A stretch of DNA of 46,628 bases, taken from NCBI GenBank assembly GCA_014381505.1, contig JACNLK010000084.1, positions 1 through 46,628 on the forward strand, in the 5' to 3' direction. Every line of letters begins with the position of its first letter. The first letter of the stretch is position 1. This document shows positions 1 to 46,628 of this stretch, in pieces. The position numbers and the translations under genes are program-made. The DNA comes from Candidatus Desulfatifera sulfidica. Lineage in GTDB: Bacteria; Desulfobacterota; Desulfobulbia; Desulfobulbales; Desulfocapsaceae. The notes below the pieces were generated by a model. It was not told where the DNA came from. It searched no databases and worked only from the letters and a program-made list of their open reading frames with translations.

Positions 1-1605
1 CGACGGGGGTCTGAACCGGCCGTTAAGGTTTTCCGGGTCCTTACATACCGGTGGTATCGTTAGGGGAAATAAGGCTTTTTCGGCAAAGTCCCCTAAGGGT
101 ATGCCCGGTCCTTCCAAACGGCAAGCAATCAGTTCCTCAATGGTGCTGTAGGGGAAATGCTCGCCCATATCAAGACGATCGGCCAGGAGTTTAAAGATCT
201 CCCAGGCGGGTTTGGTGTCAAACTTCGGTTCCACAGCTTTGCGCCGTACGGCCAGCCTCGGTTTCGGTCCCTTCTGCAGACAGATGGGATTGTCACGCTC
301 CAGATAGGTGGACTCGGGCAGGATCACATCGGCGTACCAGGCAAACTCGCCGTAATGGGTGTCGATGGCCACCAGCAGGTCACAGTTATCAAAGGCCTCC
401 TTCTGCGCCTGGGGATCAGGCATGGAAGTGAAGGGATCGGTACGCATGGATATCCAGGCCTTGACCGGGTAGGGATCGCCCGTCTTCATGGCATCAAAGA
501 AGAGATGTGCCAGGCCCGGGCCCTTGTCAAAATGATTATACTTCCAACCCACGCCATCGGCCCGTTTGATATCCGGCTTGGGACAGTCGAGATTACGAAT
601 GCCTTTGGCCCCGCAGTCTCCGGCTCCCTTGGGGATGATCAGCCCGCCCTTCTGCTCGATATTCCCCATGAGGATATTGAGGGTATGCAGAGCGCGACTG
701 GCATAAAATGAGTCTTTGTAGCGGGAAAGATTCCAGCCCGGATGAAAGATGACTCTGGGCATGCCCTCAGCCACCTCATCAATGAACTGAACAATCCCCT
801 TCTCCTTGATTCCACATTCCTTGGCCGCCCAGGCCGCGGTGTAAGGCTCGATAAACTCGCACAATTCCTCAAAGCCGCTCACATAGCGGTCAATAAAGGT
901 CTTGTCATAGATGCCACGCTTGATGATCTCGTGGATAAACCCCAGGGCCAGGGCATAATCGGTGCCGGGCCGGACCTGGAAAAAACGTGTGGCCTTGAGT
1001 CCGGTCATGGACTGACGAACATCCACATAGGTCAGCTTGCCTCCCTTATCCAGCATGTCCAGGGTCTGAAGATTCTCGGCAATGCGCAATGATGCAAACA
1101 TATTACGACCAAAGAGAACCAGATGGTCGGCATTGGCAATATCATAGACAAAACCCTTGCGCCCCACTCCGTTAATGGACAGACTGGCATGATGGGTGTT
1201 CCGACCGCAGGTATTATCATGGTTGGTGTAGTTCGGCGAACCAAAGGCATGAATGAAGGTCTTATACATCCCCTGCCATGGGCCTCCACGCGACGTCAGG
1301 ACCGCAGACTCCGGCCCATGCTCGGCCTTGATTGTTTTGAGTTTATCAGCCACATAATCCAGGGCCTCATCCCAACTGGCCTCTCTCCAGCGTCCGGCCC
1401 CGCGACCGCCCGCGCGGATCAGAGGCTGTTGCGGACGCTCCGTGTCCTTGAGCAGAGCCGTTCCCGCCGAGCCCTTACCGCACAGGGCCCCTTTGAGCAG
1501 ATGCGGATTCCCTTCAATCCATGTCACCTCGTTGTCCTCGACCTCAACTCGGATGGGACAGCGCACGGTGCACATGCCGCACATGCTGAAGACTGTCTTT
1601 TTCAT
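1..1605 (-). CDS. Molybdopterin oxidoreductase catalytic subunit, PhsA/PsrA/SoeA-like (C-terminus cut off)
   Basis: The first 535 codons of a large molybdoenzyme run off the left edge. I translated it by hand from the ATG at 1605, which follows a good GGGAGG site seven bases upstream. Near the N-terminus is a [4Fe-4S] motif, C9-x2-C12-x3-C16 with C42. A cysteine at about residue 133, in the stretch NHDNTCGRN, sits where the polysulfide/thiosulfate reductase group (PhsA, PsrA, TtrA, SoeA) has its Mo ligand. The chain begins MKKTVFSMCGMC and so has no Tat signal, which points to a cytoplasmic enzyme as in SoeA rather than a periplasmic PhsA/PsrA. The neighbouring sulfite-exporter-type permease fits a role with a sulfur oxyanion. 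The substrate is not determined; the electron-transfer and membrane subunits would lie beyond the window. Confidence 0.85.
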   Translation of the reverse strand, partial: MKKTVFSMCGMCTVRCPIRVEVEDNEVTWIEGNPHLLKGALCGKGSAGTALLKDTERPQQPLIRAGGRGAGRWREASWDEALDYVADKLKTIKAEHGPESAVLTSRGGPWQGMYKTFIHAFGSPNYTNHDNTCGRNTHHASLSINGVGRKGFVYDIANADHLVLFGRNMFASLRIAENLQTLDMLDKGGKLTYVDVRQSMTGLKATRFFQVRPGTDYALALGFIHEIIKRGIYDKTFIDRYVSGFEELCEFIEPYTAAWAAKECGIKEKGIVQFIDEVAEGMPRVIFHPGWNLSRYKDSFYASRALHTLNILMGNIEQKGGLIIPKGAGDCGAKGIRNLDCPKPDIKRADGVGWKYNHFDKGPGLAHLFFDAMKTGDPYPVKAWISMRTDPFTSMPDPQAQKEAFDNCDLLVAIDTHYGEFAWYADVILPESTYLERDNPICLQKGPKPRLAVRRKAVEPKFDTKPAWEIFKLLADRLDMGEHFPYSTIEELIACRLEGPGIPLGDFAEKALFPLTIPPVCKDPENLNGRFRPPS

Positions 1606-1666
1606 TCGCTTTCCTCCCGGATTATCAAATAGTTCACTTTACCCACACCCCTTTGAATCTCGGTAA

Positions 1667-1706
1667 GCTGCAGCCCAGGACAGTTTATTCCGCCCAGGGC
1701 TGCAGC
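1667..1706. other. Perfect 10-bp inverted repeat between permease and oxidoreductase
   Basis: GCTGCAGCCC at 1667-1676 and GGGCTGCAGC at 1697-1706 are exact inverted copies separated by 20 bases. The stem lies between the stop of the permease and the start of the oxidoreductase, both leftward. No T-run follows on the minus strand, so it is more likely an mRNA-stabilising or partial attenuating hairpin than a full terminator. Confidence 0.4.
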
Positions 1707-1739
1707 AATCGGGAACGTTGATTCAGCTGATCTCTCGGT

Positions 1740-3431
1740 CTAGCGCAGGAACCAGAGCAGACCGGTGTAATTCAGACAGGTCAGGATCAAGGCACCTGCC
1801 AACAGCCGCTTGAGAAGAATCTCAGGCAGATTTTTCTGAATTTTCGGACCAACAACACCACCACACATGGCGCCGGCGGCAATAAGCGCTGCCATGATCC
1901 AATCCGGCTGGTAACCGAGCAAGGCGTATTTGGAGATCGCGCCAATTGAAGTGGCAAAGGTTCCGGCCAGGGCAATGGGTACCGCCAGATACATGGGATA
2001 CCCCACCAAAGTGGTCATGAAGGGCATGAACATGAAGCCACCACCCACACCAAAGGCGGAGGCGATAATACCCATGAGCACACCACCGACCAGCATCATC
2101 AAAGGACGGGCAACAAAGGTCTCACCCCAGAAGCGCATGTCAAACTTGATAAAATTAAATTTATCAAACTCAACCTTACCCATTTCCATGGCCTTGCCTG
2201 ACGATTTGGCCTCTTTGACCGCGGCGTTAAACTTCTGGACAATGGCCTTCATGGCCTTTTTCTTCTCGATGGAAGAGGCCAGGGATTCAATCCACAGCTT
2301 CACACCAATGATGAAACAGATGACACCGAGATAGAACTTAAAGGCCGCCAGATTCAAATACTTAGCTGACAGAGGAGGACCAATAAAAAAGGCGCCAAGG
2401 ACAATACCAATGGCAAAGAAGAGGGCCACGGGATAGGCAAAACGTTTCTCTTTAAAATAGTTGGCCAACCCGGTAATAGGTGAGCACATGGTGAGAAAGA
2501 GGTTGGTGGGCTTGATGGTGTTACCGGCGTTGATTCCGATGGGACCCTTGGTTCCGATGACTGTAATCTGGAAGGCGGCTGTGAACAAGCCGCCGGCCGC
2601 GCCCATGATAACAAAAAGAACACCGATAACAAAGGCACCGCCAAAGACGATGATCGGATTCATATAGACATTGGCGGTCTTGAAGAAGAAGGTGGAGGCC
2701 TCGATGGTCACGGTATCAATCTTCTTGCCGTTCACATAAACCCCGAGAACCGTACCCGGAGCCAAGTGCTTGTAAGGGGACATGGATACAGAGAACTGAC
2801 CGGTGGCCTTGTCCAGTTTCACAGCGACACTCTCATTCCAGGCCTCGGCCTGCTGACCGTAATCGGTCATGATCATCCGGGCGTTGCCGCCGCCTTGGGG
2901 TTTTTCCTTGGAAACGGTATTGATACCGAACTTATTCTCATGGGTAAAGGCCAGAAACTTCCACTGATTTTCAGAATTAACCGGACCGAGCAGTCCCTGC
3001 ACCGTGGAATCAATATCGCCCCATTTTTTGATCTTGTTGACCTGAACCTTATACTTGAACGGCTGGAAGGCAAAAAGACCCTTGGTCTGTCCCTTCCAGA
3101 CTTCCTGGGAGATGGCCAGACTGTCCGGATTCGACGTCAACACATAATAAGTGGCCGGAATCTTTGTGTCACCAAAGGCATTCTTGCCGTCCTTCCCCTG
3201 GGTCAGGCGCTTCTTTTCTTTGGGTCCGGGCGCATCCACTGCGGAAAACATTTTATCCGTACTGACAACCACATACAGGTCCTGTCCCGGGTCAATGGCC
3301 CCGTCAATCGAGATAGTCCCTCCCGCCTTGATCGATTGAACAGCCACCTTGGCATCCACGGCCCAGGCCCCCGAACTCACAAGCATGATGCTCGCAAGAA
3401 CAATACCGAACAACAAGGTAATTCTTTTCAT
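1740..3431 (-). CDS. TauE/SafE (TSUP) family permease with N-terminal periplasmic domain
   Basis: The protein has 563 residues. The start at 3431 is chosen because GGGAGG lies just upstream and the N-terminus MKRITLLFGIVLASIMLVSSGAWA is a typical signal peptide cleaved near residue 24; a longer reading frame to 3488 would precede this. Residues about 25-255 form a hydrophilic, presumably periplasmic domain. From about 257 to the end are the glycine-rich membrane segments of a TSUP permease, interrupted by a lysine-rich cytoplasmic loop around residues 400-440. The family exports or imports sulfite, sulfonates, thiosulfate and related anions. The extra domain makes it roughly twice the size of simple TauE proteins such as the one at 14145. 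Its placement before a sulfur-type molybdoenzyme supports a sulfur-oxyanion role, but direction and substrate are inference. Confidence 0.85.
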   Translation of the reverse strand: MKRITLLFGIVLASIMLVSSGAWAVDAKVAVQSIKAGGTISIDGAIDPGQDLYVVVSTDKMFSAVDAPGPKEKKRLTQGKDGKNAFGDTKIPATYYVLTSNPDSLAISQEVWKGQTKGLFAFQPFKYKVQVNKIKKWGDIDSTVQGLLGPVNSENQWKFLAFTHENKFGINTVSKEKPQGGGNARMIMTDYGQQAEAWNESVAVKLDKATGQFSVSMSPYKHLAPGTVLGVYVNGKKIDTVTIEASTFFFKTANVYMNPIIVFGGAFVIGVLFVIMGAAGGLFTAAFQITVIGTKGPIGINAGNTIKPTNLFLTMCSPITGLANYFKEKRFAYPVALFFAIGIVLGAFFIGPPLSAKYLNLAAFKFYLGVICFIIGVKLWIESLASSIEKKKAMKAIVQKFNAAVKEAKSSGKAMEMGKVEFDKFNFIKFDMRFWGETFVARPLMMLVGGVLMGIIASAFGVGGGFMFMPFMTTLVGYPMYLAVPIALAGTFATSIGAISKYALLGYQPDWIMAALIAAGAMCGGVVGPKIQKNLPEILLKRLLAGALILTCLNYTGLLWFLR

Positions 3432-3467
3432 GTAATCCTCCCTTGAGTTGGTTGTACAAACCGGTTT

Positions 3468-3495
3468 TTTATACTTCTCACCGGTCACTGATCAA
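3468..3495 (-). promoter_or_regulatory. Sigma-70-type promoter of the permease, with two ACCGGT sites
   Basis: On the minus strand TTGATC (3490-3495) and TATAAA (3468-3473) are spaced by 16 bases, placing transcription start about 30 bases before the permease ATG. Two copies of the palindrome ACCGGT, at 3480-3485 and 3460-3465, are exactly 20 bp apart and fall in the spacer and just downstream of the -10 element, where a repressor could act. Confidence 0.55.
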
Positions 3496-3599
3496 AAATA
3501 GATCTCTTCTCCCCGGTTTCGAGCCAGGAACTCTCATTGAATTTACGCTAACAAAATGCAGCCATAGGCTTGTTCCTCCTCTGTTCTCCTCAACTGAGA

Positions 3600-3623
3600 C
3601 AACCGCCCATTGCGAAGCGGTTG
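3600..3623 (-). terminator. Hairpin downstream of the GAF/PAS kinase (possible terminator)
   Basis: CAACCGC at 3600-3606 pairs with GCGGTTG at 3617-3623 around a 10-base loop, 19 bases past the kinase stop codon. There is no T-run on the minus strand, so intrinsic termination would be weak. Confidence 0.3.
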
Positions 3624-3641
3624 ATGGTCTTCTGCCATCCT

Positions 3642-5291
3642 TTATTTCAGATCGACAATTTTCGTATCGCCGACATAGTCCCGACTTTCAAAACCTGTCA
3701 TCCTGGTCATCTTGGCGGTCAAGTCGCCGATGGTCCTCAGATTACGGACAATGGTCGCCACCTCATTGCGTGCATCACTCCCTTCAATATCATCTTCAAG
3801 GAGTTGGGCCGTACCAAGCGCAGCAAACAGGGGGGTATTAATCTCATGGGCCACGGTTCCGGCCAATTCAACAACTCCCTGAAGCTTGACCCGTTCCAGC
3901 TGCTCTTCCTCAAAACGACGTTTGGCCGTAACATCACGTATAATCTCAATCACATACTCAACAAGACCCTCCCTGTCATGCATGGGAGATGCGGTACGTT
4001 CTATCCAATGTACGCCATCTTCTTTCATAATCTGATGGGTATAGGTTGAGGGCTCGCCATCAGAGAGAACTCGATTCACGGGACATTGATCCACCTGACA
4101 GTCATCATGGTTCCACAGTTCGTGATAATTCATACCCAGGACCTCGGCCTCACTCCGACCAACAGCCTCAAGAAGGGCGTGGTTGGCCAGGACCAGACGC
4201 ATATCACGATCAACCACCAGAAGCTGAGGACGGATGCAGTTCAGGATATTGGCAACAAAACGTTCGCTCTCTTCAAGCTGATTGAAAAGCAGGGTAATCT
4301 TGCGGTAGGTGCGGGCATTCTGAATAGCAGTTCCCCCAATCTCCGCAACTGTCTCGGCAAATTTGATCTCCGTGCTGGTGAAGCTGTGGTGCACATCCAT
4401 CAGAACTCGAATCACTCCAATCACCTCGCCGCCAACCTTGAGCGGAACCGACAGCAACGAACAAATCCCTTCTGCGGCCATTTCTGCACCAAAATCAATG
4501 CGATCATCATGAGCCACATCGTAGACTGAAACCATTTCCCCACGCAGAGCTCGACTGATATTTTTTTCCCCTTCAATCCGGCCCCGATCAAGATAGCCCT
4601 GAGACAGACCATGAGCTGCCACCAACTCCAAATGATTCTTCTGTGATTTAAGCAAACGAATGGTACACCCCTTGGCACCCATGCAACTTGGAAGTTTTTC
4701 AACCATACTGTTCAGAGTCAGGTCCAAGTCCAGCGTCGAATTCACCAGAGCCGAGATTTCCTGAACCTCACGCATAAAATCGACCTGACTCTCCATGTCC
4801 TTGAACATCCGACCGTTGGAAATGGCAATCCCAACCTGCTCGGCCAGGGCCATGGAAAAGGAGACCTCTTCCTCACTGAACACCCGCTCACTTCGCGTCA
4901 AAAGACGGAGGATACCAATCAGGGCATCTTGAAACAAAATGGGGAGAGTGAGTACGCTGCGGATTCCTTCGCGAGCGGCCAGATCCCGCTCACTCAGTTC
5001 CTGCCCCTGACCGATACCGCTTCGTGCTACAGGCTGGCCGGAACGGATCATCTCCATGGTCTCCTCGGTGTCAATCATACTCCGGGACAAATACTCAAGA
5101 GAGAGACCATGGGCCGCGCCTAAAACAAAATTGTTGGTGGAACCGTCCAGCAGACGGATGGTTGCGGCATCAATATCAAGGAGCTCAGGCAGTTCACGAA
5201 CCACAACATCCATAACCTGCTGATGATCAAGGACCATGCTGATCAGTCGGGTGACCTTCTGATAGACCTGCAGATATTGCCGTTCTTTCAC
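3642..5291 (-). CDS. GAF-GAF-PAS-HisKA sensor protein lacking the ATPase domain
   Basis: This is a 549-residue cytoplasmic sensor. GAF domains lie at about 18-160 and 187-330, a PAS domain at about 345-455, and a dimerisation/histidine (HisKA) domain at about 472-535 with the phospho-acceptor in VAHEINTP (H482). The chain stops about 60 residues after that histidine, so no HATPase domain is present and none can be found in the 210 bases downstream. The PAS domain carries a cysteine pair (C398, C403). The start is a GTG with AAGGA just upstream. It follows a single-domain receiver gene by 63 bp and is the last gene of the sigma-54-linked unit. It could be phosphorylated in trans by the full kinase two genes upstream; that is inference. 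Confidence 0.85.
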   Translation of the reverse strand: MKERQYLQVYQKVTRLISMVLDHQQVMDVVVRELPELLDIDAATIRLLDGSTNNFVLGAAHGLSLEYLSRSMIDTEETMEMIRSGQPVARSGIGQGQELSERDLAAREGIRSVLTLPILFQDALIGILRLLTRSERVFSEEEVSFSMALAEQVGIAISNGRMFKDMESQVDFMREVQEISALVNSTLDLDLTLNSMVEKLPSCMGAKGCTIRLLKSQKNHLELVAAHGLSQGYLDRGRIEGEKNISRALRGEMVSVYDVAHDDRIDFGAEMAAEGICSLLSVPLKVGGEVIGVIRVLMDVHHSFTSTEIKFAETVAEIGGTAIQNARTYRKITLLFNQLEESERFVANILNCIRPQLLVVDRDMRLVLANHALLEAVGRSEAEVLGMNYHELWNHDDCQVDQCPVNRVLSDGEPSTYTHQIMKEDGVHWIERTASPMHDREGLVEYVIEIIRDVTAKRRFEEEQLERVKLQGVVELAGTVAHEINTPLFAALGTAQLLEDDIEGSDARNEVATIVRNLRTIGDLTAKMTRMTGFESRDYVGDTKIVDLK

Positions 5292-5354
5292 AGAATTTCC
5301 TTATCGCTGGTTCATTGACGACTCATGACAGTCAAACAACATCCCATCACCATT

Positions 5355-5732
5355 TCACTTCTCATCCCTGCCAGCCCGAGCCAGGATTTTTTCCACCTTA
5401 TCTTCCAGTTCATCACGATCAATGGGTTTGACACAGTACTCATTGGCGCCGAGACTTATGGCCTCACGGGCCGTCTCAATGGTTGGATAGCCGGTGAGCA
5501 TGAGCGCCTGCATCTCAGGCTGCAGCTCCTTCAGCAAAGCCAACACCTCAAGACCACTCATTTTTTTTAACTTAATATCAAGGATAGCCAGATCCACATG
5601 ATTCTTTCGGGCATGGGCCACCGCGTCATCTTCTTCAGTGAAAGTATGTACTGCATGTCCTTTCTTACGAAGAATTTTACCGATCAGGATCGTGGCATCC
5701 TGCACATCATCCAAAGCCAATATTTCAGCCAT
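5355..5732 (-). CDS. Single-domain response regulator (receiver only)
   Basis: A 125-residue CheY-like receiver with no output domain. The acidic pair D8-D9, the phosphorylatable D52 (in LAILDIKL) and the lysine of CVKP are all present. I chose the ATG at 5732, preceded by GGAGAGG, over an upstream codon at 5765. It lies between a complete histidine kinase (41 bp upstream) and the kinase-like protein without an ATPase domain, so it probably shuttles phosphate between them or is their direct target. The final partner is unknown. Confidence 0.88.
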   Translation of the reverse strand: MAEILALDDVQDATILIGKILRKKGHAVHTFTEEDDAVAHARKNHVDLAILDIKLKKMSGLEVLALLKELQPEMQALMLTGYPTIETAREAISLGANEYCVKPIDRDELEDKVEKILARAGRDEK

Positions 5733-5773
5733 AACACCTCTCCGCACATGTTTCTGAATCAACAATTATCATG

Positions 5774-7345
5774 TCAATCTTTGATCACGTCTGAGTTTTC
5801 CTCTGCATGAATCGGCAGATACACATGAAAAGCTGTTCCCGGTGACTGTTCGTCAATCAGATCTTTCATTGCCGGACTCACAACTTCAATCCGTCCACCA
5901 TGCTCCTGAATAATCCCATACGAAACTGAAAGCCCCAACCCAGTGCCTTTACCCACCGATTTAGTGGTAAAAAAAGGATCAAAAATTTGGGCTCTGATCT
6001 TTTCAGGAATGCCATGCCCGGTATCGCGAACCATTACGGCCACTTCATTTGAAGCTGGCAGAGTTCGAGTTTCCAGATAGAGATCACCACCACCCGATTC
6101 TTCCATGGCATGATGGGCGTTATTGATGAAGTTGACCAGAACCTGGCGCAGTTTTTCGGCATCACCTATGACCAGCGGCAGATCCGGTTCAAGATCCCTG
6201 TGAACCGTGATGTGATTCATATTCAGGGTATGCTCGGTCACAGCCATCACATCCCCAATCACCTCATTGAGTGAAAGCTGCTCGCGAGCACTTTCAGACT
6301 GGCGGGAGAACTTGAGGAGATCAGCCACGATCTTACGACAGGCCTTGGTCTGACGTTCGATGACTTCCAAATTCTGGCGCTCTTCAGTATCAGAATCAAA
6401 ATCATCCATCATCAACTGGGCATATCCCAAGATCACTCCCAAGGGCGTATTAATTTCGTGGGCCACACCGGCAGCCATCTGCCCGACTGATGCCATTTTT
6501 TCACTACCAGCCAATTGGCCCATCATCAGTTTGACCCGCGTCAGGTCTTTGGCAATTCCCTCACAACCAGTAAATTTACCACTTTCGTCAAAGACACCAT
6601 TGGCCGAAACATGAACATACAGAACAGATCCATCTGCCTTGACAAATTCAACTTCCTGGTCACGAATAAAACCATCTTTCAACATGGAGTCAAAATAGTG
6701 GTCCAGTTCCTCCTCATGAAGAAAAAGATCAACCAGCCCCAAAGGAGGAGGATCATCAACTGGATAGCCGAGCATCTCCAGGCCAGATCTGTTCATATTG
6801 ACCAGGCGATTCTCGGCATTACAAAAATAGACCATGTCCATGGAATTCGTAAAAAAATGACGAAACTTCTTTTCCGAGTCCGACAATTCGGCCGTTCGGG
6901 CCTCGACTCGCTCTTCAAGATGAAGATTCATCTTGCGGAGTTGATCTGCTGCCTCATTGAGTTGTGCATTGGCATCTTTGAGGCTCAGGGCTTTAGCACG
7001 AATGGCCTGATACCCTTCAACGCCCTTATGGTAAAAAACAATAACCGCAGAAAGAGAGATCATGAGCAAGGTATTAAGACCACCAGAAAAGGGGGCCAGG
7101 CCGTGCCACACATCCCCATGGCCACCAATGAGGAGCACCTGTTTCACCAAATGCCCCATGGCACGGGAGATGGCAAAAACGGTCAGGGTGACACAAAAAT
7201 AAAACAGGAATCCCCAAAGAAAATTGTCAGGTTCACGTCGGGTCAGAAGATAGGCATAACGCAATGACAAAACCGTCAGAACAATAACGAGAACCGAACC
7301 GGCCATATCTGTAAAAATAGCGGGGAACAAAGGAAGAGTGGTCAT
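5774..7345 (-). CDS. Membrane-bound PAS sensor histidine kinase
   Basis: A 523-residue kinase. Three hydrophobic segments lie at about 14-34, 41-62 and 88-106, followed by a coiled coil (about 115-155), one PAS domain (about 158-270), HisKA with H296 in VAHEINTP, and a complete HATPase domain (N box [11 protein letters not shown]1 box DTGHGIP, G2 box GKGTGLGLS). The start codon overlaps the stop of the small membrane protein upstream (ATGA), so the two are translationally coupled and probably form one sensory unit. It is followed by a lone receiver. The signal sensed is unknown; the short membrane part has little periplasmic sequence, so a membrane or redox signal relayed by the partner protein is plausible. 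Confidence 0.9.
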
Positions 7346-7842
7346 GAATCTTCGCCCTCTGCCGTGCTCCGATAAATGGAGCGAAGACTCAAAAAGAGAA
7401 AAATCAGGGCTGGAACCAGGATCAGATGGTCAAGTCTGGCAAAATAATTAATCAACTTGGTGGCAGAAAAAGGCCCCAACATCATAGAAGAGAGGTAACC
7501 GAACTCATGGGAGAAATCTGCGGCATCCATGATCAGATGCGTCTGATGACCAACAAAGGCCAGTATATTCCACAGCATCATCAGCAGGCAAAAGATTTGC
7601 AGAAACTTCCATCCACGACCTTGGCTCATCGTTCGTCGCAGATCCCAAAACAAATAGACAAGCGCCCCAAAATAAAAAACATGGGCCATCTGATGGACAA
7701 TAATTCCCTCAGGTGCCCCATGAGTTTGCAGAGCCCAGGCCTGAACGGGAAACAAAACAATCAACCCGGGAAGCAACAACAGCAGACCGGTCATCAACTT
7801 GACCTGACGTGAATTATATGCGACTTTTTTACTGCACCCCAT
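7342..7842 (-). CDS. Small histidine-containing integral membrane protein, kinase partner
   Basis: About 166 residues if started at the ATG at 7842 (GAGAG nearby); an ATG at 7878 without a ribosome site and one at 7794 are alternatives. The N-terminal hydrophobic stretch ends in VQAWA and looks like a signal peptide or first helix, followed by about three more helices. Histidines occur within or at the edge of these helices (HQMAH, GHQTH, RLDH), in a pattern that could ligate heme or another metal. I do not recognise a named family. It is the first gene behind the sigma-54-type promoter, and its stop overlaps the kinase start, suggesting that it acts as the sensor or co-sensor for that kinase. 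Confidence 0.7.
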   Translation of the reverse strand: MGCSKKVAYNSRQVKLMTGLLLLLPGLIVLFPVQAWALQTHGAPEGIIVHQMAHVFYFGALVYLFWDLRRTMSQGRGWKFLQIFCLLMMLWNILAFVGHQTHLIMDAADFSHEFGYLSSMMLGPFSATKLINYFARLDHLILVPALIFLFLSLRSIYRSTAEGEDS

Positions 7843-7999
7843 TGACTCTCGTTGCCCCTCTGAATAGATGCTTTCCATCTGTACAAGAAGTTTGCTGTAT
7901 TCCCCGGCGTGTCAGGCTTTCCAGAACACATCATGACAAAATACGCCCGGCTCTCCTGCCCCCGCTCATTCCTGGCCACGGAAACGATACCTGAATCAT

Positions 8000-8015
8000 T
8001 GCATACCCAGTGCCA
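8000..8015 (-). promoter_or_regulatory. Sigma-54 (RpoN) promoter
   Basis: The minus strand reads TGGCACTGGGTATGCA, matching TGGCAC-N5-TTGCA at all but one conserved position, with the invariant GG and GC exactly 10 bases apart. Transcription would begin near 7990, about 150 bases before the small membrane protein. An NtrC-type activator is encoded directly upstream. Confidence 0.65.
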
Positions 8016-8168
8016 ATTCTCACCTGACACACTGATAATATGAATTGATGTTGCCAGAACAGGCTATTAGCAGAGAAAAACCTTTCCTGGGGGCAAGAGT
8101 TCATTATGAAAAGCAGGAAAAACAGGACAGAATAGAGAAACAAAAAAGATGCAGAGAAGCAAAAATGT

Positions 8169-8185
8169 TGCGCACAAGGTGCGCA
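8169..8185. promoter_or_regulatory. Palindrome, candidate activator (UAS) site
   Basis: TGCGCAC and GTGCGCA are perfect inverted arms around three bases, centred about 187 bp upstream of the start predicted from the sigma-54 promoter. Size, symmetry and distance match enhancer sites of NtrC-family activators. On the minus strand it is also followed after two bases by TTTTT, so it could instead be, or also be, a terminator of the activator gene. Confidence 0.45.
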
Positions 8186-8215
8186 CGCGAAAAAAACCCA
8201 TGTAACATAAAGCAA

Positions 8216-9634
8216 TCAGGGAGATTTGTAATCATCTCCCTTCAGATCGTAACGACGCATCAGGCGCTGAAAGGCCTGCCGCTCCATGCCGCTGGCCTTG
8301 GCCGCAGCCGAAATATTACCACCACTCAACTGCAGACAATGGCCCAGATAAGCCATGGCAAAACGACCTACGACCTGAGCCTTGGCCTCCTTGTAGCTCA
8401 ACTCGCGAAGTTCATCAAAGACACACTCAGGAGCCTTCTCAGAACCGGCCCCCTGCCCCTCGGCACAGAGCAGATCAGCAGCTGTAATCAATGGTCCGGG
8501 AGCCAGAAACACTGTGCGATTGATAACATTCTGCAGCTCACGGACATTCCCCCTCCATTCCCGCGACATGAGAGACTGGAGGGCATCCGGGCTCATTTCA
8601 AGATCCGGACGCTGATATTCGGCTCCATATCGGGCAAGAAAATGTCGGGCCAAGAGCGGAATATCCTCACGCATCCGTGCCAGACTGGGCAGAGTCACAC
8701 TCATCACATTCAGTCTGTAATACAAATCCTCACGGAACTCACCACGGGCAATCTTGGCCTCAAGGTTTTGATTGGTGGAGGCCAAGACCCTGACATCAAC
8801 CTTGAATGTCCTGGTCTGTCCCAAAGGTTGAATTTCTTTCTCCTGTAACACACGCAGGAGCTTGGTCTGCAAACCAATGGGAATATCGGCGATCTCATCA
8901 AGGAGGATCGTTGAACCGTCGGCCTCGAGGAAGAGACCGTCTTTGTTGCGATCGGCACCTGTAAAGGCACCTTTACTGTATCCGAATAACTCACTTTCCA
9001 GGATCTGTTCCGGCAGCGCCGGGCAATTGACTGTAATCATGCGCCGCCCGGCCCGGGAGCTCCGGGCATGAATGGTCCTGGCCGCCACCTCTTTGCCGGT
9101 TCCAGACTCACCACGGATCAAGACCGTGGCATCGCCCTGCCCCAGACGATTTAACAAAGCGACCGCCTTCATCAGTGCCGGGCTGCTACCGATAAACTCA
9201 GAAGATTGATCGACCCGTGTCAAATAACGCTGCAAGGCCTTATTCTCACGCAACAACTCGGTTCGCTCAAAGGCGCGCTGGACCACCCGCACAATCTCAG
9301 TATTGTCAAAAGGTTTTTCAAAGAAATCATAGGCACCTTGCTTCAGGGCCTGAACAGCCACTTCAATGGTCCCGTAGGCACTCATGACCAGAATAGTGAT
9401 CGTCTCATCCAGTTTTTTGATGTTTTCCAATAACTGAAAGCCACTCATGTGCGGCATGTTTACATCGGTCAGGATCACATCTGCCGGTTCTTCGGTGACC
9501 AGGGTCAGGGCTTCAGCCCCAGAGCGGGCAATATCAACCCGACAACCGCATTTTTTCTCCAAAACTTTTTGCAGCAGAAGCAAGAGATCAGGTTCATCAT
9601 CGACGATCACCAGTCTTTTTTTACGATTGCTCAC
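8216..9634 (-). CDS. NtrC-family sigma-54-dependent response regulator
   Basis: A 472-residue protein with receiver (about 5-125, D57 phospho-acceptor, K107), sigma-54 AAA+ domain (Walker A GESGTGKE 175-182, GAFTGA loop 222-227, Walker B LLDEIAD) and a C-terminal Fis-type helix-turn-helix (about 430-470, SAAAKASGMERQAFQRLM). The intact GAFTGA loop means that it should contact sigma-54. The GTG start overlaps the stop of the phosphatase gene (GTGA). A strong sigma-54 promoter match and a palindrome lie immediately downstream, so the likely target is the membrane protein-kinase-receiver unit next door. The cognate kinase is probably one of those neighbours (inference). Confidence 0.93.
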   Translation of the reverse strand: MSNRKKRLVIVDDEPDLLLLLQKVLEKKCGCRVDIARSGAEALTLVTEEPADVILTDVNMPHMSGFQLLENIKKLDETITILVMSAYGTIEVAVQALKQGAYDFFEKPFDNTEIVRVVQRAFERTELLRENKALQRYLTRVDQSSEFIGSSPALMKAVALLNRLGQGDATVLIRGESGTGKEVAARTIHARSSRAGRRMITVNCPALPEQILESELFGYSKGAFTGADRNKDGLFLEADGSTILLDEIADIPIGLQTKLLRVLQEKEIQPLGQTRTFKVDVRVLASTNQNLEAKIARGEFREDLYYRLNVMSVTLPSLARMREDIPLLARHFLARYGAEYQRPDLEMSPDALQSLMSREWRGNVRELQNVINRTVFLAPGPLITAADLLCAEGQGAGSEKAPECVFDELRELSYKEAKAQVVGRFAMAYLGHCLQLSGGNISAAAKASGMERQAFQRLMRRYDLKGDDYKSP

Positions 9635-10677
9635 TGGCTCACGTCCTCCCCGCCACGACCAACCATGGCCTGAAAGTATTGCTGCACAAAACGACCTGAA
9701 ATGGTATCAAACAAAGAGAAACGCAAAGGACCGGAAGGGGGAAACTCACCGGTGAGAATCAAAAAAACATTGCGGGAAATTTCACTGGCCAGCTCACTCA
9801 GGCGCCGATTCTGGTTCTGATCATCCAGGCAGCGACAGCGCAATGGACGATTATCATGGATCTGGCAAGCATCATCAACCAATAATGGACACGCATATCC
9901 GGGACGAGAGGTGAGTTCTTCCACGGCCCGCCAATGTTCCTGACCATATTCCTGACGAAGCTCCTTCATCTCAGTTGCCCAGGCCAGAGCCCGCTCCACC
10001 AGTTCTGTGCGCCGAACACGTTTCAGGTTCCGGTTAATCGTAAAACTGACAAAAACGGCCTCAATCAACCCCAAATCAAAATAACTATGACAGCAGCGCC
10101 TGGTATCAAGGGGCATTCCAATCCCGCCAGGATCCCGCAGGCCTTCAGCCTCGGCAAGCAGCCCACTATATTCCTGAAGAAAAGGGAGCAAATCGATCGT
10201 CTGCCGGTCTTCAATGGTTGCTTCGCGCAAGGCAAGCTGCCCCTGCTCCTTCCCGTATTGACGCAGCATTTTCCACTGACTGTAGTTGGTTGGGTTGGCG
10301 CGGGTCTGCTTCAGAGTTTTCCCGGCACGTTTAAGTCCCAGTCCGCGCCGCAGAAGATAGGCCGAGACAAAGGTCCCGGTCCGACCATGACCGTGTCGAC
10401 AGTGCACCAGAATCTTCTTCTTGAGATACAGGGCCTCATCCAGCCACTCCAAAGCCTGCTCCATGGCCGCCATATCCGGGGCACACTCATCAGGCACGGG
10501 TAAATAATACACTTCAAACCCGGATTTCTCCTCAATCTCATGCAGATCACAAAACTCACCACAGAGATTAACGATCGCGCTGATACCTTGTTCACGAATA
10601 AAATCCAGCTCAGCATAAGACATGGGTGCATAACCCACTGACAGTTGCGGAGTGATCCAGGTCATCTCGTAAGCCAT
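9631..10677 (-). CDS. Dual-specificity/tyrosine phosphatase fused to a YkgJ-type cysteine-cluster domain
   Basis: A 348-residue two-part protein. Residues 1 to about 150 are a compact cysteine phosphatase of the DSP type, with signature HCRHGHGRTG giving nucleophile C93 and R99; D63 or D68 could be the general acid. Residues about 180-340 carry the cysteine pattern of YkgJ (zinc/iron-chelating) proteins: a CC pair in RRCCHSYF and later four cysteines in CPLLVDDACQIHDNRPLRCRC. The start overlaps the stop of the PEP-synthase-like gene (TAATG) and the end overlaps the response regulator start. The phosphatase could act on the phosphohistidine protein, on the regulator or on an unknown substrate; the cysteine domain suggests metal or redox control. 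Domain calls are firm, the role is inference. Confidence 0.85.
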   Translation of the reverse strand: MAYEMTWITPQLSVGYAPMSYAELDFIREQGISAIVNLCGEFCDLHEIEEKSGFEVYYLPVPDECAPDMAAMEQALEWLDEALYLKKKILVHCRHGHGRTGTFVSAYLLRRGLGLKRAGKTLKQTRANPTNYSQWKMLRQYGKEQGQLALREATIEDRQTIDLLPFLQEYSGLLAEAEGLRDPGGIGMPLDTRRCCHSYFDLGLIEAVFVSFTINRNLKRVRRTELVERALAWATEMKELRQEYGQEHWRAVEELTSRPGYACPLLVDDACQIHDNRPLRCRCLDDQNQNRRLSELASEISRNVFLILTGEFPPSGPLRFSLFDTISGRFVQQYFQAMVGRGGEDVSQ

Positions 10678-13160
10678 TACTCTTCATCCCCAAGAAAGTG
10701 ACTCTGACCGGCAAGGAAGGCCTTTACATGGGCCACCACAGTCTCTTCTGAATCCAATGCCATATCCATAAGCTTGGTGGCCCCAAGCAGGCGCCCCAGT
10801 AAAATCAGGGCAGCCTCCATATCCACCCGATTGAGCCCGGACAGCCGGGCATCAAGGAGATCCCCGCGTCCATCGACCTGAAAGCCCGAACGCTGCAAAA
10901 TTTCGGTGACAAACAGAATGCGCAGGGCTCGTCCGGAAAAATCCCCTCCCCCGCCGGCAAAACGGAACTGACAGTAATTGGCCCCCTCCCGCTCACCACA
11001 CATGGCATCAACCAGAGTGAAATGGTAGCCAAAACGCATATTGAGATTCACATATTCAGCTCCCAGAACAGCATAACTGGCCAACTGCGCGGACTTACCA
11101 CTGGCAACCCCACCGGCCAAAGCCACCTCATCAAAGCTCTTCCAGTCAAAATGACTCCGATCCTGCCAACGAACAGAAGGGTCATTCAACCCCTTCCACA
11201 GGGCGAGAAAGGGCAGTGAACGCACCTGCCCGAGGTCAACCTCTGCTTCAGTCTGCCCCCCCTCATCCAGCCCTCCACCCACATCGACCAGAAAGACATC
11301 CAGGGGAAGACTGGATCGCAGTTTCTTCCGCCCTCGAGAACGACCACCAATCCGATCACCCGCCGTAAACATCAACCGCACTGCCCACTCATGGGAAAAA
11401 CGAATGATATCATGGAGTGAGCGGCAGGACCCGGCAACAAAATCATCGGCCTGGGGATTGATCAGCCGAAGCGGTGTCACAAAATCAAGAAGAGCCCGCA
11501 ATTTACGGTAATAGGGAAGGTTCTGACCACGGGATACGTCCACCGGCTCAGGCAACTGCGACCGGACATCGCCTTCATAGACCCGGTGACCTGTCGCATC
11601 AAGGGTCAGCAGCTGGTTCTGTTCGGTCACCTGTAGCTTTGACTCCAATCCCAGGAGCAAAGGAACACCAAATTCACGACAGACCGTGGCAAAATGCCCC
11701 GCACTGCTGCCCAGCTCTGCCAGGACGCCGGAGACTCGGTCCAACACCCGAACCAGACTGGGTAAAGTCTCCCGCACCACCAGAAGAGCGCCCGCCGGAA
11801 CCTGCTCGGCAGGGTGATCCGCATCCACCACCCATGTCAAGCCGCAAGCCAAACCGGGCGCGGCCATGGTTCCCCCCTGGATCAGAGGCTCCTGACTCAA
11901 CTCGACCGGCTCCAATGCAATTGGGTTCTCTTCCAGCCGAGTTTGAATTTCCAGGGGACGGGCCTGCAAAAAAAGCAGTTCACCGTCTGGCGCATACGCC
12001 CACTCAATATCCTGAGGCACCCCAAAATGGTTCACCACCATTCGCACCAATCCGGCCATACGTGCCAGCTGTACATCGCTGAGCAAGGGGCGCGTGCCCT
12101 GGAGCTGTTTTCGAGCGATAACCCGACCATCTGCACGACCCAGGGTATACACCTCGGGCACCACCCGACCACTGACCAGGTCCTCTCCCAGCCCTTGTGT
12201 GGCATGAATAAAAATTTCGTCTTCCTGCCCGCAACCGGGATCAGCCGTATACACCACACCACTCACCACGGCTGGGACCATCTCCAGAACCAGGACGGCC
12301 ATGGGCGTTTCCTCATCACTGAGACCACTGTGAATTCGATAGGCCAAGGCCTCTGGAGAATATTTCCCAGCCAACACAGTCAGATAAGCCGCCGCCAGAT
12401 CGTCCCCTTCAACCTCAAGCAAGGTAAGATATTGACCGGCAAAAGAACATTCGCCATCCTCGCTCACCGCACTGCTGCGCACAGCCAGCAATGGTTTTTC
12501 ACCCCGCTCTAAGCAGAGATGGACATACGCCGCGGCCATCTCCTCGTGAATCTCCGGCGGCAGGTCAGCCGACTTGATTAAATGAACCAGCGCAGACGAA
12601 ATTCGGGCCAACTCACCTGAATCCCCGGAGTCAAGTTCAGCCAGAAGACTATTAATGGTTTTGCGCAGATTATTGTACTCGAGCAGATACTGAAATCCAT
12701 TGGTGGTGACCACAAAACCCGAGGGCACGGACACACCGATATCCTCTTTCAAACGAATAAGATTCGCGGCCTTACCGCCAACAAGTTGAGGATCAGATGT
12801 ATCCAGAGCAACAACAAAGGGTGGCGCCGTCAGAACCTGCGGCGGGGCCAGAAGAAAACGGCAATAAAAGTCAAATTTGCGATAATAATCACGCAAATCA
12901 ACAAAAGAACCCGGGGCCATACACTCGAGACAGCTAACCATACGACCGACACTGGCCGAAAAGTCATCGTAGCGGATTGCAATTCGAGAAAAATCTTCCT
13001 TGTGCCCCTGATAATAAAGGGTCTCAAGCTCAGCCATGAGTTCATGACTGCGCCCGTCATGGGTCAGCAACTCCTGAAAGGACTCATACGTAGCGCGCAG
13101 GACAGTACCTGGAGAAAAAACCCGGTACGTCCAGTATGTGAAGAGTTTAGAGGAAAACAT
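10677..13160 (-). CDS. PEP-synthase-like protein with phosphohistidine domain but no PEP/pyruvate barrel
   Basis: The protein has 827 residues. After about 110 unassigned residues, positions about 115-400 form a PPDK/PEP-synthase nucleotide-binding domain (GGKAANLIRL near 128, LAVRSSAVSEDGE near 226, EWAYAPDGELLFLQARP near 386). Positions about 430-535 are the swivelling phosphohistidine domain, with H489 in GSSAGHFATVCREFG where true PEP synthases have GG-x-TSH. The remaining 290 residues do not look like the PEP-utilising TIM barrel; they contain conserved-looking blocks (LPLDVFLVDVGGG, LGYHFTLVDAMCGE, FRFAGGGG). It could therefore take phosphate from ATP onto histidine but pass it to something other than pyruvate. 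It is the first gene of an operon with the phosphatase and the NtrC-type regulator. PEP synthesis itself is unlikely. Confidence 0.85.
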   Translation of the reverse strand: MFSSKLFTYWTYRVFSPGTVLRATYESFQELLTHDGRSHELMAELETLYYQGHKEDFSRIAIRYDDFSASVGRMVSCLECMAPGSFVDLRDYYRKFDFYCRFLLAPPQVLTAPPFVVALDTSDPQLVGGKAANLIRLKEDIGVSVPSGFVVTTNGFQYLLEYNNLRKTINSLLAELDSGDSGELARISSALVHLIKSADLPPEIHEEMAAAYVHLCLERGEKPLLAVRSSAVSEDGECSFAGQYLTLLEVEGDDLAAAYLTVLAGKYSPEALAYRIHSGLSDEETPMAVLVLEMVPAVVSGVVYTADPGCGQEDEIFIHATQGLGEDLVSGRVVPEVYTLGRADGRVIARKQLQGTRPLLSDVQLARMAGLVRMVVNHFGVPQDIEWAYAPDGELLFLQARPLEIQTRLEENPIALEPVELSQEPLIQGGTMAAPGLACGLTWVVDADHPAEQVPAGALLVVRETLPSLVRVLDRVSGVLAELGSSAGHFATVCREFGVPLLLGLESKLQVTEQNQLLTLDATGHRVYEGDVRSQLPEPVDVSRGQNLPYYRKLRALLDFVTPLRLINPQADDFVAGSCRSLHDIIRFSHEWAVRLMFTAGDRIGGRSRGRKKLRSSLPLDVFLVDVGGGLDEGGQTEAEVDLGQVRSLPFLALWKGLNDPSVRWQDRSHFDWKSFDEVALAGGVASGKSAQLASYAVLGAEYVNLNMRFGYHFTLVDAMCGEREGANYCQFRFAGGGGDFSGRALRILFVTEILQRSGFQVDGRGDLLDARLSGLNRVDMEAALILLGRLLGATKLMDMALDSEETVVAHVKAFLAGQSHFLGDEE

Positions 13161-13247
13161 CAGAAAGAGAGCTGATCAACTCCAACGTGGCATGGTTACA
13201 GAACATCAAACAACAGGACCAGAACCGAAATCTGGCAGTCGATTATA

Positions 13248-13276
13248 ATTATCAGGCACAGACACGCTGAAGTCAA
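13248..13276 (-). promoter_or_regulatory. Sigma-70 promoter of the PEP-synthase-like operon
   Basis: On the minus strand TTGACT (13271-13276) and GATAAT (13248-13253) are separated by 17 bases, each one mismatch from consensus. Transcription would start near 13241, leaving a leader of about 80 bases before the ATG at 13160. Confidence 0.65.
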
Positions 13277-13330
13277 CCGGATTCTTCCACGGGCACAGGG
13301 CCATGCAACTCACAAATCTCCCTTTTTCAA

Positions 13331-13359
13331 TTGACATTCTCCAACACATGGAATAGCAC
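13331..13359 (+). promoter_or_regulatory. Possible promoter of the LysE-type exporter
   Basis: A perfect TTGACA (13331-13336) is followed after 17 bases by TAGCAC, a poor -10 element. It lies 65 bases before the exporter start and is the only recognisable element on the plus strand in the gap between the divergent genes. Confidence 0.3.
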
Positions 13360-13423
13360 AAAAGGCCTATCCTCCATGCGTCAAAATGAACCAGCCTCCA
13401 ATCAATAACTCAAATCACCAACC

Positions 13424-14050
13424 ATGCTCGACGCCAACACCATTGTCATTTTCTTGAGTGCAGCAATCCTTCTGGCCTTAGCTCCAGGCCCGGATAACCT
13501 TTTCGTTCTGGCCCAGGCTGTCCAGAACGGCAGCCGTGCCGGCTTCGCTGTGACCTGTGGCTTGTGTACCGGCCTCTTTGGACATACTGCAGCCGTCACC
13601 TGTGGCGTGGCCGCCTTGATCCAGACATCGGCCATGGCCTTCACCCTGCTCAAGGGCATTGGGGCTGCCTATCTCTTTTACCTGGCCTGGCAAGCCTTTC
13701 GGGCCGGGGTCACACACGCCTCCACCCGGGTGAACGCCACTCCATCCATGGGACGACTGTACCGACGCGGAATCATCATGAATATCTCCAACCCGAAAGT
13801 CTCATTTTTTTTCCTGGCCTTTCTGCCCCAGTTCGCCGATCCTGCCCGCGGTTCGGTGAGCCTTCAGCTCCTGCTACTGGGCGGGTTGTTTCTCCTGGCC
13901 ACCATAGTGGTCTTTGGCGGCATCAGCCTCACGGCCGGCCACCTGGGAAACCGGGCCCGACAATCAGCCCGGGTCCAGCAGATCATCAACTGCCTGACCG
14001 GGACACTTTTCGCAGGACTGGCCATCAAGCTGGCTTTAACCCGCCAATAA
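13424..14050 (+). CDS. LysE/RhtB family amino-acid exporter
   Basis: A 208-residue hydrophobic protein with about six membrane helices. The N-terminal motif LALAPGPDNLFVLAQAVQNG is the family signature (GPDN), and the glycine-rich first third plus the NISNPKVSFFFLAFLPQF segment in the middle are typical. LysE/RhtB proteins export amino acids or related metabolites. No ribosome site is evident, but no better start exists. It is separated by 94 bp from a TauE/SafE permease on the same strand. The substrate cannot be told from sequence. Confidence 0.9.
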   Translation: MLDANTIVIFLSAAILLALAPGPDNLFVLAQAVQNGSRAGFAVTCGLCTGLFGHTAAVTCGVAALIQTSAMAFTLLKGIGAAYLFYLAWQAFRAGVTHASTRVNATPSMGRLYRRGIIMNISNPKVSFFFLAFLPQFADPARGSVSLQLLLLGGLFLLATIVVFGGISLTAGHLGNRARQSARVQQIINCLTGTLFAGLAIKLALTRQ

Positions 14051-14144
14051 GTCATGTGCAATGACAGCCCGAGATTGTTACGTGTTTTGAAATCGTGCTG
14101 ACTGGCTCCTCTTTTTCTTATTTGACTAGATTCATGGGATTTTC

Positions 14145-14942
14145 ATGCTGACAGTTATCGCGATCTACCTGATCCTCGGTCTGGCTGCCGGGATCCTCTC
14201 GGGACTTCTGGGAGTTGGCGGAGGGCTGGTGATCGTCCCCATGCTTGTGGCCAGTCTCAGCTGGCAGCACATCCCGGATCAATTCATCATGCACCTGGCC
14301 CTGGGCACCTCCATGGCCACCATCATCTTCACCTCAGTCTCAAGCTTCATGGCCCATCACCGGCGAAGGGCTGTCCATTGGCCGGTGGTCCGGCAGATTA
14401 CCCCAGGCATCCTCGTGGGCACCTTTCTCGGATCATGTCTTGCCACCAACCTCTCGGGCTCCCTTTTAAAGGGTTTCTTCATCGTCTTTCTCTACAGTGT
14501 GGCCTACCAGATGATCACCAGCAAAAAGCCGCAACCCTCAAGGAAACTCCCGGGGAACAGGGGTATGTTCGGCACGGGCAACGTCATTGGCGGAGTCTCG
14601 AGTCTTGTGGGGATCGGCGGGGGAACCCTGTCTGTGCCCTTTATGATCTGGTGCAACATCCCCGTCCACCAGGCCATCGGCACCTCGGCGGCCATTGGTT
14701 TTCCCATTGCCATGGCCGGGACCCTGGGCTATATCTCCAATGGCCTCCAGACGCCCGACCTCCCTCCCTACTCCTTGGGGTACATCTATCTTCCCGCCCT
14801 GGCAGGGATTGTTGCAGCAAGCGTACTCACTGCCCCCTTAGGTGTCCGCCTGGCCCACAGCCTGCCGGTTGTAAAACTCAAACGGGTCTTTGCCATACTG
14901 CTCCTGCTGGTGGCCACACGAATGCTGATGGACCTTCTGTAA
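14145..14942 (+). CDS. TauE/SafE (TSUP) family sulfite/organosulfur exporter, short form
   Basis: A 265-residue permease of standard family length. The two family repeats are visible: ILSGLLGVGGGLVIVPML near residue 18 and GGVSSLVGIGGGTLSVPFM near 150, each with the GxGGG core. It is unlike the longer permease at 1740-3431 in having no signal peptide and no periplasmic domain. A periplasmic rhodanese converges on it, which hints at a sulfur-compound role, though family members also move other anions. GGGA precedes the start by seven bases. Confidence 0.9.
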   Translation: MLTVIAIYLILGLAAGILSGLLGVGGGLVIVPMLVASLSWQHIPDQFIMHLALGTSMATIIFTSVSSFMAHHRRRAVHWPVVRQITPGILVGTFLGSCLATNLSGSLLKGFFIVFLYSVAYQMITSKKPQPSRKLPGNRGMFGTGNVIGGVSSLVGIGGGTLSVPFMIWCNIPVHQAIGTSAAIGFPIAMAGTLGYISNGLQTPDLPPYSLGYIYLPALAGIVAASVLTAPLGVRLAHSLPVVKLKRVFAILLLLVATRMLMDLL

Positions 14943-15033
14943 AGAAGGCACGATAGCTGGCAGTCTCGGCAATCCCCTGCTTTGCAACCGTCTGACAATA
15001 GAGCCAGTAGTAACAAAGCAGGGTCTTCATCAT
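14878..15033 (-). CDS. Possible 51-residue small protein downstream of the rhodanese
   Basis: Starting ten bases after the rhodanese stop, GGAGG is followed by ATGATG and an open frame of 51 codons beginning MMKTLLCYYWLYCQTVAK and ending with TGA at 14878. The tyrosine-, tryptophan- and cysteine-rich N-terminus and well-placed ribosome site suggest a real translationally coupled gene. Its last 22 codons or so overlap the end of the convergent permease gene, and the 3' half (proline- and tryptophan-rich) looks like a shadow of it. It may be the remnant of a longer gene. No family recognised. Confidence 0.3.
   Translation of the reverse strand: MMKTLLCYYWLYCQTVAKQGIAETASYRAFFTEGPSAFVWPPAGAVWQRPV
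14975..15023. repeat. Perfect 10-bp inverted repeat between convergent genes
   Basis: CCCTGCTTTG (14975-14984) and CAAAGCAGGG (15014-15023) are exact inverted copies 29 bases apart, between the ends of the TauE/SafE permease and the rhodanese. They lie within the possible small gene. There is no flanking T-run. Confidence 0.5.
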
Positions 15034-15042
15034 TCCTCCAGT

Positions 15043-15465
15043 TTAACGACTAATCAACATCTCCCTGTGTGGCCATTTATCAATCCCCCCCTGAAGAATA
15101 AAAAGTTTTTCCTCCAACACACCCTGCAATTTCAAATAGTTATAGCAGCGCTTGGCGCCGCCTCCACCTCGGGGACAGACCACTATCACATCGTGACCTG
15201 TTGCTTTAAATTGCGCTACCGCCGGATCAAGACTCTTTTTCTCCGCGTCAGTTTTCACAGGAAAGGCATTGGTCTCGATAGAGCCCCTGAAGTGCTGTTT
15301 GCTAAAAGACTTTTTTTCCTGAATATCAACGATGATCATTGGCCTGTCCGCCTCAAGCCACTGCTTAAAGTCCGGCGGGCTGACAAAGTTGAAACTCTGG
15401 GCAAGAGCCGCCACATTAAAGAGGAAAATGAGGGCCAGACTGAGGGTAATGATTGTTTTCTTCAT
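15043..15465 (-). CDS. Periplasmic rhodanese-domain protein
   Basis: A 140-residue protein with a clear signal peptide (MKKTIITLSLALIFLFNVAALAQS) and a single rhodanese domain over the rest. The domain includes the substrate cysteine in the loop CPRGGGGAKR, the IVDIQEKKSFSKQHFRGS segment of the CH2A/B type and a C-terminal LQGGIDKW. Such proteins move sulfane sulfur between thiosulfate or polysulfide and thiol acceptors; the glycine-rich active loop with R and K would suit thiosulfate. AAGGAG lies seven to eight bases before the start. It is convergent with a TauE/SafE permease. Confidence 0.9.
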   Translation of the reverse strand: MKKTIITLSLALIFLFNVAALAQSFNFVSPPDFKQWLEADRPMIIVDIQEKKSFSKQHFRGSIETNAFPVKTDAEKKSLDPAVAQFKATGHDVIVVCPRGGGGAKRCYNYLKLQGVLEEKLFILQGGIDKWPHREMLISR

Positions 15466-15851
15466 GCTTTTTCTCCTTCATGAGAGTTCATGTTGGGAGA
15501 AGAGCAAGTGCAGGCTAATATAACGAAAGTGTTCTCAGAAATACAAACAGGACCAAAAAATAGTCGAGAGTGGGGTAAACAAGACCCGACATCTCATTTT
15601 GATCTTATTTTTCAGGATTCCATACCAGTACAGGATGTCTGGCCGGAATCCTTAGAGAGATGGGAATTACATCAGAAAGGAAAGAGCGGAGAGACACCCG
15701 ACTTTATGAGAACCAGCCTGGACCAGGCTGGACGGTTTACACCGTCACTGTCAGATAGAGTAGCGCATTACTTGTTTCTCCATTTTTGATTCAATTGATT
15801 TTTTACTTTTACCACTGGCTTTGATGTTTTTCAAGTTCAAAACAAACGTGT
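15466..15851. other. Gene-poor interval with two adjacent hairpins
   Basis: No gene is supported here. A 99-codon open frame on the plus strand (15490-15789) has no ribosome site and no recognisable composition. Two perfect inverted repeats abut: CCAGCCTGG/CCAGGCTGG at 15713-15731 and GACGGT/ACCGTC at 15731-15746. They lie about 110 bases past the mltG stop and could end or stabilise its transcript, but lack a T-run. Confidence 0.4.
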
Positions 15852-16904
15852 TTAGCGTCCCAGCTGGTACTTGCGAACCGCGCGATTATGCTCAGCCAAG
15901 GTCTTGGAAAAATAATGAGAACCGTCTTTTTTAGAGACGAAATAGAGGTACTCCGAGGGTTGGGGCTTGAGCACGGCCTGCAGGGCTGCCCGACCGGGAC
16001 TGGCGATGGGGCCTGCGGGCAGGCCGGGAATGACATAGGTATTATAGGGGGTGTACTCACGAAGGTGCTTCCGGGTGATGTTGCCATCAAAGTCCTTGAT
16101 CCCGTAGATCACGGTAGGGTCCGTCTGGAGACGCATCTTTCTCGCCAGACGGTTGTGAAAGACTCCGGCAATCAGGGGCCGCTCGGCTGCCTTGCCGGTT
16201 TCTTTCTCCACCACAGAGGCCAGGATCACCACTTCATGGCGACTCAAGCCCTCTTGCCCGTCTCGCTCCAGAGAATCCCAGATCACCTGAAATCGACGAA
16301 CCATCATCGTAATCAGGCCATCCACATCGTGTCCACCCCGAGTCAGATTGTAGGTATCGGGATAAAAATACCCCTCAAGACTCTCCAACTCGCCCAAGCC
16401 CAAAGAACGAATCAGGTCCGGGTCTGCCGCGCGCCTCATAAAATCTTCTTCACTGCACCAACCACCTGCAGCAAAACGGGCAGCAATCTCGGTCAGTCGC
16501 AGACCTTCGGGGATAGTGAGGGGATGCTGGATGGGTTTGGCCTGAACCAGAGCCTGCAGGAGTGCATGGGGACGCAGACCTGTAGAAAGAGAAAACTCAC
16601 CAGCCGGTATCTCACCGGCCAAACCCAGGATTCGGGCCAGTAGAGAGAAACGGCGGTCAGCATAAATCAATCCAGCCTCAGCCAGAATTTCTTCGATCTG
16701 CTGCAGACTGCTGCCGGGCGGAATGACGACCACTGCCTCGGCAACCTCTGCCCCTTCCGGGACGGACCCCGGTTGCAGATCATACAAATAGAGCCAGCCC
16801 ACAGCCAGGGCCGCAACAAGCACGGCCACCAGGGCCGTGCTCAACAGAAGCCGGAGCAGCAGAGAGCCGGTCTGCCGCTGAAGAGAGGGTAAACAGGCGG
16901 CCAT
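15852..16904 (-). CDS. mltG: Endolytic murein transglycosylase MltG
   Basis: A 350-residue inner-membrane protein of the YceG/MltG family, which cleaves nascent peptidoglycan strands and sets glycan length. A short cytoplasmic tail is followed by one membrane helix at about 16-42, then the periplasmic LysM-like part and the catalytic domain with the conserved block ASVVEKETGKAAERPLIAGV, whose glutamate is the active-site residue, and FHNRLARKMRLQTDPTVIYG. The C-terminal LPAGPIASPGRAALQAVLKP and YLYFVSKKDGSHYFSKTLAEH are also typical. It starts only eight bases after the lon stop and is probably co-transcribed with it; its ribosome site is weak, so coupling is likely. Confidence 0.95.
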   Translation of the reverse strand: MAACLPSLQRQTGSLLLRLLLSTALVAVLVAALAVGWLYLYDLQPGSVPEGAEVAEAVVVIPPGSSLQQIEEILAEAGLIYADRRFSLLARILGLAGEIPAGEFSLSTGLRPHALLQALVQAKPIQHPLTIPEGLRLTEIAARFAAGGWCSEEDFMRRAADPDLIRSLGLGELESLEGYFYPDTYNLTRGGHDVDGLITMMVRRFQVIWDSLERDGQEGLSRHEVVILASVVEKETGKAAERPLIAGVFHNRLARKMRLQTDPTVIYGIKDFDGNITRKHLREYTPYNTYVIPGLPAGPIASPGRAALQAVLKPQPSEYLYFVSKKDGSHYFSKTLAEHNRAVRKYQLGR

Positions 16905-16912
16905 GGCCGAGT

Positions 16913-19327
16913 CTACTTCTTCTTTGCGGCCCGGCCGGGAGAGACACTGGAACCAGCGCCCAAGGCAAGCTCCACCACCTCATCCATATCTTTGACCGGA
17001 AAAAACTTCATCTTATCACGAATCTCTTTTGGAATTTCAACGAGATCCTTTTTATTTTGATCGGGGATGATAATCCGGTTGATTCCGGCCCGTAGTGCAG
17101 CCAGAGCCTTTTCTTTCAGACCACCGATGGGCAGAACGCGACCGCGCAGAGTAACCTCGCCGGTCATGGCCACTTTCTTACCAACTTTCTTGTTGGTCAC
17201 CGCCGAATAGATGGCAGTGGCCATGGTGATACCAGCCGACGGCCCATCCTTGGGAATGGCACCAGCCGGAACATGGACATGGATATCAACGGTCTCAAAA
17301 TAATTGGTCTCAACTCCCATCTGAGCGGAACGGCTGCGGCAATAGGTGAGGGCCGCCTGAACTGACTCCTTCATCACATCGCCCAATTGGCCGGTGAGGG
17401 TCAGTTTACCCTTGCCGGGCATCATATTGACTTCGATCTGCAGAATCTCTCCACCAACCTCGGTCCAGGCAAGACCTGTGACCAGACCCGGCTGGTTGAG
17501 GCGTTCGATCTCAGACTCAGGGATGAGCTTGGGAGGCCCGAGATATTTATCCAGGGTATTGGCCGAAATAGTAAAAGGACCGCGTCGGCCTTCAGCGACC
17601 TTCCGGGCCACCTTACGACAGACCTTGCCAATCTCACGCTCCAGGTTTCGCAACCCGGCCTCGTGGGTATAATGGGTGATGATATACTCGAGGGTCTGAT
17701 CATCAAGCTTCAGATGGCTGGCCTTGATTCCGTTTTCTTTAATTTGCCGCGGCAGGAGATATTTCCGGGCAATAACAGCCTTCTCTTCTTGGGTATAGCC
17801 GGAAAGACGAATCACCTCCATTCGATCCATGAGCGGTCCGGGAATGGTGTCACTCATATTAGCGGTGGTGATGAACATGACCTTGCTCAGGTCCACAGGC
17901 ATATTCAGATAATGATCCGAGAACTCGAAGTTCTGCTCCGGATCAAGGACTTCGAGCAGGGCCGAAGAGGGATCGCCACGGTAATCTGAGCCGATCTTGT
18001 CAATCTCATCCATCATGAAGATCGGATTATTGGATTTACACCCCTTTAATCCCTGAATAATGCGACCAGGCATGGCCCCGATATACGTCCGGCGATGGCC
18101 GCGGATCTCGGCCTCATCCCGCATTCCGCCAAGCGACATACGAAAGAACTTACGCCCCATGGCCCGGGCAATGGACTGACCAAGTGAAGTCTTACCAACA
18201 CCGGGAGGGCCCACAAAACAAAGAATTGGCCCCTTGGTGGTGGGGTTGAGCTTACGCACCGCCAGATACTCCAGGATGCGCTCCTTTACTTTATCCAGAC
18301 CGTGATGATCCGCATCGAGAATAGTACGCGCCTCCACCAGATCAAGCTGATCTTCAGTGGAATCCATCCAGGGAATATCCAGAATCCAATCGATATAGGT
18401 ACGGATAATGGTGGCCTCAGATGAATCCGGGTGCATCATCTCCATACGATTGATCTGTTTCTTGGCCTCCTTGCGGACCTCTTTCGGCATTTTCTTGCGC
18501 TTGAGTTTCTTGAGCAGGTCATCAACCTCCTGACTTCGCTCATCCACCTCACCCAATTCTTTCTGCAAGGCATGAAGTTGCTCACGCAGAAAATACTCGC
18601 GCTGGCTTTTACTCATCTCGTCCTTGGCATCGGACTGAATCTTGGCCTGGACAGTAGTTACCTCCAGTTCTTTGGCCAGCAGTTCACGCACCAGTTTGAG
18701 GCGAGCGACGGCATCGGTCTCTTCGAGAATGGCCTGAGACTCAGCAATCTTCAGTCTCAAATTAGAACCGATGAGATCGGCCAGGCGACCTGGCTCTTCG
18801 ATGTTATTGATGATCATCATCAGATCAGCAGAGAGAACCCCGCGCAGACTCATGATTTTCTCGGCCTGATCACGAACCGTGCGCATCAAGGCCTCGATAT
18901 CAACCGTGACCTCGGGAACCTCCGACTCCTCCAGGACCTCAACCTTGACCCGAAAGCTGGGATCATCCTGCTCATACTCCAGAATCCTGGCCTTGGAGAC
19001 CGCCTGGACCAGAACCTTGAGTCGTCCGTCGGGCAGCTTCAGGGTACGCATGACCATACAGGCCATACCCACATCATACAGATCCTCGGGGCGGGGATTG
19101 TCGCGGGTGGCATCCTTTTGTGTCACCAGCATCAGCAATTTGTCACCGGCCAGAGCCTCGTTCACCGCATCAACTGACCCACTGCGGCCGACAAAAAGCG
19201 GGATGATCATATAATTAAAGATCACCACGTCCCGAACCGCCATCATCGGCAGAACTTCCGGGATCTCCACATTCTCACTATCGGAAAAATCGTCCATGCT
19301 CATGGACAGGGAATCATCAAAACTCAC
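16913..19327 (-). CDS. lon: ATP-dependent protease Lon
   Basis: A protein of 804 residues, the usual length for LonA. I chose the GTG at 19327 because GGGAGG sits five bases before it; the frame is open a little further to a TTG at 19342, but that codon overlaps the ribosome site. Domains in order: substrate-binding LAN domain (about 20-220), coiled region, AAA+ module with Walker [10 protein letters not shown] (about 373-381) and Walker [11 protein letters not shown], and the C-terminal serine-lysine protease domain ([11 protein letters not shown], then [14 protein letters not shown] with the catalytic lysine). It degrades damaged and regulatory proteins in the cytoplasm. No sigma-32 element was found on its own strand. 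Confidence 0.97.
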
Positions 19328-19571
19328 ACAAACCTCCCGCAAACAGACCGCTCCATCACGTAAAAGCAGCAGCCCTCTATTTGAGTACGCACATCACACT
19401 TTAATGGAGTGACATGCAATTATTCAATAATCATAACTAGAAGCAGTCACTAAACAGGGCATCACCGCCCACGCGGATCATCCGTTTCTACCAATAGCTT
19501 GAAAAAGCTAAACATGGACTCAAGCAAAGTCAAGTTGCCAAGCATGATCCAGCCGCCACAACCTGTTTTTC
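19328..19571. other. Intergenic region between divergent lon and beta-helix genes
   Basis: This is the gene-free left part of a 358-bp divergent gap. I see no convincing promoter for lon. A stretch beginning CTTGAAAAAGC near 19500 faintly resembles the dispersed repeat described elsewhere in this window, but not enough to call. Confidence 0.4.
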
Positions 19572-19598
19572 CTTGAACTCTTCATTCTTTTACCCCAT
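19572..19598 (+). promoter_or_regulatory. Sigma-32 (heat-shock)-like promoter
   Basis: CTTGAA (19572-19577) and CCCCAT (19593-19598) match the core elements of proteobacterial sigma-32 promoters exactly, with a 15-base spacer. Orientation is rightward, so transcription would start near 19606, about 80 bases before the beta-helix gene. It faces away from lon. Confidence 0.5.
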
Positions 19599-19685
19599 AG
19601 TAATGCAGAATACCTTAAGAACACACATAATTGAAGGACTCACAGCAATACTGCGCGAGATGACTCAATTTGTCCGGAGATACTC

Positions 19686-20486
19686 ATGCTCAACACCAGT
19701 TCACTCTTTGATCTCAACGGGTTCGCCCATGCCGACCTGTTCCCGGCCGACCAACCGGCATGGACCGCTCTCCACCAGCTCACAGAATATATGGAGAGCG
19801 TCACCTATCCCCGACTGGACCCTGGACTCATACCGGATGCCGCACCGCTCCCCAAAACAATCGTCCTGCACCAGGAACAATGGCTCACAGCCGATGAACT
19901 GAGAATCGAGTATGGGGATGCCACCAAAGGCAAGTTGCGGGTTTGGGACAGGGAAAAAGAACTGACCGGAGCCTCGGTGATCATGGCTGGAACAGTACTC
20001 ATGGGCGGCCGGATTCAACTGGGCCAGGGGGTGCTCATTGAATCCGGCGCCCTGATCAAAGGGCCAACTATCATTGGTCATTACAACGAAGTACGCCAGG
20101 GTGCCTATTTGCGTGGCTACTGCCTGACCGGCCAGGGCTGCGTCATTGGCCACACAACAGAGGTCAAACACTCCATCTTTCTTGATGGAGCCAAGGCTGG
20201 TCATTTTGCCTACCTCGGTGACTCCATCCTGGGTCGCGATGTCAACCTTGGAGCCGGAACCAAGTTTGCCAACCTTCGCTTTCTGGCAGGCACTGTCCCA
20301 ATCCGCACCTCAGACGGTCCCATTGACAGCGGCCGCCGCAAGCTCGGCGCCATCCTTGGTGACTTGACCCAAACCGGCTGTAACTCGGTGACAAATCCTG
20401 GCACGGTCATGGGCAAGAACTGCCTGCTCATGCCAAACACCACAGCACCTTCAGGCTATCACCCGCCCAGATCCATCATCCGCTAG
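19686..20486 (+). CDS. Left-handed beta-helix (hexapeptide-repeat) protein, GlmU-like C-terminal type
   Basis: A 266-residue protein whose second half (about 95-260) shows isoleucine/valine-led hexapeptide turns (VIMAGTVLMGG, VLIESGALIKGPTIIG, EVRQGAYLRGYCLTGQGCVIG, DVNLGAGTKFANL). The NLGAGTKFAN segment is also typical of nucleotidyltransferase-linked beta-helix domains such as the acetyltransferase half of GlmU. The N-terminal about 90 residues do not contain a nucleotidyltransferase motif, so it is not a full sugar-1-phosphate uridylyltransferase. It is probably an acyl- or sugar-phosphate-binding protein of the NTP-transferase-associated family; function not assigned. GGAG lies six bases before the start. 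A sigma-32-like promoter precedes it. Confidence 0.8.
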   Translation: MLNTSSLFDLNGFAHADLFPADQPAWTALHQLTEYMESVTYPRLDPGLIPDAAPLPKTIVLHQEQWLTADELRIEYGDATKGKLRVWDREKELTGASVIMAGTVLMGGRIQLGQGVLIESGALIKGPTIIGHYNEVRQGAYLRGYCLTGQGCVIGHTTEVKHSIFLDGAKAGHFAYLGDSILGRDVNLGAGTKFANLRFLAGTVPIRTSDGPIDSGRRKLGAILGDLTQTGCNSVTNPGTVMGKNCLLMPNTTAPSGYHPPRSIIR

Positions 20487-20498
20487 ACACCACAGGAT

Positions 20499-20533
20499 AC
20501 TTTGAAAAATCAGGTTGTTCGTTCAAGGTCAGG
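20499..20533 (+). repeat. End fragment of the dispersed 92-bp repeat
   Basis: ACTTTGAAAAATCAGG and the following TTCGTTCA match the left end of the copy at 39539 in 25 of 27 positions, after which similarity fades. It lies in the 23-bp gap between two convergent genes and runs into the kinase, so that the kinase stop codon and its last codons are made of repeat sequence. Confidence 0.7.
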
Positions 20534-23443
20534 GCCCTCAATGGGTAATTCGATGATAAACGTCGTTCCCTGACCCGGCTCACTCTCCACCCGGAGCCGA
20601 CCTTTATGGCGATCATGGATAATGGCATAAGAGACCGAAAGGCCCAGGCCAGTCCCCTCCCCCACATCTTTCGTGGTGAAAAAGGGATCAAAGATATGTT
20701 TTTTGACCTCATCCTCCATTCCCGGCCCATTGTCCGCGACTTCAATCCGCACCCACTCCTTGTCCTGTCGGGTTGTACGCACGGTCAAGCGCCGCTGACC
20801 CTCCTGGCCAAACATGGCGTGAACCGCATTCTTGACCAGATTGACAATAACCTGCTCCACCTCCATGGGCACACAGACGATAGCGGGCAGACCATCCTCG
20901 TATTCCTCAACAATTTCGACATTGATAATGCCGTAATTCTTCTTCAGGTCATAATCAGCCCGAGCGAGAATCAGAGCACTCTCCAGGACCTGTCGCAGGC
21001 TGGCCTGCATGGAATAGCCTTGATGGGGACGACTGAAATCAAGCAGACTCTTGATGATTCGCGCGGCATTTTCAGCTGAGGAGCGGATCCCGTTCAAAAA
21101 GAAATCCAACTCTTTTGTCTTAAAATACTCCCTGATTTGAGCAAGTTCCAATCCGCAGAGCCCTGCGGCCTCCCGGTTTTGAGGGTACTCGTCAGACAAC
21201 CCGCGCTGAATCATCTGCACCGACTGAAAAATAGTACTCAAAGGAGTATTGATCTCATGAGCGACACCCGCGGCCAATCCGGCAATGGTGGTCATCTTCT
21301 CAGAGAGAATCAGCTGGTCCTCCATCTGTTTACGGTTGCTGATGTCTTTGGCCACATGGGCGATCATCTCCAGATTGCCCTCCCCGTCGTAGACAGGTGA
21401 AGCCGACACCAAAAAGGTAAGCCCCAGTTTCTCATGGACAATTTCCCGAGAATAAGCAATATCGCCACTTGTGGCTTCAAGAACGGGACACCCTTCACAG
21501 GGCTCATTACTGCCATGAAAGATCTCATAACAGTGACGGCCAAGGATCTCTTCATGCGGCAGACCAAGAACTTTTTCAGCCGCCACATTCGCCTGCACAA
21601 TACGCATCTCCGTATCCTGGATGGTGACCACATCGGTGAACGAACGGAAGGTGCGCTCCCATCTGTCCCGGCTGCTCCGCAGGACCCTTTCAATCTCCCG
21701 CTGATCACTCAGGTCATGGAACGTCACAAAAATACTGAGAGGCTGGCCCTGCTCATCACGAACAATGCGGACCGTCACCTGAATCGGAACCCCGGTGGGA
21801 TTGTCTGGATGATCAGCCTCCATGGTCAAGACTTGATCCCGTTTTTCCTCCTGGGCCCGGCAGACCGGACAGGACACACCCTCACCCTCGGGATGGATAA
21901 TTGACTCAATGTGAGCGCCAACAGCCTGCTCCGGTGAGCTCTTGGTCATCTGATAAAAGGTCCGATTCGCCTGAAGGATATGACGTTCAGTATCAAGAAG
22001 ATAGATGGCATCGGCAGAGGCATCCATGGCCGCAGACCATTCGCGTGCGGCCTTGGCCAGAGACTCCTGCGCCTCTTTCATGGCAGTGACATCGCGGCTG
22101 ACTCCGATCACCCCGATCACATCACCCTCTGGGCTGCAATAGGGTATTTTAATGGTATCCATGGCCAGACGAACACCATCCGCTGCGGTGACCCACTGCA
22201 GTCCTGAACGAAAATGGCCCGTTTCAGCGGCCAACTGATCCTTTGACCGATAAGACTGGGCCACTTCCTCGGGAAAGAGGTCAAAATCACTGCGACCGAT
22301 AATAGCCTCCCGACTCAACTGATGGTACTCCATAAAGGCCCGGTTACAGCCAAGATAGAGACCTTCCTGATCTTTATAATAAATCAGGTCGGGTATGGAA
22401 TCCATCAGGCTCTCCAAAAGACCTCGAGCGACTCCTGCCGCACTTTCCGCACGCTTGCGCTCCTGCACTTCCTGGCTCATGGCCCCGATCATTCGGCCGA
22501 AGGTCAGGAAAAGGACCGAAAGAATCCCTGCAAACAAAGCCAACGAAAAGACGAGAAAACGAACAACAAATTGTTTCTTTTTCTGCTGAATTTCAGTCAC
22601 ATCCTGAAGGAGTAGCATGCCGCCGAAATCTGCACCGAGATCGTCCTTAAACTCAGAATGGACATGAACAACATAATTTCTGCCGTTGATCATGACCCGC
22701 TGGCTATGCTCTTTACTTGCCAGCGCTACAGAATCGGGCAGGTCCATAAAGATTTTCTGATTGTGGGTATTGACCAGATAATCTCCCAGCTGACGCATAC
22801 GGTAATGGGGGGTCTGAGGCTCAACTGGCCAGGCCTCTTTTTTGACAAAGGTGGTGACCTGCACACCATGCACTCTGGTCAATTTTTCCACAAAGAGATG
22901 CAGGTCGACGCCCAACTCCACGGCACCAATATACTGCTCACCTGCAAAAAGTGGCTCAATAACGCGATAAAACACACCGCTGCGGCCAACCTCAAAGCCA
23001 CTGAGCGATTGTCGTTCGGCATGAACCCGGCGAATCATCGGCCTGACCTCATCCACCTGATCGTCAAAAAATTCCGGCCGATGAACACGAAGCAGGGTGG
23101 TGCCATCCGCCAGATGAAAATGCATCACCTTAACAGAGGGGTTCTCCCGCTGAAGGACTTCGAAACGGGGCAGGGCCAGTTGCAGCAATCGTTCCCGATC
23201 CTGCTCGACCATGGCCTCAAGATATTCTCCACGCATAATGGGCATGAATCGCAAACGCTCCTGATATGGACGCAGACCCAGGTCCTCAATCAGGCGAACA
23301 TGCTCATCAATATGCGCCTCGGCATCAAGGATGGAGTCCTCAATGGCCATATTGTGCTGATACACCTCAACCCAGAGGGTGGTCAGGGAAAATATTAAAA
23401 AACCGAGACCCACAAAAAACAGCGCCTTTGTCTTTTCAGTCAC
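20510..23443 (-). CDS. dCache-PAS-PAS-PAS sensor histidine kinase
   Basis: A 977-residue kinase. The GTG at 23443 is preferred because GGGGAG lies seven bases upstream; a TTG at 23470 overlaps that site. Membrane helices at about 8-26 and 293-315 flank a periplasmic double-Cache domain (with [15 protein letters not shown] near 107, typical of the dCache_3 type). Three PAS domains follow (about 341-456, 466-581, 591-701), then HisKA with H729 in VAHEINTP and a full HATPase domain ([26 protein letters not shown]). PAS2 and PAS3 contain CPVC and CEGC cysteine pairs that may sense redox state or metal. No receiver partner lies nearby. Its extreme C-terminus is encoded by a repeat fragment. Confidence 0.92.
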
Positions 23444-23792
23444 CTTCCAACTCCCCCCCGCACCCCACAAAAGACAAGATTTCCTTCCCTATCAATAACG
23501 AACACAACCCTCTTTCTGCTTAAAAAAACACGAGACAGGCAGTCACTCCTTGCCGGATAGCAAGAATACCTTCCCCCCCCACAAGAGGGGCCTTAACACC
23601 ATATCATAAGCAGGAAGAACATTCAAATATTTTTCATCGTCTTCTCCAGTAGATAGAAGTGTTTACTACTCTCAAAATCTTTTCACAGGGAGACTTGACA
23701 ATGTACCGTACAAAACACACCATCAATATTCAGCTGAGACCTGGCCAAAAGACCAATCCTGAATGTTTTTTCCTCCCTTTCTCTTTTCCCTC
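23444..23792. other. Intergenic region between the kinase and ORP-like cluster
   Basis: This is the larger part of a 449-bp divergent gap. It is AT-rich with a small inverted repeat CTTGC/GCAAG (23549-23564) and the palindrome TGTACCGTACA (23702-23712) directly after an isolated TTGACA. No gene or convincing leftward promoter was found. Confidence 0.4.
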
Positions 23793-23820
23793 TTGATTTT
23801 GTGCATCCGCTCATTATATT
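23793..23820 (+). promoter_or_regulatory. Sigma-70-type promoter of the ORP-like cluster
   Basis: TTGATT (23793-23798) and TATATT (23815-23820) are 16 bases apart, placing transcription start about 65 bases before the first gene of the cluster. Confidence 0.5.
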
Positions 23821-23892
23821 TATGTGCATATCTTCACAATCAAGACCGGCAACCAGTCCGGTTCATCTACAGCTATTCACAAGGAGAAGACC

Positions 23893-24375
23893 ATGAAGAT
23901 CATGATTTCAGCCACGAGCCCCAACCTTGATTCCGCAGTCGACCCCCGTTTCGGCCGTGCAGCCTGGCTGCTCCTTGTGGACACAAACACCATGACCCTT
24001 CTCGAGGCCATTGACAACAGCGCCGGGGTTGGTGCCAGCCATGGGGCAGGAATTCAGGCCGCAGCTCTGACCGCAGAAAAAGGGGCCGAAGCAGTACTCA
24101 CCGGCCGGGTCGGCCCCAAGGCCATGCCAGTTCTGCAACGTGCCAACATTCGGATTATTGACGGGATCAGCGGCACAGTGCGCGAGGCCATAGCTGCAGC
24201 CCTGAATCAACAGACAGGGGCAAGCCCCCAGGCCGCTACTGATCCGCAGACGCCAGCCCAGGGGCAAGGGCAGGGACGTGGCCAGGGACCAGGCAAGGGC
24301 CAGGGGTGCGGATGTGGTGGCGGAGGCGGTCAGGGCAGAGGCCAGGGCCAGGGACGCGGCCAGTGTCGCAATTAA
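23893..24375 (+). CDS. NifX/NafY/MTH1175-like protein (dinitrogenase Fe-Mo cofactor family) with Gly/Cys-rich tail
   Basis: A 160-residue protein. The ATG at 23893 is chosen for its AAGGAG site; the frame is open from 23824. Residues 1 to about 110 form the Fe-Mo cofactor-binding fold (MKIMISATSPNLDSAVDPRFGRA, then AVLTGRVGPKAMPVLQRANI), as in MTH1175 and the Desulfovibrio orange protein ORP, which carries a Mo-Cu-S cluster. From about residue 120 the chain becomes repeats of GQG/GRG with a CGCG pair and a last cysteine near the end, an unusual extension that might bind metal. Two ferredoxin-containing MinD-type ATPases follow immediately, the arrangement seen around ORP genes. No nitrogenase genes are in the window. 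Confidence 0.85.
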   Translation: MKIMISATSPNLDSAVDPRFGRAAWLLLVDTNTMTLLEAIDNSAGVGASHGAGIQAAALTAEKGAEAVLTGRVGPKAMPVLQRANIRIIDGISGTVREAIAAALNQQTGASPQAATDPQTPAQGQGQGRGQGPGKGQGCGCGGGGGQGRGQGQGRGQCRN

Positions 24376-24387
24376 AGGGAGACTGAA

Positions 24388-25224
24388 ATGAAAATCGCCA
24401 TCGCCAGCGGCAAGGGCGGGACGGGCAAGACAACCTTGGCTACCGCCCTGGCTCTTGCCGCAACAGGTCCTGTCCAATACCTGGACTGCGACGTAGAAGA
24501 ACCAAACGGCCATCTCTTCCTGCGCCCACAGCTCGATAACAGTGAGCAATGTGCCGTTATCGTCCCTCAAATCAACGAGGAACTTTGCACCTATTGCGGT
24601 CAGTGCCGAGATATCTGTCGTTTCAGTGCCATCACCCAGTTCGGCCAGACAGTCATGACCTTTCCGGAAATGTGCCACTCCTGCCTCGGTTGTTTTCGAG
24701 TCTGTGAAGAGAAGGCCATCAGCGAGCAGAAACGGGAGATCGGCATCCTGGAGTCTGGTCGAGCCGGTGATATCCTTTTTACCCACGGCAGAATGCGGGT
24801 GGGGGAAGCCATGGCAGTCCCCCTGCTCAATGCAGTCAAAAATCAGGCACAGGACGACCATCTGGTTATCCTCGATGCCCCCCCAGGGACCTCCTGCCCC
24901 TTTGTTGAGACTGTACTCAACTGCGATCACGTACTCCTGATCACAGAGCCCACTCCATTTGGCCTGCACGACATGGCGCTGGCAGCAACGGCCCTGAACA
25001 ATTTCAACATCCCATACGGGGTGATCCTCAACCGCGCAGGCCTCGGCGATGATCGAGTGCAGCGCTGGTGCGAAGAGCACGACGTCCCCTTGCTCCTGGA
25101 GATCCCCTTTGATCGGCGCATTGCCGAATGCTACGCCCGCGGTGGGAGCCTGCTCGAAAGCATTCCGGAACTTACACACCAACTGCGTGAACTATTGGAC
25201 ACCCTGCAGGAGGTCAACGCATGA
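24388..25224 (+). CDS. MinD/ParA-type ATPase with inserted two-[4Fe-4S] ferredoxin domain (first of a pair)
   Basis: A 278-residue P-loop ATPase of the Mrp/MinD group. The deviant Walker A is GKGGTGKTT near residue 9. At about 65-110 an inserted bacterial-type ferredoxin domain carries two clusters (CTYCGQCRDIC and CHSCLGCFRVC). The later LDAPPGTSCP is the switch/Walker B region. Homologues next to MTH1175-like proteins are found in sulfate reducers and methanogens; in Desulfovibrio they belong to the ORP complex, linked to Fe-S or Mo-S cluster handling and cell division. Its stop overlaps the next gene (ATGA). The precise target is unknown. Confidence 0.88.
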   Translation: MKIAIASGKGGTGKTTLATALALAATGPVQYLDCDVEEPNGHLFLRPQLDNSEQCAVIVPQINEELCTYCGQCRDICRFSAITQFGQTVMTFPEMCHSCLGCFRVCEEKAISEQKREIGILESGRAGDILFTHGRMRVGEAMAVPLLNAVKNQAQDDHLVILDAPPGTSCPFVETVLNCDHVLLITEPTPFGLHDMALAATALNNFNIPYGVILNRAGLGDDRVQRWCEEHDVPLLLEIPFDRRIAECYARGGSLLESIPELTHQLRELLDTLQEVNA

Positions 25225-26132
25225 AAGAAGTCATCATCGTCAGTGGAAAAGGCGGCACCGGCAAGACCAGCCTGATCGGCTCTCTGGCCGAACTGGCCGA
25301 AAACAAAGTTCTGGTCGACTGCGACGTGGACGCCGCCGATCTCCACCTCCTGCTCGCACCCACCATTATTGCAGAGCACGACTTTATCGCCGGAGTAAAG
25401 GCTACGGTACTGGCTGAAAGTTGCAACAGTTGCGGCCTCTGCGAAGAACTCTGCCAGTTCGGGGCCGTAACCATGAATCAGCAAGCTCTGATCAACGAAA
25501 TGAGTTGTGAAGGATGCGGGGTCTGCGCTCATTTTTGCCCGGAACAGGCCATCAAACTCCACGATCATCACTGCGGCCACTGGTTCCAGTCTCAAACCAA
25601 ATACGGCCCTCTGGTTCACGCCCAGCTCATGCCCGGCGAGGAGAATTCCGGCAAACTGGTCACCAAGATCAAACAGGAGGCCCGACAACTGGCCGAAGCT
25701 CAGGGACTGGACCTGTTGCTGGTGGACGGATCGCCGGGCATCGGCTGCCCGGTCATCGCCTCGCTCTCCAACGCCGATATGATCGTCGCCGTCACAGAAC
25801 CTACCCTGTCTGGCTGGCATGATCTGGAACGCCTCCTTGACCTGGCCGACCACTTTCGGATACAATCCCTTGTCTGTATCAACAAATGGGATCTGCACAG
25901 CGAAATGAGCCAGGAAATCGAAGATGCCTGCAAAAAAAGAGGCACCGAAATTCTGGGACGGATCCCCTTTGACCGGACCGTAGTGGACAGCCAGATCCAG
26001 GGAATTCCTGTGGTCTGCCACAACGACAGCCATGCCGCTTCCGCCATCCGCGACATCTGGGAGAAACTCAGTGTACGGATCAAAGAATCGCCTGCTGACA
26101 GCGTGCCCCCGCATTTGCAGACATTGGGATAA
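25221..26132 (+). CDS. MinD/ParA-type ATPase with inserted two-[4Fe-4S] ferredoxin domain (second of a pair)
   Basis: A 303-residue paralogue of the gene just upstream, sharing its design: Walker A GKGGTGKTS near residue 9, ferredoxin insert with CNSCGLCEELC and CEGCGVCAHFC at about 70-110, and VDGSPGIGCPVI as the switch region. The start codon overlaps the previous stop, so the two subunits are made together and probably heterodimerise, as such pairs are thought to do. It ends the cluster; a diverged repeat follows 10 bp after the stop. Confidence 0.88.
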   Translation: MKEVIIVSGKGGTGKTSLIGSLAELAENKVLVDCDVDAADLHLLLAPTIIAEHDFIAGVKATVLAESCNSCGLCEELCQFGAVTMNQQALINEMSCEGCGVCAHFCPEQAIKLHDHHCGHWFQSQTKYGPLVHAQLMPGEENSGKLVTKIKQEARQLAEAQGLDLLLVDGSPGIGCPVIASLSNADMIVAVTEPTLSGWHDLERLLDLADHFRIQSLVCINKWDLHSEMSQEIEDACKKRGTEILGRIPFDRTVVDSQIQGIPVVCHNDSHAASAIRDIWEKLSVRIKESPADSVPPHLQTLG

Positions 26133-26142
26133 CTGACGACAA

Positions 26143-26217
26143 ACTTGAAAAATGAGCAAGTTTGGCCAAAGTCAAGGCTGCAACGCAGTATTTGGGCAAA
26201 AGGGCAGATATTCAAAC
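26143..26217 (+). repeat. Shortened, diverged copy of the dispersed repeat
   Basis: It begins ACTTGAAAAAT and ends ATATTCAAAC, and its interior block CAACGCAG...TGGGCAAAAG corresponds to CAACGCAGATCCTGGGTGAAAAG in the copy at 39539. It is about 75 bp, so an internal part is missing. It lies just after the ORP-like cluster and may fold into a hairpin. Confidence 0.45.
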
Positions 26218-26334
26218 TTACCTGACATGGCTCCGCCAAATCCATCTGGCCTGCGGATCAAATTGACCTTCACAAGCACCTGACCCCAGCCATACATTCA
26301 TCAATCATCCACCTTCAGCACTTTGCCAATCCAC

Positions 26335-27849
26335 ATGACCACAATCACCAGCGACGACTTCATCAATTCCATTGCCAATGCCCTGCAGCGAATCTCCTAC
26401 GCCCACCCGCGGGATTTCATTCAGGCCATGGCCCGGGCCCATGAACTTGAACAGAACCCGGCGGCCAAGGATGCAATGGCTCAGATCCTAGTCAATTCCC
26501 GCATGGCGGCCATGGGTCAGCGCCCCATCTGCCAGGATACGGGTATCGTCACCTGCTTTCTCAAGGTTGGAATAGACTGTCACATTGACACTAAACTCAG
26601 CATGCAGGAGCTGGTGGACGAAGGTGTACGCCGAGCCTATACCGATGCTGACAATCCGCTGCGAGCCTCGGTGGTTGCCGATCCAGCCGGAGAGCGAACA
26701 AACACCAGAGACAACACCCCGGCCGTGATTTACACCGAACTGGTCCCCGGCGATACCATCGAGATCGCTCTGGCTGCCAAAGGTGCCGGCTCTGAAAACA
26801 AATCGAAATTCGCCTGTCTCAATCCCGACGACTCCATCGTCGACTGGGTCACAAAAACAGTACCAACCATGGGTGCCGGCTGGTGCCCACCGGGAATTCT
26901 TGGTCTTGGGATCGGCGGAACCGTCGATCGCGCCATGGTCCTGGCCAAAGAGTCTCTCATGGCGCCAGTTAACATGCAGGAGCTGCTGGATCGAGGACCG
27001 CAAAACCGCATTGAAGAGCTGCGAGTTGAGATTTACAAAGCCGTCAACAGTCTCGGCATCGGTGCCCAGGGTCTGGGAGGACTGACCACGGCCCTCGATG
27101 TCAAGATCCTGGACTGCCCTACCCACGCGGCCTCTTTGCCCGTTGCCCTGATTCCCAACTGCGCGGCCTCCCGTCACATCCATTTCACGCTCGACGGCAG
27201 CGGACCGGCCCACTTTGAGCCTATCCGCCTTGAGGACTGGCCCGCAATCAAATGGGAGGTCAGTGATTCTGTCAAACGGGTCCAACTGGATAACATCAGT
27301 CGCGAAGAGATTGCCAACTGGCAGCCGGGCGAGACCCTGTTGCTGAACGGCACCATACTCACCGGACGGGATGCTGCCCATCGTCGAATCCAGGGATTAC
27401 TCGCCCAAGGGGCCCCCCTGCCAGAGGGGGTGGATTTCAAGGGCAAGTTTATCTATTACGTGGGCCCCGTTGACCCCATAGGCGATGAGGCCGTTGGCCC
27501 GGCCGGCCCCACCACCTCCACCCGAATGGACAAGTACACCGACATGATGCTGGATCTTGGACTCATGGGCATGATCGGCAAATCCGAACGTGGCCAGGCA
27601 ACCATTGATGCCCTCAAGGTCAGCAAGTCGGTCTACCTCATGGCCGTGGGCGGCGCCGCATACCTGGTCTCCAAGGCCATCAAAAAATCCCGGATTGTCG
27701 CCTTTGAAGATCTGGGAATGGAGGCCATCTACGAATTCACAGTTGAGGACATGCCGGTCACCGTCGCCGTGGACACACGCGGCCAGGCGGTGCACCAGAG
27801 CGGCCCCACTCTCTGGCAACAAAAGATCCGCGACCTCAGGGACAGATGA
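26335..27849 (+). CDS. fumA: Fumarate hydratase, class I (fused alpha and beta domains)
   Basis: A 504-residue iron-sulfur hydro-lyase converting fumarate and malate in the citric acid cycle. The alpha domain includes ICQDTGIVTCFLKVG (C66) and DCPTHAASLPVALIPNCAASRH, supplying ligands of the catalytic [4Fe-4S] cluster; the beta domain starts at about 330 (GRDAAHRR, then YYVGPVDPIGDEAVGPAGPTTSTRMDKYT with the usual GPAGPTTS motif). In many anaerobes the two parts are separate genes; here they are one chain. The ATG at 26335 is used; a TTG four codons upstream is also in frame, and neither has a strong ribosome site. It stands alone between two repeat copies. Confidence 0.93.
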   Translation: MTTITSDDFINSIANALQRISYAHPRDFIQAMARAHELEQNPAAKDAMAQILVNSRMAAMGQRPICQDTGIVTCFLKVGIDCHIDTKLSMQELVDEGVRRAYTDADNPLRASVVADPAGERTNTRDNTPAVIYTELVPGDTIEIALAAKGAGSENKSKFACLNPDDSIVDWVTKTVPTMGAGWCPPGILGLGIGGTVDRAMVLAKESLMAPVNMQELLDRGPQNRIEELRVEIYKAVNSLGIGAQGLGGLTTALDVKILDCPTHAASLPVALIPNCAASRHIHFTLDGSGPAHFEPIRLEDWPAIKWEVSDSVKRVQLDNISREEIANWQPGETLLLNGTILTGRDAAHRRIQGLLAQGAPLPEGVDFKGKFIYYVGPVDPIGDEAVGPAGPTTSTRMDKYTDMMLDLGLMGMIGKSERGQATIDALKVSKSVYLMAVGGAAYLVSKAIKKSRIVAFEDLGMEAIYEFTVEDMPVTVAVDTRGQAVHQSGPTLWQQKIRDLRDR

Positions 27850-27977
27850 ACCACCTTTCCCTTGAGCCAGCCCGCCTACCCGCCAAAACATGACACTCCC
27901 TTGCAAGGCAACGGTAAAAAACATATACTGAAACGAAGCCGAGAGCTTATCTGTTCGGCAGGGCCGATACAAGGCGA

Positions 27978-28069
27978 CCTTGAAAAATTGTCTTTCCACT
28001 CAGGATTCGTATTGCGTGCAAAATTATTGTGCGACCTGATCCTGAACGAAAATTCTTATTTTTCAAAAG
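27978..28069 (-). repeat. Full copy of the dispersed 92-bp inverted-repeat element
   Basis: In plus orientation it reads CCTTGAAAAAT (27978-27988) to ATTTTTCAAAAG (28058-28069). Read on the minus strand it aligns end to end with the copy at 39539: 25 of 29 bases at one end and 27 of 30 at the other. A second pair of inverted arms lies inside the terminal ones, so the whole element can fold into one long hairpin. It lies between fumarase and a small hypothetical gene. Confidence 0.8.
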
Positions 28070-28118
28070 ACCTTTTTCTGTCGGTTGAGACCAAACCTCG
28101 AACACAAGGGGCAATGGC

Positions 28119-28334
28119 ATGAAAAAAGAAGTGGAAATGATCTGCGTCTCAGACCTGGAAGGATTCAGCCAGGAGAAATACGAGGCTGCGAAGAAAACCA
28201 TAGGTGAATTCTTAAAAAAATACGGTTGGGAATACGGTGACTGCGTCATCGAAGAAAAGGGAAAGGTCTGGTGCTGCAAGGCGGCTGCCATCTGGTTCAT
28301 GATCCAGGACGAAACCTTACATGACGAAGATTAA
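28119..28334 (+). CDS. Hypothetical 71-residue protein
   Basis: A short soluble, charged protein without signal peptide or membrane segment. AAGGGG lies seven bases before the ATG, supporting translation. The second half has two cysteines in VWCCKAAAIWFM and one in YGDCVI. I do not recognise a family. It lies 25 bp upstream of a membrane protein gene and may be co-transcribed with it. A dispersed repeat copy ends 49 bp before the start. Confidence 0.6.
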   Translation: MKKEVEMICVSDLEGFSQEKYEAAKKTIGEFLKKYGWEYGDCVIEEKGKVWCCKAAAIWFMIQDETLHDED

Positions 28335-28359
28335 GCAACCAGCCAGGATATAGCCACCT

Positions 28360-29037
28360 GTGCGCCTTCAACTGGAAACAGAAACCAGCCGACTCCTCTT
28401 CATCCTGCTGTTGACGGATCTGGCTTTCCTTTTCCTCCATGTCCTGGGCAAGACCAACATCTTGACCAGCGCAATGTTTGAATTGGAGACAAACGGTGGT
28501 TATGCTGAAATTTTTCAATACATCAAAGAATTCTGGATCGCAGGCCTGCTGACTGTACTCTTTGCTGCCCGACGCAAAGGTTGCTATCTTGCCTGGACCT
28601 GCCTTTTCGCCTATCTGCTGGCTGATGATTCACTCCAAATCCACGAGCGAGTTGGTGAATACCTGACCCAGGCCCTGGCCCTGGAACCGGCCTTCAATCT
28701 GCGGGCCGTTGATCTCGGGGAATTGCTGGTTATCGCCAGCGCAGGCGGACTCCTGTTCCTGGCCATCGGATCAACTTACTTCAGCGGTGACAAAGAAGTT
28801 CGGCGCTTCACCAACAGACTCTTCGTGCTCATCCTGCTTTTTGCCGGCTGCGGAGTGCTTTTTGACATGACCGCGTTCATGATCACCTGGGGCCACCCCT
28901 TATGGGACTTCATGCAAAATGGTGGTGAACTTGTCATCATGAGCCTGATGCTCTGGTATGTTTTTGCCCAACGGCCAGGCCCGGGCGAATCACCAGCTGC
29001 ACAGCACCCCGATCAGCACACCACCCAACCACCTTAA
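28360..29037 (+). CDS. Uncharacterised multi-pass membrane protein
   Basis: A 225-residue protein starting at GTG, with about six predicted membrane helices (about 12-30, 60-72, 76-92, 115-135, 148-172, 188-206) and a short hydrophilic proline-rich tail. Acidic and histidine residues recur at helix edges (LADDSLQIHERVGEYL, DLGELL, QNGGELVIM), a pattern seen in a poorly described family of bacterial membrane proteins. No enzymatic motif is visible. It converges with the U32 gene, ending three bases from it. Confidence 0.65.
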   Translation: MRLQLETETSRLLFILLLTDLAFLFLHVLGKTNILTSAMFELETNGGYAEIFQYIKEFWIAGLLTVLFAARRKGCYLAWTCLFAYLLADDSLQIHERVGEYLTQALALEPAFNLRAVDLGELLVIASAGGLLFLAIGSTYFSGDKEVRRFTNRLFVLILLFAGCGVLFDMTAFMITWGHPLWDFMQNGGELVIMSLMLWYVFAQRPGPGESPAAQHPDQHTTQPP

Positions 29038-29039
29038 CA

Positions 29040-30308
29040 TCAGTTTTTGCCAACCGTCCGTCGCAACATTCCGTGCACCGCTGCACCGCGAACAGATGGA
29101 TCGGTCTGCAAACAGATCCGGTTCCCTGGATTGGCCCGTACCTGCTCCTGTCCCTGCTCATCGACCATCCCACGCACCACCACCTGCTGCGGCTCAATGG
29201 AGCGATCCAAATAGGCAATTTCATCTCCAATCTCCAGGGGATTTCGTGCCTCAACCAACAGACAGTCAGTCACAGACAAGACCACGGCCACCGGCTCGAC
29301 CCGCACCGGAGCACGAGAGCTTCCATAAAGCATATTCTGGGGACCAGGCGGCTCATCAAAGAAATTCTCACTGGCCCCGCGGGTCCCGGTCGCAGCCAGC
29401 TCAAGCATAAATTTCTCCGGCAAACGAATAGCTGCCGGATCTTCCCAGTCTGCAGATGGAAGACCTGCCAGATAATCAAGGGCCGCCCTGTAAACCCGCA
29501 CAACTCCCCCCACATAAAAGAGCGACTTCATGCGCCCCTCAATCTTAATGGAATCAACACCTGCGGCAATCAGCTCAGGTAACCGCCTGAGAAGACAGAG
29601 GTCTTTTGAGTTGAAGATATAGGTGCCGCGCTCATCTTCTTCCACCGGGAAATACTGTCCTGGACGCTTCTCTTCAGTGAGGGTATAGCTGTAGCGACAG
29701 GGATGGGCGCAATGGCCCTTATTGGCATCCCGGCCAGTCATGTAATTGGAAAGCATGCAGCGGCCAGAGTAGGAGATACACAAGGCCCCGTGGACAAAAA
29801 TCTCAAGATCCGCCGTAACCGCCTGACGGACCTCAGTGATCTCGGCCAGAGAAAGCTCACGCGCAAGATTAAGGCGCACGACTCCCTGCTCCTGCCAAAA
29901 CGCAGCAGCCGCAGCATTGGTCACATTGGCCTGGGTGGAAAGATGAATCGGCAGCTCCGGAACCAGCTTACGTGCCCGATCCAGAACCCCTGGATCAGCT
30001 ATGATCAGGCCGTCGACACCTATTTCCCGTAGCTCTAAGAGATAATCATCAAGACCTGCCAAATCACAATTGTGAGCAAAAACATTGACCGTCACATACA
30101 CCCGAACGCCGTGCCCGTGGGCATAGGCCACTGCACGAGCCATTCCATCCCGATCAAAGTTACCAGCCTTGGCCCGGAGACTCAAGCCGCTGCCGCCCAG
30201 ATACACGGCATCGGCGCCATAATGAATGGCTGTCCGCAATTTATCAAATGTTCCAGCCGGGGCCAGCAGCTCCGGAATCCGGATGATCGATCTTTCTTTT
30301 TTATCCAT
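29040..30308 (-). CDS. U32 family protein, TrhP (YegQ)-like tRNA hydroxylation protein
   Basis: A 422-residue member of the U32 'peptidase' family if started at the ATG at 30308 (the frame continues upstream without a ribosome site). The N-terminus IPELLAPAGTFDKLRTAIHYGADAVYLGG is the family hallmark. The block FVHGALCISYSGRC...RDANKGHCAHPCR contains the conserved cysteines that bind an iron-sulfur cluster in TrhP/RlhA-type RNA hydroxylases. TrhP acts with prephenate on tRNA uridine 34. The adjacent divergent mnmA and mtaB are also tRNA-modification genes, which supports an RNA substrate. Assignment within U32 is tentative. Confidence 0.82.
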   Translation of the reverse strand: MDKKERSIIRIPELLAPAGTFDKLRTAIHYGADAVYLGGSGLSLRAKAGNFDRDGMARAVAYAHGHGVRVYVTVNVFAHNCDLAGLDDYLLELREIGVDGLIIADPGVLDRARKLVPELPIHLSTQANVTNAAAAAFWQEQGVVRLNLARELSLAEITEVRQAVTADLEIFVHGALCISYSGRCMLSNYMTGRDANKGHCAHPCRYSYTLTEEKRPGQYFPVEEDERGTYIFNSKDLCLLRRLPELIAAGVDSIKIEGRMKSLFYVGGVVRVYRAALDYLAGLPSADWEDPAAIRLPEKFMLELAATGTRGASENFFDEPPGPQNMLYGSSRAPVRVEPVAVVLSVTDCLLVEARNPLEIGDEIAYLDRSIEPQQVVVRGMVDEQGQEQVRANPGNRICLQTDPSVRGAAVHGMLRRTVGKN

Positions 30309-30406
30309 GGTAAGGTACATTTCTAAACTGAATGAAACTACAAAATGAAGCAGAACACAGTGCACCTCAGGGGTAACGCACGCCGTCCAGAAATGCAAGC
30401 GATACA

Positions 30407-31441
30407 GTGAACCAGACAAGCATAGGCCTAGCCATGAGCGGTGGAGTCGACTCCACGGCCACGGCCCTGCTCCTCAAACAACAGCACAGGGTAACCGGTT
30501 TTTTCATGGAGCTGGCCCAGCCAAGCCTTACGGCCGACCGGCAACGCGTTCAGAAGATCGCCAAGCGTCTGGACATCCCCCTGCATTTCGTCGACTTGAA
30601 AGATGCCTTCACAGCTGAAGTCCTGCGTCCCTTTGCCGACAGCTACAAGCACGGCCTGACCCCCAATCCCTGTATAATCTGCAACCAAACCATCAAGTTT
30701 GGCCGTTTCCTTGACCATATCCTCGACCAAGGCATGGACGCCATGGCCACCGGCCACTACGCCGAAATCCGTCAACAGAACGATCAGTTTCAGCTTTGCC
30801 GGGGGCGGGATGAATACAAAGATCAATCGTATTTTCTGGCCCGACTCAACCAAAACCAGCTCAGCAGGATCCGTTTTCCACTAAGCGAGATGACCAAGGA
30901 AGACGCTTACCAGCTGGTGGAACAGGCAGGATTCACTGATTTTCGTGGTCGCGAAAGTCAGGACATCTGCTTTCTCGACCACGGCAGTGCCGGCGATTAC
31001 CTGAATCGCGAACTGGGACTTGCGGAACAACTAGGCGAGATTGTTGACAGCCGGGGTCACATTTTAGGAAAACACCGGGGAATCTTCCACTATACCATTG
31101 GCCAGCGACGGGGCCTGGGACTCCCTGACCAGACCCCCTGGTACGTAACAAGGCTGGATGCCGAACAGAACCGGGTCGTTGTCGGTAAACAGGACGAACT
31201 GCTGCAAAGCCGGATCACAGTCGGTGAACTGCTCTGGGACGGGATGCCCCCAGCGAATGCGGATCAGAAATACGAGGTCAAACTCCGCCACTGTCGCCAG
31301 GGGGGACAGGCCACAATCATGCTCAACAGACCCGACAGGGCAATCATCAACTTCATCGAGCCCCAGCGGGCCGTGACACCTGGTCAGTTTGCCGTCATTT
31401 ATGACGGGGAGCGCGTGGCTGGTAGCGGGGTGATCCAATGA
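30407..31441 (+). CDS. mnmA: tRNA-specific 2-thiouridylase MnmA
   Basis: A 344-residue enzyme that inserts sulfur at C2 of wobble uridine 34. The PP-loop SGGVDS is at 11-16, catalytic cysteines are C89 (in NPCIICN) and C188 (in SQDICFL), and MATGHYA and YTIGQRRGLGLP are present. The start is GTG with only a weak ribosome site. Its stop overlaps the mtaB start (ATGA), making a tRNA-modification pair. It lies 98 bp from the divergent U32 gene. Confidence 0.95.
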   Translation: MNQTSIGLAMSGGVDSTATALLLKQQHRVTGFFMELAQPSLTADRQRVQKIAKRLDIPLHFVDLKDAFTAEVLRPFADSYKHGLTPNPCIICNQTIKFGRFLDHILDQGMDAMATGHYAEIRQQNDQFQLCRGRDEYKDQSYFLARLNQNQLSRIRFPLSEMTKEDAYQLVEQAGFTDFRGRESQDICFLDHGSAGDYLNRELGLAEQLGEIVDSRGHILGKHRGIFHYTIGQRRGLGLPDQTPWYVTRLDAEQNRVVVGKQDELLQSRITVGELLWDGMPPANADQKYEVKLRHCRQGGQATIMLNRPDRAIINFIEPQRAVTPGQFAVIYDGERVAGSGVIQ

Positions 31442-32787
31442 CGAACGAAAAAAACAAAGTCCTGATCAGCACCCTGGGCTGCAAGGTCAACCAGTTCGAA
31501 TCTGCCGCCTTCCAGAGTGCCTTTGAGGCCGCGGGTTGTTCCATGGCCGGGCGCGGCGAAGAGGCCGATATTCTCGTGATCAACACCTGTGCCGTCACCA
31601 CCAAGGCTGGGGCCCAATCACGAAAAACTGTCCGCCAACTGATGCGTCGCCACCCCCAGGCTCGACTGGTAATCACCGGCTGCTATGCCCAACTGGCCGG
31701 TCAGGAACTCATCGAGCTCAGCGACAGGCCAATCTGCATCGTGGGTAATGGCAATAAAGACAAGTTGGTGACAGCCACCCTCAATCCCGCCCCCTGCGAA
31801 CTGACCATGCTCACAGGCAAGATCCGCCACAACAAAGAGATCTGCCACCTGGAGATCCAGCGTTTCAGCGAACGGACCCGCGCCTACCTTCGAGTCCAGG
31901 ACGGTTGCGACAATTTCTGCACCTACTGCATCGTCCCTTACACCCGGGGGACAAGCCGCAGTCTGCCCCTGGACAAAGTCATTCATCAAGCCCGCATCTT
32001 TGACAAGCAGGACCACCGCGAAATAGTGGTCACCGGTATCCATGTGGGCCAATACGGACGCGACCTTGCAGGCAACACTCCCATTCACCAGCTGCTGCGC
32101 GAACTCTGCCGGGCAACACCTGATGTGCGTTACCGCTTAAGCTCCATCGAGCCCCTGGAGGTCAGTGACGAGCTGCTTCACGTCATGGCCGAAGAGACCA
32201 ACTTCATGCCCCACTTTCACATCCCTCTACAGAGCGGAGATGACCACATCCTCAAACGGATGAACCGCCATTACAATGGGAGTCAATTCCTGGCAGTCAC
32301 CAGGCGCTGCCTGGAGATCCTGCCCGATGCCGCTCTGGGAATTGATGTCCTCACCGGCTTTCCAGGTGAGAGCGAGGAACAGTTTCACAATACCGTTGAG
32401 CTCCTGAAGCTAAGCGGCTGCAGCTACCTCCACGTCTTTCCCTATTCCCGACGCCCCGGAACCCCGGCAGCCGAATTCAAGGATCAGATTCCAGGCCCGG
32501 TCAAAGACAAGCGTGTGGCCATCCTTCGCAGTCTTGGTGAACAACAGAAACAAACCTTTTACCAGCGCCACCTCGGCTCCACCCGACCAGTCCTGGTGGA
32601 ACGAAGACGCAAGCGTGGCGGGCCGCTCAACGGTTTCACCGACAACTACATTCCCGTCAGCTTTGACGGCCCGGATGAACTGATTAACTGCGTGGTTTTC
32701 GTGAGCCTTGACCAGCTGAGCAACGAGGAAGTCCTTGGCACATACAGGAAAACGACAGAGCAGCAGGAGCCCCCCCATGCGTGCTGA
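31438..32787 (+). CDS. mtaB: tRNA t6A methylthiotransferase MtaB (radical SAM)
   Basis: A 449-residue MiaB-family enzyme that adds a methylthio group to t6A37 of tRNA. The N-terminal cluster ligands are C15 (LGCKVNQFES, the MtaB-type form), C51 and C82; the radical-SAM motif CDNFCTYC gives C157, C161 and C164; a TRAM-like C-terminal segment follows. The LGCKVNQ signature favours MtaB over MiaB or RimO. It overlaps mnmA at its start and cinA at its end (11 bp). Confidence 0.9.
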   Translation: MTNEKNKVLISTLGCKVNQFESAAFQSAFEAAGCSMAGRGEEADILVINTCAVTTKAGAQSRKTVRQLMRRHPQARLVITGCYAQLAGQELIELSDRPICIVGNGNKDKLVTATLNPAPCELTMLTGKIRHNKEICHLEIQRFSERTRAYLRVQDGCDNFCTYCIVPYTRGTSRSLPLDKVIHQARIFDKQDHREIVVTGIHVGQYGRDLAGNTPIHQLLRELCRATPDVRYRLSSIEPLEVSDELLHVMAEETNFMPHFHIPLQSGDDHILKRMNRHYNGSQFLAVTRRCLEILPDAALGIDVLTGFPGESEEQFHNTVELLKLSGCSYLHVFPYSRRPGTPAAEFKDQIPGPVKDKRVAILRSLGEQQKQTFYQRHLGSTRPVLVERRRKRGGPLNGFTDNYIPVSFDGPDELINCVVFVSLDQLSNEEVLGTYRKTTEQQEPPHAC

Positions 32788-34009
32788 AATCATTGCCATC
32801 GGCGACGAACTGACCTCGGGCAGAATTCTCAACACAACCAGCAACTATGCCGCCCACCGCCTGTTTCAGGCCGGTCACGAAATCCACGCCATGCACACCA
32901 TCGGTGATACGCCGGAGCTGATCGGTGAGATCCTTGTTCGGGCCATCGGCCGAGTCGATTTGATCTTGGTCACCGGTGGCCTCGGCGCCACCGACGACGA
33001 CCTGACCAACGAGGCTGTGAGTCAGGCTCTGAATCGCCCTGCTTCCCTCTATCCGACTATTCTGAGCCAGATCCGGGAACACTCGGAACACGACACCTGT
33101 GAATCGCTGGAAAAACTGGCCTGGCTCCCCCGGGGGGCTGAACTGCTCAGTCATGACTCACGCATGGCCGGCCACCTCTTGATCCATGACCAGGTTCCCA
33201 TCTTCTTCCTCCCCGGTGTGCCCAGCCAGATGCATTACATGATGGACAAACATGTTTTACCCTGGCTGGCCGCCCACTCCCCGGGCCTGCACAGCTTCCA
33301 ATGCCTCTACAAGTTCTTCAAGGCAAGTGAGATAGCAATCAACGAAGATATTCTCAAGATGCAACTGGATCCAGAGGTGGAGATCGGTTATTACCCGGTG
33401 AATAATGATATTCACCTGAGCCTGACCGTACGTGATCACGACCACCAACACAGTAAAAAACTCTTCGACCACTCCTGCGCCCGGATAAAAAGGCATTTTG
33501 GGCAGAAAATATATGGCCAGGATCAAGATACGCTGGCCTCTGTCGTCGGTCAATTATTAGCTCAAAACAACCTGACGCTCGCCTTGGCAGAATCCTGCAC
33601 CGGCGGTCTGATCAGTTCAAAAATCACTGCAGTTCCAGGAAGTTCCGACTATTTCCTGGGAGGCGTCACCTCTTATGCCGACTCCATGAAGCTGGGCTGC
33701 CTCGGAGTTGACAATGAACTGCTCAGCAAATATGGCGCCGTCAGTTCCCAAATAGCTGGGGCCATGGCCGAAAACATCAAACAAATGAGCGGGGCCGGCC
33801 TGACCCTGTCAGTAACCGGTATTGCCGGACCTGGAGGCGGCAGTGCGGAGAAACCAGTGGGTACCGTTCATATGGGCATGTCAGGCCCAGCCGGTTTAAG
33901 CCTCCACCACTTTCTCTTTTCCGGAGATCGCCAAAATATCCAAGCGATTACCTCCCAGACCGCCCTTGACCTGCTACGTTGTCATCTGCTAGAATTGATG
34001 GCTGAGTAA
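32777..34009 (+). CDS. cinA: CinA family protein (ADP-ribose pyrophosphatase-like / nicotinamide-nucleotide amidase)
   Basis: A 410-residue two-domain protein. The ATG at 32777 has CAGGAG seven bases upstream and gives the canonical start MRAEIIAIGDELTSGRI. The N-terminal molybdopterin-binding-like domain (about 1-170, LVTGGLGATDDDLT) hydrolyses ADP-ribose or NMN-related nucleotides in studied homologues; the C-terminal PncC amidase domain (about 250-405) has AESCTGGLISSKIT and SVTGIAGPGGGSAEKPVGTVH. It recycles pyridine nucleotides. It overlaps mtaB by 11 bp and lies upstream of recA, an association also known in some Gram-positive bacteria. Confidence 0.93.
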   Translation: MRAEIIAIGDELTSGRILNTTSNYAAHRLFQAGHEIHAMHTIGDTPELIGEILVRAIGRVDLILVTGGLGATDDDLTNEAVSQALNRPASLYPTILSQIREHSEHDTCESLEKLAWLPRGAELLSHDSRMAGHLLIHDQVPIFFLPGVPSQMHYMMDKHVLPWLAAHSPGLHSFQCLYKFFKASEIAINEDILKMQLDPEVEIGYYPVNNDIHLSLTVRDHDHQHSKKLFDHSCARIKRHFGQKIYGQDQDTLASVVGQLLAQNNLTLALAESCTGGLISSKITAVPGSSDYFLGGVTSYADSMKLGCLGVDNELLSKYGAVSSQIAGAMAENIKQMSGAGLTLSVTGIAGPGGGSAEKPVGTVHMGMSGPAGLSLHHFLFSGDRQNIQAITSQTALDLLRCHLLELMAE

Positions 34010-34201
34010 GAGTTTCCACCTGCTTCGTCACAGCGTATTTCTCTTATTCAGCAAACGTATGCTCTGCGTTTACAACAATACGCCACTGGCGTTTAGAGAA
34101 AAATTATCATGTAGCCAACCCGGTATTTATTACAGATTCATCAAAATAAAGTTTACACTCTCTCATCTCACTCTCACCCCTCAACACCTCAGGAGATCGC
34201 C

Positions 34202-35263
34202 ATGGCAGCAAAAACAGACCCGGCCAAAAACAAATCCGGCAGCATCGACAACGCGATCAGCCAGATTCATCGCCAGTTCGGCAAGGGATCAATCATGCGT
34301 TTGGGCAGCCAGGAAAGGATGCAACTCCCAGTCATCTCAACCAGCTGCCTGGGGCTTGACATTGCCCTCGGAGTCGGCGGTCTCCCCAAAGGAAGAATTA
34401 CGGAGATTTATGGCCCTGAATCCTCGGGCAAGACGACCTTGGCTCTGCATGTGGTAGCCGAGGCCCAGAAACTGGGAGGAACGGCTGCCTTCATCGATGC
34501 CGAGCACGCACTGGATACCGAATACGCCAGCCGCCTCGGTGTGGATATCGACAACCTCCTGGTTTCCCAGCCCGACTTTGGCGAACAGGCATTGGAAATT
34601 GCCGAAATCCTGATCCGCTCCGGCGGAGTCGATGTCATCGTTATCGACTCGGTCGCCGCACTGGTTCCCCGAGCCGAAATTGACGGTAATGTGGGCGACT
34701 CTCACGTGGGTCTGCAGGCCCGACTCATGTCGCAGGCCATGCGCAAATTCACAGGCGTTCTCAATCGCAGCAATACGGTCCTGATCTTCATCAATCAGAT
34801 CCGCATGAAGATCGGGGTCATGTTCGGCAGCCCCGAGACGACCACCGGTGGCAATGCGCTCAAGTTTTACTCTTCTCTTCGTCTCGATATCCGCCGAATC
34901 GGTGCCATCAAAGATGCCCAGGAAGTCATCGGCAACCGAACCCGCGTCAAAGTGGTCAAAAACAAGGTGGCACCGCCCTTTAAAGAGCGAGAGTTTGATA
35001 TCATCTACGGAGAAGGGATTTCCAGGAACGGTGATCTCCTCGATCTGGCTGTGGACCAGGACATCGTTGACAAGAGCGGATCCTGGTATTCCTACATGGA
35101 CGAACGTATTGGACAGGGGCGTGAAAACGCAAAGCGCTTTTTGGGCGAACATCCGGAAATGGTCACAGAAATCGAGAACAAGGTCAGAATGGGATTTGGA
35201 CTTCCCCCGACAGGTGAGGCCATGGCAGTGGTAGCAGAGGATTCAGGCCAAGGAACAGAATAA
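34202..35263 (+). CDS. recA: Recombinase RecA
   Basis: A 353-residue strand-exchange protein of normal length, with Walker [10 protein letters not shown] at 71-79, Walker [13 protein letters not shown], and the DNA-binding loops ([32 protein letters not shown] and the following GNALKFYSS). AGGAG precedes the ATG. It forms filaments on single-stranded DNA in repair and SOS control. The 192-bp upstream gap holds direct repeats of GCGTTTA near 34067 and 34089 but no LexA box of a type I can name. RecBCD, its usual loader, is encoded at the right end of the window. Confidence 0.98.
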
Positions 35264-35277
35264 AAACACACATCGCA

Positions 35278-35313
35278 CCCAGGCTATGCGGCAGCAATAC
35301 CGGATAGTCTGGG
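35278..35313. terminator. Hairpin between convergent recA and nitrilase/HldE genes
   Basis: CCCAGGCTAT (35278-35287) and ATAGTCTGGG (35304-35313) are inverted with one mismatch around a 16-base loop. It sits immediately beyond both stop codons; on the minus strand a TTTTT tract follows about ten bases later. Probably a shared, imperfect terminator. Confidence 0.45.
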
Positions 35314-35314
35314 C

Positions 35315-36604
35315 TCACTCACCCTTGATACGACCAATGAGCCCGGTGGTGGACAAGTCCTGTTCAAAAGAGATACGAACGACACGACCACCATCGGCCT
35401 TGACCTCGGCCGCACCAACGATCTGATCCTCAGCCCAGTCAGCGCCTTTGACCAAAGCCTGCGGCTTGAGCACATTGATCAACGCCAGTGGTGTAGAATC
35501 ATCGAATATGATAATGGCATCAACACAGGAAAGTCCAGCCAGAACACGAGCCCGATCCTGCTGATTGTTCACCGGCCGGTCAGGTCCCTTCAGTTCCCGA
35601 ATCGAACGATCCGAATTCAGACCCAGGATCAAAAAATCACCCTCCTGGCGTGCACGCTCAAGATAGTGCACGTGACCGGCATGGAGAATATCAAAACAAC
35701 CGTTGGTAAAAACAACCCGCTGCCCTAACCGCTGCCGCTGGACAACCTTTTCCCGCCACTCCTCCAGACCACGCAATTTTTGGCCACTGTATCCTTCACC
35801 CGGGTCCAGGGCCACGGTATTGAAACGCTGACGGAGCTGATTCTGACACCGCCAATCCAAGGGAACCACGGCTTCTTCAGGGCCATCTCCGGCTTCGTAG
35901 AGAATAGTTCCGTCCGGGGCGATAATCTGAGAATGGCCAGCCAACTCAACATCACCACAGGGCCCGCATCCGTTACATGACACCAGGTGAATCTGGTTCT
36001 CGATGGCCCGGGCCTGCTGGAGTATACACCATTGTGTCAGGCGGGCAGACGGCCACTGGGCCGAGAGCACGAGAAGATCAGCCCCCTGTCGGCATTGCTC
36101 CCGAGCCAGCTCCGGGAAACGCAGGTCATAACAGACCAGCCCCGCAGCCAGACCACGGCCTGTATCCACCAAGGCCGGAGAATCTCCCGGAGTCAGCCAC
36201 TGATCTTCCTGCCAGAAGGCAAAAAGCCGCTGCTTGCGTATTTGGCCACAGAGACCGTCACCATTGACAAAAAAAAGGGTATTGTAAAGACAAGCACCTG
36301 AAGAACTGTCCTGTTTTTCCACGAGGGAGCCTGCCAGAACCAGTTGTTTTTCAGCTGCCAGTTTGCTCAGGCGCGTCAAAATCCGGGGCGTTTCGGCAGC
36401 GAGTGCATCCAACTGCTCATAAACAAAACCGGTGGACCAGAGTTCAGGGAAAAGAACCAGGCTGCCGACAGGCGCGTCAAGGCGATGCAGACCGGTTTCA
36501 AGGCGTTTCACGTTCGCCCGCCAGTCACCGGGGACAATCTCAAACTGAACAAAACCCAAGGCCGAAAACAACTCATCCGCCACAGACATTCCCCCCATAC
36601 TCAT
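35315..36604 (-). CDS. Fusion: carbon-nitrogen hydrolase (nitrilase family) + HldE C-terminal heptose-1-phosphate adenylyltransferase
   Basis: A 429-residue fusion. Residues about 14-265 are a nitrilase-superfamily amidase with the E-K-C triad: E54 (FPELW), a lysine in QIRKQR near 124, and C158 (LVCYDLRFPEL). Residues about 275-429 are the RfaE2/HldE adenylyltransferase, with GCFDILHAGHVHYL containing the HAGH nucleotide-binding motif at about 308-311. The second half makes ADP-D-glycero-beta-D-manno-heptose for lipopolysaccharide inner core; the first is closest to omega-amidase/YafV-like enzymes. There is no stop or frameshift between them. Start among codons 1, 6 and 8 is uncertain: GGGGGG lies within the first codons and would favour a GTG at codon 8. 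Confidence 0.88.
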   Translation of the reverse strand: MSMGGMSVADELFSALGFVQFEIVPGDWRANVKRLETGLHRLDAPVGSLVLFPELWSTGFVYEQLDALAAETPRILTRLSKLAAEKQLVLAGSLVEKQDSSSGACLYNTLFFVNGDGLCGQIRKQRLFAFWQEDQWLTPGDSPALVDTGRGLAAGLVCYDLRFPELAREQCRQGADLLVLSAQWPSARLTQWCILQQARAIENQIHLVSCNGCGPCGDVELAGHSQIIAPDGTILYEAGDGPEEAVVPLDWRCQNQLRQRFNTVALDPGEGYSGQKLRGLEEWREKVVQRQRLGQRVVFTNGCFDILHAGHVHYLERARQEGDFLILGLNSDRSIRELKGPDRPVNNQQDRARVLAGLSCVDAIIIFDDSTPLALINVLKPQALVKGADWAEDQIVGAAEVKADGGRVVRISFEQDLSTTGLIGRIKGE

Positions 36605-36628
36605 CTCACGTAAACGGCAACAGGAATC

Positions 36629-37381
36629 CTAAACAACCGCATCACTCAATGTTGCCAGACGCGCCATGGCCTCATGGGCCAGGGCAGCCACTGTCGTATC
36701 AACAAATTCCCCCTCCACATACAGCCGGATCATTGTTTCGTCGGCCAACAAGGGTGCAATGGAGTCAGCAGCTGAGTCAGTGAAATCACCGGAGTCACTC
36801 ACATCCGTGCCTGCCAGTAAGCCAAGACAGCGAGCGGCCAACCCTCGAACCACATGATCCTCGGATTTCAGATATGGAATCAAGTCCACAACCACTTGCC
36901 GTTTCAACAACTTGCCGGGCTGCTTTTCAGCCAAACGCCCGACACCCCACAACAGGCCACGCTGCAACGCCGGCAGTTCAAGATAATTGCCATCCTGGAA
37001 GTCCAACGGCCCATCCTCACGCATATAAGAGATCAGCATGTGTATATATTCCTCAAGCAGACGTGGCTCATAGGCCATGATCTCGGCCATGGCCTCGGGT
37101 GCACCCCAGCCAATTCCACCGGACTCGTCGTTGAGGCTCCACAAAAAACGGCGCATAACAATCCGGGCCGCCTCCATTTCCTGTCTGGCCAAACGGGGGA
37201 CAATCTGACCCAAAACACTCACTGCATGCCAGCGCAATTGTTCTTCGCTGCGATACAGGGCAGAAAACAGGGGATTGATCAGATCAGTGGGTGAAAAATC
37301 CTCAAGGGCCGCCATAATGACTTCCAGATCATCATGCGCCAACATGGTCAAAATTTCTGACTTCCTTTGCCTGCTCTTCAT
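36629..37381 (-). CDS. DVU0298-type HEAT-repeat protein
   Basis: A 250-residue all-helical protein that I recognise as the DVU0298 family found in sulfate reducers and relatives, with the signature WSLNDESGGIGWGAPEAMAEI. HEAT-like helical pairs occur throughout. No catalytic motif is present; it is probably a protein-protein interaction scaffold of unknown role. AGGAGG lies five bases before the ATG, and part of that site can be paired into a strong hairpin upstream. It is followed after 24 bp by the nitrilase/HldE fusion, probably in one transcript. Confidence 0.82.
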   Translation of the reverse strand: MKSRQRKSEILTMLAHDDLEVIMAALEDFSPTDLINPLFSALYRSEEQLRWHAVSVLGQIVPRLARQEMEAARIVMRRFLWSLNDESGGIGWGAPEAMAEIMAYEPRLLEEYIHMLISYMREDGPLDFQDGNYLELPALQRGLLWGVGRLAEKQPGKLLKRQVVVDLIPYLKSEDHVVRGLAARCLGLLAGTDVSDSGDFTDSAADSIAPLLADETMIRLYVEGEFVDTTVAALAHEAMARLATLSDAVV

Positions 37382-37388
37382 CGCGCCT

Positions 37389-37438
37389 CCTGCTAGGAAT
37401 AATTACTGACAAAGATGACGTTAATCATTCCCGGCAGG
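37389..37438 (-). promoter_or_regulatory. Long hairpin overlapping the HEAT-protein ribosome binding site
   Basis: Arms 37422-37438 and 37389-37405 pair as a 17-bp stem with two wobble pairs and one mismatch, around a 16-base loop. The 3' arm ends in GCAGG, the first part of the GCAGGAGG ribosome site of the downstream gene. There is no T-run, so it is not an intrinsic terminator; it may limit translation or stabilise the ferritin message. Confidence 0.5.
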
Positions 37439-37457
37439 ATGGCAAGCTCCCCTCTGT

Positions 37458-37964
37458 TCAGTTCACCGGCAGAGTGAAAACCCGTTTGGCCAGTTCTGCA
37501 TCAAGCAGGAACAGAGCACTGGAGTTATCACCGATCAGGCGCAGTTTATCGACAACCGTCCCAACTGTTGCCTCCTCCTCCACCTGCTCGCTCACAAACC
37601 AGTCGAGAAAGGCCTTGGTCGCATGATCACGATTCCCAATGGCCACGTCCATCAAGTTGTTGATCAGATCAGTGACCTTTTTTTCATGGGCCAGGACCTG
37701 TTCAAAACAGGCCAGGGGAGAATCCCATTCCTGCTCCGGACGATCAATGGCGCCAAGCATGGCCTTGCCGCCGCGTTCATGAATGTAATCATAGATCTTC
37801 ATGCCATGAAACATTTCCTCCTGAACCTGTGATCTCATCCAGCTGGCAAAACCATTCAGACTCAGGGATTGAAAATATGACTCCATTCCCAGATAGAAAT
37901 AACTGGAATAAAATTCAGCATTAACCTGTTCATTCAGAGCCTTCTGCATCGCCTCGTTCATCAT
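37458..37964 (-). CDS. Ferritin (non-heme iron storage)
   Basis: A 168-residue four-helix protein of the prokaryotic FtnA type. Ferroxidase-centre residues are visible in NEQVNAEFYSSYFYLGMESYF, in VQEEMFHGMKIYDYIHERGG and in FVSEQVEEEATV. GGAGGAG precedes a tandem ATGATG; the first ATG at 37964 is used. It oxidises and stores iron in the cytoplasm and protects anaerobes against oxygen by removing ferrous iron. No Fur box is evident upstream. The next gene downstream begins 76 bp later after a strong hairpin. Confidence 0.93.
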   Translation of the reverse strand: MMNEAMQKALNEQVNAEFYSSYFYLGMESYFQSLSLNGFASWMRSQVQEEMFHGMKIYDYIHERGGKAMLGAIDRPEQEWDSPLACFEQVLAHEKKVTDLINNLMDVAIGNRDHATKAFLDWFVSEQVEEEATVGTVVDKLRLIGDNSSALFLLDAELAKRVFTLPVN

Positions 37965-38035
37965 CAATCTCCTCCAACAGTATCTCGGTACAGAAACTGG
38001 ACACAAGCACCAGTTTCCGCCCCCTCTTCAGGTGA

Positions 38036-38140
38036 CTTTGAAAAATTATTTTTCGTGAACCACAAAAGACCCACAAGCTTTCAAAATTCCACAACGCCCA
38101 GATCATCCCACTCTGCGCTGAGCAAACAGACTATTTTTCC
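38036..38140 (+). repeat. Doubtful, heavily diverged copy of the dispersed repeat
   Basis: It starts with the exact end sequence CTTTGAAAAAT and contains TTTTTCGTGAAC and later ACAACGCCCAGATC, echoing blocks of the clear copies; the far end ACTATTTTTCC overlaps the thiC stop. The middle does not align well. The first 19 bases contain the perfect palindrome GAAAAAT-T-ATTTTTC. Confidence 0.3.
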
Positions 38141-39468
38141 TCATCCTTTGTGCAGCCGCACCCATCCGTCTTCGCCTTCTCCAGATTCACCTGCGAGCGA
38201 TTAAAGACCTGAATGGCACAATACGATCCACACATGGAACAGGCAGGGGTCTTGTCGCTGCCACCCTCACTGCGGAAACGAGCCGCCTTTTCCGGATCCA
38301 GGGACAACTCAATCTGTCCCTTCCAGTCAAGTTTGCTCCGGCGAATGGCCATGAGGCGGTCACGTTCCAAAGCTCCGGGAACGCCCTTAACCAGGTCGGC
38401 TGCATGGGCGGCAATCTTTGAGGCAATCACACCTTCATGTACATCCTGGACATCCGGCAGCTTAAGATGCTCAGCCGGAGTCACATAACACAGATAATCT
38501 GCACCGGCCGCAGCAGCAATGGCCCCACCAATGGCACCTGTGATATGATCATACCCGGGCGCGATATCGGTCACCAACGGCCCCAGGACATAAAACGGAG
38601 CATTCTTGCACATCTTTTTCTGTAACATTATATTGGCAGTGATCTGATCCATGGGCATGTGACCGGGACCCTCGATGATCACCTGCACACCGGCATCCCA
38701 GGCACGTTCGGTAAGTTCACCCAGATTAATCAACTCCTGGACCTGGTTGCGGTCAGTGGCATCGGCCAGGCAACCAGGTCGGATACCATCACCAAGACTC
38801 AGGGTCACCTCATGCTCCTTGAGGATGGCCAGCAGATCATCAAAGTATTCAAACATGGGGTTTTCTTTCCCATGGTGACTCATCCACTCCAGGGTAAAGG
38901 AACCACCACGGCTGACCACACCCATGACCCGTTTCTGCCGACTGAGTCGTTCCTGGAGATGGCGGTTAATGCCGCAATGGATGGTCATGAAGTCAACCCC
39001 GTCAATGGCCTGTTTCTCGATGACCTTAAACATCTCATCAACGGTGACATCAACGATATTCTTGTTCTGCTGCTCCACGGCCTCGGCGACTGACTGGTAA
39101 ATGGGCACCGTCCCCAGAGGTACCGGGCAGTTGGCAAGAATCTGACGTCGAACGTCATCAAGATCTCCGCCCATGGACAGGTCCATCATGGTGTCAGCAC
39201 CGGCCTTAATGGCCACCCGCACTTTCTCCAGCTCTTCTTCCAGGCTATTGATATCTTTTGAAGAACCAATATTGGCGTTGATTTTGGTCCGGGTGCCCTT
39301 ACCAATACCGATCACCGGATCAAAATCATGATGAATGTTTTTGGTGATGGCAATAGTCCCCTCGGCCACTCCGGCCATGAGCTGCTCCACCGGAATGGCT
39401 TCATTTGCGGCACAGCTCTCAAAGAGAGGTGTCACTTTGCCCTGAATGGCATCTTCACGAATCGACAT
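38131..39468 (-). CDS. thiC: Phosphomethylpyrimidine synthase ThiC
   Basis: A 445-residue radical-SAM enzyme converting aminoimidazole ribotide to HMP phosphate for thiamine. This is the short form without the extra N-terminal domain. The C-terminal cluster motif is CSMCGSYC (C-x2-C-x3-C spacing). GIGKGTRTKINANIGSS near 50, EGPGHMPMDQI and HCGINR are family blocks. The ATG at 39468 lies nine bases after AAGGAG; an ATG two codons upstream is too close to that site. No other thiamine genes are nearby. No TPP riboswitch is visible upstream; instead there is a hairpin followed by TTTT and a dispersed repeat copy. Confidence 0.95.
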   Translation of the reverse strand: MSIREDAIQGKVTPLFESCAANEAIPVEQLMAGVAEGTIAITKNIHHDFDPVIGIGKGTRTKINANIGSSKDINSLEEELEKVRVAIKAGADTMMDLSMGGDLDDVRRQILANCPVPLGTVPIYQSVAEAVEQQNKNIVDVTVDEMFKVIEKQAIDGVDFMTIHCGINRHLQERLSRQKRVMGVVSRGGSFTLEWMSHHGKENPMFEYFDDLLAILKEHEVTLSLGDGIRPGCLADATDRNQVQELINLGELTERAWDAGVQVIIEGPGHMPMDQITANIMLQKKMCKNAPFYVLGPLVTDIAPGYDHITGAIGGAIAAAAGADYLCYVTPAEHLKLPDVQDVHEGVIASKIAAHAADLVKGVPGALERDRLMAIRRSKLDWKGQIELSLDPEKAARFRSEGGSDKTPACSMCGSYCAIQVFNRSQVNLEKAKTDGCGCTKDEEK

Positions 39469-39499
39469 AACCATAGACTCCTTGCTGTAGATATTCAAA

Positions 39500-39519
39500 A
39501 CAGCGGCAGATGCCGCTGT
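39500..39519 (-). promoter_or_regulatory. Terminator-like hairpin in the thiC leader
   Basis: ACAGCGGCA and TGCCGCTGT form a perfect stem with almost no loop, followed on the minus strand by TTTT, about 30 bases before the thiC start codon. If transcription begins further upstream it would act as an attenuator. Confidence 0.45.
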
Positions 39520-39538
39520 CATTTTCCATAAATGGGTA

Positions 39539-39630
39539 CTTTGAAAAATCAGGGTTTTCGTTCAGGAGCAAGGTGCACGAAAAATTTCAAACGCAACGCA
39601 GATCCTGGGTGAAAAGACAATTTTTCAAGG
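39539..39630 (+). repeat. Full copy of the dispersed 92-bp inverted-repeat element (reference copy)
   Basis: Terminal inverted repeats CTTTGAAAAAT (39539-39549) and ATTTTTCAAGG (39620-39630) agree at 10 of 11 positions. Inside them, TTTTCGTTCAGGA (39555-39567) and TCCTGGGTGAAAA (39603-39615) are inverted with 10 of 13 matches. The element has no coding capacity. It lies upstream of thiC, 70 bp from the chosen start. Confidence 0.82.
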
Positions 39631-39835
39631 CAGCCTGATATAATTATTGAGGTATCATCAATAAATTGTAGCCTACCACCTTGTGACAGATACTACTCGC
39701 ATGACATACTGCATGCACCAACTATCCACCCGTTCATCACGAGTTCTGACAAACTGCCCTGTCACCGAAAACAGTACGTACCGACCCATATATAGCCGGT
39801 TCGGCAAATGTTCTCAAGTCTCCTCTCTCGCCAAC
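39631..39835. other. Rest of the gap between thiC and recD
   Basis: No gene is evident. A weak leftward promoter (TTTATT, 17 bases, TATATC) could lie near 39642-39672, which would put the repeat copy inside the thiC leader; the match is too poor to annotate separately. No intrinsic terminator of recD was recognised. Confidence 0.35.
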
Positions 39836-41524
39836 TCAGTTTTCAGGAGACTGTTGCAAAAAGCTCCCCGCTTTTTCCCGGCCCAAGCGCGCACGCAGGC
39901 CGCTCATTCGTACGGCCTGTCGACTGATCGCAGTACAAAAAATTTCCCGGAGAGCTGATACCCGGATCACCCGTTTGGCACGGGTAATGGCCGTATAAAT
40001 CAGCTCTCGACTCAAGACCGGTAAATCATGGTCAGGAAGGAGAAGCAGAACCTCCTCAAACTCCGACCCCTGACTCTTATGAACGGTCATGCCATAGACA
40101 GTCTCAGCCTCGGGGAGCCTGGCCGAGGCAAAACTGCGCAACTGCTCCCCCTGCCCCTCGAACCAGACACGAAAACCGGCAGAAGAATCAGGATCAGGCA
40201 AACAAATACCCACATCTCCGTTATACAGCTCAAGCCGGTAATCATTCCGTCGAATCATAACCGGACGTCCCGCATACCAGTCCCCGCTTGGGCAATCATA
40301 TCCCCTGGCCCGCAAATAACGCTCAACCCCTTCATTCACAGCTGCCACACCACTCCGGCCATGCCGCACCGCACACAGGACTTGAAAACTCCGCAGCTGA
40401 CGAAAAAGCCCAGCCATGGCATCCCCGTCTCCGGGGGAAATGCTTCCTGCCAGGCGCAGATACGGCTCAATACGACCACCGATCTGCTCATAAAGCGAGC
40501 CGGTTAACAGGCCCGACAGAATACCTGAATCATCTCCATACCGGACCAGCATCTGCCAAGCCGCCTCAGCAGAACCTTGATTGACAGCCAGAGACAACTC
40601 TTTAATATGACGTTCAAAACGATATGTACGTAACAGCTCCACAAGACTTGCTGGAAGCGCTGCGACACAGTCACCAAACACAGCACCACTTTCCACCGAA
40701 GACAGTTGATCCCGATCACCAAGGAGAATCAGGCGGGCACCCGGTTTCAGGGCGTCAACCAGCTTACTCATCAGAGCCAGATCGATCATGGATGACTCGT
40801 CCACCACCACCACATCCCAGGGCAGGGGATTATTCTGGTCATAACGAAAAGAGACGGCATGCCGTCGCACCCCAAGCAGACGATGGAGCGTGAAGACCCC
40901 GGCTGGAATTCGCTCACAGATTTCATCGGCAAACGGCAGGTCATTGCGCTGACTGGCAATCGATTCCTGCAGACGCATGGCCGCCTTGCCGGTGGGGGCG
41001 GCAAGAGCAATGGCCGTGTCTGTTCCCTGAAGAGCCAACAGCAGGCCCAGGATCTTCACCACAGTGCTGGTCTTGCCTGTCCCCGGCCCTCCGGCAATCA
41101 GTGCGAGGTGACGACTCAGGGCCAACTCGGCGGCCCGTCGCTGATCACTGATCTTCTCACCAGGTTCAGGTGGAAAACAGCGATCCAGCTGTTCATCACA
41201 ATCGAGCATCACCGGTGCTTGTTCAGCCATGGCCAGTAACTGTCCTGCCAGTTGCTGTTCGTAACAGAAATAACGTTGCAGATACAAACATCGATCCTGC
41301 AAAACCAGTGGAGTGGCCGCAGTATCTGAAACCAGATGAGGAATAACAGACAGCAATTTTTCATCACTGGCATCAATCATTAAACAACTGTGGCCAGCGG
41401 TCAAGGCCGCGGACAACTCCGCTATCAAAAACTCGAACCGGCCCGCCTCACCACCCGATAAACGGGACAGACGCGTCAGGAATCCAGCAAACTGCTGATC
41501 AAATAACAAGGACCTCTGTATCAT
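39836..41524 (-). CDS. recD: Exodeoxyribonuclease V, alpha subunit RecD
   Basis: A 562-residue 5'-3' helicase subunit of RecBCD. The start ATG overlaps the recB stop (TGATG). Walker A GGPGTGKTST is near residue 148, the Walker B/DES motif is VVVVDESSMIDL, and LLGDRDQLSSVESGAVFGD and the C-terminal TVHKSQGSEFEEV and YTAITRAK are superfamily 1 helicase motifs. It is the fast motor on the 5' strand. It is the last gene of the recC-recB-recD order on this strand. Confidence 0.95.
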   Translation of the reverse strand: MIQRSLLFDQQFAGFLTRLSRLSGGEAGRFEFLIAELSAALTAGHSCLMIDASDEKLLSVIPHLVSDTAATPLVLQDRCLYLQRYFCYEQQLAGQLLAMAEQAPVMLDCDEQLDRCFPPEPGEKISDQRRAAELALSRHLALIAGGPGTGKTSTVVKILGLLLALQGTDTAIALAAPTGKAAMRLQESIASQRNDLPFADEICERIPAGVFTLHRLLGVRRHAVSFRYDQNNPLPWDVVVVDESSMIDLALMSKLVDALKPGARLILLGDRDQLSSVESGAVFGDCVAALPASLVELLRTYRFERHIKELSLAVNQGSAEAAWQMLVRYGDDSGILSGLLTGSLYEQIGGRIEPYLRLAGSISPGDGDAMAGLFRQLRSFQVLCAVRHGRSGVAAVNEGVERYLRARGYDCPSGDWYAGRPVMIRRNDYRLELYNGDVGICLPDPDSSAGFRVWFEGQGEQLRSFASARLPEAETVYGMTVHKSQGSEFEEVLLLLPDHDLPVLSRELIYTAITRAKRVIRVSALREIFCTAISRQAVRMSGLRARLGREKAGSFLQQSPEN

Positions 41525-44500
41525 CAATCCTCTCCTCCGGTCATGGCCCTGTGCAGGCGATCAAGGAGAATTTCATCCGGACGGTCAAAGTACACACCAC
41601 TCCCCGGAACAGCAGGATCCATCCCCCGCACAAAGAGATAACAGACTCCACCAAAATGGTCTTCATGGGAATAATCAACCAGCGTCTGCGCCAGATAGTT
41701 CTGCAGAACAAGACTATAGATCCAGTATTGAAGACCATAATTATGTTCCCGCATGGCAGAGACCAGCCCCTCAGGGGCGTACAATACAGAATCGGCACCC
41801 AGACGATTACTCTTATAATCGATCAGGTAATAACGTCCCCGGAAACGACAGACCAGATCAATAAAACCGGTCAAATATCCTCGCAGGTCCTGATACCCCA
41901 CAGGCCTGACTGCTGGCTGCCCGGCCAGTACATCATTCAGTCTAGCCGTTGACCCGCCGCGAAGGTGGAGGGTAAAAGGCATCTCCTGCAAGCAGTCGCT
42001 CTGTGCAAGCTGAGACAGAGCAAACGAGTCAGACATATCACCAGCCAGTAACGGCGTAGTCGTAGTTTGAACCAGCAGACGGCGCAAGGGGGCGACTTCG
42101 ACGTTCTGCTGAAAACGGCGACAATACTCCAACAGCTGCGCGTCCCTGAGACTCTCTCCAGCCAGTCGGGGAAAAGGAATCTCTTCCAGCAACGCATGGA
42201 TCAGATTACCAAAACCGGGCCCGGCCGGGAGCGATAATTCGGGTTCCTCAATTCGCCGCGGCCGCTCAGCATCCATATTGTCACGCCTGTCCTCTTTCAG
42301 CGCAAAAAAATCAGGATCAGACTCAGGTTCATCTGGATCGTTGAATGAAAGATGTGCCAACGAGCTATAACTGTGCAGGCGCCATCCTGCCTCAAGATCT
42401 TTTCGCCGCTTCGTCCGACAGACCAAAACCTCATGATCCGGTTCAGACAGAACCACCGGCACCTGAACTGTATCAAGACCCAGCGCTTGATACTCACCAC
42501 CCAGTTCACCACTCAACTCTCGTAACAGACGCTCCTGCTCCAGGCCATCTTCTGCGTCCTGCAGACCCAATATCGAGGCCAGGGCCGTGCTCCGTGCATC
42601 AGCCACAGGCTTTCTGGCCTTCACATCAGCCCAGTACAGATAACAACGACTCACCGCGCGAGTCAGGGCCACGTAGACCAGACGCAATTCCTCGGCCCAA
42701 TCCTCCTCGTTCCGCTGCTTCTGCCGGACGGTGAAGGCAGGCGAACCAATATCAAGGACAGAAGTGCCATCCTGGGCCTGACAGACCAAAGCCGGTGCAT
42801 GATCATACCGGATCGAGTACCAGAGAAAGGGGCAGAAAACCACCGGGTACTGCAGCCCTTTGGCAGCATGAATCGTGACAATACGGACCGCCCGCTCATC
42901 ACTCTCCAGGCGCAGTTCGCTCTTATCCGGACTGGCGCCATCACCATCAACAAGGCGCACAAGCCATTGCAGTACCTGAGTTGGCGCCAGAGCCTCCTCC
43001 TCAACGGCTGCATGAATCAACTCGAGAAGATGATTGATATTCGTGATTCGACGCTCAGACCATTCCAACTTGGCCAGGTTTTCAAAAACCCGTTCTCCAG
43101 TGAGTAGACGGCCCATCATCACCAGAAAACCCTGCTCCTGCCAACACTGAGCATAGCCCTGGAAACGCTCAAGCCAGGCCTCAGCGCCACCATCATCCAG
43201 CCAGAGCGCATGGATATCAGTTCCGCTGAGGCCAAACCAGCTGCAGGTCATGGCTGCCTTCAACAGTTCAGGATCAACAGGGGTACACACAGCCCGCAGA
43301 ATCCTGATGAACTCCAGACATTCAGAACTGTCAAAGACACTTTTGCGGCTGGTCAGAACCGTCGGAATTCCAGCTCGAAGCAAGGCCTCGCGACAGGCCT
43401 GCCCCTGATTGCTATTCCGAACCAGAATCGCAATATCTCGTGCTTCGAGCCGCTCAGAATCCTCCTGATTCCCGAAGAGTAACGGACGATCCGGATCAAG
43501 CAAGGTACAAATTTCCCGAGTCAGGCTTGCAATGATCTGCTCCCGGGCCAGACCAGAAGACCAACGTCCTTTTTTATCCGAAGGGTTTTCGGGTAGATGA
43601 CAACACAATAAAGAAGAAAGGTCCAGCCCGGAGCACGACAGCCCGATCTCAGCAGCATTCCGGGCCGGGGTCACTGGATGAAAGGGAGTCAAATGGGCAG
43701 TAAATAATCTATTCACCGCAGCTACCAGGTTCGGATGAGAACGATAGTTATGGCCGAGTCCGAGCAAACTAGCAGCCGACTCCCGTGCCCGGTAATAGGC
43801 GTGAATATCGGCCCCGCGAAACCGATAAATGGCCTGTTTGGGGTCACCTATTAAATAGAGGTACTGTTGAGCGCTGCCAAAAAGTGTCGAAAAGATTTGG
43901 TACTGACGCTGATCCGTGTCCTGGAACTCATCAATCAGGGCGACCTGAAAACGTTCGCCAATGGAGCAGCGCAGCTGTTGAGCTCGCGGCCCCACAAGAG
44001 CTTGTGAGAGCAGGGTGATCAGATCATCAAAACCCAAACGGTTCCGTCGCAGCAATCCCTGAGTTACCTGCCCATGAAGTCCGCGTACCAGATGACCGCG
44101 AAACGTAAGCCGCAAATCCCGAATTGCTGCCTCACAGGTCGCAACTTCACTCTGCGGCAGGGCCCAGGATTCGACCAGATCCAGTCGTTTTTCCACCGAG
44201 CGGATCTTGTTGCCATTCAAACAGGCCAGCATTCCCGCTTGCGCAAGGCGTGCCAGATCTTTTGGGAGTCGGGGGCTGCGTCCATGACAAAAATCATCGA
44301 TCCCCTGCCACCATTCGTTGAAATCAGCAGTCATAGGCTTCTTAAACAACCCCTGCCCCAGGGCCTCATTTAAACGCATAAAAAGCCTCTCCTGATGCTG
44401 CTGCCACCAGAGGCTTAAATTTTTTCTTCCCTCTGCATAAGCCGCCAGCCCATCCTCCAAGGATCTCGGCTCAGGTTCAATCTGATCCCAGAATGCCCCG

Positions 44501-45081
44501 TTGCTTTTAACGCTTTGATACAGGGCAGCCGGAGTCGGATAGGCCGCCACCAACGGCGCACATTCATCAGGAGAAAGGTCATAGAGCTGCCGTCTCCAGT
44601 AATCTTCAACCACCTCCTGCACCACCAGACGGGTGTCGGCCAGCAGGTGTGCATCAAAGAGCAGACCACTGTCGAGTGCCTGCTCACGGAGCACACGCTG
44701 ACAAAAACCGTGAATAGTGAAGATCGAGGCCCGGTCCATATCCAACAAAGCCTGCTCCAGTCGAGCCACAGCCAGATCTCGATCTTTAATCTCAGCCAGC
44801 CATTGCTCCAGCGTCGCATCTCCACCTCCCCGGCCACCAACCAAGGCCATCCGGGCTTCAACGATTCGAGACCGGATCCGTCCCCGCAACTCCTCGGTGG
44901 CCGCTTGCGTAAAGGTAACCACCAAAATACGGTCCACGGCAACATCACGCTCAACAATAAACCTGAGAACCAGCATGGCCAAAGCATACGTTTTACCTGT
45001 CCCGGCACTGGCCTCCACCAGATTCACCCCTGATGTCAAAGGAGTGACAGCCGCTTCAAAGAGCTGGAAATCAGTGCTCAT
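41524..45081 (-). CDS. recB: Exodeoxyribonuclease V, beta subunit RecB
   Basis: A 1185-residue helicase-nuclease. UvrD-type motifs include Walker A EASAGTGKT near residue 23, LIDEFQDTDQRQYQIF, LIGDPKQAIYRFRGADI and TIHAAKGLQYPVVF; the C-terminal nuclease domain has the catalytic YYLIDYKSNRLG. It unwinds 3'-5' and degrades both strands until a Chi site is met, then loads RecA. It overlaps recC by 11 bp at its start and recD by the TGATG junction, so the three are co-translated. Confidence 0.96.
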   Translation of the reverse strand: MSTDFQLFEAAVTPLTSGVNLVEASAGTGKTYALAMLVLRFIVERDVAVDRILVVTFTQAATEELRGRIRSRIVEARMALVGGRGGGDATLEQWLAEIKDRDLAVARLEQALLDMDRASIFTIHGFCQRVLREQALDSGLLFDAHLLADTRLVVQEVVEDYWRRQLYDLSPDECAPLVAAYPTPAALYQSVKSNGAFWDQIEPEPRSLEDGLAAYAEGRKNLSLWWQQHQERLFMRLNEALGQGLFKKPMTADFNEWWQGIDDFCHGRSPRLPKDLARLAQAGMLACLNGNKIRSVEKRLDLVESWALPQSEVATCEAAIRDLRLTFRGHLVRGLHGQVTQGLLRRNRLGFDDLITLLSQALVGPRAQQLRCSIGERFQVALIDEFQDTDQRQYQIFSTLFGSAQQYLYLIGDPKQAIYRFRGADIHAYYRARESAASLLGLGHNYRSHPNLVAAVNRLFTAHLTPFHPVTPARNAAEIGLSCSGLDLSSLLCCHLPENPSDKKGRWSSGLAREQIIASLTREICTLLDPDRPLLFGNQEDSERLEARDIAILVRNSNQGQACREALLRAGIPTVLTSRKSVFDSSECLEFIRILRAVCTPVDPELLKAAMTCSWFGLSGTDIHALWLDDGGAEAWLERFQGYAQCWQEQGFLVMMGRLLTGERVFENLAKLEWSERRITNINHLLELIHAAVEEEALAPTQVLQWLVRLVDGDGASPDKSELRLESDERAVRIVTIHAAKGLQYPVVFCPFLWYSIRYDHAPALVCQAQDGTSVLDIGSPAFTVRQKQRNEEDWAEELRLVYVALTRAVSRCYLYWADVKARKPVADARSTALASILGLQDAEDGLEQERLLRELSGELGGEYQALGLDTVQVPVVLSEPDHEVLVCRTKRRKDLEAGWRLHSYSSLAHLSFNDPDEPESDPDFFALKEDRRDNMDAERPRRIEEPELSLPAGPGFGNLIHALLEEIPFPRLAGESLRDAQLLEYCRRFQQNVEVAPLRRLLVQTTTTPLLAGDMSDSFALSQLAQSDCLQEMPFTLHLRGGSTARLNDVLAGQPAVRPVGYQDLRGYLTGFIDLVCRFRGRYYLIDYKSNRLGADSVLYAPEGLVSAMREHNYGLQYWIYSLVLQNYLAQTLVDYSHEDHFGGVCYLFVRGMDPAVPGSGVYFDRPDEILLDRLHRAMTGGED

Positions 45082-46628
45082 CCATGGCCTCCCGGATCAT
45101 GGGAAACAACTCTTCACAGCAGGCAACAAAATCTGCACCCAGGATTTCTTCCGTTGTGAATCCACGGCAAAGCAAAGACAACTCCTCCTCCCTGCCTTTT
45201 TCCAGGCTCTGTTCCAACTCAAGCATGGCTTTGGCCAAACAGGTCTCCTGTTCATCCGATTTAAGCCGGGCTTTAAAATATTTCACAGCCGCAGCTGCCA
45301 GCAAGGGACTCGGCTGACAACACCCCTGAACATACATCTCAAGCAAACGAACAAGTCGCCCCCGAGCATCATCCATAGCAGTAAACCTGCTCGTCCGATC
45401 TTTGGTCAGACACAGCGTTTGCCCCTGGCCCTCATCAAGACAGAGCATCACCAGATGATGAAGCAGGGAATAAAACAGATCACGGGCGCCCCATGTCCCA
45501 TAGCGGGTCAGGAGTTGACCGTGTTCATGCAAATGACCCAGCCGACCAGAGAGATGAAAAGAACCAAGATCAAGAGCAAAAACACGAGACGGGAGCTGTA
45601 CACCAAGTCCCGCCTCACTCATCCTCAGAACAAAAACTTTTAATTCCTCAAACTTATCAGCAAAACTCAGTCGCCCTGGAGTACCTTGCGGCCATCGTCC
45701 CAGGGCCATGAGACGGGTTACAATTTGCTCTGACTCCTGACCCGCGCAGATGGCCTGGATAATCTCACCTTCAACACTGTACCGATCCAGTCCACTCAAC
45801 TCGAAAGGCTCACTCACCCCGGAAAAAGCGCGAGGTGAATCAAGGCGAATCCCCAAACAACGTCGGACAAACCATTTCCAGGGGTTGGCAAAGAAGGTGC
45901 AGAGATCTGCAAAATCAATTTCCCGCGCCGGTTCCGGCAACGTTCCCTGCCACCAGACGTCCATCTGTTTCATATCTGTCTGGTCTGTCTGGTGCTGTGC
46001 CTGAGCAAGTGTTTGTGCGACGGCAAAGGCCTCACGGTCATAGCTGAACAGAGTTGAATGAGCCCGGAAATAATCACGGGCAAAGGGATGAAGGTGGTGA
46101 CTGCGAAACAGCGGCTCCAATTGATACTGACTGCGAAGGAGATCGAGCAGTTCACTGATCAACAATGAAGGTGGAATTTCCTCGTTATTACGAGCTGAAC
46201 GCCCCACGTAGCTCAAATAAAAAAACTCGCGCGCACTTGTCAGAGCCTCGAGAAACTGGTAGCGGTCATCACTGCGACGCGAACGGTCACCCGGACGACT
46301 CTTTTCAGTCAGAAGGTCAAAGGGCAGCCCCTGATCCGCACGGGGAAAGGCGCCATCATTAAGACCCAAAAGACAGACGGCCCGAAACGGTATCGATCGC
46401 ATGGGCAGCATTGAGCAAAAAGTCAGACGGCCACGCAAAAAACCGGCACTCCCGCCCTCACCCTCCAGCTGACGTTCCAGCCAGTAACGAATCACTGCCA
46501 GGGACACCGGGGCGTTATGAACCTCAGCCATGTCCTTGCCGCCACACTCTGCCAATACAAGAAGAATCCTGGCGAGTACTGCAGAGGTATCATCGTTGTC
46601 CTCACCCAAAAGACGATGGGAATAATCA
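45071..46628 (-). CDS. recC: Exodeoxyribonuclease V, gamma subunit RecC (N-terminus cut off)
   Basis: The C-terminal 518 codons or so of RecC; the open frame continues past the right edge, so no start is visible (the internal TTG at 46609 is not a real start). Recognisable blocks are RGRLTFCSMLPMRSIPFRAVCLLGLNDGAFPR and FANPWKWFVRRCLGI with the inactive-nuclease-like C-terminal domain after it. RecC splits the DNA strands and recognises Chi. It overlaps recB by 11 bp. Confidence 0.93.
   Translation of the reverse strand, partial: DYSHRLLGEDNDDTSAVLARILLVLAECGGKDMAEVHNAPVSLAVIRYWLERQLEGEGGSAGFLRGRLTFCSMLPMRSIPFRAVCLLGLNDGAFPRADQGLPFDLLTEKSRPGDRSRRSDDRYQFLEALTSAREFFYLSYVGRSARNNEEIPPSLLISELLDLLRSQYQLEPLFRSHHLHPFARDYFRAHSTLFSYDREAFAVAQTLAQAQHQTDQTDMKQMDVWWQGTLPEPAREIDFADLCTFFANPWKWFVRRCLGIRLDSPRAFSGVSEPFELSGLDRYSVEGEIIQAICAGQESEQIVTRLMALGRWPQGTPGRLSFADKFEELKVFVLRMSEAGLGVQLPSRVFALDLGSFHLSGRLGHLHEHGQLLTRYGTWGARDLFYSLLHHLVMLCLDEGQGQTLCLTKDRTSRFTAMDDARGRLVRLLEMYVQGCCQPSPLLAAAAVKYFKARLKSDEQETCLAKAMLELEQSLEKGREEELSLLCRGFTTEEILGADFVACCEELFPMIREAMDEH

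Follow-up and report, generated by a model that had tools for sequence, protein, structure and literature searches.

MITEs are usually viewed as deletion products of one IS element, sharing its fate. Correia and RUP elements are trans-mobilized intergenic MITEs with IS-like ends, to our knowledge of a single end type each, and IS5-derived MITEs are short and non-coding, with IS5-family-like terminal inverted repeats and a 4-bp target duplication. Among other repeats, the ERIC/IRU elements of Enterobacteria are given a length of 127 bp (PMC2759123), and REPs, which have a RAYT partner, are described as 20 to 40 bp long and without flanking target duplications (PMC3733652). For the deltaproteobacterium Pelobacter carbinolicus, uncharacterized intergenic multicopy nucleotide sequences have been catalogued (PMC3543383).

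The window analyzed here, a stretch of 46,628 nucleotides from Candidatus Desulfatifera sulfidica, contains several copies of an inverted-repeat element. Like IS5-derived MITEs, the element is short and non-coding, with similar ends and target duplications, but its inside is a conserved structured core common to elements with other ends and not a deleted IS. It resembles Correia and RUP elements in its intergenic position, its IS-like ends and its apparent mobilization in trans; however, a single core occurs here, within one phylum, with five or more types of end. ERIC/IRU elements, compared by description, are likewise long imperfect palindromes of similar size, intergenic and in high copy, but the present family differs in its clear target duplications, its several interchangeable types of end and its identifiable partner IS elements. 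REP/BIME sequences are extragenic palindromes as well; unlike them, the present element is 141 bp long with target duplications and lies outside the definition of a REP. The Pelobacter sequences, likewise compared by description, are also intergenic, multicopy and uncharacterized. Rfam covariance models gave no relevant match in the window or in full-length copies, and the literature on shared-core MITEs, Desulfobacterota repeats and MITE cross-mobilization, in a search that covered few subscription papers, contained no matching description.

Judged from its sequence, the element has the features of a MITE (terminal inverted repeats, target duplication, a short non-coding multi-copy form, a partner IS and presence/absence among genomes) but departs from the usual expectation that the inside is a deleted partner IS. 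We consider it likely that it is a non-autonomous 141-bp MITE, mobilized in trans, whose hairpin core has repeatedly acquired new transposase ends. The following features were recognized in the window:

39534..39635, plus strand: short tip-deleted copy 1, 102 bp (GGGTAC...GCAGCC; covariance-model match at 39550-39622, E = 1.2e-6)
39534..39550, plus strand: left terminal inverted repeat of copy 1, GGGTACTTTGAAAAATC, type A, resembling IS5-family IS ends
39555..39567, plus strand: 5' arm of the core inner stem of copy 1, TTTTCGTTCAGGA
39603..39615, plus strand: 3' arm of the core inner stem of copy 1, TCCTGGGTGAAAA, pairing with 39555-39567
39619..39635, plus strand: right terminal inverted repeat of copy 1, AATTTTTCAAGGCAGCC
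27973..28073, minus strand: short copy 2, 101 bp long and flanked by a fumarase gene (26323-27849) and a 71-aa ORF (28119-28334)
about 26138..26222, plus strand: degenerate, further shortened copy (covariance-model match at 26154-26209, E = 0.0048)
20495..20537, plus strand: left-end fragment without a right end; a sensor histidine kinase ORF (20510-23470, minus strand) overlaps it with its 3' end
38032..38140, plus strand: doubtful, very old remnant with a TIR-like GGTGACTTTGAAAAATTA and no covariance-model match

Copies 1 and 2 showed 80% identity over 90 bp (E = 1e-16) in a within-genome comparison; the two related inverted-repeat copies of the earlier note are real, and so is the second, inner inverted pair that it had described. 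Its limits, corresponding to a size of about 92 bp, located both copies correctly but were slightly too narrow, the ends lying a few bases further out (39534-39635 and 27973-28073). Nor is 92 bp the length of the family, whose complete form measures 141 bp: copies 1 and 2 are worn, tip-deleted members of it, and 39 model positions of the hairpin tip are absent from copy 1 according to the covariance model. The shortened copy suspected at 26143 was supported by the same model, and the fragment at 20499 proved to be a true left end. This fragment covers the stop codon region of the histidine kinase ORF and may form part of its C-terminus. The copy at 38036, already called doubtful, is still so. 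No target duplication was recognizable at copies 1 and 2, and a promoter scan at the window copy gave no signal above chance. A GC-rich, terminator-like hairpin was observed at 39500-39519, between copy 1 and the coding region of thiC (ORF 38131-39522, minus strand).

Most full copies in the genome of origin are 141 bp long (GGGTACTTTGAAAAATTAGGATTTTCGTTCAAGATCAAGGCGCGCTCAAAATTTTACCGCAGGCATATAGTCGATATTCCGAGGATAAAATTTTGAGCGCAACGCAGATCTTGGGTGAAAAGACAATTTTTCAAGGTAGCC), with a core of about 107 nt between terminal inverted repeats of about 17 bp each, and without coding capacity; this was also the commonest length in each of the five end types. The modelled strand of the complete form folds into one long imperfect hairpin (-63.2 kcal/mol, z = -10.8). 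In the short copies the deletion sits between two AAAATTTT direct repeats, an outcome as given by slippage across a hairpin, and decay of this kind would have produced the 101- and 102-bp forms of the window. Deletions of the whole core occurred independently between CAAATTGG repeats in Desulfosarcina alkanivorans and between CGAAAT repeats in genome G006, leaving elements of 43 to 45 bp. Hairpin-slippage deletions were seen in three genomes. The core-less elements, apparently slippage deletions between short direct repeats, are as follows:

900844, 973726, 1736956 and 2532783 of genome G039, and 3828854 of genome G006: core-less elements of 43 to 45 bp, two ends only (L298-L302)

The core was constant across genomes, and the outer 17 bp or so varied, giving at least five end types, all of which start with G:

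Type A, GGGTACCTTGAAAAATT: exact 4-bp flanking duplication, in 55 of 91 copies (3.7 expected from shuffled flanks)
Type B, GAGCCTTTTGCAAAATG: 4-bp duplication, in 8 of 17 copies (0.8 expected)
Type C, GTGTCCGTCCAGAAACG: 6-bp duplication, in 23 of 47 copies (1.5 expected)
Type D, GAGTCTGTTGATTTAAT: invariant AT flanks (5 copies)
Type E, GGAGGCTGTCCGAGAAT: TA flanks on most copies

Distant families carried further end types beyond these, and two end types can co-occur in one genome.

The multi-copy family that the earlier note had suspected was confirmed in the draft genome of origin (2.08 Mb, 101 contigs), where at least 40 distinct places matched. The target-site duplications that it had suggested looking for are those listed above; they are not visible in the two window copies. 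As for empty sites, the flanks of 14 copies of this genome were joined without the element and compared with one congener (G001). At four loci (L011, L012, L020 and L030) the congener has an alignable, element-free orthologous intergenic region, but the junction is too diverged to be read to the exact base. Identical copies were found at contig ends in several drafts, which fits recent spread. The target duplications, the copy number and the species-specific presence show the family to be mobile, as read from its genomic traces.

Relatives also carry the element. A covariance model built from 33 diverse cores matched 87 of 395 sampled genomes and 61 of 246 genera of the phylum, some genomes holding 133, 135, 147 or at least 150 copies. 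Among the core-pattern matches listed for species genomes were sulfate-reducer-type records (Desulfobulbus, Desulfocapsa, Desulfofustis, Desulfosarcina and related MAGs); other phyla may also harbor the core. The viral contigs, phages and plasmids searched gave no family match, so that nothing points to sequenced phages or plasmids as carriers. Its copy number, above 100 in some genomes, means that the family also affects the assembly and annotation of sulfate reducers.

Genome G006 contains a 1334-bp IS with ends GGGTTCCTTGAAAAATA...TTATTCAAGGTGCCC that encodes a 337-aa IS5-family transposase (NF033581, E = 1.9e-83). Nineteen matches of this transposase were found in that genome, with 4-bp duplications at some copies, and G005 and G015 contain relatives of the IS whose ends are similar. 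The type A ends match those of this IS. Its ends and interior are present without the element's core, and the core is common to elements of other end types; thus, the inside of the element is not a deletion derivative of the partner IS. For its part, Desulfosediminicola flagellatus harbors an IS1182-family IS (502 aa, NF033551, E = 1.3e-114) with GGAGGCTGTCCGAGAA ends, in tandem with two type E elements, whose ends match those of the IS. The IS5 and IS1182 transposases are related, each matching the model of the other. For types B, C and D, no IS with corresponding ends was found; in Desulfosarcina alkanivorans the search for a type C partner gave none and returned instead 45-bp core-less elements resembling slippage deletions.

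A transposase with the same ends, another of the checks proposed in the earlier note, was therefore found in relatives, but not in the draft assembly of the genome of origin: no DDE_Tnp_1 (PF01609) transposase scored over the cut-off in that assembly or in its genus. It may have been lost in unassembled repeats, or may be gone. Four contigs of the assembly terminate in an IS-like end, GTCTATTTTTCAAGGAACCC, seen only at contig ends. To judge from the matching ends, the transposase that moved a given copy would be that of the IS whose ends it carries. In G006, a type A element abuts a full IS5-family IS with only TTAA between them (L262, right of 1346). Directly outside the IS1182-family IS, Rfam identified a c-di-GMP-I riboswitch (L134, 4073-4164, minus strand; E = 3.6e-9).

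In pairs with a core identity of at least 0.90, the end identity was 0.91 within types versus 0.53 between types, and between types it remained at 0.46 to 0.53 at every core identity. Since it is independent of core identity, a discrete replacement of the ends is favored over gradual change. L204 (type C) and L177 (type D), with a core identity of 0.935, have an end identity of 0.50; for L092 (type A) and L147 (type C) the values are 0.925 and 0.35. The relatedness of the IS5 and IS1182 transposases, the register and 141-bp length constant in all types and the common initial G would also be accounted for by an ordinary MITE whose ends co-evolved gradually, without swapping, with one diversifying transposase lineage of the IS5/IS1182 superfamily. 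However, end identity between types stays flat as core identity rises, near-identical cores carry different ends, the target duplications depend on the type and two types can share a genome, so that we regard gradual co-evolution as unlikely. The between-type end identity of about 0.5 exceeds the random value of 0.25, and this baseline similarity may reflect a shared composition of the ends or a partly common origin. The earlier note had proposed a MITE or a REP-like hairpin. Its first option agrees with the terminal inverted repeats, the lack of coding capacity, the 4-bp duplications and the transposases with matching ends in relatives. A REP/BIME-type palindrome moved by a RAYT (Y1) transposase would share the palindromic structure, the intergenic position and the high copy number, but the long terminal inverted repeats, the target duplications of 4 or 6 bp, the length of 141 bp and the ends in common with DDE-transposase IS elements make it extremely improbable.

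The core itself raises the question of what its fold does. Among the 33 diverse cores, 16 of 33 pairs showed two-sided changes and 95.3% of the cells paired, with a covariation score of 0.287 versus 0.120 for shuffled controls and at most 0.097 for slid controls. The tip hairpin and the internal loops (GCA opposite GA and, further down, AA opposite GCA) were almost invariant. Core cells contained 68 G-T versus 10 A-C combinations, 40 of the 68 G-T coming from two adjacent pairs, and the modelled strand folded better in 30 of 30 non-redundant elements (by a mean of 10.7 kcal/mol), although the elements are related and the counts are not independent. The G-T excess and the better fold of the modelled strand indicate a strand-specific constraint, as expected of single-stranded RNA or DNA and not of a double-stranded cruciform. 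This strand-specific covariation, the invariant loops and tip and the conservation across the phylum would suit a beneficial host cis-acting RNA element (terminator, mRNA stabilizer or regulator) spread incidentally by IS ends. Copies were mostly intergenic, but by crude ORF calls their orientation relative to flanking tandem genes was random (41 same, 35 opposite; p = 0.57), and by the same calls convergent gene pairs were not favored (22 versus 38 divergent). The absence of both preferences speaks against an action in cis on host mRNAs, and a host regulator or terminator role was rejected on the random gene orientation, within the precision of such calls. Shortened and core-less copies persist, moreover, and presence varies between congeners; a host RNA element is in our opinion very unlikely. 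Equally slight is the probability that a single-stranded DNA hairpin on the lagging strand drives the mobility of the core, with the IS ends secondary. The slippage deletions suggest hairpin formation in vivo, and an exploratory and heterogeneous analysis of three complete genomes placed the folding strand on the lagging strand in ratios of 28:15 (G006), 24:6 (G039) and 28:29 (G038), pooled 80:50 (p = 0.011). G038 is without bias, however, and the target duplications are those expected of DDE transposition; we treat the lagging-strand bias as a lead only.

According to the preferred reading, that of a trans-mobilized MITE with exchanged ends, IS transposases of the IS5/IS1182 kind would recognize the ends of the element and insert it, each leaving its own target duplication. 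Exchange of the ends, which would have occurred several times, probably by recombination or by template switching at the base of the hairpin, which is palindromic, would allow the element to persist as one IS disappears and the next one spreads. The core would be kept as a one-strand fold, most likely acting in transposition or replication, as single-stranded DNA or through a transcript of the element itself, rather than in the mRNAs of neighboring genes. From these sequence patterns we have moderate confidence that the fold serves the propagation of the element itself. More tentatively, and with considerable doubt, the core might be a selfish structured module present throughout the phylum, active in single-stranded form (RNA or DNA) and taking the ends of whichever IS is active, that is, a transposon satellite that switches transposases and survives the turnover of IS lineages. 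One conserved structured core with exchangeable ends suggests how a non-autonomous element could outlive its transposases, and the family allows tests of how such ends are acquired and of why a strand-specific fold would be kept by a selfish element.

Some cores carried insertions of their own. REP-like hairpins of about 25 nt (GTAAGCG...CGAGACTCCG), a nested palindrome family, were inserted within the cores of L160, L200, L218, L219, L228 and L230, in Desulfobulbus and relatives. In the MAG Del10 (L139, 2731-4454), a type A element is apparently split by an insertion of about 1.6 kb in its 5' stem.
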